From the NCBI GenBank assembly GCA_028874985.1, contig JAPPGI010000135.1, positions 1 to 47,908 on the forward strand: DNA of 47,908 bases. Reading direction: 5' to 3'. Under the pieces are notes generated by a model. That model was not told where the DNA came from. It worked only from the letters and a program-made list of their open reading frames with translations, and ran no database searches. Shown here piece after piece: positions 1-47,908 of this stretch (position 1 is its first letter; every line of letters begins with the position of its first letter). This stretch comes from Gemmatimonadota bacterium (GTDB taxonomy: Bacteria > Gemmatimonadota > Gemmatimonadetes > Longimicrobiales > Gaopeijiaceae). The translations under genes were made by a program, and so were the position numbers.

Positions 1-1469
1 GGAACGCAGATCGTGCAGCCCTGATTAGACTTACGTGATTTCCTGCCGGGATTCACGTCCCGTAGACTCCGCCGTAACGTTAGGGTTGCCATGAACCCCG
101 AGATCACGATGAACGTGATCGCCATGTGGTGCAGAAACGCGACTTCCGGCAGCAGCCACAGCAGCAGCCCGTACACCGGAATCCCCAGGATCATCCCTCC
201 GAAGGCGGCAACCGGAGGCGTCCGCGGCACGAACAGCCCGAACAGAAACGCGGCCACGATCCCCGGCGAGATGAAGCCCCAGAACATCTGGATGTAGTCG
301 AAGACGCTGCCCGCCTTCGCCACCAGCGGCGCCCACAGACACCCGACCAGCACCAGGGCCGCGGTCGTCCAGCGCCCCACCACCATCAGCCTGCGCGACG
401 ACGCCTCCGGCCGCAGGTGCCTCTTGTAGAGGTCCACGCTGAAGATCGTCGCGGCCGAGTTGAGCATCGAGTCGAGCGAACTCATCACGGCCCCGAAGAG
501 CGCCGCGAACATCGCGCCGGTCAGCCCGGCGGGGAGCAGCTCGCGCATCATGACCGGGTAGGCCTGATCGGGGTGCGCCACCCGGTCGGCGAAGAGCTCG
601 GCGGCCATGATCCCCGGGAACACGATTATGAAGGGGATCGCCAGCTTGATGAACCCTGCCAGGAAGATGCCGCGCTGCCCGTCCGCCAGACTGCGCGCCG
701 CGAGCGTGCGCTGCGTGATGAACTGGTTCAGTCCCCAGTAGAAGAGGTTCGGGATCCAGAGCCCGCCCACGAAGACCGCGAGCCACGGCATCTCCGGGTG
801 GTTCCAGGGTAGAACGGTGTTCAGCTTGCCGTCAGCCGCCTCGAGGAACGGCTCAACCCCGCCGATCGCCTTGAATCCCAGCACCGTCACCACCACCCCG
901 CCCAGCAGCAGCGCCACCCCCTGGATCAGGTCGGACCACACCACCGCCTTCAGCCCCCCGTAGATCGTGTACCCCCCGGCGAGCACGCCGATCAGCCAGA
1001 TGCCCAGGTTCAGGTCGATCCCGAAGATGGACTCCAGCGCCAGCGCCCCCGAGTAGAGCACTGTCGCGAGCGCCACGAACACGTATGCCGCCATGATGAA
1101 GCCCGCCATCAGGGTGCGCGTGCGCACGTCGTAGCGGAACTCGAGGTACTCGGGGATCGTGTAGATGCCCGCCGCCAGGAACCGTGGCAGGAAGAAGAGT
1201 CCCACCAGCACGAGCGTCACCGCCGCCATCCACTCGTAGCTCGCGATCGCCAGTCCCAGGTCGTAGCCCCGCCCCGCCATCCCCACGAAGTGCTCGGTCG
1301 AGATGTTGGACGCGATCAGCGAGAAGCCGATCAGCCACCAGGGGAGGTTCCGGCCCGCCAGGAAGTAGTCGGCGGCGTCGTGCTTGCCGCGCGAGGCGTA
1401 GAGGGAGATGCCGACCACGAGCGCCAGGAAACCGATGAAGGCGGCGATGTCGAGGGGCTGGAAGGTCAT
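1..1469 (-). CDS. Sodium:solute symporter (SSS/SLC5 family), 3' end beyond window
   Basis: Inner-membrane Na+-coupled symporter; the substrate cannot be read from sequence. The frame opens at ATG 1469 (MTFQPLDIAAFIGFLALVVG) and stays open to base 1, so at least 489 residues are present and the C-terminus lies outside the window. Family-typical pieces are a first TM helix at residues 8-25, then DAADYFLAGRNLPWWLIG, SNISTEHFVGMAGRGYDLG, YTIPEYLEFRYDVRTRT, a WSDLIQG motif, and a late MSSLDSMLNSAATIFSVDLY segment typical of SLC5 Na+ sites. The visible tail ends in a basic stretch (RKSRKS). Internal ORFs in other frames here are composition artefacts. The gene is transcribed away from the IS110 remnant next to it. 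Family call is firm, substrate open. Confidence 0.9.
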   Translation of the reverse strand, partial: MTFQPLDIAAFIGFLALVVGISLYASRGKHDAADYFLAGRNLPWWLIGFSLIASNISTEHFVGMAGRGYDLGLAIASYEWMAAVTLVLVGLFFLPRFLAAGIYTIPEYLEFRYDVRTRTLMAGFIMAAYVFVALATVLYSGALALESIFGIDLNLGIWLIGVLAGGYTIYGGLKAVVWSDLIQGVALLLGGVVVTVLGFKAIGGVEPFLEAADGKLNTVLPWNHPEMPWLAVFVGGLWIPNLFYWGLNQFITQRTLAARSLADGQRGIFLAGFIKLAIPFIIVFPGIMAAELFADRVAHPDQAYPVMMRELLPAGLTGAMFAALFGAVMSSLDSMLNSAATIFSVDLYKRHLRPEASSRRLMVVGRWTTAALVLVGCLWAPLVAKAGSVFDYIQMFWGFISPGIVAAFLFGLFVPRTPPVAAFGGMILGIPVYGLLLWLLPEVAFLHHMAITFIVISGFMATLTLRRSLRDVNPGRKSRKSNQGCTICV

Positions 1470-1526
1470 GGGGTGGGGGGATGGGTCCGTCGTTCCCTTG
1501 AGAATATGGAAGGGCCGGCCACCTGC

Positions 1527-2176
1527 CGCCTATCGTGGGTTAGCGCCCCGATTCGCGGAGGTGCACCAGAGCCACATGCGACATCGGTCGCAAACGAACA
1601 GGAGACCGGCCCTATGAAGAATCAGAAGACCAAGGTGTACGTCGGGATGGATGTCCACAAGGACACGTGATGGTCGCGATACTTCCCGTGGGGAGCGGGA
1701 GCCGGCCGTTGTGAAGCGGCTGTCGCACGATCCGCGGGGACTCAGGCGGCTGCTGGACCGCCTGGTCCGGGAGCATGAGGTGCACGCCTGCTACGAGGCG
1801 AGCGGAGCAGGCTACGTGCCGGAGCGGATGATCCGGAGCTGGGGGCACGAGTGCGAGATCGTGGCCCCGTCGCTGATTCCCCAGCGTCCGGGACAGCGGC
1901 GCAAGCACGACCGCAAGGACGCCGAGGAGCTGGCGCGGCTGTACCGGGCGGGAGAACTCGTGACGATCAGGGTTCCCTCGGACCGGGAGGAGCGGGTGCG
2001 CGACCTGGTGCGCTGCCGGGAGACGCTTCAGCGAGAGGCTCTCAAGTCGCGCCGGAAGCCCCGAAACCGGGGGTACTCCTACTCCGCCGGGGATGGAGTT
2101 CGTGCGTTACAGGCGTGGAGGGATCGTCGATCATGGACGATTCGGCGGCCCGTAGCTTGCCAGTTTCCGCCTATCG
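1527..2176 (+). mobile_element. Decayed IS110-family insertion sequence remnant
   Basis: An IS110-type transposase fragment (1614-about 2130) is flanked by two copies of the 10-mer CCGCCTATCG, at 1527-1536 and 2167-2176. The 78 bases before the transposase start would correspond to the 5' non-coding end, which in IS110 elements carries the bridge RNA. The element is about 650 bp against roughly 1.2-1.5 kb for intact IS110 elements, so most of the 3' half, including the conserved serine domain, is deleted. The boundaries are my inference from the 10-bp repeats and could be chance. Confidence 0.5.
1614..2130 (+). pseudogene. IS110-family transposase, truncated and frameshifted
   Basis: The product begins MKNQKTKVYVGMDVHKDT, the classic IS110 DEDD N-terminus with the first catalytic Asp in GMD. 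A TGA follows at 1668-1670. Dropping one base restores MVAILPVGSGSRP, and a second single-base loss near 1711 restores VVKRLSHDPRGLRRLL. The remaining frame carries HACYEASGAGYVPERMI, KHDRKDAEELARLYRAGEL and RGYSYSAGDG, all IS110-like. The frame order 0, 2, 1 fits two separate one-base deletions. The C-terminal transposase_20 domain is missing. The long open frame that continues into the next gene at 2895 is an accident: the frame happens to match that of the downstream lipoprotein. Confidence 0.85.
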
Positions 2177-2223
2177 GCCTTATCACGGGTAAGTCACAAT
2201 TTGGACGGAAAGGAGCTTTCCCG

Positions 2224-2895
2224 ATGAGAACCCCCCGAATCACCCTGCTACTGGCGGCCTTGCCGCTAGCCTGCGACTTGGATACCGTCCCGGAGGAAGT
2301 GGTTTCCCCCGCTGGTCCCGAATCCGAAGAGACAACCGCAGCCGTCGTTGCTGTCGGCTATGATCCAGACGAACCGGTCCCCCAGTCGCTGTTGGGCTTC
2401 AGGCCCGATCCGAGGTCGGACAGGCAGCTTCGCCTGTACGGGCACGAACCCCACACACGGGACATGTATCCCGAGGCGCGAACGCGGGAGGATTTCCGGA
2501 AAGGCGCGCGGAACTGTGTGCGTGTTCTGACCGATTTGGGCGGCGGCGCGAATTACCTGGAGGAAGGCGCATTCCGATCAGCCGAGGAGCAGGATTGGTG
2601 GCGCGGACGGATGCTGGCAAAGGAGGCGGTGTACGGCGCGGGGGCGGAGGAGGCGGCATGCGAGCGCGAGTGGCTGCAAATGGCGCTGTTGGTGGCGCGT
2701 GGCGATTGGGTGGATGTCATCAGCCCGGGGCGGTTGCGGGAGAGCATTCTTAGGGAGTTGGAATGGGAACAGGAGCGGCTGGACAGCCTGGGGAAGACAT
2801 GGGAGGACAGGCATGGCTACTACAGGCCTTATCCCCCGCCCGCTGACGCGAAGGCGGCGGCCCGTCTCGAGGGGTGGCTGGAGGTGCGGAAATGA
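2224..2895 (+). CDS. Hypothetical lipoprotein or exported protein
   Basis: Not recognised. The start is ATG 2224, chosen because a good ribosome site (AAAGGAG) lies about 8 bases upstream and because the sequence before it belongs to the IS110 remnant. The 223-residue product begins MRTPRITLLLAALPLACDLD, a short signal peptide ending in a Cys; the lipobox is imperfect because Pro is at -3. A Pro/Glu-rich linker follows, then a soluble charged domain rich in Trp, Arg and Glu (EEQDWWRGRMLAKEA, RELEWEQERLDSL) that looks helical. There is no same-strand neighbour except the dead transposase, so it is monocistronic. Reality of the gene is supported by the ribosome site and signal peptide only. Confidence 0.6.
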   Translation: MRTPRITLLLAALPLACDLDTVPEEVVSPAGPESEETTAAVVAVGYDPDEPVPQSLLGFRPDPRSDRQLRLYGHEPHTRDMYPEARTREDFRKGARNCVRVLTDLGGGANYLEEGAFRSAEEQDWWRGRMLAKEAVYGAGAEEAACEREWLQMALLVARGDWVDVISPGRLRESILRELEWEQERLDSLGKTWEDRHGYYRPYPPPADAKAAARLEGWLEVRK

Positions 2896-3191
2896 CGCGG
2901 TGGCACCAAATAACTGGCTGTGCACCGGCGGCCCTGATCGGATTGGGCATCGCTTCCACGCAGCCACAAGAGCGCGAATGGCCCCTTGCAGAGCTGTTTT
3001 CGGGCGGAGGCGAAAGTTGACAGTCGCTCCCCACCCCGTTCGCACGATCGGTGCCCAAGAAAGATCACCCGTGTCTTCCCAAAGGCGTGTGACACGACCA
3101 TCCGTCCTGTGGACCCGCACCCGAGTTTCACAGAAAATGCCGGGGGGATTTCGTCCACGGGCTTCTCGGCAACGCCACCGGAAGGCCTGGC
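2896..3191. other. Intergenic region with repeat copy, no gene seen
   Basis: About 300 bases between the lipoprotein stop and the convergent unknown gene. The only structure I see is one arm of the dispersed palindromic element at 3136-3165. I found no convincing ORF, tRNA or strong promoter. Confidence 0.6.
3136..3165 (-). repeat. Dispersed palindromic element, single-arm copy
   Basis: On the minus strand this reads AAGCCCGTGGACGAAATCCC followed by CCCGGCATT. It shares the GTGGA arm and the AATCCCCCCGGCATT core with the copies at 10587 and 18473. No matching second arm was found, so the copy is partial. Confidence 0.65.
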
Positions 3192-3791
3192 TCATTGGAT
3201 GGGACGAATGGCATACTGGTTGATCCACCGTGTGACGGAGACGCGGCGAATGTCGGTGAGGTGGATGGCGCGGGCGATCTCGTAGAGGGAGAGGCCGCCG
3301 TACGCGAGAAGCCGGTTGAGGTCGAGGCCGCGGATGCAGGCAATGACGTGCCGGACAAGCGACAAGGGAAGACCGGAGAGCTCGGGCGCCTGGAAGTGAC
3401 GGCGGAGACGAGCCCCTGAAGGGCGGTCGTGATGTCCCGCCAAATGGCCGTGCGAGAGGGAACGGAAAAAGAGGTGGGCCTCGTCGATGCCGCCCGGAGG
3501 TAGGGTGCGGGTGTGGCGGCGGGGATGGTCGAACCAGGTGAGAGGGAGGGGACGCAGCCTGGCGTGAACTTCGGGAAGGACATGGTGAACGGTGGGCGGC
3601 TTGCCATCGCCGCCGATCAGAAAGCCGTGGGGACCGAGCGCCTCGGCCTCGGGATCGCCACCGCGAAGGACGCAGGCATCGAAGCGCTCTCGCTCGTAAC
3701 GGGCGGTGAGTTCTTCGCGCGAGGGGATGCGCTCGGGATCGTACGGGGGCGGATCGAAGTAGAGAGCGCGGACCTTGTCGAAATCGAGCAT
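3192..3791 (-). CDS. Uncharacterised protein paired with AbiEii-like NTase
   Basis: I do not recognise this 199-residue family. The gene begins (ATG 3791) only 6 bases after the stop of the nucleotidyltransferase gene on the same strand, so the two are almost certainly co-transcribed. The N-terminal half is acidic and Pro-rich (ALYFDPPPYDPERIPSREEL). The C-terminal third (LSLYEIARAIHLTDIRRVSV, then TRWINQYAI) has the look of a helix-turn-helix or phage-integrase-like DNA-binding end. By position it could be an antitoxin or regulator of the upstream NTase, but known AbiEi antitoxins usually precede the toxin and have an N-terminal winged helix. Function is open; the genetic pairing is what the sequence shows. 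Confidence 0.7.
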   Translation of the reverse strand: MLDFDKVRALYFDPPPYDPERIPSREELTARYERERFDACVLRGGDPEAEALGPHGFLIGGDGKPPTVHHVLPEVHARLRPLPLTWFDHPRRHTRTLPPGGIDEAHLFFRSLSHGHLAGHHDRPSGARLRRHFQAPELSGLPLSLVRHVIACIRGLDLNRLLAYGGLSLYEIARAIHLTDIRRVSVTRWINQYAIRPIQ

Positions 3792-3797
3792 GGCTGA

Positions 3798-4496
3798 TCA
3801 GCGGGTGCGACGAGGAATGCGATGGTCGATCTCACGCTCGACAAGGCGCTGGACGATGGCGAGGAAGTCGGCGGCTTCATCCGAATGTGCCGGGTGCCGA
3901 AGCGGCCGGGAATCGTGGACGATGGAGACTTGGTCAAGCTCGTTGAGCCCGCGTTGGATGACAAGGAGGTTGGAGGCGTGCACGGTGTCGAAGGCGGTCT
4001 TGAGAGCGGCAGGGTCCTGGTGACGGGCAACGGCAAGGTCGTAGAGGTCGCGAGAGAGGAAGACGGATTCGCCGAGCACGCGGTAGACGAGTTTCCTGGC
4101 GAGGATTTCGGCACTGGTGTGCACGCCGATACGGGTGCCGCGCACGGTGTCGGCCGAGTGGGGGCGGGTGGTGGCGGGGTGGGAGCTGTCGATGGTGACT
4201 TCACCGGCCGGGAGGTCGATTCGGGTTAGCCCCTGGTGGAAGGTCAGGTAGGCGCGTCCGTCGATGTGGCGGGCAAGGTCGTCGCGGAAGCCGCTGGCGG
4301 GGAGCCGGTGGTGGATGTCGTGGTCCACGGAGAGGTCCACGTCGGTGCTGTGCCGGTGCGCCCAGCGCGCGGCGAGCGCAGTGCCGCCCCCGAGCACAAG
4401 GTGGTGCTCGCCCCCGAGGTGGTAGCCGAGAGGATGGCGAACGGATTCGAGGAGTTCGCGGCCCCGCGCAACCCTTCCACACGTCACGGTGTCCAC
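3798..4496 (-). CDS. AbiEii-like nucleotidyltransferase (DUF1814), putative toxin
   Basis: The 232-residue product carries HHLVLGGGTALAARWAHRHS followed by TDVDLSVD, the GG(T/S)...DxD signature of the AbiEii/DUF1814 nucleotidyltransferase fold (Gly37-39, Asp52, Asp54). IDLPAGEVTIDSS, TSAEILARKLVYRVLGESVF and RDLYDLAVA follow, matching the K-x-x-D/R-D-x-x-D region where such enzymes have further catalytic residues. AbiEii toxins transfer nucleotides to tRNA or other targets in type IV toxin-antitoxin or abortive-infection systems; that function is inferred. The start is GTG 4496, with GTG 4487 possible. The unknown gene 3192-3791 follows after 6 bases. It diverges from the ECF sigma gene with under 50 bases between starts. 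Confidence 0.8.
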   Translation of the reverse strand: MDTVTCGRVARGRELLESVRHPLGYHLGGEHHLVLGGGTALAARWAHRHSTDVDLSVDHDIHHRLPASGFRDDLARHIDGRAYLTFHQGLTRIDLPAGEVTIDSSHPATTRPHSADTVRGTRIGVHTSAEILARKLVYRVLGESVFLSRDLYDLAVARHQDPAALKTAFDTVHASNLLVIQRGLNELDQVSIVHDSRPLRHPAHSDEAADFLAIVQRLVEREIDHRIPRRTR

Positions 4497-4542
4497 CGGT
4501 CGGAGAGATCAACACCCGCCGCGGACCCGGAGATTCGGCCCG

Positions 4543-5085
4543 GTGACGGAATCGGAACTCATTCAACGCCTCAAGGCGGGAGACCACGACGTCGCGCGGT
4601 CGCTGTACGACATGCACGTCGACCGGGTCTTCCGGCTCTGCTACCGGTTCGCGGGCGAGTACGACCTTGCCCAGGACTTCACGCAGGAGACATTCGTGCG
4701 CGCATTCGGCAAGATCGGCACCTTCCGCGGCGAGTCCGCGTTCGGGACCTGGGTCTGCGCCATCGCGACCACCGTGTCGCTGAACGAACTGAGGCGCATC
4801 AAGCGTTTCCGGTCCCGCGAGGCGCCGCTCGACGATCAGCTGCGCGGCGGGAGCACCCCCCGCGGCATCGAGCCCGACCTGCGCGACGATCTCCACCGCG
4901 CGATCGAGGGGCTTCCGGAAGGCTATCGCACGGTCTTCCTGCTCCACGACCTCGAGAGCTACACCCACGAGGAGATCGGTCACATTCTCGGCATCAAGGC
5001 CGGGACCTCGAAGTCCCAGTTGTTCCGCGCCCGGAACCGGCTGCGTGAAAAGCTGGCGAAACACGCCGGGGAGTGGGCCTCATGA
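4543..5085 (+). CDS. ECF-type RNA polymerase sigma factor
   Basis: Group 4 sigma-70 factor of 180 residues that directs core RNA polymerase to a specific regulon. Region 2 is HVDRVFRLCYRFAGEYDLAQ and DFTQETFVRAFGKIGTFRG; region 4 is LPEGYRTVFLLHDLESYTHE followed by EIGHILGIKAGTSKSQLFRA, a clear helix-turn-helix. I chose GTG 4543 (VTESELIQRLKAGDHD) because homologous ECF factors start at this point; the same frame is open to a GTG at 4489. The stop overlaps the next start as ATGA, so the anti-sigma gene is translationally coupled. Promoter specificity cannot be read. Confidence 0.92.
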   Translation: MTESELIQRLKAGDHDVARSLYDMHVDRVFRLCYRFAGEYDLAQDFTQETFVRAFGKIGTFRGESAFGTWVCAIATTVSLNELRRIKRFRSREAPLDDQLRGGSTPRGIEPDLRDDLHRAIEGLPEGYRTVFLLHDLESYTHEEIGHILGIKAGTSKSQLFRARNRLREKLAKHAGEWAS

Positions 5086-6164
5086 CGGACATGGACCGGT
5101 TCACCGCGTGGTTGCGGCGGGAGGGCGTGAGCTACAACCGGCCGCCCGCGACCCCCGCCGAAGCGATGTGGCGGGGAGTGGAAGGGCGGCTGGGGGCCAT
5201 CGGTACCGGGCCTGAGGCGGATGTCGGAGGTGGGGTTGCCGGCGATGGCGGTCCCATGAAGGAGGCGCTTGCCTACAACGCGTCGCCCCCGGTGCCGCGC
5301 GAGGAGATGTGGACACGAATCGAGGCGGCGTGGACACTCAGGCGGTCTGCGGTTGCGGCAGTCGGAGGCGCAGGCCGCACACGCATCCGCCCCGGGTGGC
5401 TGAGACGACGCGGCGCGGCCGGCTGGGTCGCGGCCCTGGCGGCGGCCGCGTCCCTGGTGGTGGGCATCGCGCTTGGCCGGGGCGCGCGACCCGGTCCGCC
5501 CGGCGAGACGCCGCCCCCGTCGGCAGCTTCCGCATCCGGGCGGTCGACGGGCCCGGTTGAGGTGCCGATGACGGTTGCCGGGCGCGAGAGCGAGGAAGCC
5601 GACAATGCCGCCGGGCCGGTCAGGGGGACGGGGCTCGTCGGTCTCGTTACCGCGGGCGACGAAGTGGAGACGCCGGAATTGTTGGCGTCCGATCCGCAGC
5701 CCGAGCCACCTTCGACCCTGCACGCCACCGTCGCGCACGAGTCGGAGGACGCCCCCGCCCTGCCTCCCGGGCAGGGCCTTCCCGGCCCGCCCCCCGGACG
5801 CGCTCTCCATGCCGGGCTCCGCCTGGAGCCCGAGTTCGACCATGCGACCGCCCGGCACCTCGGACAGGCCGCGACTCTGCTCACCGCCTTCGGAACCGAC
5901 CGGCGCACACCCGCGTCCCAGGCCGATCTGGCGCGGTGGGCGCGGGAACTGCTCGTGGAGACGCGCATGCACCTGGGCCTGTCCTCCGATTCCGGATCAC
6001 CGGTGGAGCAGACGCTGCTCGAAGACCTCGAGCTCGTCCTGATCCAGATCGCGGGGCTGGGTCCCGGGGCGCCGGACTTCGAGTGGGAGCTTGCCCGCGA
6101 GAGCATCGAGCGGCGGGGCACCCTGGTGCGGCTGCGGGCCGCGAGCGCCCAGGGGGAGACTTGA
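5082..6164 (+). CDS. Putative anti-sigma factor, single-pass membrane protein
   Basis: The ATG at 5082 overlaps the sigma stop by four bases. The 360-residue product has an N-terminal cytoplasmic part with two copies of a motif: SYNRPPATPAEAMWRGVEGR and AYNASPPVPREEMWTRIEAA, about 55 residues apart. One membrane helix follows (AAGWVAALAAAASLVVGIAL), then a Pro/Ala/Gly-rich linker and a C-terminal helical domain (LGQAATLLTAFGTDR, TLLEDLELVLIQIAGLGPG). No zinc-binding HxxxCxxC anti-sigma motif is present, so it is called anti-sigma from position and topology. The duplicated MW-E motif may be the sigma-binding element. The C-terminal domain would face the periplasm. Confidence 0.75.
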   Translation: MTDMDRFTAWLRREGVSYNRPPATPAEAMWRGVEGRLGAIGTGPEADVGGGVAGDGGPMKEALAYNASPPVPREEMWTRIEAAWTLRRSAVAAVGGAGRTRIRPGWLRRRGAAGWVAALAAAASLVVGIALGRGARPGPPGETPPPSAASASGRSTGPVEVPMTVAGRESEEADNAAGPVRGTGLVGLVTAGDEVETPELLASDPQPEPPSTLHATVAHESEDAPALPPGQGLPGPPPGRALHAGLRLEPEFDHATARHLGQAATLLTAFGTDRRTPASQADLARWARELLVETRMHLGLSSDSGSPVEQTLLEDLELVLIQIAGLGPGAPDFEWELARESIERRGTLVRLRAASAQGET

Positions 6165-6220
6165 AGACACGAATCGAATCACGCATGTGAAAGAGATTCA
6201 CAAATAGGGGAAACAGAAAG

Positions 6221-7981
6221 ATGACGAGCCCGAGGACTATGATGAAGCGAAGGATAGGGGTGGTGGGCGCCGGACCGGCCTTCGCACTCCTCCTGGCTGC
6301 GGACGCAACGATGATTACCGTGGGGCCCGTGCGAGCGATCGGGAACGGGCACCTCTCCGCCCAAGTCGTAAGTTCGGACGAAAGGGATTTCCTCGCGGCG
6401 AGGTCGCAGATCAACCGGACGAACTGGGTGGACGCGGCCCGGCTGTTCCGAAACTACCGCGCGAGATGGCCGGCGGGAAAATACGTCAGCGATTCCTTCT
6501 ACTGGGAAGCGTTCGCCCGCCACCGGCAGGGCCAGTTGGAGCAGGCCGTGCTGCTTCTGGAAAACATGCTGGAGAATGTCCGGGACAGCGTGCCGGGCAA
6601 CCAGTTGAATGCCCGCCGCGTCAACGATGCGCGCCAGCTGCGCCTCCGGATCCTCGGAGAGATGGCGGAGAAGGGCGATCCGCGTGCGGCCCAGGAAGTG
6701 CTGCGAGAGTCGGACGCGGCTCTCGGAGCGGCGTGGGACAGTGCCGCGAAGGCCGTGTCAGTGGCGTGGGACAGCCTGGCGGTGGCCATGTCGACTGCGT
6801 GGGACAGCCTTGCGGAAGTGATGGTTCCGGCCTTAGACACGCTCGCCGCAACGATGGTTCCCGCCCTCGACTCGCTTGCGGATGCGATGTCCCGGGAGCT
6901 TCCCGCGCTGGTTGACAGTGTAACGGCGACGATCGATGCAGCGGACATGTCGCGGTTCAGAAGGGCATTGACGCGGCTGGAAGCGGATCTCGGGGGTTTT
7001 CGGTTGTTGAAGTTGCGCGATAGCCGGCTCCCGGAGCACTGCGAGGACGAGTCCGTGCAGCAGGAGGCGCTGACGTCGGTTCTGCGTCTCGTCGAGACGG
7101 ACCGGATCCCGATCCTGCGCGGTGTGATCGACCGCGACGACGAGTGCTCCGTCAACCTGCGCGTATTCGCCGTCGGGCGACTCGCCCGCGAAGGCACCCC
7201 GGAAGCGGAGCGGGAGCTGATCAGCGTCGCCGCCACCCATCCGGACCCGGAGGCCCGCCGCGCCGCGGTGTCGGGCCTCAGGCGGTTCGACACGCCGACC
7301 GCTCTCGCCGCGCTGGTCAACGTGCTCGCGCGCTCGAACGACGCGGAAATGCAGGAAGTCGCGATTCATGGACTCCGGCGCAGCGAAAGCGCGGGGGCCC
7401 GCGACGCGCTCGCGGCCTTCGCCGCGGACGCTGCGAAACCGGAGGGCCTGCGCGAGGACGCCATAGTGGCGCTGGGCCGGCGCGACGACGTGGAAGCCGG
7501 GGTACTGATCGGGATCTACGCCGCGTTGGAGACCCCGAAGCTCAAGACCGCCGTGATAGATCGGCTGCGCGAGATCCGGAGCAGGGAGGCGGAAACCTGG
7601 CTGTTCGGCGTGGCCTTCGACGCGAACGAGACCGACCGCATCCGCTCGAGGGCACTCGACGCCTGGGCAAGAAGCCCGGCGCTGGAACTCTCGAGCCTGG
7701 TCCAGGCCTACAATCGGTTCGGGGAGCCCGACCGTCGCGAACGGATCTTCTACGCCCTCTACCGCAAGGCGGGTCGGTCGAAGGGGGAGGCCAAGTCCGA
7801 GGTCGTGCGGAAGATGGTCGAACTCGCCCGCCTGGAACCGGATCCCGAAGTGCGTGAACGCGCGGTCGCCTGGCTGGGCCGCACCGGATCCCCGGAAGCG
7901 GTCGAATTCCTTCTCGAACTGCTGCGCGGGCCGCAACGGGACACCATACCGAAGGCCGGGCGGCCGGGTTCGCGCAAGTGA
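6221..7981 (+). CDS. HEAT-repeat exported protein with 11-residue repeats
   Basis: The 586-residue protein starts with a signal-like segment (ATG 6221; ATG 6239 is an alternative). Residues 55-165 look like TPR/YbgF helices (WVDAARLFRNYRARWPAGKY, EQAVLLLENMLENV). Residues about 167-233 hold six tandem 11-residue units built on AWDSLA. From about 270 to the end are HEAT-type helical repeats (TPEAERELISVAATHPDPEA, DAEMQEVAIHGLRRSES, DAIVALGRRDDVEAG, EVRERAVAWLGRTGSPEAVE). HEAT solenoids bind proteins. The position after the sigma/anti-sigma pair (57-base gap) suggests a role in the same envelope signalling unit, which is inference. Confidence 0.85.
   Translation: MTSPRTMMKRRIGVVGAGPAFALLLAADATMITVGPVRAIGNGHLSAQVVSSDERDFLAARSQINRTNWVDAARLFRNYRARWPAGKYVSDSFYWEAFARHRQGQLEQAVLLLENMLENVRDSVPGNQLNARRVNDARQLRLRILGEMAEKGDPRAAQEVLRESDAALGAAWDSAAKAVSVAWDSLAVAMSTAWDSLAEVMVPALDTLAATMVPALDSLADAMSRELPALVDSVTATIDAADMSRFRRALTRLEADLGGFRLLKLRDSRLPEHCEDESVQQEALTSVLRLVETDRIPILRGVIDRDDECSVNLRVFAVGRLAREGTPEAERELISVAATHPDPEARRAAVSGLRRFDTPTALAALVNVLARSNDAEMQEVAIHGLRRSESAGARDALAAFAADAAKPEGLREDAIVALGRRDDVEAGVLIGIYAALETPKLKTAVIDRLREIRSREAETWLFGVAFDANETDRIRSRALDAWARSPALELSSLVQAYNRFGEPDRRERIFYALYRKAGRSKGEAKSEVVRKMVELARLEPDPEVRERAVAWLGRTGSPEAVEFLLELLRGPQRDTIPKAGRPGSRK
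6719..6919 (+). repeat. Tandem 33-bp (11-residue) repeats inside the HEAT protein gene
   Basis: Encodes successive units ALGAAWDSAAK, AVSVAWDSLAV, AMSTAWDSLAE, VMVPALDTLAA, TMVPALDSLAD and AMSRELPALVD. The period of 11 residues with small or hydrophobic residues at fixed places matches hendecad helices seen in coiled coils and lipid-binding amphipathic helices. The DNA copies share GCGTGGGACAG in the first three units and diverge after, so the array is degenerate. Confidence 0.85.
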
Positions 7982-8073
7982 GCAAACGCTCTATATTCAC
8001 AAGCCTCCGGTCCGGTGAGCCGAGGGCGGCGACACGGGCGGGCATGCGGACTTCAGACGTGGAGACGTGCGAC

Positions 8074-9231
8074 ATGTGGTTTATTCCGGCCCGGCCCGCG
8101 GTTGCGGCGGCGCTGTTCCTGACGGCCGCGGCCTGCGCCGACGGAGACGGGAGAGAGGATCCCGGCGTTCCGCGGGAAGTCCCCACCCTCGAAGGCACCA
8201 TCGACCTCGAGATCGGCAGGCTCGACGGTGACGATCCCTTCCTCTTCTCCTACATCCTGGACGTGGCGGCCGACGAGCAGGGACGGGTGATCGTCGCCGA
8301 CAGGGATGCCACCGAGATCCGCGTCTTCGAGCCCGACGGCGGTTTCGCGTTCCTCTTCGGTGGCCCCGGGGAGGGTCCCGGCGAGTTCACGGACATCTGC
8401 TGCATGGAATTCGGCCCGGACGGCGAGCTGTGGGTGCGCGAGAGTCAGCGGTACAGCGTCTTCCGGCTGGGAGCGGCGGGGGCCGAGTACCGGAGGGGGC
8501 TCAGAAGTCCGAACATGGGCGTGATCGGTGTCAGGGAGCCCTTCACCTTCGACCAGGATGGCCACCTGGTCGCCGTCGGACCCGTGCATGTCGACGATGG
8601 CCCTAGCCTTGACGCGCGATTCCGCGTGCTTCCCGACGGAGTGGCGGATACCGTGATCATGGCGGATGCGGAGCGCCAGTTCGCCAGCCAGACGACCGTG
8701 CCGTTCAACAGAGCGGGCATCAGCGGATTCATGTACATGCATCGGCCCTTCGGCTCGCAGTGGCATCACGCCCACGCGAACGGGGGCGCGTGGGCGGAGG
8801 CGCTCACCGGGGTGTATTCGATCAACTACCATCACCCCGACGGCACAGTCTCGGCGATCGAGGGTCCGGCGCTCCAGGGACCGCCGCTGACCGAGGATGA
8901 CAGAGTCCGGGCGCAGGGTTGGATGGACCGCCAGATCGAGCGTGCCGGCGTCGACAGGCATCCCTTCGACATACCCGACCACAAGCCGCCGCTGTCGCAG
9001 ATGTTCTTCGACCGCGCGGGCCGCCTGTGGATCGTCAGGACGATGGCGGAAGGAGCGACGATGCGCGAAGCCGATGTCTGGAACGGAACCACGCTGGTGG
9101 CGCGCTATCGGTGGCCCCGCCGCATCCGGGAGTTGCCCACGCCATGGGCCACCGAGTCCACCCTCTACGGGGTGACCACCGATTCGCTGGACGTCCAGCG
9201 GGTGGCCCGCGTGCGCTTCCGGACCCGGTAG
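8074..9231 (+). CDS. Six-bladed beta-propeller lipoprotein
   Basis: The chosen start is ATG 8074, preceded by GGAG at 8061-8064 and giving a clean lipoprotein signal, MWFIPARPAVAAALFLTAAA then Cys (385 residues). The mature part has NHL/6-bladed propeller features: ILDVAADEQGRVIVADRDAT, EIRVFEPDGGFAFLFGGPGE, GEFTDICCMEFGPDGELWVR and MFFDRAGRLWIVR. These proteins are extracellular or outer-membrane attached scaffolds or binding proteins; the ligand is unknown. The same frame is open upstream to 7978, but that stretch has no signal peptide and overlaps the HEAT gene. It may be expressed with the HEAT gene, 92 bases away. Confidence 0.85.
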   Translation: MWFIPARPAVAAALFLTAAACADGDGREDPGVPREVPTLEGTIDLEIGRLDGDDPFLFSYILDVAADEQGRVIVADRDATEIRVFEPDGGFAFLFGGPGEGPGEFTDICCMEFGPDGELWVRESQRYSVFRLGAAGAEYRRGLRSPNMGVIGVREPFTFDQDGHLVAVGPVHVDDGPSLDARFRVLPDGVADTVIMADAERQFASQTTVPFNRAGISGFMYMHRPFGSQWHHAHANGGAWAEALTGVYSINYHHPDGTVSAIEGPALQGPPLTEDDRVRAQGWMDRQIERAGVDRHPFDIPDHKPPLSQMFFDRAGRLWIVRTMAEGATMREADVWNGTTLVARYRWPRRIRELPTPWATESTLYGVTTDSLDVQRVARVRFRTR

Positions 9232-9250
9232 CGCCCCCGGTCCCCCGACC

Positions 9251-9715
9251 CTACCCCCCGGTCACGTCCGCCGACCAGGTCACCTCGACCGCCCCCTCGA
9301 GACTGCGTGCCGTCGGACACTTCGCCACATGGGTGGACAGCGCCCGGTCGACCTTGTCGCGCGGGGCGCCTTCGGGGAGCCGGATCGTGTAGTGGGCGTG
9401 AATCTTCGTGAGCACCACAACCCGGTCCACGACTTCGTTCGTCCCCTCCGCCTCCACGCTGATCGCGTCGTTCGCCATCGGGATCCCGCGCACCTCCAGT
9501 GCGCCGTTGAGGGTCCCGAGCAGTCAGCCGGCGGCCGCCGCGACCAGGTAGTCGACGGGGAGCGGCCGGTCGGGTTCCGCGTCGAGACGGAAATGGGACT
9601 TGATGGGACCGTGGACGCCGAAGTCGATCTCGGTGCCGTCCTCCAGGGTGGCGCGGCGGTGGATGCCGTCGACCTTGGCGACGCTGGCGCGGGCGGTGTA
9701 GAAGGGTTGGCTCAT
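9251..9715 (-). CDS. OsmC-family protein with in-frame UGA at the catalytic Cys (putative selenoprotein)
   Basis: OsmC/Ohr-family proteins reduce peroxides with two cysteines. The frame from ATG 9715 reads MSQPFYTARASVAKVDGIHR, DFGVHGPIKSHFRLDAEPDR and PVDYLVAAAAG, then TGA (9526-9524, codon 64), then LLGTLNGALEVRGIPMANDA through STHVAKCPTARSLEGAVEVT to TAG at 9251. The TGA falls where family members have the first catalytic Cys (C before L-G-T-L); the second, in KCPTARSL, is Cys133. The frame is unchanged across the TGA, there is no other stop, and both halves keep family sequence. A stem-loop fitting the bacterial SECIS rules follows the TGA. I therefore read it as selenocysteine, 154 residues. 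A plain nonsense mutation remains possible. The frame is also open upstream to 9907, but that part is low-complexity. Confidence 0.75.
9479..9518 (-). promoter_or_regulatory. Candidate bacterial SECIS element
   Basis: Minus-strand RNA just after the UGA folds as follows: a 6-bp perfect upper stem GCGCAC/GTGCGC (9504-9499 with 9493-9488) with the 5-base loop UGGAG; CCC/GGG (9513-9511 with 9487-9485); and CGGGA/UCCCG (9518-9514 with 9483-9479). The apical loop starts 26 bases after the UGA and has G at its second position. This agrees with the published bacterial SECIS consensus of a G in the first two loop bases and a loop 16-37 bases from the UGA. Confidence 0.7.
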
Positions 9716-9913
9716 GAGGGTCTCGTCTCGATGGAGGGTGCCGTGGAATTCGAAGGAGTGGTCCTCCGAAGCTATCACCCCGCCCCGCGATCCGCCCGTA
9801 CCGGCGCCTCCGGCCGTACCGGCGTCGCGGGTCGGAATCCGGCGTGCCCCCGGTGTCCCGGCTTCCGGCGCTCCCGTGGATAAATCCGCGAACCCTATTA
9901 CCTTCATTCGGCC

Positions 9914-10585
9914 ATGGACCTACGACAGATGTTTATGAGTCGGTGGAAATCCGAAGTACCGGGCCCGCACGAGGCGTTGCCGGGAAGAGGTGAGCCGTTG
10001 CGCGTGCCCGGGCCGCACCATGTCAGCGGGAACCGTATCCGGCCTCCCTTCCCGGAGGGCGTCCAGCGGGCCTACTTCGCCATGGGCTGCTTCTGGGGTG
10101 CGGAGCGCCTGTTCTGGGAGCTTTCCGGCGTGTACTCGACCGCGGTCGGCTACCAGGGCGGCCGGACGCCGAACCCGACCTACCGGGAAGTCTGCACGGG
10201 CCGCACCGGCCACGCCGAGGCCGTCCTGGTCGTCCACGATCCCGACCTGGTGGACTACCGGACGCTGCTGGCCGCCTTCTGGGAGGGGCACGACCCGACC
10301 CAGGGAATGCGGCAGGGTGCCGATGTGGGCACGCAGTACCGGTCCGCCGTCTACACGGTGGGGGACCGGCAACGGCGCCTGGCCGAGGAGTCCCGCGACC
10401 GGTACCAGGCCGAACTCGACGAGGCGGGGTTCGGTGCCATCACCACGGGGATCGCACCCGCGGCCGAGTTCTACTACGCCGAGGAGTACCACCAGCAGTA
10501 CCTGGCCAGGAACCCGGGCGGCTACTGCGGGTTGGGGGGGACGGGCGTGTCCTGCCCGAGCGGCGTCATGCCCGCGACCGACTAG
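9914..10585 (+). CDS. msrA: Peptide methionine sulfoxide reductase MsrA
   Basis: Reduces the S-epimer of methionine sulfoxide in proteins. The 223-residue product has the catalytic [14 protein letters not shown] (Cys59), [52 protein letters not shown] and the C-terminal resolving region [16 protein letters not shown]. It resembles the E. coli MsrA type with an N-terminal extension ([15 protein letters not shown]) rather than the short form. The start is ATG 9914; in-frame ATGs at 9929 and 9935 are equally possible, and none has a clear ribosome site. It diverges from the OsmC-family gene, which supports a shared oxidative-repair role. A palindromic repeat follows right after its stop. Confidence 0.95.
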
Positions 10586-10586
10586 G

Positions 10587-10655
10587 CCGTGGATAAAATC
10601 CCCCCGGCATTCGAGCGGCGATGTATCCGGGCCGGCTGCTTCGCCTTATCCACGG
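10587..10655. repeat. Dispersed palindromic element, complete copy
   Basis: Perfect 10-base arms CCGTGGATAA (10587-10596) and TTATCCACGG (10646-10655) enclose a GC-rich centre that begins AATCCCCCCGGCATTCGAGC. It starts one base after the msrA stop and ends 14 bases before the potassium channel start, so the RNA would form a long hairpin between the two genes. Confidence 0.85.
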
Positions 10656-10669
10656 ACTGCTAGCACCGG

Positions 10670-11533
10670 ATGGCCCCGAGCAACCGCCCGCGCAACGGCC
10701 CGCCCTGGCGAGGGCAGCTCTACGACATCCTGTTCGAGACGGACGTCCATGTCGGGGCCAGGGTCTTCGACATCCTGCTGATCCTGATCATCCTCGCCAG
10801 CGTCCTGGTTGTCATGCTCGATTCCGTGGAGTCGATCGAGGCGAGGCACGGTTTCGCTCTGCACATCCTGGAATGGGTATTCACAGTCCTGTTCACCATC
10901 GAGTATGCGGCGCGAATGGCTTCGGTCCAGTCCAAGCGGCGCTACGCGCTCAGCTTCTTCGGCATCATCGACCTGCTTTCGATCATCCCGACGTACCTGA
11001 GCCTGATCCTCTACGATACCCGCTTCCTGGTGATCATCAGGGTGCTGAGGGTGCTGCGCGTCTTCAGGGTCCTCAAGCTGGTGCGCTTCCTGGGCGAAGC
11101 ACGGGTCCTGGGCCGGGCGCTGGCGGCCAGCCGCTTCCGGATCATCGTCTTCCTGATCACGGTGGTGACGATGGTCGTGATCCTGGGTTCCTTCATGTAC
11201 CTGATCGAGGGACCGGCCGCGGGCTTCACGTCGATTCCGGTAGCCGTATACTGGGCGGTCGTGACCCTCACCACGGTCGGCTTCGGCGACATCACGCCGA
11301 TCACGGCGGTGGGGCAGTTCCTGGCCGCGATTATCATGCTCCTGGGGTACGGCCTGATCGCCGTACCGACCGGAATCGTGAGCGTCGAATTGGCCCACGC
11401 CGCCCACGCGGCGCGCGGTCCGGCGGGGGTTAGGGACCGGGTATGTTCGGGATGCCGCAGTGGCGGTCACGACGAGGACGCGCGATTCTGCAAGACCTGC
11501 GGCGGCACCGTCGTTGATGTGGGAGGCGAGTGA
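10670..11533 (+). CDS. Voltage-gated potassium channel with C-terminal zinc ribbon
   Basis: A six-helix cation channel of 287 residues. S1 is LLILIILASVLVVML and S2 is ILEWVFTVLFTIEYAARM. The voltage sensor S4 (RVLRVLRVFRVLKLVRF, about 124-140) has Arg every third position. The selectivity filter TLTTVGFGDITP (199-210) is a standard K+ filter, followed by the S6 helix. After S6 come about 20 residues and then CSGC...CKTC (Cys259, 262, 274, 277), a zinc-ribbon in place of the RCK or cNMP domain usually found in such channels. The start is ATG 10670, just after the palindromic repeat. It is followed after 3 bases by the LiaF-like gene. Confidence 0.93.
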   Translation: MAPSNRPRNGPPWRGQLYDILFETDVHVGARVFDILLILIILASVLVVMLDSVESIEARHGFALHILEWVFTVLFTIEYAARMASVQSKRRYALSFFGIIDLLSIIPTYLSLILYDTRFLVIIRVLRVLRVFRVLKLVRFLGEARVLGRALAASRFRIIVFLITVVTMVVILGSFMYLIEGPAAGFTSIPVAVYWAVVTLTTVGFGDITPITAVGQFLAAIIMLLGYGLIAVPTGIVSVELAHAAHAARGPAGVRDRVCSGCRSGGHDEDARFCKTCGGTVVDVGGE

Positions 11534-11536
11534 GCG

Positions 11537-12247
11537 ATGTCAAGGGGTACGACACCCAGGGCCGGCGGCGCGAATCCGGCGGCACCGATAAAACTGGATG
11601 ACGCCCGGGAGAAGGCGATCGATCTGCTGAGCGAGTGCTTCGCCCGGGACATGCTCGAGGTCGAGGACTTCGAGCGGCGGGTGAGCCTGGCGCATTCCGC
11701 GGAGTCGATGGCGGAGCTGGGTCGCGCGATCGAGGGACTGGGCACCCGCGACCGTGGCGAAGCGGCGCGGACGGACGATCCTGCGGGGAACATCGCCCGG
11801 ACCACGTTGGCCGCGACCCACGCGGAGGTCGCCCCTGCGGACCGGGCCGTGGCCGTGTTCGGGGAAACCAGGCGGGCGGGGAGGTGGGTACCGGCCAGGC
11901 GCAACACGGTGGTGGCGGCCATGGGATCGGCCGTGATCGACCTGAGGGAAGCCAGGTTCGGGCCGGGCGACACGACATTCTCGGCGGTCACCTTCCTGGG
12001 TTCGATCGAGATCCTGGTGCCGCCCGGGGTGAACGTCCAGTGCGGTGGCTCGGCGGTGTTCGGAAACTTCGAGTGTCGTGACTCCGGTCCGGCACCTGTC
12101 GCTCCGGGCGCCCCCCTGATCCGCGTAGACGGGTTTTCGGTCCTCGGCTCGGTCGAGATCGAGACCCGGCACCTGGGAGAATCGAAGCGGCAGGCTCGGC
12201 GCAGACGAAAGATGGAGAAGAAGCGGCGGCGGAGACTTCGGCGGTAG
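11537..12247 (+). CDS. DUF1707 and LiaF-type C-terminal domain protein
   Basis: The N-terminal part (DDAREKAIDLLSECFARDML, then EVEDFERRVSLAHSA, residues 22-55) is a DUF1707/SHOCT-like short helical domain. Residues about 104-200 (AVFGETRRAGRWVPARRNTV, VAAMGSAVIDLREARF, FLGSIEILVPPGVNVQCGGS, AVFGNFE) match the C-terminal beta-helical domain of LiaF, linked to cell-envelope stress response. No membrane helix is visible, unlike LiaF itself. The last 25 residues are strongly basic (RQARRRRKMEKKRRRRLRR), which could bind membrane lipid or nucleic acid. It starts 3 bases after the channel stop, so the two are co-transcribed. Confidence 0.85.
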   Translation: MSRGTTPRAGGANPAAPIKLDDAREKAIDLLSECFARDMLEVEDFERRVSLAHSAESMAELGRAIEGLGTRDRGEAARTDDPAGNIARTTLAATHAEVAPADRAVAVFGETRRAGRWVPARRNTVVAAMGSAVIDLREARFGPGDTTFSAVTFLGSIEILVPPGVNVQCGGSAVFGNFECRDSGPAPVAPGAPLIRVDGFSVLGSVEIETRHLGESKRQARRRRKMEKKRRRRLRR

Positions 12248-12365
12248 CCCGCGACCACGCGGCCATCCGCAGCTCCTCCTTTGCGCGGCCCGCGCCAAGC
12301 GGGTTACGGTGTCCGGGCTCCTCGTCGTACCAGACCGACTCCCCTCTTCAGGAGGCTACCACGCG

Positions 12366-12776
12366 ATGTTCAACACGGACCACCCCGGACTCAAGGAGTT
12401 CACCCACAACGCGCTCAGGATTGTGGCGGGATTCCTCTTCACGCTGCACGGCGCCCAGAAGCTCTTCGGGGTCCTGGGTGGCAACCAGGTCGGAGACCTG
12501 ATGAGCCGGATGGGGATCGCAGGGATCCTGGAGTTCTTCGGCGGGCTGCTAATCATGGCGGGGCTGTTCACGCGGCCAGTGGCCTTCCTGGTCTCAGGCC
12601 AGATGGCGGTGGCCTATTTCATCGCTCACGCCGGCCGCGGCTTCTGGCCGATCATGAACGGGGGAGAACTCGCCGCCTTCTACGCCTTCACCTTTCTCTT
12701 CTTCTTCGCAAACGGAGCGGGCAAGTACTCGATCGACGGGTGGCTGGCCTGCCGGAGGGCGGCGTCGGAGGGGTAA
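12366..12776 (+). CDS. DoxX family membrane protein
   Basis: A 136-residue protein with four predicted helices. HNALRIVAGFLFTLHGAQKL, FGGLLIMAGLFTRPVAFLVS, GQMAVAYFIAHAGRGFWPIM and ELAAFYAFTFLFFFANGAGK are typical DoxX segments. DoxX proteins are small membrane proteins tied to quinone or thiosulfate redox and to redox stress; the substrate here is not known. ATG 12366 is chosen over the in-frame GTG 12309 because an AGGAGG at 12350-12355 sits 10 bases before it. It converges with the bacilliredoxin gene, another thiol-redox protein. Confidence 0.9.
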   Translation: MFNTDHPGLKEFTHNALRIVAGFLFTLHGAQKLFGVLGGNQVGDLMSRMGIAGILEFFGGLLIMAGLFTRPVAFLVSGQMAVAYFIAHAGRGFWPIMNGGELAAFYAFTFLFFFANGAGKYSIDGWLACRRAASEG

Positions 12777-12796
12777 ACCGGGGCCGCCCCGGAGTT

Positions 12797-12814
12797 CGCG
12801 GTCGTTGGACCGCG
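12797..12814. terminator. Hairpin between convergent genes
   Basis: CGCGGTC, GTTG loop, GACCGCG: a perfect 7-bp GC-rich stem located between the doxX stop and the convergent bacilliredoxin stop. There is no U tract on either strand, so it is only a candidate bidirectional terminator. Confidence 0.4.
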
Positions 12815-12816
12815 GC

Positions 12817-13233
12817 TCAGCAGTGCTCCTCGAAGGCGGCCTGCAGGTCGCTCGCGATCGCCGGCGCCGAACGTCCCTCGATCTGGAAGCGCTCGAGCAT
12901 GAACACCACATCGCCGTCCTTGAGCAGCGCGATGGATGGTGACGAGGGCGGGTAGCCGACGAGGTGCGTGCGCGCCGCGGCGGTGGCGCCCAGGTCCTGC
13001 CCCGCGAAGACCGTCACCTTGTGGTCGGGCTGCCTGTCGCCCTGCAGCGCCATCATCACGGCCGGGCGGAAGATCCCGGCGGCACAGCCGCAGACGGAGT
13101 TGACCGCCACGAGGACCGTTCCTTCCATGGCCTCCATCGCCTGGCCGACCTGTTCCTCGTCGCGAAGTTCCTGAAAACCGATGCGGACCAGTTCCTGCCG
13201 CATCGGGGCCACCATCATCTCGGGGTAAGGCAT
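12817..13233 (-). CDS. BrxA/BrxB family bacilliredoxin (YphP/YqiW)
   Basis: Family members are thiol-disulfide oxidoreductases; in Bacillus they remove bacillithiol from proteins. The 138-residue product begins MPYPEMMVAPMRQELVRIGF, the usual family start, so ATG 13233 is chosen although the frame is open to 13494. The active site VLVAVNSVCGCAAGIFRPAV has the CGC motif (Cys48, Cys50). HLVGYPPSSPSIALLKDGDV and MLERFQIEGRSAPAIASDL complete the thioredoxin-like fold. The length matches the family. Whether this organism makes bacillithiol cannot be judged from the window. Confidence 0.93.
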   Translation of the reverse strand: MPYPEMMVAPMRQELVRIGFQELRDEEQVGQAMEAMEGTVLVAVNSVCGCAAGIFRPAVMMALQGDRQPDHKVTVFAGQDLGATAAARTHLVGYPPSSPSIALLKDGDVVFMLERFQIEGRSAPAIASDLQAAFEEHC

Positions 13234-13468
13234 CTTTCGGAATCCCGTATCCTGTTTGTCGGTGTCTCGTGCCGGGGCGGATTCGAAGTCTACCGGTGAA
13301 GGCCGCGGGTTGCCAGTCGGAGGTGGTGAGGGGGGAGTGATCATGCGCACCAGGGGGTGCCCAGTGGGTTGTCGCCTCCTCCAGCCTGAAGAGGCCCGTT
13401 CGTCGGACGGACGCGGGGTAGCCCCACACCCCGTCCGGACCGATATTTGAAGCGAGAGGAGGTCGCGG

Positions 13469-13936
13469 ATGGAAGTAGTCCGCCTGCGGGTCAACGGCGA
13501 CGAGCGCGTCTGCGGGGTGCCCGCCCACTACACGCTGCTGGAAGCGCTCCGCTACGGACTCGGTCTGACCGGGTCCAAGCAGGGGTGCGACAAGGGCGAC
13601 TGCGGTGCCTGCACGGTCATCGTGGACGGGCGTGCCATCCTGTCGTGCATCACCCCGGTGTGGGAGGCGGAGGGGCGCGAGGTGCGCACCGTGGAGGGAC
13701 TCGCGAACGGCACCGAGACGCACCCGGTGCAGGACGAGTTCGACCTGAACGGGGCCGCGCAGTGCGGATTCTGCACCCCCGGTATCCTGTGCAGCTCGGT
13801 GGCGCTGCTGGATCGGAACCCGTCGGCGACACGCGAGGAGATCCGGACGGCGCTGGCGGGCAACCTCTGCCGCTGCACCGGCTACGAGAAGATCTACGAC
13901 GCCGTCGAGGCGGCGGCCGCGAGGCTGGACGGGTGA
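13469..13936 (+). CDS. hcrC: 2Fe-2S subunit of molybdenum hydroxylase (HcrC-like)
   Basis: Small electron-transfer subunit of the xanthine oxidase family, 155 residues. The plant-type [2Fe-2S] ligands are GCDKGDCGACT plus Cys60 (Cys40, 45, 48, 60), and the second cluster uses QCGFCTPG and NLCRCTGY (Cys99, 102, 134, 136). The ATG at 13469 has a strong ribosome site (GAGAGGAGG) about 6 bases upstream. The stop TGA shares a base with the ATG of the next gene. The Hcr assignment depends on the FAD subunit downstream (17428-18561); taken alone this subunit would only be called a generic (2Fe-2S)-binding protein. Confidence 0.9.
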   Translation: MEVVRLRVNGDERVCGVPAHYTLLEALRYGLGLTGSKQGCDKGDCGACTVIVDGRAILSCITPVWEAEGREVRTVEGLANGTETHPVQDEFDLNGAAQCGFCTPGILCSSVALLDRNPSATREEIRTALAGNLCRCTGYEKIYDAVEAAAARLDG

Positions 13937-16383
13937 TGGAGCGCAACGGAAGCGGTGCCGCCGCAGCGGACGGATCGGCCCGGGCGGCGGCAGGGCGGGC
14001 GGAGCAAGGCGGCGAGGGGTCTTCCCTGAACACCATCGGCCGGCCCATGCGCAAGGTCGACGGTCTGGCGAAGGCGACCGGTCGCGCCCGCTACACCGAC
14101 GACATCCGGCTCCCGGGCATGCTGCACGGCAAGATCCTGCGCAGCCCGTACCCCCACGCCCGCATCGTGTCGATCGATACGTCGCGCGCCGAGGCGCTGG
14201 AGGGCGTCCACGCCGTCGTCACCGGCCGCGACATGCCCACCTCCTACGGCATCATCCCGTGGACTCCCGACGAGTATCCGCTCTGCCTGGACAGGGTGCG
14301 CTACATCGGCGACGGGGTGGCGGCGGTGGCGGCGATCGACGAGGACACGGCCATCTCCGCGCTGGACCTGATCGACGTCGCCTACGAGGAGCTCCCCGCG
14401 TACCTGGACCCCCACGAGGCCATCGCCGCCGAGGGCGGCCCGTACATCCACGAGCCGCGCAAGCCGGGATGGAACGGGAATGTGACCAAAGTGGTCAAAC
14501 TCGAGTTCGGCGATGTGGACGAGGGCCTGGACGACGCGGACATCGTGGTCGAGAGCGACTACTTCTTCGAGGGCACGACCCACACGCCCATCGAGCCCCA
14601 CTGCGCGATCGGGCTGGCCGAGGGCGACGGCAGGCTCACCGTGTGGTCGGCGACGCAGGTCCCCCACTACCTCCACCGCGAACTCGCGCGCGTCCTGGAG
14701 GTGGACCCGGCCAAGGTGCGGGTCATCCAGCCCCCCGTCGGCGGCGCCTTCGGCGGCAAGTCGGAGCCCTTCGACCTCGAGTTCTGCGTGGCGAAGCTGT
14801 CCATGATGACCGGCCGCCCGGTCAAGATCCTCTATACGCGCGAGGAAGTCTTCTACGCCCACCGCGGCCGCCATCCCTTCCACATGAAGTACCGCACCGG
14901 CGCCACCCGCGAGGGCATGCTCACCTCGGTCGACGCCGAGATCGTCCTGGATGGCGGCGCCTATGCGTCCTTCGGGCTGGTGACGACCTACTACTCGGGA
15001 CAGCTTCTCACCGCGCCCTACCGGATGCCGGCCTACCGTTTCCACTCGACGCGCGCCTACACCAACAAGCCCGCCTGCGGGCCCAAGCGCGGCCACGGCT
15101 CGGTGCAGCCGCGCTTCGCCATCGAGGTGCAGCTGGACCGGATCGCCGAGCGGCTGGAGATCGACCCGATCGAGCTCAGGCGGCGAAACTTCATCGGAGC
15201 CAACACGCGCACGGTGAACGACCTGCGGGTGACGTCGAACGGTTTCCTGGAGTGCCTGGAAGAGGTCGAGCGGGCGAGCGACTGGAAGCGGAAGCACCGG
15301 CGGCTCCCGTATGGGCGCGGAGTCGGGGTGGCCGGTTCGACGTACATAACCGGGACCAACTACCCGATCTACCCGAACGAGATGCCGCAGTCGGGGGTGC
15401 AGCTGCAGGTGGACCGGTCGGGGCGGGTGGCGGTCTTCTCGGGTGCGTCCGAGATCGGGCAGGGGGTGGACTCGATGGTGGCGTACGTGGTGGCCGAGGA
15501 GCTGGGGGTGCCGCTGGAGCACATCCGTGTGCTGGCGGGGGACACGGACTTCACGCCGGTCGACCTGGGCGCGTACTCGTCCCGGGTGACGTTCATGCTG
15601 GGCAACGCGTGCATCGAGGCGTCCCGCAAGCTGAAGGCGAAGGTGCAGGGTGCGGTTGCAGAGGCGTGGGAGGCGAAGCCGCGCGACGTGCTGCTGGCGG
15701 GGGGGTGGGCGGTGCGGGCGGGAGACACGGGGACGAGCATGCCGCTGCGCGAGGCCTTCAACCTGGCCGAGGCGAAGTTCGGAACGCTGGGCGCGACGGG
15801 ATCGTACAACACGCCCAAGGACGTGCACGGCAGCTACCGGGGCGCGACGATCGGCGCGTCGCCGGCTTACTCCTTCACCGCGCATGTGGCGGAGGTCGAG
15901 GTGGACCCCGAGACGGGATTCGTGACGGTCGAGAAGATCTGGATCGCGCACGACTGTGGGCGGGCGCTCAACCCGGTGCTGGTGGCGGGTCAGATGGAGG
16001 GTTCCGCGTACATGGGCTTCGCCGAGGCGCTCATGGAGGAGCAGATCTTCAAGTCGGCGGACCAGGGACGTGAGGGGCTGCACAATGCGCCGTCGCTGCT
16101 CGACTACCGGATCCCGACCAGCCTGGACACCCCCGCGCTCGAGTCGCTGATCGTGGAGTCGATCGATCCGGAGGGGCCGTACGGGGCGAAGGAGGCGGGG
16201 GAAGGGCCCTTGCACCCGTCGATTCCGGCGATCGCGAATGCCATCCATGACGCGGTGGGGGTGCGCATGGACTCGCTGCCGTTCTCGCCGCCGCGCGTGT
16301 GGCGGGCGCTGCGGGCGGTGGAGGGGAAGGCACCGGCGGGTGCTCGCGCGGGGCGGGTGGCCGCGGTCGGGGTGGCGCAGTGA
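13936..16383 (+). CDS. hcrA: Molybdopterin-binding subunit, 4-hydroxybenzoyl-CoA reductase type
   Basis: Catalytic subunit of 815 residues. The start ATG 13936 follows the HcrC stop directly; the same frame is open further upstream but that stretch is HcrC in the wrong frame. The hammerhead domain begins at about residue 35 (GRPMRKVDGLAKATGRARYT). Molybdopterin contacts are PPVGGAFGGKSEPF (about 265-278) and SGASEIGQGVDSM. The catalytic Glu is in GAKEAGEGPLHP, about residue 756. ACGPKRGHGSVQPRFAIE, VNDLRVTSNGFLECLEEVE and DLGAYSSRVTFMLGNA resemble HcrA. HcrA reduces 4-hydroxybenzoyl-CoA to benzoyl-CoA in anaerobes, but related hydroxylases act on other N-heterocycles or aldehydes, so the substrate is inferred. 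Confidence 0.88.
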   Translation: MERNGSGAAAADGSARAAAGRAEQGGEGSSLNTIGRPMRKVDGLAKATGRARYTDDIRLPGMLHGKILRSPYPHARIVSIDTSRAEALEGVHAVVTGRDMPTSYGIIPWTPDEYPLCLDRVRYIGDGVAAVAAIDEDTAISALDLIDVAYEELPAYLDPHEAIAAEGGPYIHEPRKPGWNGNVTKVVKLEFGDVDEGLDDADIVVESDYFFEGTTHTPIEPHCAIGLAEGDGRLTVWSATQVPHYLHRELARVLEVDPAKVRVIQPPVGGAFGGKSEPFDLEFCVAKLSMMTGRPVKILYTREEVFYAHRGRHPFHMKYRTGATREGMLTSVDAEIVLDGGAYASFGLVTTYYSGQLLTAPYRMPAYRFHSTRAYTNKPACGPKRGHGSVQPRFAIEVQLDRIAERLEIDPIELRRRNFIGANTRTVNDLRVTSNGFLECLEEVERASDWKRKHRRLPYGRGVGVAGSTYITGTNYPIYPNEMPQSGVQLQVDRSGRVAVFSGASEIGQGVDSMVAYVVAEELGVPLEHIRVLAGDTDFTPVDLGAYSSRVTFMLGNACIEASRKLKAKVQGAVAEAWEAKPRDVLLAGGWAVRAGDTGTSMPLREAFNLAEAKFGTLGATGSYNTPKDVHGSYRGATIGASPAYSFTAHVAEVEVDPETGFVTVEKIWIAHDCGRALNPVLVAGQMEGSAYMGFAEALMEEQIFKSADQGREGLHNAPSLLDYRIPTSLDTPALESLIVESIDPEGPYGAKEAGEGPLHPSIPAIANAIHDAVGVRMDSLPFSPPRVWRALRAVEGKAPAGARAGRVAAVGVAQ

Positions 16384-17426
16384 GCCGGCTGCGAAGATTC
16401 GGGGGGTTGCGGCTCGCGGCGTGCGTTTGCGCCGCGCTGCTGATTCTGCTTGTTGTCGTCGAGTGGTGGTTCGCGTCGGTCTCGGAGGGTGCTCCGGGGG
16501 GCGGCGGGCCGGAGTCCCCGGCAGATGCGCCCGCGGGCGACACCGTTGCACGGCCGGCCTCCGGCACCGCCCGCGACTGGGAGATCGCCCAGGAACACTT
16601 CACCTGGGCCGCCGCCCAACCCCCCGGCACCTTCCCCCGTTTCGGCGACCTCGTGGCGCGCATCGGCGAGCGCTTCGTCGGCACGCCGTACGAGCCCCAC
16701 ACGCTGGAGCTCCCCGGCCCCGAGCGTCTGGTCATCAACCTGGAAGCCCTCGACTGCGTGACCCTCGTGGAAAACGTGCTGGTTCTTGCGCTTTTGGCCT
16801 GGTCCCCGTCCCCCGGGGCGACCGACCCTCCCGGCGCCGGCAACGCCGCCTCCCGCCGCACCGCCCTCCTGGACGACCCGGACCGCTTCCGGGCCGCCTA
16901 CCGGGACGGACTCACGCGCCTCCGCTACCGGGACGGGTTGCTGGACGGCTATGCGAGTCGTCTCCACTACTTCTCGGAGTGGATTGCGGACAACGAGGCC
17001 TCGGGTCTGGTGGACGCGATTTCGCGAGACCTGGGCGGTGTCGCCGACCCATCGCCCATCGACTTCATGTCCACCCACCCCGATGCGTACCGCCAACTTG
17101 CGGACTCCGGCGTCCTGGCCGAGATCGCCCGAACGGAGGCGCGCCTCGGGCAGGTGGAACGCTATCACATTCCCGCGGAGGCGATCGACGCGGCGTCCGA
17201 CGGGATACGGGACGGCGACATTATCGCTGCGACCAGCACGGTGGAGGGGTTGGACATCGCGCACACCGGGATCGCCCTGTGGAAGGACGGCACCCTGAGG
17301 CTGCTGCACGCTCCCCTCGTGGGTTCGCACGTCGAGATCAGCGAGGAGTCGCTCGCCGAGCGGATCGCGCGGCTCGGGGGGCAGGACGGTGTCATGGTGG
17401 CGCGGCCGCTTCCCCCCGGTGCCTGA
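16380..17426 (+). CDS. DUF1460 (N-acetylmuramoyl-L-alanine amidase-like) protein
   Basis: The start is GTG 16380, overlapping the HcrA stop as GTGA. The 348-residue protein has a signal or anchor helix (LAACVCAALLILLVVVE) and a disordered Pro/Gly/Ala linker, then DUF1460: RFVGTPYEPHTLELPGPERL, INLEALDCVTLVENVLVLAL, RLHYFSEWIADNEASGLVDA, IDFMSTHPDAYRQLADSGVL and STVEGLDIAHTGIAL. DCVT and the later His match the NlpC/P60-like Cys/His catalytic pair of the family. It is placed between two molybdenum hydroxylase subunits with overlapping or one-base junctions. That operon position is odd for an envelope protein, since no envelope role for Hcr is known. Confidence 0.9.
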   Translation: MSRLRRFGGLRLAACVCAALLILLVVVEWWFASVSEGAPGGGGPESPADAPAGDTVARPASGTARDWEIAQEHFTWAAAQPPGTFPRFGDLVARIGERFVGTPYEPHTLELPGPERLVINLEALDCVTLVENVLVLALLAWSPSPGATDPPGAGNAASRRTALLDDPDRFRAAYRDGLTRLRYRDGLLDGYASRLHYFSEWIADNEASGLVDAISRDLGGVADPSPIDFMSTHPDAYRQLADSGVLAEIARTEARLGQVERYHIPAEAIDAASDGIRDGDIIAATSTVEGLDIAHTGIALWKDGTLRLLHAPLVGSHVEISEESLAERIARLGGQDGVMVARPLPPGA

Positions 17427-17427
17427 C

Positions 17428-18561
17428 ATGCTGCGGCTTCCTCCTTTCCGCTACCACCGCCCGGACACCGTTGACGAGGCGGTGTTGCTGCTTGCCCGGT
17501 TCGGCGAGGATGCCCTGCCCATCGCCGGCGGCACCGACCTCATGCCCAACATGAAGCACCGGCTCTTCACCCCGGCGCACGTGGTCTCGCTCAACGGGAT
17601 CGCGGCCATGCGCGGGATCGGCACGGTGGCCGGGACGGCCACGGGCTCCGCCTCGGACAACGGCAGTGCCCCACGCGGGAACGGCTTCCTTCTCCGGATC
17701 GGAGCCCTGGAGACCCTCGCCGATGTCTCCGGGGACCCGCTCGTTCGCCGCCACTGCGCCGGGCTCGCCGAGGCCGCCGGGCTGGTTGCGGGACCGCAAC
17801 TGCGCAACATGGGCACGATCGGGGGTAACGTCTGCCTCGACACGCGCTGCACGTACTACAACCAGACCGAGTTCTGGCGGGAAGCGCTCGGCTACTGTCT
17901 CAAGAAGGACGGCACGGTCTGTCACGTGACGAAGGTCGGCAGGAAATGCGTAGCGGCGCACTCCGCCGACACCCCCCCGAATCTCATCGCTCTCGACGCG
18001 TCGCTGACGCTTGCCGGCCCCGACGGAACCCGCGAGATATCCGCTGCCGAATTCTTCGTGACCGATGGCATCCGGAACACGCGCCGGAAGCGGGACGAGA
18101 TCCTCACCGAGATCCGGATCCCCATCGTGGAAGGCCGCCGGAGCGCGTATCGCAAACTGCGCCAGCGTCACTCGATCGACTTTCCGCTGCTGTCGGTGGC
18201 CGTGGTTGCGGACTTCGCGGAGGACGAAACGTTGACCGGATTGACCGGGGCGGTGTCGGCGCTGGGCGCGAGGCCCCGGGTGCTGGCGGGGTGGAGGGAT
18301 ATGGCGACGGGTGAACGGATGTCGCGCGAGTTGATCGAGGCGCTGGCCGGGCGCGCGTGGTCGCAGTGCCGGCCGCTCGACAACATCATAGTGGACCCGG
18401 AATGGCGCCGGGCGATGGTGCCGGTCTATGTGCGGCGGGCGCTGGAGGAGGTCGCGGGGGGAGGGGGGCCCGGCAGCCCGTGGACGGAATCCCCCCGGCA
18501 TTCAAGCGGCGATGCCTCCGGTCCGGACGCCGGCCCGAGCCATGGGAAACCGAGCCGATGA
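17428..18561 (+). CDS. hcrB: FAD subunit of 4-hydroxybenzoyl-CoA reductase type, extra [4Fe-4S]
   Basis: Binds FAD (PIAGGTDLMPNMK and MGTIGGNVCLDTRCTY) and passes electrons. The start is ATG 17428, one base after the DUF1460 stop. A special insertion, RCTYYNQTEFWREALGYCLK then CHVTKVGRKCVAAHSADT, has Cys141, 157, 165 and 174 spaced 16-8-9. That is the spacing I recall for the four [4Fe-4S] ligands of Thauera HcrB (122, 138, 146, 155). Generic xanthine dehydrogenase FAD subunits lack it, so this subunit identifies the operon. The last about 30 residues (GSPWTESPRHSSGDASGPDA) are encoded by a dispersed repeat and are not family sequence. The stop overlaps the next ATG by 3 bases. Confidence 0.9.
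   Translation: MLRLPPFRYHRPDTVDEAVLLLARFGEDALPIAGGTDLMPNMKHRLFTPAHVVSLNGIAAMRGIGTVAGTATGSASDNGSAPRGNGFLLRIGALETLADVSGDPLVRRHCAGLAEAAGLVAGPQLRNMGTIGGNVCLDTRCTYYNQTEFWREALGYCLKKDGTVCHVTKVGRKCVAAHSADTPPNLIALDASLTLAGPDGTREISAAEFFVTDGIRNTRRKRDEILTEIRIPIVEGRRSAYRKLRQRHSIDFPLLSVAVVADFAEDETLTGLTGAVSALGARPRVLAGWRDMATGERMSRELIEALAGRAWSQCRPLDNIIVDPEWRRAMVPVYVRRALEEVAGGGGPGSPWTESPRHSSGDASGPDAGPSHGKPSR
18473..18530 (+). repeat. Dispersed palindromic element, copy inside the hcrB 3' end
   Basis: GCAGCCCGTGGACGGAATCC followed by CCCCGGCATTCAAGCGGCGATG has the same order and core as the copy at 10587. No clear second arm follows. The element lies in the hcrB frame and supplies its C-terminal residues. Confidence 0.75.
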
Positions 18562-19073
18562 GCACCGGCCACGCGGTGTACCGGGAACGCACCTGGGCCC
18601 CCGCATGGGTTCTGGTCCTGCTGGGTCTCGCCTGTCTGGCGAGCCTCGGACCGTCTCTGTATTTCGCATACGGTCAGGCGGTGCCGGGACAACCGGCGGA
18701 TGACATGTCGACTCGCGGTTTCGGGATGCTTGCGGGCGGTTTGGCGATCGTCTACGGCTTGGCGTTTTCCACCTTCAGCTGCCTGAACGTGGAGGTGCGC
18801 TCCGACCACCTCTTCATCTGGTTCGGACCTCTGCGCCTGATTCGAAAGCGCATCCGGTACGGTGACGTTCGCGGGGTCAGCGCGGTGACCTACCGCCCGT
18901 TTCGGGAATTCGGAGGGTGGGGGATCCGCTGGAGGCCCGGGAAGTCGGCCTGGTCGATACGCGGCAATCAGGCGGTTAGCGTCGACCTGCGAAACGGGAA
19001 GGTCGTGTACGTGGGGTCTCGTTTTCCGCAGAGGTTGGCGGGACGGATCGAGGTGGCGATGCGGGTGAGGTAG
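18558..19073 (+). CDS. Membrane protein with PH-like domain
   Basis: The 171-residue product has two membrane helices (APAWVLVLLGLACLASLG and MLAGGLAIVYGLAFSTFS), followed by a bacterial PH-type domain: NVEVRSDHLFIWFGPLRLIR, YGDVRGVSAVTYRPFREFGG, WGIRWRPGKSAWSIRGN and SVDLRNGKVVYVGSRFPQRL. Such proteins are common beside transporters and housekeeping genes but have no assigned role. ATG 18558 overlaps the hcrB stop, so it is coupled to that operon. It is otherwise unlinked in function to molybdenum hydroxylases and may simply be last in the transcript. Confidence 0.75.
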   Translation: MSTGHAVYRERTWAPAWVLVLLGLACLASLGPSLYFAYGQAVPGQPADDMSTRGFGMLAGGLAIVYGLAFSTFSCLNVEVRSDHLFIWFGPLRLIRKRIRYGDVRGVSAVTYRPFREFGGWGIRWRPGKSAWSIRGNQAVSVDLRNGKVVYVGSRFPQRLAGRIEVAMRVR

Positions 19074-19112
19074 AGGCGGTCCTTCCGCGGGTTGCCGGGA
19101 GTCCACGGGCTC

Positions 19113-20387
19113 CTAACGCCGCTCCAGCACCATCGCGAACCCCAACCCGCCCGCCGCGCACGCCGTCACCAGCCCGAACTGGCCGTCACGCCGCCGCAGT
19201 TCGTTGAGAAGGGTGACCGTAAGCCGTCCCCCGGTCGCTCCGAAGGGGTGGCCGATGGCGATCGAGCCCCCCATCACGTTGATCGCCGCGGGGTCGGGAT
19301 GCCCGACCTTCCCCGCCCGGCCCAGTTCCTCGCGACCGAACTTCTCCGAGTCCCACGCCTGCAGATTCGACAGCACCTGCGCGGCGAAGGCCTCGTGCAT
19401 TTCGAGGAGGTCGACGTCGGCCATGGTGATGCCCGCCCGGTCCAGCGCGATTGGCGCGGCGTAGGCAGGTCCCTGCAGCAACTGGCCGGCTGGATCCAGC
19501 GCGGTGAAGGCGTAGCTGCGAACGTAGCCGAGTGGTTCCAGGCCGAGACCGCGCACGCGTTCGGGGGACATGAGCATCAGCGCCGATGCGCCGTCGGTGA
19601 GGGGCGAGGCGTTGCCGGCCGTGACGGAGCCGAACCGCCGGTCGAATACGGGGCGAAGGCCGGAAAGGGCCTCCTGGGAGGTGTCGGGCCGGATTCCGTT
19701 GTCGCGCTCCACGGTGGTGCGGTAGCGCGGCGGAAGATGGAACGGAGCGATTTCGGCCGTGAGCCGCCCGTCCTCCGTCCCCGCGTGCGCCTTCATGTGC
19801 GAACCCAGGGCCCACCGGTCCTGGTCCCCCCGCCCGATGCCGTTCTCCTTGGCCATGCGCTCGGCCGCCTGCCCCATTGTCTCGCCCGTCGAATACTCGG
19901 CGATGGCCGGGGCCACCGGGATCAGATCGCGGGGGCGAATGCGGGTGAAGGTGCGCAAACGGGCGCCGAGCGTCCTGGCCCGGGACGCGGCCACGAGAGT
20001 GCGCGAGAGCCGGTCGGAGGCAAGGATCGGGATCCGCGACAGGCACTCGGCTCCCCCGGCGACCACCGTGTGGGCGTACCCGCCCTCGATGAGGTTCACG
20101 CCGTCCGCGATGGCCTGGTTGGCCGAGGCACAGGCCCGCGACACGGTCACGGCGGGTACGTTCCCGGGCAGGGTTGCCAGCCCGACCTCCCGGGCCATGT
20201 TGGGGGCCTGGGGGTCGTGGACGACGGTGCCGTAGACCAGGTGGTCGACGATGTCCGGAGGCAGTTGGGTACGGGCGAGCAACTCGGTTACCGCGTGGCG
20301 GCCGAGTTCAATGGCGGTGAGACGGGCGAACTGCGTACCCGCCTTGACGAAGGGGGTACGGCAACCGGCGATGACAGCGGTCTTCAT
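19113..20387 (-). CDS. fadI: Acetyl-CoA C-acyltransferase, FadI-type thiolase
   Basis: Catalyses thiolytic cleavage of 3-ketoacyl-CoA in beta-oxidation. The 424-residue product from ATG 20387 (MKTAVIAGCRTPF) has the acyl-enzyme Cys86 in VSRACASANQAI, then HEAFAAQVLSNLQAW, NVMGGSIAIGHPFGATGGRL and the proton-shuttling Cys in CAAGGLGFAMVLE. The C-terminal FGLVTACAAGGLG and NVMGGSIA resemble FadI more than PhaA. The partner FadJ is not in the window. The frame is open upstream to 20474, but homologues begin at MKTAV. It diverges from the zinc dehydrogenase gene and converges on the Hcr operon end, 39 bases away. Confidence 0.92.
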   Translation of the reverse strand: MKTAVIAGCRTPFVKAGTQFARLTAIELGRHAVTELLARTQLPPDIVDHLVYGTVVHDPQAPNMAREVGLATLPGNVPAVTVSRACASANQAIADGVNLIEGGYAHTVVAGGAECLSRIPILASDRLSRTLVAASRARTLGARLRTFTRIRPRDLIPVAPAIAEYSTGETMGQAAERMAKENGIGRGDQDRWALGSHMKAHAGTEDGRLTAEIAPFHLPPRYRTTVERDNGIRPDTSQEALSGLRPVFDRRFGSVTAGNASPLTDGASALMLMSPERVRGLGLEPLGYVRSYAFTALDPAGQLLQGPAYAAPIALDRAGITMADVDLLEMHEAFAAQVLSNLQAWDSEKFGREELGRAGKVGHPDPAAINVMGGSIAIGHPFGATGGRLTVTLLNELRRRDGQFGLVTACAAGGLGFAMVLERR

Positions 20388-20550
20388 GTGGTGATCCCGG
20401 CCATGGGGCGAATCATGAATGGGAAGCAGGGCGGGAGTTCGAGCGTGCTTGCCTTCCCCGGCTGCCTGGTCCACGCCACTTTACCACGTTCCCGCGGCTG
20501 ACGCATCCGCACCCGGGCGAACGCCGCCATCACCTCTACGGGGACGCACC

Positions 20551-21846
20551 GTGAAAGCCGTCGAATTCAACGTGACCATACCGGGATTCATACTCGCCCG
20601 TGGCCCGGGCCGTTTCAGCAGTGCCTTCGTCTACGGTCGTCCGTCCGGTGTCTCGCTGGTGGACAGGCCGCCGCCAGCGATTCCCGGCGACGACTGGGTG
20701 CGCATCGAGGTCCTGCTATGCGGGATCTGCGGCAGCGATCTGGGGAACATCTCCTACCGCTCCAGCCCCGCGATGGAGCCCTTCGGTTCGTTTCCCGCCG
20801 TACCGGGACACGAGATCCTCGGCCGCGTGGTGGAGGTGGGTGCCGGCGTATCGCATGTGGAACCGGGCCAGCGGGTAGTGGTCGACCCGATGCTCCATTG
20901 CGAAGCCCGGGGGTGGGGTGCGGGATCGTGGTGCACATCGTGCGTCACCGGCAATCATGCCACCTGCGAGCTGTCCGGAGAGGAAGGACCGTTGGAGATG
21001 GGCGGAGGAGCCTTGGCCAGAGGGCTGACCATCGGGTACCACCGTGATCTTCCGGGAGGATGGGGCGAACAGATGATCGCTCACCGGCGCCAGGTCTTCC
21101 CGGTTCCGGCCTCGATCCCCGACCGGGTCGCCGTGCTGGCGGAACCGCTGGCGATCGGAATGCACGGGGTGCTTCGCAGCGGGGCGTTACGGTCGCGCGG
21201 CCCCGTTCTCGTCATCGGCAGCGGCGCGATCGCCTTCGCCACGATCTGGGCGCTGCGCGCATTGGGGTATGGCGGCCGGCTGGTCGCGCAGGCGAAACGC
21301 GCCCACGAGGTGTCGCTCGCCGTGGCGCTGGGCGCCGACGAGACGATGACACCGGGAGAGGAGGCTCGCGAAGCGCTGGTCCGAACCGGAGCCCGCGCGT
21401 ACATGCCGGTCGTCGGCGACGAAGTGTACGCCGGGGGAGGTTTCGACACGATCTTCGACTGCGTGGGCACGCGGGGAAGCGTGGATCAGGCTCTCCGGCA
21501 CGCCGCCGCCCGGGGCCGGGTCGTAATGCTCGGCTGCGCGGGCGAGATTCGGAAGCTCGACCTGACCTTTCTCTGGGCCAGGGAACTCCGGGTTCAAGGC
21601 TATGTGGGGTACGGTACGGAAACCTGGGAGAACCGTTCGCTCCACACCTTCGGTCTCACGCTGGAGAAGATGGCCGCCGACCCCCGCGCCCTGGGCGAAC
21701 TGGTCACCCATGTGTTTCCCCTGGCGCAGTACCGTGACGCGCTCCGTGCCGCGTTCGACCACCGCCGCAGCGGAGCCGTCAAGGTCGCGTTACAGCCGCG
21801 CCGCGCCCCTCCCGGTGCTCGGGCGGCCTTGTCCGCGGGCGGCTAA
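20551..21846 (+). CDS. Zinc-dependent medium-chain dehydrogenase
   Basis: MDR-family oxidoreductase of 431 residues, GTG start at 20551 (VKAVEFNVTIPGF). Catalytic zinc ligands are in LLCGICGSD (Cys60 region) and VPGHEIL (His87, Glu88). A structural zinc site is suggested by HCEARG, WCTSC and HATC (Cys117, 128, 131, 139), spaced more widely than the usual CxxCxxC. Cofactor binding is at VLVIGSGAIAFATIWALRAL and the fold continues through GFDTIFDCVGTRGSVDQALR. The substrate is unknown. The loop between Cys117 and Cys128 and the long N-terminal part are larger than in typical alcohol dehydrogenases. The stop overlaps the convergent lipoprotein stop by two bases. Confidence 0.9.
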   Translation: MKAVEFNVTIPGFILARGPGRFSSAFVYGRPSGVSLVDRPPPAIPGDDWVRIEVLLCGICGSDLGNISYRSSPAMEPFGSFPAVPGHEILGRVVEVGAGVSHVEPGQRVVVDPMLHCEARGWGAGSWCTSCVTGNHATCELSGEEGPLEMGGGALARGLTIGYHRDLPGGWGEQMIAHRRQVFPVPASIPDRVAVLAEPLAIGMHGVLRSGALRSRGPVLVIGSGAIAFATIWALRALGYGGRLVAQAKRAHEVSLAVALGADETMTPGEEAREALVRTGARAYMPVVGDEVYAGGGFDTIFDCVGTRGSVDQALRHAAARGRVVMLGCAGEIRKLDLTFLWARELRVQGYVGYGTETWENRSLHTFGLTLEKMAADPRALGELVTHVFPLAQYRDALRAAFDHRRSGAVKVALQPRRAPPGARAALSAGG

Positions 21847-23132
21847 TCCTTGGACCGCTGGACGAAGAAGACGCCGTTGCTCATGGAAGTCACGGCGATC
21901 ACGCCGCTGGCGAAGAACGGGTAGTTGCTCCAGGAGCCGGTCATGCTCGGACCGTTGGACCCGGTGGGCTCGGTGTCGAAGTACGCGACCTCACTCGGAT
22001 CCTCGCGGTCGGAAATGTCCAGGATCCGCATTCCGACCCGGTAGTTCGACTGGTACATGAAGTCGCCGGCAACGTAGAGGTTGTGGTCCGAGGCCTCGGT
22101 CTCGTGGAGAAACTCCGCGACGACGACGGGGTCCTCCAGATCCTTGACGTCCCATACCAGGGTTCGTGTGTTGGGCTGGCTCTGGTACTCGTCGAACTCG
22201 TCGTTCATGTAGAGGTACTCGTGTTCTTCGTCGAGCCATCCCTGATGGGAGTACCCCACATCGGGATAGTCGGCTGCCGCCAGGGCCACCGGGTCTTCCT
22301 TGTCGGACACGTCGGCGACGCTCAGGTGCGTCTCGTTGGAGCCGAAGCAGACCTCCTTGCCCCGGTACCTGCCGTCGGGGCCCTGATAGACGACGCAGAT
22401 CGCGTCGTGGGTATACCCCGTGCGCCCCTGTCCGGTGCGCTCGTCGGAGAAACACCCCGCAAACTTCGGGTCGGAGGGCGTACTGATGTCGATCATGTGG
22501 AGGCCGCCCCCGCAGGAGCTGCCGCCCCCGCGCACACCCACCGCGTATGCGAATCCGGTCTCTTCGTTGATCACGATGTTATGGGCGCTGTGGATCTTCT
22601 CGTAGGTAGCGGTGGGGGAAAAGGTCTCCGGCGTGTCGTCCACGTCGCGCAGCTGGGTGAGATCGAAAACCTGCATGCCGTGCCGGCCGGCCCCGTCGGC
22701 CACGATGTAGGCGTGGTCCCTGTATACCTTGATGTCGCGCCAGATACTGCTATGCGCCGCCGCGGTCTTGGGCAGGCTTCCGACGTGTTCGGGCTCCGTC
22801 GGCTTCTTGAGGCTGATGAAGGCAGTTCCCGAGGAATGCCCGACCAGAGCCCATTCGGTCTTGGTCCTGGTGTCGGTCCATCCCCAAAGGTCGTTGACGA
22901 TGCCCCCCGAGTCGCCAATCTCTCCCCGCGCGAATCTGGCGACGAGGTCCAGTCCCTTGCACGGGTAGTCGCCGGCCTTGCCGTCGTCGCATGGCTTCAT
23001 GCCGGTCGTATCCGACGCGGTCGAGTCGACGAGCTCGAGGAGGTCCGGGTCATCAGTCACCAGGCAAGCCGAAGGCAGAACAGCCACAAGGAGCGATCCT
23101 CCACCGAAGAGTCTTGCCGCCGCTGTCGTCAT
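21843..23132 (-). CDS. LVIVD-repeat (choice-of-anchor B) lipoprotein
   Basis: A 429-residue extracellular protein. The start is ATG 23132, giving MTTAAARLFGGGSLLVAVLP then SAC, a lipoprotein-like signal; ATG 23150 is an alternative. The mature part has repeated beta-propeller blades with the choice-of-anchor/LVIVD pattern: SSIWRDIKVYRDHAYIVADG, MQVFDLTQL, HNIVINEETGFAYAVGV, GGGLHMIDISTPSDPKFAGC, LSVADVSDKEDPVALA, YSHQGWLDEEHEYLYMNDEF and MRILDISDREDPSEVAYFDT. Function is unknown; such proteins are common on the surface of gliding and Gemmatimonadota-type bacteria. Two Cys pairs may form disulfides. The adjacent gene upstream encodes another lipoprotein. Confidence 0.88.
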   Translation of the reverse strand: MTTAAARLFGGGSLLVAVLPSACLVTDDPDLLELVDSTASDTTGMKPCDDGKAGDYPCKGLDLVARFARGEIGDSGGIVNDLWGWTDTRTKTEWALVGHSSGTAFISLKKPTEPEHVGSLPKTAAAHSSIWRDIKVYRDHAYIVADGAGRHGMQVFDLTQLRDVDDTPETFSPTATYEKIHSAHNIVINEETGFAYAVGVRGGGSSCGGGLHMIDISTPSDPKFAGCFSDERTGQGRTGYTHDAICVVYQGPDGRYRGKEVCFGSNETHLSVADVSDKEDPVALAAADYPDVGYSHQGWLDEEHEYLYMNDEFDEYQSQPNTRTLVWDVKDLEDPVVVAEFLHETEASDHNLYVAGDFMYQSNYRVGMRILDISDREDPSEVAYFDTEPTGSNGPSMTGSWSNYPFFASGVIAVTSMSNGVFFVQRSKD

Positions 23133-23225
23133 GCCTACCCGGGCCCACATTGTCAGGGGATTTCAAGTTTCCGTCACACCGCCGTGTACCCAATTCTGTA
23201 TACCGGGTTCCGCCCGCGCAACAGT

Positions 23226-23249
23226 GGTGCCTCCGAAGGTGCCTCCGAA
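23226..23249. repeat. Two tandem copies of a 12-bp unit
   Basis: GGTGCCTCCGAA occurs twice in direct succession at 23226-23249, followed by a partial third start, GGACCTCCG. It lies between two lipoprotein genes and may be a slippage product. Confidence 0.6.
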
Positions 23250-23268
23250 GGACCTCCGCGTCAGCTCA

Positions 23269-23904
23269 CTACGGATGCCGCAAATCCAAGACCAGACGGG
23301 GTTTGGTCACCATCTCGAAGATCCGGAACTCGGTCTCGGTGCGGGTGGCCAGCAACCAGCGAACCTTGTTCCCGTCGTCGCAGACCTGGGTCGCGCCGAG
23401 CAGAGCGGGAAAGCGGGTCCTGCGGTCGCGATCCTCCACGAGAGGCTCGCCGGCCTCGTTGGAGAACGCGCGATCGAACTCCACCGCCAGATGGGCCGAG
23501 CCACCTTCGACCGGCTCGGTGCCATCGCATCCGCCGCCGCCTTCGGCCACGAACGCGAGGCGATAGCCGGTGGGAATACGGTTCTCGAAGGTGAAGACCA
23601 TACGGTCGTATTCCGCATGCGTCTCCGTAGCGACGGCCGTCAGGGGCACCGGCTCGGCGTCCGGGTCGGGGTCCTTGGACACCTTGTTTCCCGACCACGG
23701 CAGAATCAGGCCGATCCCGGTGGAATCCAGACCTCCGAAGTCCGACTCTGTCAACATCTTGCGGGGATCATCCGACGAGGCATCCTGATCGCGCGATCCG
23801 GTGTCGCCACCACAGGCGGCCGCCAGCTGGATCAGGAGGGCGGCGGCAAGTTGCGAAACCCTGCCGAAGTGGGTCCAACGACTGCGGTCGGGGCTATTGA
23901 ACAC
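23269..23904 (-). CDS. Lipoprotein with AMIN-like domain
   Basis: A 211-residue product from GTG 23904, chosen because the upstream sequence has AGAAAGGA about 8 bases away and because it gives a good lipobox (LIQLAAAC, Cys at about 32). The frame extends to 24012 without a start that makes a signal peptide. The mature domain DRMVFTFENRIPTGYRLAFV, HLAVEFDRAFSNEAGEPL and KVRWLLATRTETEFRIFEMV resembles AMIN-like beta domains of actinobacterial lipoproteins. That match is by eye and moderate. Two Cys (GGGCDG and QVCDDG) may bond. Its substrate or partner is unknown. A palindromic repeat lies just upstream. Confidence 0.65.
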   Translation of the reverse strand: MFNSPDRSRWTHFGRVSQLAAALLIQLAAACGGDTGSRDQDASSDDPRKMLTESDFGGLDSTGIGLILPWSGNKVSKDPDPDAEPVPLTAVATETHAEYDRMVFTFENRIPTGYRLAFVAEGGGGCDGTEPVEGGSAHLAVEFDRAFSNEAGEPLVEDRDRRTRFPALLGATQVCDDGNKVRWLLATRTETEFRIFEMVTKPRLVLDLRHP

Positions 23905-23946
23905 TGGGTCGTCCTTTCTCTCCTGTGAGGTTCGGTTTCCCCTATC

Positions 23947-24017
23947 AGCCCGTGGACAAAGCCCCGCGAGCACCGAGAGCGGCGAGGCGCCGGGCCGGCA
24001 AGGCTTGTCCACGGGCT
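23947..24017. repeat. Dispersed palindromic element, complete copy
   Basis: AGCCCGTGGACAAAGCC (23947-23963) and GGCTTGTCCACGGGCT (24002-24017) are near-perfect inverted arms, with one unpaired A, around a 38-base GC-rich centre. It ends two bases before the sufS stop codon, so it may act as a transcript-end hairpin for the suf operon. Confidence 0.85.
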
Positions 24018-24018
24018 G

Positions 24019-25323
24019 CTATCCGTACAGAATGCGCCGGGCCGTTTTCACACCCTCGGCGAGCCGGTCCACCTCTTCGAGCGTGTTGTACAGGTAGAAG
24101 GATGCCCGGGTGGTGGCGGCCACGCCATAGCGGTCGACCACCAGTTGCGCGCAGTGGTGCCCTGCCCTCACCGCGATCCCCTGCGTGTCAAGAATGGTTG
24201 CCACATCCTGAGCCGATACTCCCTCCATCACGAACGGGACCACGCCGGCGCGTTCCTCCGTTTCGGCGGGACCCAGGATCCGGAGTCCCTCCACTCCGGC
24301 AAGCAGCGTGATCGCCCTGCGCGTCAGGGCCGACTCATGCTCGTGAATCGCAGCCAGTCCCACGTTGTCCAGGTAGTCGACGGCGGCCCCAAGCCCCACG
24401 GCTCCCGCGATGTTGGGCGTACCGGCCTCGAACTTGTGTGGCACCTCTGCCCAGGTGCTGCGGTCCGGATAGACATGCTCGATCATCTCGCCACCTCCCT
24501 GGTACGGTGGCATCTCCTCCAGGAGCGGCCTCCTTCCCCAGAGTCCCCCAATCCCGGTGGGGCCACACATCTTGTGCCCGGAAAAGGCGTAGAAATCGCA
24601 ACCGAGGGCCTGCACGTCGACGGGTAGATGAGGCGCTGCCTGGGCACCGTCCAGGATGTAGACCGCGCCGCTGTGTTCCCGCACCAGTGCCGCAATGTCG
24701 CGCACCGGGTTGATGGTTCCCAGTGCGTTGGACACGTGGGGCAGGGAGACGATCCGGGTACGCCGGCCGAGCAGGGTCGCCATGTGGTCCAGGTCCAGGT
24801 GGCCGTTGTCGGTCAGGCCGACGTATCGGAGAGTCGCGCCGTTCCGCTCGGCCAGCAGTTGCCAGGGGACCAGGTTCGAATGGTGTTCCATCTCGGAGAT
24901 CACGATCTCGTCGCCTTGGCCGACCCGGGCCATACCGAGCGAGAACGCCACCAGGTTCAATGCCTCGCTTGCTCCCCGCGTCCAGATCAACTCGTGCGGG
25001 CCGGCGGCGTTCAGCCAGATCGCGACCCGCTCCCGGGCGGACTCGTAGGCTTCCGTGGCGCGCCGGGCAAGTTCGTGCACTCCCCGGTGGACATTGGCGT
25101 GGTCCCGCAGGTAGTACATCCCGATCGCGTCGACAACCTGGCGGGGTTTCTGGGAGGAGGCGGCGTTGTCGAGGTAGACCAGCGGCCTCCCGTCCACCGC
25201 CTGGTCCAGGATGGGAAAGTCGCGGCGCACGGCGGCCGCGTCCAGCGGGGCCGGTTTCTCCGCTTCGGCGATGGCGCGGGTGCCCGCGCCGCGTTCAGTC
25301 CAGCCGGACGTAGACGTCGCCAT
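24019..25323 (-). CDS. sufS: Cysteine desulfurase SufS
   Basis: Provides persulfide sulfur for Fe-S cluster assembly. The 434-residue PLP enzyme has MEHHSNLVPWQLLAERNG, ILDGAQAAPHLPVDVQALGC, the PLP lysine in DFYAFSGHKMCGPTG (about Lys251) and the catalytic Cys in RAGHHCAQ (about Cys391), typical of group II desulfurases. The start is ATG 25323, which overlaps the Rieske gene by 29 bases. A GTG inside the first 35 codons, just before RRDFPILDQ, would give the more usual length. The same frame stays open through sufD on the other side, but that is fortuitous. It is the last gene of the suf cluster. Confidence 0.93.
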   Translation of the reverse strand: MATSTSGWTERGAGTRAIAEAEKPAPLDAAAVRRDFPILDQAVDGRPLVYLDNAASSQKPRQVVDAIGMYYLRDHANVHRGVHELARRATEAYESARERVAIWLNAAGPHELIWTRGASEALNLVAFSLGMARVGQGDEIVISEMEHHSNLVPWQLLAERNGATLRYVGLTDNGHLDLDHMATLLGRRTRIVSLPHVSNALGTINPVRDIAALVREHSGAVYILDGAQAAPHLPVDVQALGCDFYAFSGHKMCGPTGIGGLWGRRPLLEEMPPYQGGGEMIEHVYPDRSTWAEVPHKFEAGTPNIAGAVGLGAAVDYLDNVGLAAIHEHESALTRRAITLLAGVEGLRILGPAETEERAGVVPFVMEGVSAQDVATILDTQGIAVRAGHHCAQLVVDRYGVAATTRASFYLYNTLEEVDRLAEGVKTARRILYG

Positions 25324-25633
25324 CGCGGACTTCGACCCGGAAGCTCCGAACCGGTGTGACGGCCGGCAACTGTACGGCCCGGCCGGTACACACGTCGAAG
25401 CGGGCGCCGTGGAACGGACATTCCAGCTCGTCGTGCTCGAGTTCTCCGGCCGAGAGCGGGTAGTCCTGGTGGGAACAGCGGTCCTCCAGGGCGTAGATGT
25501 CGCCGTCCACGTTGGCGAGGACCAGCGGCCCCTTGTCGGTGGACACCGCCCGCAGCCCGCCCACCGGCACTTCATCCGCAGTCGCGACGCGGACCCACAC
25601 CGGCTCCGGCCGCGCGGCGTTCTTCCTAAACAT
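25295..25633 (-). CDS. Rieske [2Fe-2S] ferredoxin in suf operon
   Basis: A 112-residue non-heme Rieske protein of the NirD/dioxygenase-ferredoxin type. Cluster ligands are Cys53-X-His55 in EDRCSHQDYP and Cys72-X2-His75 in LECPFHGARFD. It lies between sufD (8-base overlap) and sufS (29-base overlap) in a fully overlapping gene row. In many suf operons the position holds sufU, sufE or a Rieske gene. A role in electron supply for Fe-S assembly is inference. No sufU/sufE appears in this window. Confidence 0.93.
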   Translation of the reverse strand: MFRKNAARPEPVWVRVATADEVPVGGLRAVSTDKGPLVLANVDGDIYALEDRCSHQDYPLSAGELEHDELECPFHGARFDVCTGRAVQLPAVTPVRSFRVEVRDGDVYVRLD

Positions 25634-26963
25634 GTCCCAGCTTGGCCTCGATGGCCCGGGTGACCTTCTCCACGACTCCGCCCAGCGGCAACCGTGAAAG
25701 AACCTCGCCGAGGAAGCCCAACACCACCAGCCGCTCGGCCTGCTCCCTTCCGAGGCCGCGGCTCATCAGGTAGAACAGCGCCTCGGCGTCGAGCTGGCCC
25801 ACCGTGGCACCGTGCGAACAGCGCACGTCGTCCGCCTCGATCTCCAGGTTCGGGAGCGAGGTCGCGATGGCCTCGTCCGAGAGGATCAGATTGCGGTTGG
25901 TCTGATACGCGTCGGTGCCCTGCGCGCCTTCGTGCACCCGTATGATGCCGCGGAAGACGCCCCGCGCGCGACCGTCCAGCGCCCCCTTGTACAGCAGGTC
26001 GCTGTGCGCGTTGGGCGCGACGTGATCCTGGCTGGTATTGAAGTCGAAGTGCTGGTTCGCGTCTCCGAAGTAGAGACCCAGCATGTCGCTGTTGGCACCC
26101 GGACCCAGAAGCCGCGCGTTGAGGTCGACCCGGCCGACCGTGCCCCCCAGGGCCACGTTGAGGGTGTCTAGGGTGGAGTCGCGTTCGGCGAGGGTGCGCT
26201 GGTTGGCCAGGTGGACCCCGCCCCGCCCCATGCGTTGGAGCGACACGTACTGCACCTGCGCGCCCCCCCGCGAGAAGAGCTCGGCGACGGTGCAGGCCAG
26301 GGTGGCCGAATCGAAGTCGGGGGACAGGATCTCGTCCACGAAGGAGAGCCGGCTGTGCTCCTCCGCCACGATCAGGATGCGGGTGAAGGTGGCCGTGCCG
26401 GGACGCGACACCCAGCGGCTCAGCCGGATGGTCTGCTCGACCCGCACCCCGCGGGGGATGTACAGGAACACCCCGTCGCTCCACAGCGCGGCGTTCAGGG
26501 CGGAGAACTTGCCGTCGGAGGCGGGCACGGCCCTGGTGGCCAGCAGCGCCTCGATGTCGCCGACTCCCCGCCGCGCCGCTTGGCGCAGGGAGGAGAGAAC
26601 CACCCCCTGCGCGGCCAGCGAATCGTCCAGCTCCACCGACACGACGCGCCCGTCCACTTCGACCACGCGGCCGGCGCTTTCCCGGTCCTGGGCCATCGCG
26701 CGGCGAAGCGGGTCCGGCAACGCCGCGCCGCGCACCGCCCCACCGCCGGCCGGCTCGAGTCCGTCCAGCGGCAACAGCTTCGCCACATCCGTGTAGCGCC
26801 ACTCTTCGGAGCGGGTGGAGGGCAGCGGCGTGGCGGCGTAGACCTCCCACGCCTCTTCACGGCGGGCCCTGAGCCAGCCCGGATCGCCGGCCCCCGCCTC
26901 CCGCACGGCCTCGCGGCCGATCGCCCGGCGGACGTCTCCGCGCACGGCAGCGACCTGGCTCAC
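25626..26963 (-). CDS. sufD: Fe-S assembly scaffold protein SufD
   Basis: Partner of SufB in the SufBCD scaffold. The start is GTG 26963, overlapping the SufB stop as GTGA; the frame is open further upstream but only into sufB in the wrong frame. The 445-residue product has the SufD N-terminus ([20 protein letters not shown]), the beta-helix middle ([40 protein letters not shown]) and the conserved C-terminal core ([60 protein letters not shown]). Cys in DDVRCSHGA and a conserved His pair are typical of the SufB-SufD interface. Confidence 0.95.
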
Positions 26964-28375
26964 CCGACGCTCCCTTCCATCTCGAGCTCGATCAGCCGGT
27001 TCAGCTCGACCGCGTACTCGAGCGGCAGCTCCTTCGCGATCGGCTCGATGAATCCGCGCACGATCAGCGCCATCGCCTCGGCCTCGTCCATGCCGCGGCT
27101 CATCAGGTAGAAGAGCTGCTCGTCCCCCACCTTCGAAACCGTGGCCTCGTGGCCCACCGTGGCGGTCTTCTCGTCGATCTCGATGTACGGGAAGGTGTCC
27201 GTCCGCGAAGTCTCGTTGATCAGCAGCGCGTCGCACTCGACGTTCGACCGGGCGTTCCGGGCACCGTCGTAGACCTTGCACAGCCCCCGGTAGGAGGCGC
27301 GCCCGGTCCCCTTCGAGATCGACTTCGACACGATACTCGATGTGGTGTTCGGCGCCACGTGGATGACCTTCCCGCCGGTATCCTGGTGCTGGCCGTCGCC
27401 CGCGTACGCGATCGACAGGATCTCACCGTGCGCCCCTGCTCCCATCAGAAAGCAGGACGGGTACTTCATGGTCAGCTTGGAGCCCAGGTTCCCGTCCAGC
27501 CATTCCATGTGCGCACCCTGCTGCACCAGCGCCCGCTGCGTGACCAGGTTGTACATGTTGTTCGACCAGTTCTGGATCGTGGTGTAGCGGAAGTAGGCGT
27601 CCCGGTTCACGACGATCTCGATCACGCCGGAGTGGAACGAGTCCGTCGAGTAGACCGGCGCGGTACACCCCTCGATGTAGTGCGCCCGCGATCCCTCGCC
27701 GGCGATGATCAGCGTCCGCTCGAACTGCCCGAGCCGCTCCTGGTTGACTCGGAAGTACGCCTGCAGCGGGGTCTCCAGCTGAACGCCCGGGGGAATGTAG
27801 ACGAACGATCCGCCCGACCAGACCGCCGAGTTGAGCGCCGCGAACTTGTTGTCGGCGGCCGGGATCACCGTGCCGAAGTGCTTCCGGAACAGCTCGGGGT
27901 GGTTCTTCAGCCCGTCCTCGATCGAATCGAAGATCACCCCCTTCGACTCCCACTCCTCCTTGAGCGAGTGGTAGACCATCTCGGAATCGTACTGCGCCCC
28001 GACCCCCGCCAGGATCTTCCGCTCCGCCTCGGGAATCCCCAGCCGCTCGAAGGTCTGCTTGATGCTCTCGGGCACGTCGTCCCAGGAGCGCTCCATCTGC
28101 TCCTGCGGCTTCGCGTAGAAGTACGTCCGGCTCAGCGTCTCCTCGAGTTCGGAGAGGTCGCCGCCCCACTGCGGCATCGGCTTGGCCTCATAGATCCGCA
28201 ACGCCTTGAGCCGGCGCTTGAGCATCCACTCCGGCTCGTCCTTGCGCGCGGATATCTGGCGCACGACCTCGGCGTCGAGCCCGGGCCGCGTCTTGAAGAC
28301 CGGCTCCGAGTCGGTGACGAACCCGAACTTGTAGTCGTCGAGCCCCAGTCCCTGAATGACTTCGTTGCTGGGCAT
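26960..28375 (-). CDS. sufB: Fe-S assembly scaffold protein SufB
   Basis: Core scaffold on which nascent Fe-S clusters are built. The 471-residue product from ATG 28375, with an AAGGAGG ribosome site 6 bases upstream, shows [20 protein letters not shown], the beta-helix core [80 protein letters not shown] and the C-terminal [20 protein letters not shown]. Length and motifs are standard. It follows sufC after 74 bases and overlaps sufD. Confidence 0.97.
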
Positions 28376-28449
28376 CCGTTTCCTCCTTGCAGCCCGTGGG
28401 CCGCGTGTGCCGAACCCGGGGGCCGGGCCCGGCGAATTCGTGTGTGCGG

Positions 28450-29223
<774 letters not shown>

Positions 29224-29250
29224 CCCGTCGGCTCCTGACTGTCTGCTATG

Positions 29251-29263
29251 AATAATGATTATT
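29251..29263. promoter_or_regulatory. Palindromic operator candidate upstream of sufC
   Basis: AATAAT-G-ATTATT is a perfect 6-1-6 inverted repeat 28-40 bases upstream of the sufC ATG, in an AT-rich island within GC-rich DNA. It resembles hexamer arrays of Fur-family boxes, and suf operons are often iron- or Fe-S-controlled. No clear -35/-10 pair could be placed around it. Confidence 0.45.
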
Positions 29264-29445
29264 GATTGGGGACCGAAAGCTATGAAAGGAAGGCAGTGGT
29301 CGTCAAGGTCTGCAGCACGGTGCGGGAGGCGAGCGCATATGCACTTAACTGCCTATGCAATAACAACTTAGACAGTATGGTGAGGCCAGGCGGCCAGTGC
29401 GGATGCGTCGCCGCCCGAATGCCGTGGGGATTGTGTCCACTGCTG

Positions 29446-31074
29446 CTAGAATACCGGCCCCCGGATCCATGTGTCGGACCGGGCCCACGATTCCCGGAGT
29501 TGGTCGCTCACCGTGTCGGCCTCCACTACCCTGCCCTGGCCCCGCAGCGCCGCTTCCAGACCGTACAGCGACCACCCGTTGAGCGGATGGTCCGCGAGCG
29601 CCGCCCGAAAAACCGCTTCCGCCTCCGCGTAGCGCTCCACTTCCAGGAGCACGTCCCCCAGCCAGTGCCGCGCCGAGAAGTTCAGCGGCTCGGGTTCGTC
29701 GTAGCGCAGGCCGTCCTCCAGTGCGATCGCCTCTTCCAGGACCGCCACCGCCCCTTCGCCGTCTCCGTTGTGGCGCAGGATCTCACCCTCGAGGATGCCG
29801 GCCACCACACCGAGCAGATCGGTCGCCTTGTGAAGGCGGAAGTTCTCGTCTTCGTCGGCGTTGTCGGCCGCGAGCCGCACCTTCTCGAGGTAGACTGAGG
29901 CGCGGCCCGGCTCTTCGCCGCGCAGATAGGCGTAACCCCGGGCGAAATCCCAGAAGCCGCGCTGAATCAGCCCGTCGGGCGGATCGTCCAGCTCCAGGAT
30001 CTCGTCGAAGCGCCCGAAGCGGAGCAGGGCCAGGGCGTGGTAGAAGGTGCCGCCGGACACGATCTTGCCGTAGTCCTTCGCGGCCTGGACGGCGACCGCC
30101 CCCTGCCCGTCCATGGAAGCCGCGAAGAGGAGCATGTGGAGGTTGTGTGACGGGTAGATCGCCCACGCGAGACCCTCCTCGGCGCGCAGGTCGGTGTGCC
30201 ACGCGGCGATGTTGGCGCGCACCGCGTCGCCCCAGCGCCCGATCCGGTTGTAGGTATGAGACGGCATGTGCTGGATATGGCTCGCCCCCGGGATCGCGTC
30301 GCCCAGGTGGTCGGCGCAGGCTTCCGCCTTCCCGGGCTCGATGGTGGGCTCGGTGGCGTGCACGTACAGGTGGCACGCTCCGGGGTGGGTGACGTCCGTG
30401 GCCAGCACCCCTTCGAGCACGTCGTGGATCCTCTGCACGGCGGGCTTCTCGATGTCCCAGCGGCCGAGCCGGGGCTCAAGCAGCATGAGCGCCTCGCCGT
30501 ACACCGTCGCGACGTCGGGATCGCCGGGGAACCGTTCGTAGACCTCGGCCATCGCCCGGGCGTAGGCCGAGTCGAGCATCTTGCGGGTGTCGTCGTCGTG
30601 GTCCGGTTCGTAGCGGGAGGCCATGGCCTCGATCAACGCCCTTTCCACGTCGTCGGCGTGGTCATCGGCGAGGCGCTTCGCAATCCGGATCCGCTCGTAG
30701 GCCCTCGGCGCGTCGTCGGGTCCCATCGGCCCGTTGTAGTACGGGCCCCAGGCCCACGCCTCGCCCCAGAAACACATCGCGCATTCCGGGTCCTCCCGCT
30801 GTGCCTGCCGGAAGGACCGGGCCGCGCGCAGCGGAGTGAAGGCGTACATCATCTGCAGGCCCTGGTCGAAGAACATCTGGGCCCGGGGGGAGCTGGTGGT
30901 GATCGGGCGTGTGAGCGGGCCGAGCGCTTCGGGTCGGTGGGTGACTTCCTCGTCGAAGCCGGCGGGGTACTCGACCTCCTGGGTGGCGGCGGTTCGGGCC
31001 GCGAGCGCCGAAAGGGCGAAGGTGAAGGTGGCCGCCGCGAAGACGCTCGGGTGCCGGTTGGATTTGGATTCCAT
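29446..31074 (-). CDS. Exported TPR-repeat protein
   Basis: A 542-residue protein with a cleavable signal (FAAATFTFALSALAARTAAT) and tetratricopeptide-type helical hairpins. MMYAFTPLRAARSFRQAQRE then DPECAMCFWGEAWAWGPYYN is the hallmark start of this large soluble TPR family; later units include HYLVHATEP-like helices, HNLHMLLFAASMDGQGAVAV, DLLGVVAGILEGEILRHNGD, HWLGDVLLEVERYAEAEAVF and RAALADHPLNGWSLYGLEAA. Function is not assigned; TPR proteins serve as protein-binding platforms. The gene is separated from sufC by 222 bases and lies on the same strand. Confidence 0.88.
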   Translation of the reverse strand: MESKSNRHPSVFAAATFTFALSALAARTAATQEVEYPAGFDEEVTHRPEALGPLTRPITTSSPRAQMFFDQGLQMMYAFTPLRAARSFRQAQREDPECAMCFWGEAWAWGPYYNGPMGPDDAPRAYERIRIAKRLADDHADDVERALIEAMASRYEPDHDDDTRKMLDSAYARAMAEVYERFPGDPDVATVYGEALMLLEPRLGRWDIEKPAVQRIHDVLEGVLATDVTHPGACHLYVHATEPTIEPGKAEACADHLGDAIPGASHIQHMPSHTYNRIGRWGDAVRANIAAWHTDLRAEEGLAWAIYPSHNLHMLLFAASMDGQGAVAVQAAKDYGKIVSGGTFYHALALLRFGRFDEILELDDPPDGLIQRGFWDFARGYAYLRGEEPGRASVYLEKVRLAADNADEDENFRLHKATDLLGVVAGILEGEILRHNGDGEGAVAVLEEAIALEDGLRYDEPEPLNFSARHWLGDVLLEVERYAEAEAVFRAALADHPLNGWSLYGLEAALRGQGRVVEADTVSDQLRESWARSDTWIRGPVF

Positions 31075-31311
31075 TCGTTCGGTCTGTCCGATGGGGGCTC
31101 AGGTGGTATTCGGGCGGGGCAAATTGGGTGCCCAAGGGGTTCCTCGCCAGAGGGGCGTGCGTCTCGTCGGCCCGGCCCGGTCGGGTCTGTCCACGGACTT
31201 CGGGGAGCCCGCGGACGGCGGCTCGCCGGTTTCGCGCTAGAATGGTATCCTGTTGTCAATCGTACGCAAACGGAGGTGGTCGTGTGACGCCGGACTCGAC
31301 ATGGAGGATAC

Positions 31312-31878
31312 TTGCTCCCCGACCTTGAACGGGAACTCCTGCGAAAGTGTCAGGCGGGCAATTCCCGGTTCTTCGAGCCGATCGTGCGGGCGTACGAGCG
31401 ACCCGGCATGCGGATCGCCCTGGGGATGATGGGTAACCCCGACGACGCTCGCGACGCCCTGCAGGACGCGTTCGTGAAGACTTGGCAGAATCTCTCCCGT
31501 TTCGACCTCAAGCGGCGATTCGCGCCCTGGTTCTTCCAGATACTGAGAAACCAGTGCCGCGATGCGCTGCGAAGCCGCAAGGTGAGGTTTCGCCTCGAGG
31601 CCCTCGACGAGCGGCTGGAGATGAAGCCCGGCAACCCCGAGGACGGGCCGGAGCGGCGCGCGGAGCGCAAGGCGGCGAAGGAACTTCTGTGGAAGGGACT
31701 GGAGCGTCTGAGTGAAGATCATCGCGAGGTGCTCGTACTGAAGGAGATCGAGGGGTTTCGCTACGGCGAGATCGCCCGGATATTGAACATTCCGGAGGGG
31801 ACGGTCGCGAGCCGGCTCTTCCACGCGAGGCGGGCGCTGGCGGAAGAGTTGCAGAACGCCGGAGTCACGGACCCGTGA
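31312..31878 (+). CDS. ECF-type RNA polymerase sigma factor
   Basis: A second ECF sigma factor, 188 residues. Region 2 is RFFEPIVRAYERPGMRIALG and DDARDALQDAFVKTWQNLSR; region 4 is LSEDHREVLVLKEIEGFRYG, then EIARILNIPEGTVASRLFHA. The only start in frame after the upstream stop at 31285 is TTG 31312, with GGAGG close by (4-base gap). Its partner gene lies 49 bases downstream. The sequence differs from the first ECF factor at 4543, and the flanking genes differ, so they are distinct regulatory units. Confidence 0.9.
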   Translation: MLPDLERELLRKCQAGNSRFFEPIVRAYERPGMRIALGMMGNPDDARDALQDAFVKTWQNLSRFDLKRRFAPWFFQILRNQCRDALRSRKVRFRLEALDERLEMKPGNPEDGPERRAERKAAKELLWKGLERLSEDHREVLVLKEIEGFRYGEIARILNIPEGTVASRLFHARRALAEELQNAGVTDP

Positions 31879-31927
31879 CACAGCCACGGAGGAATCGGGA
31901 TCTGGTCGTGCCCCGGACGGACTGGCC

Positions 31928-32362
31928 ATGAACACCAAGGCACAGCAGACGGTCAGCCGCGAGGACCTCATGCGCTTCCTCGACGGCGAGGTCACGCCGC
32001 AGGAGAGGGTGGCGATCGAGGGGCAGCTCGAGGCATCCAGCGAACTCCGCCGCGAGTTCGCCATCTTCCGCTCGATGAAGGAGGAACTTCAGGACCTGTC
32101 GTTCGCGGTCGAGGGCGATGACTCCGTGTGGGGACGCATCCGATCCCGGATCACGTCGCCGGTGGGCTGGGGACTGACGGTCACCGGGTTCCTGGGCTGG
32201 GCGGCCTACGGGACCTGGTCGTTCGTGAACTCCCCCTCCGCGCTACTCGTGAAGCTGACAACGGGGGCCGTTGTGATCGGAGTCCTGGTCCTGCTCGCCC
32301 AGGTGATCTGGGACCGGTACCGGGAGTTCGGCTCCGACCCCTACCGGAACGTCCACCGATGA
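31928..32362 (+). CDS. Anti-sigma factor-like two-helix membrane protein
   Basis: The 144-residue product has a short N-terminal cytoplasmic domain (SREDLMRFLDGEVTPQERVA, then IEGQLEASSELRREFAIFRS) with the D-G-E...P-x-E/Q layout of anti-sigma N-termini, and two membrane helices (WGLTVTGFLGWAAYGTWSF and TTGAVVIGVLVLLAQVIWD). No zinc-binding Cys/His set is present. Its position 49 bases after the ECF gene supports the anti-sigma call. The stop overlaps the next ATG as ATGA. Confidence 0.82.
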   Translation: MNTKAQQTVSREDLMRFLDGEVTPQERVAIEGQLEASSELRREFAIFRSMKEELQDLSFAVEGDDSVWGRIRSRITSPVGWGLTVTGFLGWAAYGTWSFVNSPSALLVKLTTGAVVIGVLVLLAQVIWDRYREFGSDPYRNVHR

Positions 32363-32682
32363 TCCTCGCGACGGCCGAAGGCGTGGCCGGACACCGTGTG
32401 GAGCGCACGCTCGGGCTGGTACGCGGAAGCTCCGTCCGTGTTCGCCACGTGGGGATGGACATCATGGCCAGCCTGCGCAATCTGGCCGGCGGCGAGGTGT
32501 ACGAGTACACCAAACTCCTGGCGGAGGTGCGGGAGCAGGCCGTGGACCGGATGGTCGCGGAAGCGAGGGCACTGGGGGCGAACGGAATCCTGGCGATCCG
32601 CTTCCAGTCGGCGGAGGTGAGCCGCGCCGCCGCCGAGATGATGTGCTACGGAACGGCGGTGGTGCTGCGCGAGGAGGGTTGA
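32359..32682 (+). CDS. YbjQ-family protein (DUF74)
   Basis: The 107-residue product matches the YbjQ/DUF74 fold: ERTLGLVRGSSVRVRHVGMD, AVDRMVAEARALGANGILAI and RFQSAEVSR. The ATG at 32359 overlaps the anti-sigma stop. Family members are small soluble proteins of unknown function, often described as heavy-metal binding. The frame is open upstream to 32128, but that is the anti-sigma gene in the wrong frame. The C-terminal MCYGTAVVL is also typical. Confidence 0.85.
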   Translation: MILATAEGVAGHRVERTLGLVRGSSVRVRHVGMDIMASLRNLAGGEVYEYTKLLAEVREQAVDRMVAEARALGANGILAIRFQSAEVSRAAAEMMCYGTAVVLREEG

Positions 32683-32703
32683 GGGGGCGACCGCTTCCCC
32701 GGC

Positions 32704-33366
32704 TCAGGCGGCCGTCCGACTGCTGAAGTGCTCCATCTGCCGGTTGTGAATCCTGTCGATGATCATCAGCAGGATCAGGGTGAGCGGGACATGGAGGATA
32801 TCGACGGCGATGTCGCCCACGGCTTCCATGGTTTCCGCCTGCACGGCAACGCCTGCCCCGCGAGCGAACTGAATCCGGACCGGTCCGCCGGCGAACAGCA
32901 CCGGGACCCACCAGCCCGCGAGCCAAAGGCCCCACCACCAGACCAGGAGCGGTGACCCACCCTGCCGCCACCAGTGCTTCGGGTCGATGCTGGCCTGCCA
33001 GATCTCCTTCATGGCCTGGTAGGGCTTCCAGAACCATGCGATCGGCACGAAATACCAGCCGACCGCCCAGCCGGGCGTCATCTTCAGACCGGTCGCCCCC
33101 AACGCGCGGGCGTTGTGGTTGGCGCGGTGGATCCAGACGAGCACGAGGACCGCGGAGGCCACCGCGGCCCCGGCCATCACGATAGCCCACGGGATCACGA
33201 AGAGCAGGAGCAATGGCGATGGGGATTCCAGGCCGTAGCCCAGCAGTACGGCCGTCCTCGTGCCCGCCGAAAACAGCATTACGACGATGGACGCGCAGAG
33301 GAAGGTCCTGGTCCGGTTCGTCAACCGGGTGGGGTCGCGAAAACCGTGTCTTTCGGTGTCGTTCAT
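32704..33366 (-). CDS. DUF4328 four-helix membrane protein
   Basis: The 220-residue protein has the DUF4328 signature KMTPGWAVGWYFVPIAWFWK, then PYQAMKEIWQAS, and a WVWIHRA-like segment (VLVLVWIHRANHNARALGAT). Helices include FLCASIVVMLFSAGTRTAV, LLLLFVIPWAIVMAGAAVAS, WWWGLWLAGWWVPVLFAG and a last helix near 190-205. Function is unknown. Its 3' end faces the end of the ECF/YbjQ operon 21 bases away, so it belongs to a separate transcript. Confidence 0.88.
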   Translation of the reverse strand: MNDTERHGFRDPTRLTNRTRTFLCASIVVMLFSAGTRTAVLLGYGLESPSPLLLLFVIPWAIVMAGAAVASAVLVLVWIHRANHNARALGATGLKMTPGWAVGWYFVPIAWFWKPYQAMKEIWQASIDPKHWWRQGGSPLLVWWWGLWLAGWWVPVLFAGGPVRIQFARGAGVAVQAETMEAVGDIAVDILHVPLTLILLMIIDRIHNRQMEHFSSRTAA

Positions 33367-33391
33367 CGGCTCGGCGTCCTTTTTCTGCCTG

Positions 33392-34107
33392 TCAAGTTCC
33401 GTCTGAAGCGGCGAATCCTTCGAGCGACGGGGCGAACGGCGCCAGCCTTTCGGCCATCACGCCCGCCGCCTCCGGATTCGAATCCAAGAGAATGTAGCTC
33501 CGACCGTTGTGCGCCGCCGCCTCGCCGGTCGTACCGCTCCCGGCGAAGAAATCCAGCACGGTGTCTCCGGGACTGGAGTGTACCGTGATGGTACGTTCCA
33601 GCACCCCCAGAGGCTTCTGGTGGGATAGCCCGTCTTCTCCCCGCCGGTGGGGCTGACGATGGTGTGCCACCACACGTCGGTGGGGGTCTTGCCGCGGGCT
33701 GCCTTCTTCTTCCCCACCAGCCCCGGGGCCATGTAGGGGATCCGGTCCATCTCGTCGAAGTTGAAGGTGTAGGCGCGAGGGTCCTTCGCGTACCAGAAGA
33801 TGGTGTCGTGCTTGGCGGGCCACTTCCGCTTCGAGCGGGCGCCGTAGTCGTACGCCCAGACGATCTCGTTCATGAAGGAGGCACGGCCGAAGATCTCGTC
33901 GAGGCGGACCTTGCAGTAGTGGGCCTCGCGGTAGTCGATGTGGAGGAAGAAGGAGCCTGTCGGAGTGAGGACGCGGTGCGCTTCGCGGAAGGCGGGGAGC
34001 GAGGAAGGCGGGGTGGTCGTCGTGGCGGTCGTCGTAGCCGCCGCGGCCCACCACCTCGGTTCGGTAGCGGGCGCCCTGGAAGCCGGTGCGGTCGCCGCCC
34101 TCGGCCG
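33392..34107 (-). pseudogene. Site-specific DNA methyltransferase, truncated and frameshifted
   Basis: The pieces belong to a beta-class N6-adenine/N4-cytosine methyltransferase. In one frame are GDRTGFQGARYRTEVVGRGG and YDDRHDDHPAFLAP. Then, shifted by one base near 34008, come LPAFREAHRVLTPTGSFFLH, IDYREAHYCKVRLDEIFGRA, MNEIVWAYDYGARSKRKWPA and TDVWWHTIVSPTGGEKTGYP. A second shift near 33630 restores QKPLGVLERTITVHSSPGDT, VLDFFAGSGTTGEAA. The N-terminal DPPY catalytic motif and target-recognition start are absent because the sequence ends at the neighbouring barrel gene. The two shifts compensate each other. No specificity or restriction partner is visible. Confidence 0.85.
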
Positions 34108-34113
34108 GGCTGG

Positions 34114-34752
34114 TCAGAAGACGCGGTACTGGAGGGACACTCCGTAGGAGTTGCGGTTCTGCGAACCCAGTCGACCCGATCCCCCGACGCTCGCCTCAAG
34201 AGTGGTGCTGAACCTCCACAGGGTATACCCCAGCCCCAGCCCGATCCCCCACAACCCATAGGTCTGGTCGATCACGAATGGCTGGGCATCGCGCTTGATC
34301 ACTCCGCGACCGGCCTCGATGAACGCGAAGCCACTCAGTCCCGGACCCCTTCCATAACCCGACATGAAACGGCCGAAATAGAGCAGATCCCGTTCAGTGG
34401 CGCGCGGGACGTACTTCTCAATCATCTGGACGACGAATTGGGCGGAAATCCATGGCATGGGCAGCGACAGCGGGGGTACCGGCTGAGGAATATGCCAGGT
34501 TACCTGAACGCTCCCGCCGGGGGACGCCACGTCCTTCAATACCATTCTGGCGCCCGCGAAGGCCTCGAAACCGCCATCCTGGTCGTAGGTGGCGTCATCC
34601 GTGGCCACCCGCTCCTGGGCCTGAAGGCCGGCGGCGGCAACCCCGCCTGCCAGCATCAACACAGCCATGAACGGGAGGACCGTGCCCGTTCTCGACGTTC
34701 TGATCGCCGGGGCACCCTGCTCCCGGTGTTCGAGGTTCTTGCATTCCGTCAT
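34114..34752 (-). CDS. Outer-membrane beta-barrel-like protein
   Basis: The 212-residue product has an export signal (FMAVLMLAGGVAAAGLQAQ) and a mature part of alternating hydrophobic strands, ending in SYGVSLQYRVF. The terminal Phe with aromatics at odd positions is the usual signal for the BAM outer-membrane insertion machine. Middle strands include FAFIEAGRGVIKRDAQPF, LWGIGLGLGYTLWRFST and LEASVGGSG. I do not recognise the family. The start ATG 34752 (MTECKNLEHREQGAP) may be late, since the signal lies at residues 27-46. Its stop lies only a few bases from the broken methyltransferase. Confidence 0.65.
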   Translation of the reverse strand: MTECKNLEHREQGAPAIRTSRTGTVLPFMAVLMLAGGVAAAGLQAQERVATDDATYDQDGGFEAFAGARMVLKDVASPGGSVQVTWHIPQPVPPLSLPMPWISAQFVVQMIEKYVPRATERDLLYFGRFMSGYGRGPGLSGFAFIEAGRGVIKRDAQPFVIDQTYGLWGIGLGLGYTLWRFSTTLEASVGGSGRLGSQNRNSYGVSLQYRVF

Positions 34753-34980
34753 TTCTACCCCCCGGTGTTTCCCGGCCTCCAGGACCGCCTACGTTGCACT
34801 TGCCGAGCTTTTGTCAAGTTGGCGTGCCGAACTGTTCTTGGCAACTTTCTCTCTGTCGGCACTCTCTCCGTCGGCCGTGGCTGGCAGGCGGTCCCGGCCC
34901 GGCGTTCCACGTGAGGGGGGAAGGAAATGTGCAGCCCGGGCGACGAGGGCGGCGGACACGGGTCGCCGGGTCGGCCTTGA

Positions 34981-36609
34981 TCACCAGTCCCCCCCCTCCG
35001 AAGCCGTCGCGGCCTCCTTCGCCCTTCTCACCATCTCGCGCACATCGGCCAGGAGCTTCTGCGCATCGTAGACGATCCCGTCCTTGATCGTGTACTTGAC
35101 GCCCCCCACCCGTTCCACCTCCCCGGTCTCGTCGTTGAGCTTCACGGCGCCATTGCCGTACAGGACCTTGAGATTCCGGAGCGGGTTCTCGTCCACGACG
35201 ACCATGTCGGCCTTGAGTCCCGCGCGGAGTATCCCGAAATCGATCTTCGCCCCCTTGGGGTCGTGGAGTTCCTCGGCTCCGAAGAGGGTGGCCGAGCGGA
35301 TGACCTCGACGGGGTGGAAGCCGGCCTCGCGCAGCAGCTCGAGTTCACGGATGTAGTCGAAGCCGTAGAGCTTGTAGATGAACCCGGAGTCGGAGCCCGT
35401 CGTGACGCGCCCGCCCGCGTTCTTGTAGTCGTTCAGAAAGTGCATCCACTTCCGGAAGAACCTCTTCCAGTGGAATTCGTCCTCGGTGGTCCAGTAGAAC
35501 CAGTAGGAGCCGTGCGCCCGGCGCGACGGCTGGTAGAACTCCCAGAGGCTCGGCAGCGTGTACTCGTCGTGGAAATCGGCCTCGCGGGAACGCATCACGT
35601 CGCGGCTGGCCTCGTAGATGGTCATGGTCGGGTCTATGCCGAAGCCGAGTTCCAGGAAGCGGTCGATCAGATCGTTCCACTGCTCCGATCCCGGCTCGGC
35701 GGCCTGGTACCAGAGACGCCCGACGTTGCCGAAGCGGTGCTGCTCGTTCCGGTAGTTGTAGTCGAGCGGCCAGTCCTGGATGCTGTAGTCGGTCAGCATC
35801 GACTCCATTAGGCCGTAGTAGTGTGTCATCATGTCCAGGCCGATCTCGGCGGCGTCGAGCGCGGTCATGCGCACCACACCCATCTGGCCGAGGTGGGCGA
35901 CCGTGCCGAGCCCGTGCCGGTGCCCCTCGTCTATCACCGCGGCCATGATATCGGGGTCCATGGCGCCCAGCTTGAGGCCGTCGATCTTCGCGCCCTCGAC
36001 CTCGACGGCGGCTGCCCAGCGGACCCACTCGCGGGCTTTTTCCGGCGAATCGACGCGTCCGTTGTCCCAGGCCTCGCCGGGACGGGCGTAGGTGAACATG
36101 CGCGGCGCCACGATCTCGTTGCGCGCCGCCGCGGCCTTCTCCCTCAGTGCCCACATCATCGGGCCGTGGCCGACGCCGCGGGAGGTGGTGATGCCGTGTC
36201 CCATCCACAGCTTGTAGACGTACTCGGGCTGCGGTGCCTTGCCGGAGCCGCCGGTGTGCGCGTGCATGTCCACGAAGCCGGGCATGATGTACATGCCGGA
36301 CATGTCCATCTCCCTGGTGGCGCCGGCGGGTCGGCGGTTCTCGTTGATGAGGACGCCCGGATATCCAACCGGTTGGATTAGGGATATCCTATCACCTTCG
36401 ATCACGATATCCATCGGGCCGATGGGGGGTGCTCCGGTTCCGTCGATGATCGTGGCGCCCCTGAGAATGAGCCGTTCGTGGGGGCCGTCGCCTTCGTCGG
36501 CGCGGCGGAGCGTGGTGGGCTCCATCTGCGCGCGGAGAGTGGACGGAATCGCCGTTGCGAGAATGACGGCGGATGCGAACATTCGGCTCGGGCGGCGCGG
36601 GAACTCCAT
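34981..36609 (-). CDS. Exported amidohydrolase
   Basis: Metal-dependent hydrolase of the amidohydrolase superfamily, 542 residues. ATG 36609 is chosen because AGGAGGTG lies 6 bases upstream; the frame extends further to 36651. A signal peptide is present (MFASAVILATAIPSTLRAQ). Family motifs are LRGATIIDGTGAPP, GFVDMHAHTGGSG (His116, His118), KIDGLKLG, a His in LGTVAHLG, MTHYYG, and the late Asp in VTTGSDSGF with TLFGAEELHDP and GLKADMVVVDENPL. This is a D-aminoacylase/imidazolonepropionase-like exported hydrolase; the substrate is unknown. The gene is alone on its transcript. Confidence 0.88.
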   Translation of the reverse strand: MEFPRRPSRMFASAVILATAIPSTLRAQMEPTTLRRADEGDGPHERLILRGATIIDGTGAPPIGPMDIVIEGDRISLIQPVGYPGVLINENRRPAGATREMDMSGMYIMPGFVDMHAHTGGSGKAPQPEYVYKLWMGHGITTSRGVGHGPMMWALREKAAAARNEIVAPRMFTYARPGEAWDNGRVDSPEKAREWVRWAAAVEVEGAKIDGLKLGAMDPDIMAAVIDEGHRHGLGTVAHLGQMGVVRMTALDAAEIGLDMMTHYYGLMESMLTDYSIQDWPLDYNYRNEQHRFGNVGRLWYQAAEPGSEQWNDLIDRFLELGFGIDPTMTIYEASRDVMRSREADFHDEYTLPSLWEFYQPSRRAHGSYWFYWTTEDEFHWKRFFRKWMHFLNDYKNAGGRVTTGSDSGFIYKLYGFDYIRELELLREAGFHPVEVIRSATLFGAEELHDPKGAKIDFGILRAGLKADMVVVDENPLRNLKVLYGNGAVKLNDETGEVERVGGVKYTIKDGIVYDAQKLLADVREMVRRAKEAATASEGGDW

Positions 36610-36707
36610 TCGGCACCTCCTGGTGGGTGAATCGACGGGCAGGGTTCCCAATGTACGCGGGTGGCCCGGCGCGTGGACAGAAGCCGCGGCCCGGATTAGC
36701 GTTTTCC

Positions 36708-38834
36708 ATGACCCGACACGATGCCGAAGAGGGCGGTCCCGCAGCAGTCGCCGCCGATCCCCGGGAGATGAGCTTCGGTGAAGTGGCCGGCGAGGCCGCC
36801 CGGCTCCACAGGGAACTTCACCGCCACAACCATCTCTACCACGCCGAGGCCGCCCCCGAGATCTCCGACTCGGCGTACGATGAACTCTTTCGCCGGCTGC
36901 AGGTTATCGAGGCGGCGCATCCCGGCCTGGTGACTCCCGATTCACCCACTCAGCGTGTAGGTGCGGACCCGCTGGAGAGTCTCCCCAACATCGAACACGC
37001 CGCTCCCATGCTGTCGCTCGACTCGGCGCGCGAAGTCGAGGAAGTCCGCCGTTTCGACGAGCGGCTGCGCAAAACCCTCGGAGACGAGAAGATCAGGTAC
37101 GTCCTCGAACCGAAGCTTGACGGTGCATCCTTGGAGCTCGTGTACGTGGACGGTGTGCTGGAGCGCGCGGTGACAAGAGGGAACGGACGTGTGGGCGAGG
37201 GGGTGACCGAGAACGTGCGGACGATTCCGACCGTCCCATTGCGGCTGCGCGGGCGGGAGCCGCCGGTCCCGGCGTTTCTTTCCGTGAGGGGCGAGGTGAT
37301 CATGTGCCTGAGCGATTTCGAGTCGCTCAACCAACGGCGCATCGAAGCGGCCAAACCCCCGTACCAGAACCCCCGCAACGCAACTTCCGGCGCGCTGCGC
37401 CAGCTTGATTCCCGGATCACGGCGCGACGGCCCCTGACCGTGCTCGCCTACGACATCATGGCGGTCGAGGGGGCCGCGTTCGACTCCGACTCGGAGGGGA
37501 TCGAGGCGCTGAGGGCGTGGGGGCTCAAGACGCCCGAGCGGGTGACCGTGGCCGAGTCGGTGGAAGAGATCGCCAGGTACCACCGCGCCTTCGACCGCGA
37601 CCGGGAGTCCCTCGACTATGAGATCGACGGTGTGGTTGTCAAGCTTGATGCGCTGGCACCGCGGACCCTGCTCGGCAGCACCGCACACCACCCCAGATGG
37701 GCGATCGCGTTCAAGTTCGAGCCGCGCAAGGAGATCACGCGCATCGACCGGATCCTGGTCTCGGTGGGCCGCACGGGAGTCCTCACGCCCGTGGCGCTGC
37801 TCCGCCCGGTCGAGGTGGGAGGAGTGACCGTATCGAGGGCTTCCCTGCACAACCGCGAGGAGCTGGAGCGGAAGGATGTCCGGGAGGGCGACCTGGTGCG
37901 CGTGCAGCGGGCCGGCGACGTGATCCCGCAGGTCGTCGAGCGCATTGATGAGGATGGACACGAGCGTGGCGAGCTGTTCACCATGCCGGGTGCGTGCCCC
38001 TCGTGTGGGACGGAGCCCGTGGAGAGGGGACCCTTCACGATCTGTCCGAACCATCTAGCGTGCCCCGCGCAGCTGAAGGGGCGCATCACCCACTTCGGAT
38101 CCCGGGCCGCACTGGACATCGAGGGGCTGGGCGCGGAGACGGCCGCGCTGCTCGTCGAGGAGGGGCTGGTGGGGGAGTTGGCCGATCTCTTCGAGCTGAC
38201 GGAGGATGACCTCCTGCCGCTCGAGGGGTTCGCGGCAGTGTCGGCGCGCAATCTGGTGGGTGCGATCCGGGAGCGCAGGCAGGTGGAGCTGGCCAGGTTC
38301 CTGGTGGGATTGGGGATCCCCGAGGTGGGGGTGGCGGTGGCGCGTGACCTGGCCATGCATTTCCGGGGGATCGAGGCCGTGCGGAGCGCCCCCGCGGAGG
38401 CGCTCGAGAGTATCCACGGGGTGGGGGAGAAGATGTCGGCGGCGATACGGGGGTTCTTCGGCGCGCCGGATGTGCGCGACGCCCTGGACCGGCTGCTGAA
38501 CCGGGGGTTCCGGTTTGTCGTGCCGGACGGGCCGCCGGCCGGGGAGGAGGGGGGGTGGGCGGGGAAGACGGTCGTGCTTACGGGAACGCTGGAGTCGTTC
38601 TCAAGAAGCAGGCTCAGGGACATGCTCCGGGACCTGGGGGCTCGGGTTACGGGCTCGGTGAGTTCCCGCACCGACTTCCTGGTTGCCGGTGCCGACCCAG
38701 GTTCGAAGCTGGAGAAGGCCCGTCGGTTGGGGGTGGAGGTGCTGGACGAAGCGCAGTTGCGGGAACGCCTGGGCCGGCGGGAAGGGGACGGTCGCCCCGA
38801 GAACCTGCCGGCTCGGGACCGGGGGCGCGGTTGA
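36708..38834 (+). CDS. ligA: NAD-dependent DNA ligase LigA
   Basis: Joins nicks in DNA during replication and repair. The 708-residue protein starts at ATG 36708; an upstream ATG at 36573 is in frame but gives a non-family extension. The adenylation motif YVLEPKLDGASLEL has the AMP-binding Lys136. The N-terminal NAD-binding Ia region is YHAEAAPEISDSAYDELFRR. The OB-fold, the zinc finger (CPSCGTEPVE and CPNHLACPAQL) and the HhH domains follow. A C-terminal BRCT domain is TVVLTGTLESFSRSRLRDML. Length is close to typical (about 670). It is coupled to the antiporter gene by a TTGA overlap. Confidence 0.97.
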   Translation: MTRHDAEEGGPAAVAADPREMSFGEVAGEAARLHRELHRHNHLYHAEAAPEISDSAYDELFRRLQVIEAAHPGLVTPDSPTQRVGADPLESLPNIEHAAPMLSLDSAREVEEVRRFDERLRKTLGDEKIRYVLEPKLDGASLELVYVDGVLERAVTRGNGRVGEGVTENVRTIPTVPLRLRGREPPVPAFLSVRGEVIMCLSDFESLNQRRIEAAKPPYQNPRNATSGALRQLDSRITARRPLTVLAYDIMAVEGAAFDSDSEGIEALRAWGLKTPERVTVAESVEEIARYHRAFDRDRESLDYEIDGVVVKLDALAPRTLLGSTAHHPRWAIAFKFEPRKEITRIDRILVSVGRTGVLTPVALLRPVEVGGVTVSRASLHNREELERKDVREGDLVRVQRAGDVIPQVVERIDEDGHERGELFTMPGACPSCGTEPVERGPFTICPNHLACPAQLKGRITHFGSRAALDIEGLGAETAALLVEEGLVGELADLFELTEDDLLPLEGFAAVSARNLVGAIRERRQVELARFLVGLGIPEVGVAVARDLAMHFRGIEAVRSAPAEALESIHGVGEKMSAAIRGFFGAPDVRDALDRLLNRGFRFVVPDGPPAGEEGGWAGKTVVLTGTLESFSRSRLRDMLRDLGARVTGSVSSRTDFLVAGADPGSKLEKARRLGVEVLDEAQLRERLGRREGDGRPENLPARDRGRG

Positions 38835-39805
38835 CCACCCTGCTCGGGAACTCCGCCCTGGTTGTAGGCGGGTGCGGAGCCCTCTACTTCGGTGCCGAGT
38901 GGTTGGTGCGGGGGGCTGCGAGAATCGCATCCCAGATGGGCATCAGTCCGATCGTCGTGGGCCTTACCCTCGTGTCCCTGGGAACCTCCGCCCCTGAACT
39001 GGTTGTGGGTGTCTTCGCCGCGCTCGAAGGAAAGACGGGGCTGCTGGTCGGCAATGTCATGGGCTCGAACCTCGCCAACATCGGGCTGATTCTCGGGGCC
39101 ACGGCGGTGATCCGGCCATTGAAGGTCGCGGACAGGGTGGTCACCCGCGACGTGCCGATCATGGTGGTCATCTCGATCTTCGTCTTCCCACTGGTGCAGG
39201 ATCTGCGGATCGATCGGGCCGAGGGGGTGATCCTTCTGGTCCTCCTGACCGTGTACGTGGCCTTCACCTTCCACACCGCCGAGGAGGACCTGCCCGAGCT
39301 CCGCCACGACGGCGATACCGTCTCCGAGGAGGCTGCGGAGATCGAGGGAGCGGGCGGTGTGCTGGGAAACCTGGGTCTCGTCGCCGCGGGCGCGCTGGGG
39401 CTCGGGTTCGGGGGCAAGGCGATCGTGGACGGTGCCTCCGAGCTGGCCCTGCTGCTCGGAGCGAGTCCAGAGGTGATCGGGCTGACCCTCGTCGCCGTGG
39501 GGACGTCGCTGCCGGAACTGGTGACGTCGATCGTGGCCGCAGCGCGGCAGCAGGTGGACATCGCCGTCGGCAACATCGTGGGATCCAACATCTTCAACCT
39601 GACTGCAGTGCTGGGGGTGTCTACGCTGGTAACCGGATTCCCGGTGAATCCAACGATTCTGACCCACCAGCTTCCGGCGGTTCTGGTCCTTTCGTTCCTC
39701 GTCTGGCCGGTTACGGCAACCGCCCGCAAGGTGAGGCGCTCGGAGGGTCTGCTGCTCCTGGTCGCCTACTTCAGCTTCACGGTCTGGATCACCCTTGTCG
39801 ACTGA
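38831..39805 (+). CDS. Calcium/sodium antiporter (CaCA family, YrbG-like)
   Basis: An inner-membrane exchanger of 324 residues. The two alpha-repeats hold the ion-binding motifs: GLTLVSLGTSAPELVVGVFA (first) and GLTLVAVGTSLPELVTSIVA (second). GNVMGSNLANIGLILGA and GNIVGSNIFNLTAVLGV are the paired N/D-rich ends. The start is TTG 38831, overlapping the ligA stop. A cytoplasmic acidic loop (AEEDLPELRHDGDTVSEEAA) separates the halves. Which ions are moved is not readable. The 3' end overlaps the following aminotransferase gene by 11 bases. Confidence 0.95.
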   Translation: MTTLLGNSALVVGGCGALYFGAEWLVRGAARIASQMGISPIVVGLTLVSLGTSAPELVVGVFAALEGKTGLLVGNVMGSNLANIGLILGATAVIRPLKVADRVVTRDVPIMVVISIFVFPLVQDLRIDRAEGVILLVLLTVYVAFTFHTAEEDLPELRHDGDTVSEEAAEIEGAGGVLGNLGLVAAGALGLGFGGKAIVDGASELALLLGASPEVIGLTLVAVGTSLPELVTSIVAAARQQVDIAVGNIVGSNIFNLTAVLGVSTLVTGFPVNPTILTHQLPAVLVLSFLVWPVTATARKVRRSEGLLLLVAYFSFTVWITLVD

Positions 39806-41093
39806 GGGCGAAACGACCACCGGCGAAGATCCGCGCGAACGGTGGGCTGCGCGACTGTCACGGGTGGAGTCCCGCAACGTGACCTTCCTGGAGAGTCTTC
39901 CCCCCTTCTGGACGCACGCTTCGGGCGGCCAGGTCCGAGACGCCGCCGGGAACGCCTATCTGGACTTCTCCGGTGCGTTCGGAGTTGCCTTTGCCGGTCA
40001 CCGTCATCCCAGGGTCGTTGCGCGAATCCGGCGGCAGGCGGAGCGGCTGATCCACGGAATGGGAGATGTCCATCCCCCGGTGGCCAAGGTGGAATTCCTG
40101 GAGGCGCTGGGGGCTCGCCTGCCGTGGCCCTCATCCAGGACGATTCTGGGGCTGAGCGGTTCCGATGCGATCGAGGCCGCCCTGAAGACGGCGTACCTGG
40201 CAACCGGAAAACCGGGGGTCGTCGCCTTCGAGGGAAGCTACCACGGGCTGACGCTCGGAGCTCTTGCGGCTACAGGCCGGGAACATTTTCGGCGCCCTTT
40301 CGACCGGCGCCTCGCGGATCATGTGCGCTTCGTACCCTTTCCGGATTCGCCGGCCGGCGCAAAGAGGGCTCTTGCCGGGGTGACGGAGCTCCTGGCGGGC
40401 AGTTCGCCCGTGCCATTCGGGGCGGTGATCGCAGAGCCCATACAGGGCCGCGCCGGGATCCGAATTCCCCCGCGTGGATTCCTGGCCGAACTCGGCCGGC
40501 GGACCCGGGCCGGCGGTGCCCTGCTCATCACCGACGAGATCTTCACGGGCATGGGGCGCACCGGAGTCCTCTTTGCGGCCGAGCACGACGACACCGTCCC
40601 GGATCTCATGTGTCTGGGCAAGGCGCTTGGCGGAGGGATGCCGCTATCGGCGTGCTGCGGTCCGGATACGGTCATGGACGCGTGGCCGCCGTCAACGGGC
40701 GAGGCCATTCATACGAGCACCTTCCTGGGCCATCCACTCGGCTGCGCGGGTGGGTTGGGCTTTCTGGAGGCCTTGGACGCCGATGACCTCGTTGGTAGGG
40801 CGGGGCGCCTGGGCGCGTCTGCTCTCGGCTATCTGAAGGCCAGTCTGCACGGCGATGCCGATGTGGTGGAAGTACGAGGCCGGGGGTTGATGCTGGGGGT
40901 CGAGCTCCGAAAGACCGGCCGTGCGGGTCCGGCGGCGCAGGTTGCCGGGAAGGCGCTGGAACAGGGGCTGATTGTCCTCCCCGGCGGTGAAGACGGCGAG
41001 GTGGTTGAGGTTGTTCCTCCGGCGACACTCGCATCGGAGGAGCTGGAAAAGGGTCTTGCGATCCTGGTGGCGTCGATCCGCTCAGCGCGCTGA
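39795..41093 (+). CDS. Class III aminotransferase
   Basis: PLP-dependent aminotransferase of the acetylornithine/GABA transaminase group, 432 residues. PLP-binding features are GLSGSDAIEAALKTAYLATG, FEGSYHGLTLGALAATG, ITDEIFTGMGRTGVLFAAEH and the Schiff-base Lys in DLMCLGKALGGGMPLSACCG. Substrate is not decided. The start TTG 39795 lies inside the antiporter gene and shares 11 bases with it; the first 25 residues (MSTEGETTTGEDPRER) are polar and may be optional. No aldehyde dehydrogenase partner is adjacent. The C-terminal part converges on and overlaps the pterin dehydratase gene by 12 bases. Confidence 0.9.
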   Translation: MSTEGETTTGEDPRERWAARLSRVESRNVTFLESLPPFWTHASGGQVRDAAGNAYLDFSGAFGVAFAGHRHPRVVARIRRQAERLIHGMGDVHPPVAKVEFLEALGARLPWPSSRTILGLSGSDAIEAALKTAYLATGKPGVVAFEGSYHGLTLGALAATGREHFRRPFDRRLADHVRFVPFPDSPAGAKRALAGVTELLAGSSPVPFGAVIAEPIQGRAGIRIPPRGFLAELGRRTRAGGALLITDEIFTGMGRTGVLFAAEHDDTVPDLMCLGKALGGGMPLSACCGPDTVMDAWPPSTGEAIHTSTFLGHPLGCAGGLGFLEALDADDLVGRAGRLGASALGYLKASLHGDADVVEVRGRGLMLGVELRKTGRAGPAAQVAGKALEQGLIVLPGGEDGEVVEVVPPATLASEELEKGLAILVASIRSAR

Positions 41094-41372
41094 CGTCGCG
41101 AAATCGATACGCTCGGCCAGATCCAGATCACGCTGGGTGACACCGCCCGCGTCGTGAGACCTGAGCCTCAGAAACACCTTGTCGTAGCGGATCCTGATCT
41201 CGGGGTGGTGGTTCAACTCGTCCGCGATGGTCGCCACTCGGTTGACAAACACGACGGCGCTGCGGAAGGAGGGGAAGACGTACTTCTTGCGGATGGTATC
41301 GTCGCGGAACTTCCACCTGGCGTGGGCCGCGGCCCACGCTTCGACCGCCTCCAGCGGAAGTCGCTCTGCCAT
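41082..41372 (-). CDS. Pterin-4a-carbinolamine dehydratase
   Basis: Dehydrates 4a-hydroxytetrahydrobiopterin and helps recycle the cofactor of aromatic amino acid hydroxylases. The 96-residue product has the active-site ELNHHPEIRIRYDKVFLRL (His55, His56) and SHDAGGVTQRDLDLAERID with the third His (His73). ATG 41372 has GGGAGG about 10 bases upstream and gives the normal family length of about 95; the frame is open to 41504. A phenylalanine hydroxylase gene is not in the window. Confidence 0.92.
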   Translation of the reverse strand: MAERLPLEAVEAWAAAHARWKFRDDTIRKKYVFPSFRSAVVFVNRVATIADELNHHPEIRIRYDKVFLRLRSHDAGGVTQRDLDLAERIDFATSAR

Positions 41373-41531
41373 CAGGTGTTTTTCCTCCCTTCTCGCGACC
41401 GACGTTGCGGTGTTGTCCACAATCAACCCAAGGGCCGGAAATATAACGACATGGAGGGCCGGGGCAACCCCGAATTCACGGTCCGGCTGACCAACGGGCA
41501 CCAAGCGGGGGTCGGGCTCGGGGAGCTTGCC

Positions 41532-41560
41532 TTGGCACGTCTAACCTGCTTGGATACACT
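41532..41560 (+). promoter_or_regulatory. Sigma-70-type promoter for the DUF2236 gene
   Basis: TTGGCA (41532-41537), a 17-base spacer, then TACACT (41555-41560), with the GTG start at 41608. Spacing is optimal and each box differs from consensus at one or two positions. Confidence 0.5.
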
Positions 41561-41607
41561 TGCTTGCGAGATTCCGGCAGCCCGCAGTCAGGAGCGGAGA
41601 ACAGCGT

Positions 41608-42825
41608 GTGACCAGTGAGACCAGCAAAGTGGCCGCAACCGATCCCACGCCGCCGGTCGTGATTCCCACCGCCTACGCGACGGGCTACGAGAAGGCTGCG
41701 AAGGTGGATCCCGAACTGGCAGCCGCATACATCCGCCACACGACCATGGGTGATCCGCTAGCGGATGCGGTGGCCGCGGACCTCATGTCGTTCTCCTCCA
41801 GACGGGTCCACACGTTGTTAGCCACAGTGCTTCAGAATCCCCGGGAGCTTCCCCCCGAAACCCCGGAGTCGCTCCGGCACTTCATGGCCGAGGTCCTCGA
41901 TCTACCCGAATGGTTCGACGAGGAGATCGCCATGACCGCCTCACGGGCGTTTCTGCGGAACTCGGACACCGTACTTGCGGCCCTGGTGGGGGGCAGCATC
42001 GTCGAGGGATTCGCTACCCTCATCAGCAAGTCCTTCCGTATCAGGGGCCGGGTGACGGTCTCGGGCGTGCGCCGCCTCAAGCAGAACGGGCTGCAACTGA
42101 TCGAGCAGTACCTTCCCGGAGGAATGAGCCCGCTGGGGGACGGCTGGAAGCTGACGTTGCGCGTGCGTCTGGTCCACGCGCGGTCCAGAATGCTCATCGC
42201 GAACTCGGATGAATGGAGCCACGAGCGCTACGGGCTGCCGATCAGCGCCGCCACGGTTCTGCTGGCCGGCTCCGCGTTCTCGGGCCGGCTCATGCAGCAC
42301 GTGGCGGCTCTGGGCGGTGACTTCAGCCGGGAGGAGCGCGAAGCGTATGTGCACGTCTGGCGGTACACGGGCCTGCTCATCGGCATACCGAAGGAAATCC
42401 TCTTCCACGACGAGGCTTCAGCGGTGCGTTCCTTCGAGATCGGCAGGATGTGCGAACCCCGCGCGGACCACGACGCGATCATCATGGCGAACAGCATCAT
42501 CAACAGTGCGCCGCTGGTCGTCGGCATCAAGGAGGTGGAGTCCCGGCGCAAGCTGGCCAAGTACGCCTATCAGATTTCCCGGGGACTGATCGGCGACGAA
42601 CTTGCGAACACGTTCCTTTTTCCCAGGACGCGGGGCAAAGCGGTGCCCGTACTCCGGATTCAGAATCGGACCAAGCGCCTGATCGGGCGCGTGCTGCCCC
42701 GGTGGCGCAGGACCAGGGACCTGGAGAGGTTCAGGGCCCTTGTCGATTTTGTAAACCTGGGCCGACTCGAGCACTCCTACAGTCTGCCTACCACGCTCTA
42801 CGACGAGGAGTCGTCGGACTGGTAG
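41608..42825 (+). CDS. DUF2236 / MpaB-family oxygenase-like protein
   Basis: A 405-residue protein of the DUF2236/MpaB-Lcp group, heme-associated oxygenases related to latex-clearing protein. ALVGGSIVEGFATLISKSFR, KLTLRVRLVHARSRMLIA, LPISAATVLLAGSAFSGRLM, EEREAYVHVWRYTGLLIGIP and a C-terminal TFLFPRTRG are family features; His and Arg residues in RLVHARSR and AYVHVWRY are the likely heme environment. The start GTG 41608 has GGAG 10 bases upstream; the frame continues to 41560 without a better start. The substrate is unknown. Confidence 0.85.
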   Translation: MTSETSKVAATDPTPPVVIPTAYATGYEKAAKVDPELAAAYIRHTTMGDPLADAVAADLMSFSSRRVHTLLATVLQNPRELPPETPESLRHFMAEVLDLPEWFDEEIAMTASRAFLRNSDTVLAALVGGSIVEGFATLISKSFRIRGRVTVSGVRRLKQNGLQLIEQYLPGGMSPLGDGWKLTLRVRLVHARSRMLIANSDEWSHERYGLPISAATVLLAGSAFSGRLMQHVAALGGDFSREEREAYVHVWRYTGLLIGIPKEILFHDEASAVRSFEIGRMCEPRADHDAIIMANSIINSAPLVVGIKEVESRRKLAKYAYQISRGLIGDELANTFLFPRTRGKAVPVLRIQNRTKRLIGRVLPRWRRTRDLERFRALVDFVNLGRLEHSYSLPTTLYDEESSDW

Positions 42826-42888
42826 CCCGCGGAGCGTCCGGTCCCCGGCTCCTCACCACCAGGGATGCCCAGGCGGATTCTCCGCGAG

Positions 42889-45800
42889 CTACGCGACCCG
42901 CCTCCTCCGCCGGGACCGGAGATTGAACTGGACCATAACCAGCGCCGGGATGACCAGCATCAACAGGAATGTCGCCACCAGAACTCCGAATCCCACCGAC
43001 GTGGCGAGCGGTACCAGGTGCTGGGTCTGAACGCTCCGCTCGAAGATCAGGGGCGCCACCCCCAGGAAGGTGGTTACGGAGGTGAGCAGGATCGCGCGAA
43101 AGCGTGCCCTGGCCCCCGCGACCACCGCATCGCGCGGCTGCATGCCGTCCTCCACCGACTGGTTGATGAACTTGATCATCATCAGTGAGTCGTTCACGAC
43201 CACGCCACTCACCCCGATCAGCCCCTGGATGGACGAGAACCCGAGACTGAGGCCCAGCATGACATGCCCGAACAGGGCACCCACGAGACCCAGCGGGATT
43301 GCGGCCAGGACGATCAGGGGCTGGGAGTAGGAGCGGAACGGGATCGCCATGAGGACATACATGACCAGAAGCGCGAAGAGGACGGCTCTGGGCAGCACGG
43401 CGTTGACTTCCCGCTGCTGCCGCTGCTCTCCACCGTGCGTGTACGCGAAATCCGGATTCTCCTCCGACAACCGGGCCAGAAGCGCGCGCTCCAGATCACT
43501 GTTCGCCGCCTGTCCGGTCACGATCCTGGTATCCACGCCGGCGGTTACCGTGATGATTCTCCGGCCGTCGAGCCGGTGAATGGTCGTGGGTGACCTGGCG
43601 AACCGGACGTTGGCAACCTGACCCAGGGGGACTTCGGCTCCCGTGGGCGTGCGCACCAGATACCGTTCGATGTCGGACGGAGAGTTGCGGTCTCCCTCCG
43701 GAAGCCGCACATACACCCTCATGTCCTCGCGGCCCCGCTGAACCCGGAGGGCTTCGCTCCCGAAGAATGCGGACCGCACCTGGCGTGCGAAGTGGTCCAG
43801 GGTCAGGTGGAGGGTACGGGCCTCGGGCTTTAGCTCGAGCTGCATCTCCTTGAACCCTTCGTCATGGCTGGTCCTGACGTCGAAGACGCCGGCCCTGGTC
43901 TCCAGATCGGCCGTCACTTCTTCGGCGACGGCGGCAAGTCGTGCGGGCTCGGGGTGGGAAAGGTCGAGGTGGACAGGCAGACCCAGGGCGAGCGCACCCG
44001 CCGAGAAGCTCATGGACCTGGCCTCGGGCAATGCGCCCATTTCCTCGCGCCAGGCGTTCTGAAACTCGGTCGAGGAGAAGTCGCGCAGCCGTGAGTCGGC
44101 AAGCTTGAATTCGACAGCCGCAAGATGGCCGCGTGGCACCTCCACGGCGTCTCCACCCAACGGGTCGAAGAGCTGGGCGGTCTGTCCCACCGTGACCGCC
44201 ACTCCGGCCAGGGTCTCCTCTTCGCCATCCGAGAGCCGTCCCAGCGCGCGGCGTCCCGCTGCCTCCAGCAACTGTGTCACCTCCGCCGTGCGCTCGCTCG
44301 GCGTTCCGATGGGCATCTCCACATTCGCCGAAACGACATCGCCCTCGATCTGAGGAAGGAATTCGTACCTGACGAACCCGGCGCCCACGATGGTCACCGA
44401 GACAAGGAGGAGCCCGGCCGTCGAAGCCAGCACGATGCCCGGATGGCCGGCCGCGAACCGAAGGGCGCGGTCCAGCGGGCCCTCGACAAAGCGGTCGAGC
44501 AGCTCGTCCACGGCTCCCTGCACCCGGCTCACCGCACGGGCCGTCCTCGTCTTCGGCTCCCGAATCGGCGGCAGGTGCGCCAGGTGATGCGGCAGAACGA
44601 GCAGCGACTCGACGAGCGACAGCAACAGTACGGCAATCACCACGATCGGGATGCTGAGCCCGATCTTGCCGATGGGACCGGGCGCGGTCAGCAACACGGA
44701 GAATGCCGTGATGGTGGTAAGTACGGCGAAGATCACGGGTGCCGCGATCCGTCTCGTCCCGCGAATGGCGGCGGCCACGCCATCGGTGCCCTTTTCCCGT
44801 TCGGAATAGATGTTCTCTCCGACGACGATGGCGTCGTCCACGACGATGCCCAGGGCCAGGATCAGTGCCATGAGGGAGAACATGCTGATCGAGATATCCA
44901 TGACCGCCATCACCAGGAACGTGCCCGCGAAGGAGACCGCGAGCCCCACGGCCACCCACATGGCGAGGCGGATCTGCAGGAAGAGGGCCAGCGCCAGAAA
45001 CACGAGCGCGAGCCCGATGGCGGCGTTCTCAAGGAGGAGGTCGACCCGACCCTCAAGATCGATCGAATCGTCACGCCAGACGTCGACGGCGACCCCTGCC
45101 GGCAGCCCCGGCACGACCTCGGAGTCGATGTACTCCCGGATCGCCCCGGCGATATCGATGACGTTCTCGCCCGCGCTCCGGTAGACGTCTATGCGGGCCG
45201 CGGGCTGTCCGTTGAAACGGGTGATCAGGTCCGTATCGGCAAAGGCGTCGCGCACGTTCGCGATTTCGCCCAGCTGCACGGCGGTGCCGTCGGAGCGGGT
45301 AAGAACGATGATGTCCTCGAAGTGGCCCTGCTCGTAGTTCTGGCCGATCGTGCGAACCCGTATCTCCTCTTCGCCCGTGGAGATCTTCCCGGCGGACAGA
45401 TCGAGCGACCCCTGACGGACCGCTGCGGCCACCTCGTCCACGGTCAGGCCGAGAGCCTGCAACCGGCTGAGCGGCACCTCGATCGAGATCTCATAGTTGC
45501 GAATCCCCCCCGTTTCCGCATACGAGACCTCGGGCAGGGCGAGGATTCCGTCCTCGATCCGGTATGCCAGCTCCTTGAGCGTTCGTTCCGGAACGTCACC
45601 ATGGACGATGAGGCGAAAGACGATCTGGCGGCTCGTGATCTCCCGGACCTCGGGCCGTTCCGCCCCGGCCGGAAAGGTCGCTATGCGGTCGACCCGCGCT
45701 TTCACCTCGGCAAGGGCGCGGCTGAGATCGGTGCCCTGTCTGAACTCGGCGATCACCGACCCGAGGTTCTCCGCCGCCGAAGACTCCGTCCGTTTCAACC

Positions 45801-46107
45801 CCTCCAGGGACTCGATCTGTTCCTCGATCTTGCGAACGATCGATTCCTCCACCTCCTGGGGCGCCGCTCCAGGGTACGGTACGACCACCTGAATCCGGTC
45901 CAGCGAAGCCTCCGGGAGAAACTCCTGCGGGAGCTCCAGAGCCGCGAGGATACCGGCGAACAGGAGGAATCCCATCAGGAGATTCGCGGCGATGGGATGC
46001 CCCGCCATGAATGAAATCGGGCCGCGGGTGCCGTTGGGATCGGCGGACGGATTTGTCGGCGGCGGAACTCCGGGCGAGTCGTCGCCCTGGTTGGTTGCCA
46101 GGCTCAT
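42889..46107 (-). CDS. RND-family efflux transporter (HAE1-like permease)
   Basis: An inner-membrane pump of 1072 residues. The first helix is PIAANLLMGFLLFAGILAAL, and the large periplasmic loop contains VVPYPGAAPQEVEESIVRKI. TM4 carries the proton-relay pair in ALGIVVDDAIVVGENIYSER, and TM helices FLALALFLQIRLAMWVAVGL and AAIPLGLVGALFGHVMLGLS follow. A second periplasmic loop and a last helix set (VTTFLGVAPLIFERS and LATSVGFGVLVATFLLMLVI) complete the twelve-helix layout. No membrane-fusion protein or outer-membrane factor gene lies beside it; partners may be elsewhere. The substrate is not readable. It is divergent from the terpenoid synthase gene. Confidence 0.95.
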   Translation of the reverse strand: MSLATNQGDDSPGVPPPTNPSADPNGTRGPISFMAGHPIAANLLMGFLLFAGILAALELPQEFLPEASLDRIQVVVPYPGAAPQEVEESIVRKIEEQIESLEGLKRTESSAAENLGSVIAEFRQGTDLSRALAEVKARVDRIATFPAGAERPEVREITSRQIVFRLIVHGDVPERTLKELAYRIEDGILALPEVSYAETGGIRNYEISIEVPLSRLQALGLTVDEVAAAVRQGSLDLSAGKISTGEEEIRVRTIGQNYEQGHFEDIIVLTRSDGTAVQLGEIANVRDAFADTDLITRFNGQPAARIDVYRSAGENVIDIAGAIREYIDSEVVPGLPAGVAVDVWRDDSIDLEGRVDLLLENAAIGLALVFLALALFLQIRLAMWVAVGLAVSFAGTFLVMAVMDISISMFSLMALILALGIVVDDAIVVGENIYSEREKGTDGVAAAIRGTRRIAAPVIFAVLTTITAFSVLLTAPGPIGKIGLSIPIVVIAVLLLSLVESLLVLPHHLAHLPPIREPKTRTARAVSRVQGAVDELLDRFVEGPLDRALRFAAGHPGIVLASTAGLLLVSVTIVGAGFVRYEFLPQIEGDVVSANVEMPIGTPSERTAEVTQLLEAAGRRALGRLSDGEEETLAGVAVTVGQTAQLFDPLGGDAVEVPRGHLAAVEFKLADSRLRDFSSTEFQNAWREEMGALPEARSMSFSAGALALGLPVHLDLSHPEPARLAAVAEEVTADLETRAGVFDVRTSHDEGFKEMQLELKPEARTLHLTLDHFARQVRSAFFGSEALRVQRGREDMRVYVRLPEGDRNSPSDIERYLVRTPTGAEVPLGQVANVRFARSPTTIHRLDGRRIITVTAGVDTRIVTGQAANSDLERALLARLSEENPDFAYTHGGEQRQQREVNAVLPRAVLFALLVMYVLMAIPFRSYSQPLIVLAAIPLGLVGALFGHVMLGLSLGFSSIQGLIGVSGVVVNDSLMMIKFINQSVEDGMQPRDAVVAGARARFRAILLTSVTTFLGVAPLIFERSVQTQHLVPLATSVGFGVLVATFLLMLVIPALVMVQFNLRSRRRRRVA

Positions 46108-46134
46108 GGGCGTTTAGGTGTACCGCGCGCTCCC

Positions 46135-47226
46135 ATGTCTGGCAAGAGGCGTTCCGACACGGCGTTCCCACACGGTGATGCACGACGTGGTCAAGCCCTC
46201 GGAAACGCCCGCGCAGGCATTGACGAGACCGCCACAGCCTTCGACTATCAAGCGATGGTCACGTTGCAGGAGCTTCTCAGAGGGTCCAGCCGCACCTTTG
46301 CCGTGGGAATCGAGATCCTCCCGAGCCCACTGAGGGAGGAAATCACGGTCGCGTACCTGCTCCTGCGCGTGTCCGACTACCTCGAGGACAACCGGGAACT
46401 CGCGGACGGGGAGAAAGTCGCTCTGCTCGAGGAATGGAGGCGAGTTCTCGGTGGAGACGATTCACGGGTCCTGGTCGACCGCATGGCGAGAGCGCGGGAG
46501 GATACGCCGGACGCCTTCGTGGCCCGGCACACCGCGACGGTGCTCCAGGGCTTGAATCGGCTTGATCGGGGAGCCCGAGAAGTCCTGGTCCGCCGGGTTC
46601 GCGAGTCGAGCGCGGGCATGGCGCGCTGGACCGAGCGAGGATCCGTCTTTGCAACGGAAGCGGATCTGGATGACTACATGCACGAAGTGGCCGGCCGGGT
46701 CGGCCACCTTCTCACCGAACTGTTCGTACTCCGGCTCCGGGGCCTGGCAGGCGTCCGCGAACGCATGATGCGGCTCGGCCGTGAGTTCGGGCTGGCGCTG
46801 CAGACCGTGAATGTGATCCGCGGCCTGCATGAAGATCGCGATCGCGGCTGGATCTACGTGCCGACCGCGTTTCTGCCCGACCCGGAGATCGATCCCCGTG
46901 AACTCTTCAGCGCGACCAACCGTGCCGCGGCAATGACGGTTCTCACCCGGCTGGTCGACAAGGCGGAGCGCCATCTGAGCGCGGCACGCGTGTACATCCG
47001 GCTGATTCCGAGACGCCATCACCGGGTGCGCCTCTTCTGCCTGTTGCCCCTGCTCTTTGCCGTTCGCACCCTGGCCCTCAGCCGGGACAACCCGGACGTG
47101 TTGGAGCAGGAGACCAAGATGACGCGGCACGAGGTGGTTGCCATCACTCGCGCCGCCCGGGTCATGGGGTTTTCGAACCGGTGGATCGAGTGGTATTGCC
47201 GGCGTCTGGCGGTGGTGGGGCGGTGA
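46135..47226 (+). CDS. Squalene/phytoene synthase-like protein, altered second Asp motif
   Basis: Trans-isoprenyl diphosphate synthase head-to-head family, 363 residues. The first Asp-rich motif is LLLRVSDYLEDN (D81, E84, D85). The second is NVIRGLHEDRDRGWIYVP, where the usual R-D-x-x-E-D has Gly230 in place of the first Asp; the Glu and Asp are kept. SSRTFAVGIEILPSPLREEI is the substrate-loop start. The C-terminal LLPLLFAVRTLAL is typical. The chosen ATG 46135 lies only 27 bases from the divergent RND start; ATG 46255 is possible but would cut into the conserved N-terminal helix. The product may not make squalene or phytoene. Confidence 0.8.
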   Translation: MSGKRRSDTAFPHGDARRGQALGNARAGIDETATAFDYQAMVTLQELLRGSSRTFAVGIEILPSPLREEITVAYLLLRVSDYLEDNRELADGEKVALLEEWRRVLGGDDSRVLVDRMARAREDTPDAFVARHTATVLQGLNRLDRGAREVLVRRVRESSAGMARWTERGSVFATEADLDDYMHEVAGRVGHLLTELFVLRLRGLAGVRERMMRLGREFGLALQTVNVIRGLHEDRDRGWIYVPTAFLPDPEIDPRELFSATNRAAAMTVLTRLVDKAERHLSAARVYIRLIPRRHHRVRLFCLLPLLFAVRTLALSRDNPDVLEQETKMTRHEVVAITRAARVMGFSNRWIEWYCRRLAVVGR

Positions 47227-47272
47227 TTCCGCTCCCGGAGCCCGGAGTGCGGGACCGCCCACTACATCGCCA

Positions 47273-47301
47273 TTGACGCCCACCTCGGAAAGGGCTACGA
47301 T
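47273..47301 (+). promoter_or_regulatory. Promoter of the tRNA-fMet gene
   Basis: TTGACG (47273-47278), a 17-base spacer and TACGAT (47296-47301) stand 11 bases before the tRNA 5' end at 47313. Position and spacing fit a stable-RNA promoter. Confidence 0.75.
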
Positions 47302-47312
47302 TAAGGTCTTGC

Positions 47313-47386
<74 letters not shown>

Positions 47387-47405
47387 TGAAATACATCGGA
47401 TCCGG

Positions 47406-47427
47406 AACGCCGCCTTCGCGCGGCGTT
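47406..47427 (+). terminator. Hairpin after tRNA-fMet
   Basis: AACGCCGC, 6-base loop, GCGGCGTT: perfect 8-bp stem, followed by TCTG rather than a U tract. Candidate processing or attenuation hairpin. Confidence 0.4.
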
Positions 47428-47505
47428 TCTGACGTAGCGGACCGGGCGAACCGGCCGCTGAATCGACCAGGCCGCCCGGTGGCGGGACCGAATGAGAGGG
47501 GTCCG

Positions 47506-47531
47506 GACCGGAGCCGACCCGGTCGGTTTTT
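47506..47531 (+). terminator. Rho-independent terminator before tRNA-Phe
   Basis: GACCGG, 7-base loop, CCGGTC, then GGTTTTT. A 6-bp stem followed by five T is a moderate intrinsic terminator between tRNA-fMet and tRNA-Phe, suggesting that tRNA-fMet may form its own transcript. Confidence 0.5.
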
Positions 47532-47555
47532 GTCGGGCCGATGCAGGGCAGGCAG

Positions 47556-47628
47556 GGCCAGGTAGCTCAGTTGGTAGAGCACGCGACTGAAAATCGCGGT
47601 GTCGGCGGTTCAATTCCGCCCCTGGCCA
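47556..47628 (+). tRNA. tRNA-Phe (GAA)
   Basis: Acceptor GGCCAGG/CCTGGCC pairs perfectly. The D-arm is GCTCAGTTGGTAGAGC, the anticodon loop is CTGAAAA on stem CGCGA/TCGCG, and the T-arm is GGCGG-TTCAATT-CCGCC. The discriminator is A. No CCA is encoded. Confidence 0.95.
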
Positions 47629-47640
47629 TCAGGATGCGAA

Positions 47641-47714
47641 AGGTCCGTAGCTCAATTTGGTAGAGCACCGGTCTCCAAAACCGGCGGTTGGGGGTTCGAG
47701 TCCCTCCGGGCCTG
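47641..47714 (+). tRNA. tRNA-Trp (CCA)
   Basis: Acceptor AGGTCCG/CGGGCCT has one T-G wobble. The D-arm is GCTCAATTTGGTAGAGC, the anticodon loop is CTCCAAA on CCGGT/ACCGG, and the T-arm ends GGTTCGAGTCCCTC. The discriminator G is the usual one for bacterial tRNA-Trp. Confidence 0.95.
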
Positions 47715-47728
47715 TGGCAGGGAGGCGA

Positions 47729-47800
47729 GCCCTCATCGTCTAACGGCCAGGACACCACTCTTTCAAGGTGGAGATCGGGGTTCGATTCCCCGTGAGGGTA
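47729..47800 (+). tRNA. tRNA-Glu (TTC)
   Basis: Acceptor GCCCTCA/TGAGGGT starts with a G-T pair. The D-arm GTCTAACGGCCAGGAC, the anticodon loop CTTTCAA on stem CCACT/GGTGG-type pairs, and the T-arm CGGGG-TTCGATT-CCCCG form a standard tRNA-Glu. The discriminator is A. Confidence 0.93.
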
Positions 47801-47835
47801 TCGGCCGGGCTTTCCCCCGGGCGAGCAGGAAAACA

Positions 47836-47908
47836 GGGGCTGTAGCTCAGTTCGGTTAGAGTGCCGGTCTGTCACACCGGAGGCCGCGGGTTCGAGTCCC
47901 GTCAGCCC
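47836..47908 (+). tRNA. tRNA-Asp (GTC), 3' end cut by window
   Basis: Acceptor 5' strand GGGGCTG pairs with CAGCCC, whose last one or two bases are outside the window. The D-arm is GCTCAGTTCGGTTAGAGT, the anticodon loop is CTGTCAC on stem CCGGT/ACCGG, and the T-arm is GCGGG-TTCGAGT-CCCGT. Confidence 0.9.

Follow-up and report, generated by a model that had tools for sequence, protein, structure and literature searches.

The question raised by this locus is whether the single TGA inside an otherwise open OsmC-like frame, found in the 47,908-nucleotide stretch of Gemmatimonadota DNA that was analyzed here and that we refer to as the window, ends a protein or is read as selenocysteine (Sec). Based on the frame itself, the conservation of the TGA, a covarying hairpin just beyond it, a complete Sec machinery and the predicted fold, we propose that the gene very probably encodes a Sec-containing member of the OsmC superfamily, with UGA 64 as the putative Sec codon. 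This is the reading put forward in the initial annotation of the DNA, and the sequence checks suggested there (the residue in homologues at codon 64, and a search for selA, selB, selC and selD) all came out in its favor, as did the finding of a conserved SECIS-like hairpin 3' of the TGA. The features concerned are collected in Table 1. The OsmC frame had been described as unbroken on both sides of the lone TGA, and this is borne out both by the frame and by the match of the read-through protein to PF02566 (56.3 bits against a cut-off of 27.5, residues 49–147, with the TGA read as a residue). The assigned start is backed by an MSxPFY N-terminus that is conserved among the A1 relatives. Mechanical ORF calling reproduces the predicted break of the gene into pieces of 127 (9907..9524) and 80 (9493..9251) residues, and automated annotation pipelines would probably overlook the gene or break it up. 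In an alignment with the OsmC of T. thermophilus (1ukk) the TGA falls at the first Cys (AGCF) and CPTARSL at the second, in agreement with the earlier view that the second Cys (KCPTARSL) is intact. The claim that the TGA occupies the first catalytic Cys holds for the position, while the word catalytic refers to a peroxidase role that the fold suggests.

Table 1. Features of the OsmC-like gene and its putative SECIS element (window coordinates).
Feature	Position	Strand	Description
Sec-OsmC gene (putative)	9251..9715	minus	154 codons, ATG 9715 to TAG 9251; single in-frame TGA, otherwise open
TGA codon 64, putative Sec	9524..9526	minus	Aligns with Cys of non-TGA homologues; TGA kept across loci
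TGT codon 133, resolving-type Cys (CPTA)	9317..9319	minus	Invariant in A1 and A3; aligns with second Cys of 1ukk
Hairpin 5' arm, GCGCAC	9499..9504	minus	nt 23–28 from T of TGA
Apical loop, UGGAG	9494..9498	minus	UGG in all sequences examined; UGGA in 95/95 of subfamily A
Hairpin 3' arm, GUGCGC	9488..9493	minus	nt 34–39 from T of TGA

The genome from which the window comes (4.25 Mb, 95% complete) contains all four of the genes that the initial annotation had named, with selA, selB and selD matching at 497, 307 and 380 bits, respectively, and the tRNA-Sec gene at 69.9 bits against a cut-off of 47. The selD gene (L017, G000:C89:20853-21779) has an in-frame TGA of its own immediately before ACKL, the usual Sec position of SelD, and SelD itself is thus probably a selenoprotein. 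ARAGORN did not call the tRNA-Sec gene in this genome because the edge of the contig removes 2 nt of it, and full-length tRNA-SeC (tca) genes are called in genomes of the same genus. The tRNA-Sec gene lies at the very start of its contig (L001, G000:C47:1-91), as it does in G298 and G152, and is present as two copies in G299; assemblies may be interrupted here by a repeat. Across the phylum sample, selA is found in 88 of the 90 genomes with a TGA-containing OsmC gene vs 133 of the 208 others (Fisher p 1e-11). The two exceptions, G146 and G211, gave no selA match, and both are assemblies in hundreds of contigs.

The TGA is kept wherever the gene is found. An OsmC-like match is present in 128 of 298 genomes of the phylum and every strong match holds the TGA. 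The initial annotation had argued that decay was unlikely to strike exactly this residue, and indeed TGA stands at the codon-64 site in 70/70 loci of a first extraction and in 80/80 kept loci of a second collection scan, the latter made with peptide patterns that exclude codon 64 and hence without selection for TGA. It should be noted that the two sets (150 loci) overlap in genomes and comprise two paralogous subfamilies; pooling leaves 95 distinct sequences of subfamily A, to which the window gene belongs (53–94% identity), and 15 of subfamily B, which is about 33–45% identical and has TGA at the same site. The loci are mostly from Gemmatimonadota MAGs, plus five labeled Acidobacteria, and about a hundred related genomes share the same arrangement. 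Homologues in the phylum that lack the stop have Cys at the column aligned with codon 64, no Cys orthologue of the window subfamily was seen among the 298 genomes, and in no relative examined is the TGA replaced by TAA or TAG or the frame shifted there, changes of a kind that had been named as evidence against Sec. The genome of the window has subfamily A only, with no subfamily-B member found, together with a distant OsmC-superfamily protein that has Cys. The subfamily-B paralogue (L077-L091) occurs in many Gemmatimonadota. A search of a plasmid collection gave no homologue. One genome has, ~2.3 kb beyond the 3' end of its complete Sec-OsmC gene, a fragment of 30 residues that matches the C-terminus of the protein at 70% identity (L193, G085:C40:39987-40076), perhaps the remnant of a duplication.

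How the coding sequence evolves on the two sides of the TGA bears on what the codon does. The pN/pS ratio is 0.23 before it and 0.25 after it, so that purifying selection is equal on both sides. The UGA could be mainly a regulated stop, with a 63-residue protein as the relevant product and read-through as a side product. Bacterial Sec insertion is generally inefficient, and some of the 63-residue product is therefore to be expected, but this product would miss most of the OsmC fold, the part after the TGA is under the same selection as the part before, and the alignment with the active-site Cys and the co-occurrence with selA would be left unexplained; we regard a regulated stop as very unlikely. 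Far less probable still is the view that the gene is dying and the TGA a mutation of its decay, or else an error of sequencing; this is rejected on the conservation of the TGA and the equal pN/pS. A lone stop in an otherwise intact frame could be a young lesion, but the same TGA is present at every locus studied, even where identity falls to about 53%, and is shared with the paralogous subfamily. Reassignment of UGA in this organism (e.g. to Trp or Gly) with no involvement of selenium would account for the clear read-through of the gene but is rejected as having next to no probability, because TGA terminates other genes of the same genome, namely those at 10670-11533 (an ion channel, PF00520) and 6221-7981 of the window, and is the terminal stop of several orthologues, all as in the standard code, while homologues have Cys at the site and Sec genes are present.

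The proposed insertion of Sec at UGA 64 calls attention to the mRNA that follows the codon. The six stem pairs of the hairpin in Table 1 form in all 95 distinct subfamily-A sequences, and the same hairpin is absent from three sequences of subfamily B. In a set of 40 diverse sequences from both subfamilies, pairing is preserved in 96.3% of cells and two of the pairs show compensatory changes; the covariation score was reached in none of 500 shuffles and exceeds every slid control. RNAalifold arrives at the same hairpin unaided. In the replacement of A27-U35 by G27-C35, a synonymous GCA to GCG change at codon 72 is matched by Val75 to Ala (GTG to GCG), which restores the pair. The codons under the hairpin in subfamily A are GGC at codon 71 (94/95), GCA at codon 72 (83/95) and CTG at codon 73 (95/95), where GCA makes up only about 7% of the Ala codons further downstream. 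We interpret these synonymous codons as being frozen to preserve the hairpin. A covariance model of the hairpin has this site as its sole match in the genome, at 76.7 bits against 17.1 for the runner-up. The minimum free energy fold of the window segment surpasses shuffled sequences by a moderate margin only (z −2.39). A bacterial SECIS element has been defined as a stem-loop immediately downstream of the UGA with a G in a small apical loop (PMC1088965), and this is what is found here. Judged from sequence and covariation, the hairpin fits such an element and would be a binding site for SelB.

The fold of the protein is predicted with high confidence by an AlphaFold model built from an alignment of own-locus sequences (pLDDT 96.3), for which the best PDB matches in Foldseek are Ohr and OsmC (probability 1.00). 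Residue 64 is located in the central helix (53–75) of the model and Cys133 lies between two helices. We now put forward a hypothetical mechanism. SelB would bind the mRNA hairpin starting 19 nt after the UGA and deliver Sec-tRNA(Sec), such that UGA 64 is decoded as Sec and elongation proceeds as far as the TAG. The resulting Sec64 would sit halfway along the long central helix, where OsmC and Ohr have their peroxidatic Cys, with Cys133 as its resolving partner. In the likely chemistry, a hydroperoxide is reduced with formation of Sec-OH, which would give an Se-S bridge to Cys133 that is then reduced by a thiol, perhaps a lipoyl group. In XfOhr, the peroxidatic Cys61 is preceded, at a distance of 10 residues, by the catalytic Glu51 (PMC5962072). 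This Glu is absent here, where position −10 is Val54 and position −9 is Asp55, neither of which varies in A1, and peroxidase activity is therefore not assured. Hydroperoxide reduction by Sec64 with Cys133 as the resolving residue is our best guess from the modeled structure. We consider it less probable that these proteins from Gemmatimonadota and some Acidobacteria-labeled genomes form a Sec-only OsmC subfamily, with no Cys version and without the Ohr-type Glu, in which Sec serves some chemistry beyond the simple reduction of organic hydroperoxides.

The gene itself stands alone. It is adjoined by a divergent msrA gene (PF01625; window 9914-10585, plus strand), and most loci from the genus have an msrA on that side, no more than about 2.4 kb away, which is not the case in more distant genomes; a shared role of the two in oxidative stress is possible. 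A search for a conserved operon partner showed that neighbors differ outside the genus and gave no functional link. The window also contains a gene for a bacilliredoxin-type protein (PF06491; 12817-13494, minus strand) with its CGC motif intact and, where the contig ends (47313-47908, plus strand), five clustered tRNA genes.

Selenoproteins of the Sec-OsmC type would thus appear to be widespread in uncultured Gemmatimonadota, and they could be overlooked by discovery methods that require a close Cys homologue. Their SECIS alignment is unusually clean. In the open literature searched we found no description of the selenoproteome of the phylum, no paper that is clearly about Gemmatimonadota selenoproteins and none that names the NCBIfam family NF041052.

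The initial annotation had referred to OsmC-like selenoproteins from metagenomic surveys, and such a protein, with the motif UxxT, was indeed found in the Sargasso Sea metagenome in 2005 (PMC1088965) and again in the GOS metagenome (PMC2398784), and a review from 2026 includes a single OsmC-like entry, which has UxxT (PMC13188914). The Sargasso/GOS protein resembles the one proposed here in belonging to the OsmC superfamily, in having Sec at the redox Cys and in a SECIS-like hairpin just 3' of the UGA. It differs in its motif, which here is UxxGT (ULLGT or UMLGT in subfamily A; e.g. ULTGT in B), and in that its discovery needed Cys homologues, whereas no Cys orthologue was seen in our sample of the phylum (298 genomes). 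NF041052 (OsmC_like_Se) likewise covers OsmC-related proteins that may have Sec at the site, but its cut-off of 95 bits is not reached by the window protein (30.2) or by four subfamily-B proteins (at most 24.2), and hence the model at its cut-off misses these Gemmatimonadota proteins. The OsmC and Ohr peroxidases (1ukk, 1nye, 1qwi and the Ohr structures) have the same fold and the same two redox positions, but with a peroxidatic Cys where we infer Sec and, in Ohr, with the catalytic Glu where Val is found here. The window protein is far below the cut-off for OsmC proper (TIGR03562; 19.6 vs 85.8 bits), and Ohr (TIGR03561) is not among its matches, a subfamily-A relative scoring 13.8 vs a cut-off of 88.85. 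It belongs to PF02566, with a score above the gathering cut-off and a predicted OsmC fold. Hence, the Sec-OsmC kind is already known, from the Sargasso and GOS reports, the review and NF041052, and the window subfamily appears to be a widespread form of it that is undescribed in the sources searched.

Follow-up and report, generated by a model that had tools for sequence, protein, structure and literature searches.

A conserved 17-nt hairpin as the probable SECIS element of a predicted OsmC-family selenoprotein in Gemmatimonadota

Introduction

The bacterial SECIS model, as summarized in the legend of Fig. 2 of PMC13188914, from which the rule applied here was taken, comprises a loop of 3-9 nt on a stem of 4-16 bp, a G at the first or second position of the loop, a distance of 16-37 nt from the UGA and a stable structure. 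OsmC-like selenoproteins were reported in 2005 from the Sargasso Sea (three sequences, PMC1088965) and again in 2008 from the GOS data (five sequences, PMC2398784). In the parts of these two reports that describe them the motif is UxxT, the form still given in reviews.

The locus described here lies in a window of 47,908 nucleotides, the whole stretch of Gemmatimonadota DNA that was analysed. To the extent that the two reports describe it (PMC1088965, PMC2398784), the published OsmC-like selenoprotein has in common with the predicted product of this locus the OsmC family, Sec and a bacterial SECIS. A literature search by title or abstract start returned no paper on a Sec-containing OsmC protein in Gemmatimonadota.

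The gene and its predicted product

The gene and its two presumed redox codons are located as follows.

9251..9715, minus strand: gene of the predicted OsmC-family selenoprotein, 154 codons plus a TAG stop, with UGA as codon 64
9524..9526, minus strand: UGA codon, predicted to be read as selenocysteine (Sec64), at the OsmC/Ohr active-site Cys position
9317..9319, minus strand: codon of Cys133, the presumed resolving cysteine, invariant column C133

The read-through product matches the Pfam OsmC family (PF02566) with an E-value of 4.7e-15 and 56.3 bits, against a curated cut-off of 27.5, and a match at E 0.001 is found in 53 of 53 aligned members. An OsmC fold is predicted as well by the AlphaFold2 model of the product (pLDDT 96.4), which resembles solved OsmC/Ohr structures and gives its highest Z (15.7, rmsd 1.9, 138 aligned) with the OsmC-family PDB entry 2onf. 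In the alignment with Thermus OsmC (1ukk), the UGA of the window falls on a Cys, which we take to be the peroxidatic one.

The position of codon 64 is occupied by TGA in all 69 orthologues analysed and by TGC in the Cys homologues. The motif around it reads ULLGTL in 49 orthologues, UMLGTL in 19 and ULVGTL in one, hence UxxG in all of them. A second Cys follows the Sec codon by 68-70 residues in 69/69 orthologues and 20/20 sampled paralogues; in the Cys homologues the second Cys comes 65-67 residues on. U64 and C133 are the presumed two redox residues of an OsmC/Ohr protein.

A Cys-type MsrA gene, at 9914..10585 on the plus strand, is divergent from the OsmC gene, and an MsrA homologue is divergent and near the OsmC gene in 21 of 45 loci (L046-L090). 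The two genes possibly form a shared oxidative-stress neighbourhood.

The hairpin downstream of the UGA

Two RNA features were delimited downstream of the UGA.

9488..9504, minus strand: putative SECIS hairpin, 17 nt, 7-bp stem including a U.G closing pair, loop GGA at 9497..9495
9478..9519, minus strand: lower stem extension, CCC/GGG and CGGGA/UCCCG, which folds here and is not conserved

The pairs named in the original prediction are all present on the minus strand: the 6-bp stem GCGCAC/GUGCGC with its loop UGGAG, and the CCC/GGG and CGGGA/UCCCG pairs. For the UGA and the 48 nt that follow it, the fold energy is -24.4 kcal/mol (z -3.15), a value reached by 1 of 200 dinucleotide shuffles; the 17-nt hairpin on its own has -9.7 kcal/mol, below the SECIS limit of -7.5. 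The loop lies 26 nt downstream of the UGA and has a G within its first two bases, and the hairpin codons translate as G-A-L-E-V-R. A SECIS-like element is thus correctly placed within a coding sequence that runs past the UGA, as had been proposed. Agreement with the SECIS consensus had also been advanced as support; the loop distance and the G are indeed in place, but such agreement is insufficient as evidence, because, of the 975 TGA triplets on the two strands of the window, 99 pass the same rule, as do, on average, 10.3% of the other codon offsets of the orthologues. With about 10% of random TGA passing, the rule alone is weak, and the significance of the hairpin comes from its conservation.

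It is improbable, though not far-fetched, that the lower stem belongs to the functional SECIS, as in the structure originally drawn at 9479-9518. The extension folds in the window sequence and in several same-genus sequences, and it may contribute to efficiency at the genus level. Against this, 64.5% of its alignment cells are paired, a proportion that 115 of 500 shuffles equal or exceed, codons 67, 68 and 78 are unconstrained, and no covariation or constraint comparable to that of the upper stem is seen in the lower one. The lower extension, which behaves like ordinary codons, was therefore rejected as part of the element, and what stands of the drawn structure is its upper 17-nt hairpin.

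An RNA-model search of the genome itself for further copies scored only this place (76.1 bits; the next hit has 17.5), a search that would miss selenoproteins with a different SECIS. A scan of the window for any other UGA followed by a hairpin in a coding-like frame gave one pass of a loose filter (29684, minus strand), with a poor codon signature.

Selenocysteine machinery and the reading of the UGA

The genome contains SelA, SelB, SelD and tRNA-Sec. Winged-helix domains 2 and 3 are present in its SelB, and the anticodon of tRNA-Sec, read by eye, is UCA. The SelD gene (L092) is itself UGA-coded, with an in-frame TGA and a rule-conforming hairpin of 7 bp (GGCGCAG/CUGCGCC) whose loop, GUC, lies 33 nt from the UGA. 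Taking into account that the OsmC loop is GGA, the SelB of this genome would have to accept both loops. Across genomes, SelB scores over its cut-off in 77 of the 82 that carry a UGA-OsmC gene vs 27 of the 66 others (Fisher 1e-12); the five exceptions (G024, G029, G032, G068, G070) are 81-93% complete.

The tRNA-Sec gene (L001, G000 C47:1-91) starts at the first base of its contig, and the same is observed in G002, G003 and G006; G004 and G034 each have two strong tRNA-Sec copies. A repeat or an integration site may adjoin selC.

The identity of residue 64 as selenocysteine is deduced from sequence, which leaves a narrow margin for suppression or code reassignment that would put a different residue at the UGA. 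This is very unlikely: in 30 of the 69 orthologues the gene itself ends in UGA, which is thus not generally reassigned, the site is a Cys in OsmC homologues, and both the presence of the machinery in the genome and the co-occurrence of UGA-OsmC with SelB point to selenocysteine.

Conservation and covariation of the hairpin

A rule-conforming hairpin is found in 69/69 UGA orthologues, 19/20 sampled UGA paralogues and 2/17 Cys homologues, while synonymous shuffles conform in 19.8%, 27.2% and 4.2% of cases, respectively. The two Cys homologues have their hairpins at non-homologous places. At the homologous place, all seven pairs are formed in 68/69 orthologues and 18/20 paralogues and in none of the 17 Cys homologues. 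The distance from UGA to loop is 26 nt in 68/69 orthologues and 25 nt in the remaining one, within the required 16-37 nt, and the geometry is 7 bp with a loop of 3 in 68/69 and 6 bp with a loop of 5 in 1/69; the 6-bp stem with a 5-nt loop occurs in orthologue L132 and paralogue L143. In paralogue L135 (G141), which has GCC/GCC at codons 72/75, the hairpin is absent from its usual place, and a weak hairpin of 4 bp and loop GGA is observed 18 nt from the UGA (L135 311-361, minus strand). The original prediction was to fall if Cys homologues kept the stem equally well; in none of the 17, which are remote controls of 28-35% identity, are there more than two consecutive pairs at this place.

Constraint on the hairpin is also apparent in its synonymous positions. 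When the 32 columns in which 80% or more of the residues are identical are ordered by increasing synonymous diversity, codons 71-76 of the hairpin take places 1, 6, 2, 9, 3 and 4 (exact rank-sum p 1.3e-5), and in 20 same-genus orthologues the six codons show no difference, where about 36.5 synonymous ones are expected. The whole 51-nt region folds only slightly more stably than its synonymous shuffles (mean z -0.87 in orthologues, -0.14 in paralogues); with protein and codon usage controlled for, its fold energy is weak evidence, and it was set aside.

Paired changes preserving the stem, which had been named as the support to look for, are found at two stem pairs, each of which changes on both sides. 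In 89 sequences, codons 72/75 read GCA/GTG in 58, GCG/GCG in 22, GTG/GCA in 7, GCG/GTG (a G.U pair) in one and GCC/GCC in one. From these counts it follows that, in codons 72 and 75 alike, the wobble base tracks the second base of the other codon, a tracking which, as read from these sequences, goes beyond what protein function would require. Cells changed on both sides at the two pairs number 36 vs 13.0 +/- 3.4 in shuffled alignments, with 0/500 as high; the orthologues alone give 11 vs 2.2 +/- 1.2, and a control in which the pairing partners were slid gives none. On a quick tree, pair 27-35 undergoes at least 8 changes of state and its two bases 7 and 6, so that the changes are mostly joint, on branches of which few are well supported. 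It is difficult to estimate the number of independent compensations, because well-supported independent contrasts on this tree number only one for pair 27-35 and two for pair 26-36; a tree-based sign test of covariation was abandoned for the same reason.

These data bear directly on the notion that GC-rich codons in a stretch of conserved protein produce the hairpin as a by-product without any function as RNA. Chance agreement with the rule is admittedly frequent, both for random TGA in this GC-rich window (about 10%) and for synonymous shuffles (20-27% in the UGA families), but such a by-product, already contradicted by a covariation that no shuffle equals, accounts neither for wobble bases of codons 72 and 75 that follow their pairing partners, nor for hairpin codons that are the least variable, nor for the absence of the hairpin from Cys homologues, and we consider it extremely unlikely. 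Similarly negligible is the possibility that the UGA at which the standard reading ends is a genuine terminator, an error of sequencing or the mark of a pseudogene, with the downstream part untranslated from this start: TGA is kept at the same codon in every orthologue analysed, differences at codons +16 to +84 of 20 same-genus orthologues are mainly synonymous (420 vs 166 nonsynonymous), and Cys133, past the UGA, is invariant.

Distribution among relatives

Matches to the protein were found in 99 of 148 relatives, 82 of which have at least one match bearing an in-frame TGA. The 70 close matches (at least 52% identity) all carry the TGA. A further 58 TGA matches are more distant (29-45% identity), and the 20 sampled from them form a sister clade (L135-L154) of UGA-coded OsmC paralogues, in which the rule-conforming hairpin occupies the same place with the same spacing in 19 of 20. 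The "two TGA" noted in three paralogues were discounted, the read-throughs consisting of one Sec codon followed by a TGA terminator. Stop-less matches number 22, all at 35% identity or below apart from one 30-residue fragment; among the matches listed for the 148 relatives there is no full-length Cys form above 35% identity, and a plasmid search gave no match for Cys homologues in plasmids. A separate scan of genome contigs yielded 45 loci, nearly all in Gemmatimonadota, Gemmatimonadales or Longimicrobiales MAGs, and a 395-genome sample of the phylum gives the same picture among the rows listed.

Two contigs labelled Deltaproteobacteria (RHO3_bin_65; L060, L061) carry 90% identical copies of the gene and are probably misbinned. 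At G046:C40:39987-40076, a C-terminal OsmC fragment of 30 residues (70% identity) is found some 2.3 kb away from the full gene.

Proposed function and significance

Taken together, these findings make it very nearly certain, as far as sequence can establish it, that the hairpin 9504..9488 serves as the SECIS of an OsmC-family peroxidase with selenocysteine. The sequences themselves show the hairpin, its selection as RNA, translation beyond the UGA and the co-occurrence with SelB, and the OsmC fold is predicted from them. SelB, with GTP and Sec-tRNA(Sec), would bind the hairpin and bring selenocysteine to the UGA, 26 nt before the loop; the ribosome would next melt the hairpin and translate its codons. 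We infer SelB binding and actual Sec insertion, which would yield an enzyme of OsmC fold in which residue 64 is the selenol nucleophile and Cys133 provides the resolving thiol. Such an enzyme would probably reduce organic hydroperoxides.

Every copy examined in this OsmC branch (69 orthologues) appears to carry Sec, and the existing database model misses the branch. In many Gemmatimonadota genomes the gene is likely to have been overlooked or recorded as a truncated one. An evenly balanced proposition is that the Gemmatimonadota lineage, with its two sister subfamilies, is obligately Sec-based, the gene being kept with Sec or lost and never turned to Cys, and that the fixed 17-nt SECIS links the codons, and hence the residues, allowed at positions 72 and 75. 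The locus is a clear example from nature of wobble choice and linked amino-acid changes within a gene that are accounted for by RNA pairing and not by protein function, and its OsmC enzymes may be selenium-dependent as a family.

Comparison with known systems

Relative to the bacterial SECIS model, as far as the legend in PMC13188914 defines it, the loop of the window hairpin fits N1 G[G/U] N N2, with N1.N2 = U.G, and nothing falls outside the model. The E. coli fdhF SECIS, in the features of it given in PMC8659212, is likewise a 17-nt upper hairpin downstream of the UGA and within the coding sequence; it starts 11 nt after the UGA, whereas the window hairpin starts after 19. The window stem is perfect, without the bulged U17 of fdhF, and the loop GGA has no equivalent of U24 (PMC8659212), so that both fdhF-type details, the bulged U of the stem and the GU of the loop, are absent.

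On the protein side, the published motif is UxxT (as stated in the corresponding parts of PMC1088965 and PMC2398784), in contrast to the UxxG of the window subfamily in 69/69 orthologues. The published family was, by the same descriptions, found through pairs of Sec and Cys homologues, whereas the window subfamily has no close Cys form among the matches listed for 148 relatives. The NCBIfam model NF041052 (OsmC_like_Se) matches the same domain weakly, with 30.2 bits vs a cut-off of 95; it exceeds this cut-off in 0/59 relatives, gives 22.5 bits for a distant orthologue and has no match at E 0.001 in three paralogues. The UxxG motif and the scores below the NF041052 cut-off thus point to a new subfamily among the known OsmC-like selenoproteins, served by an ordinary bacterial SECIS.
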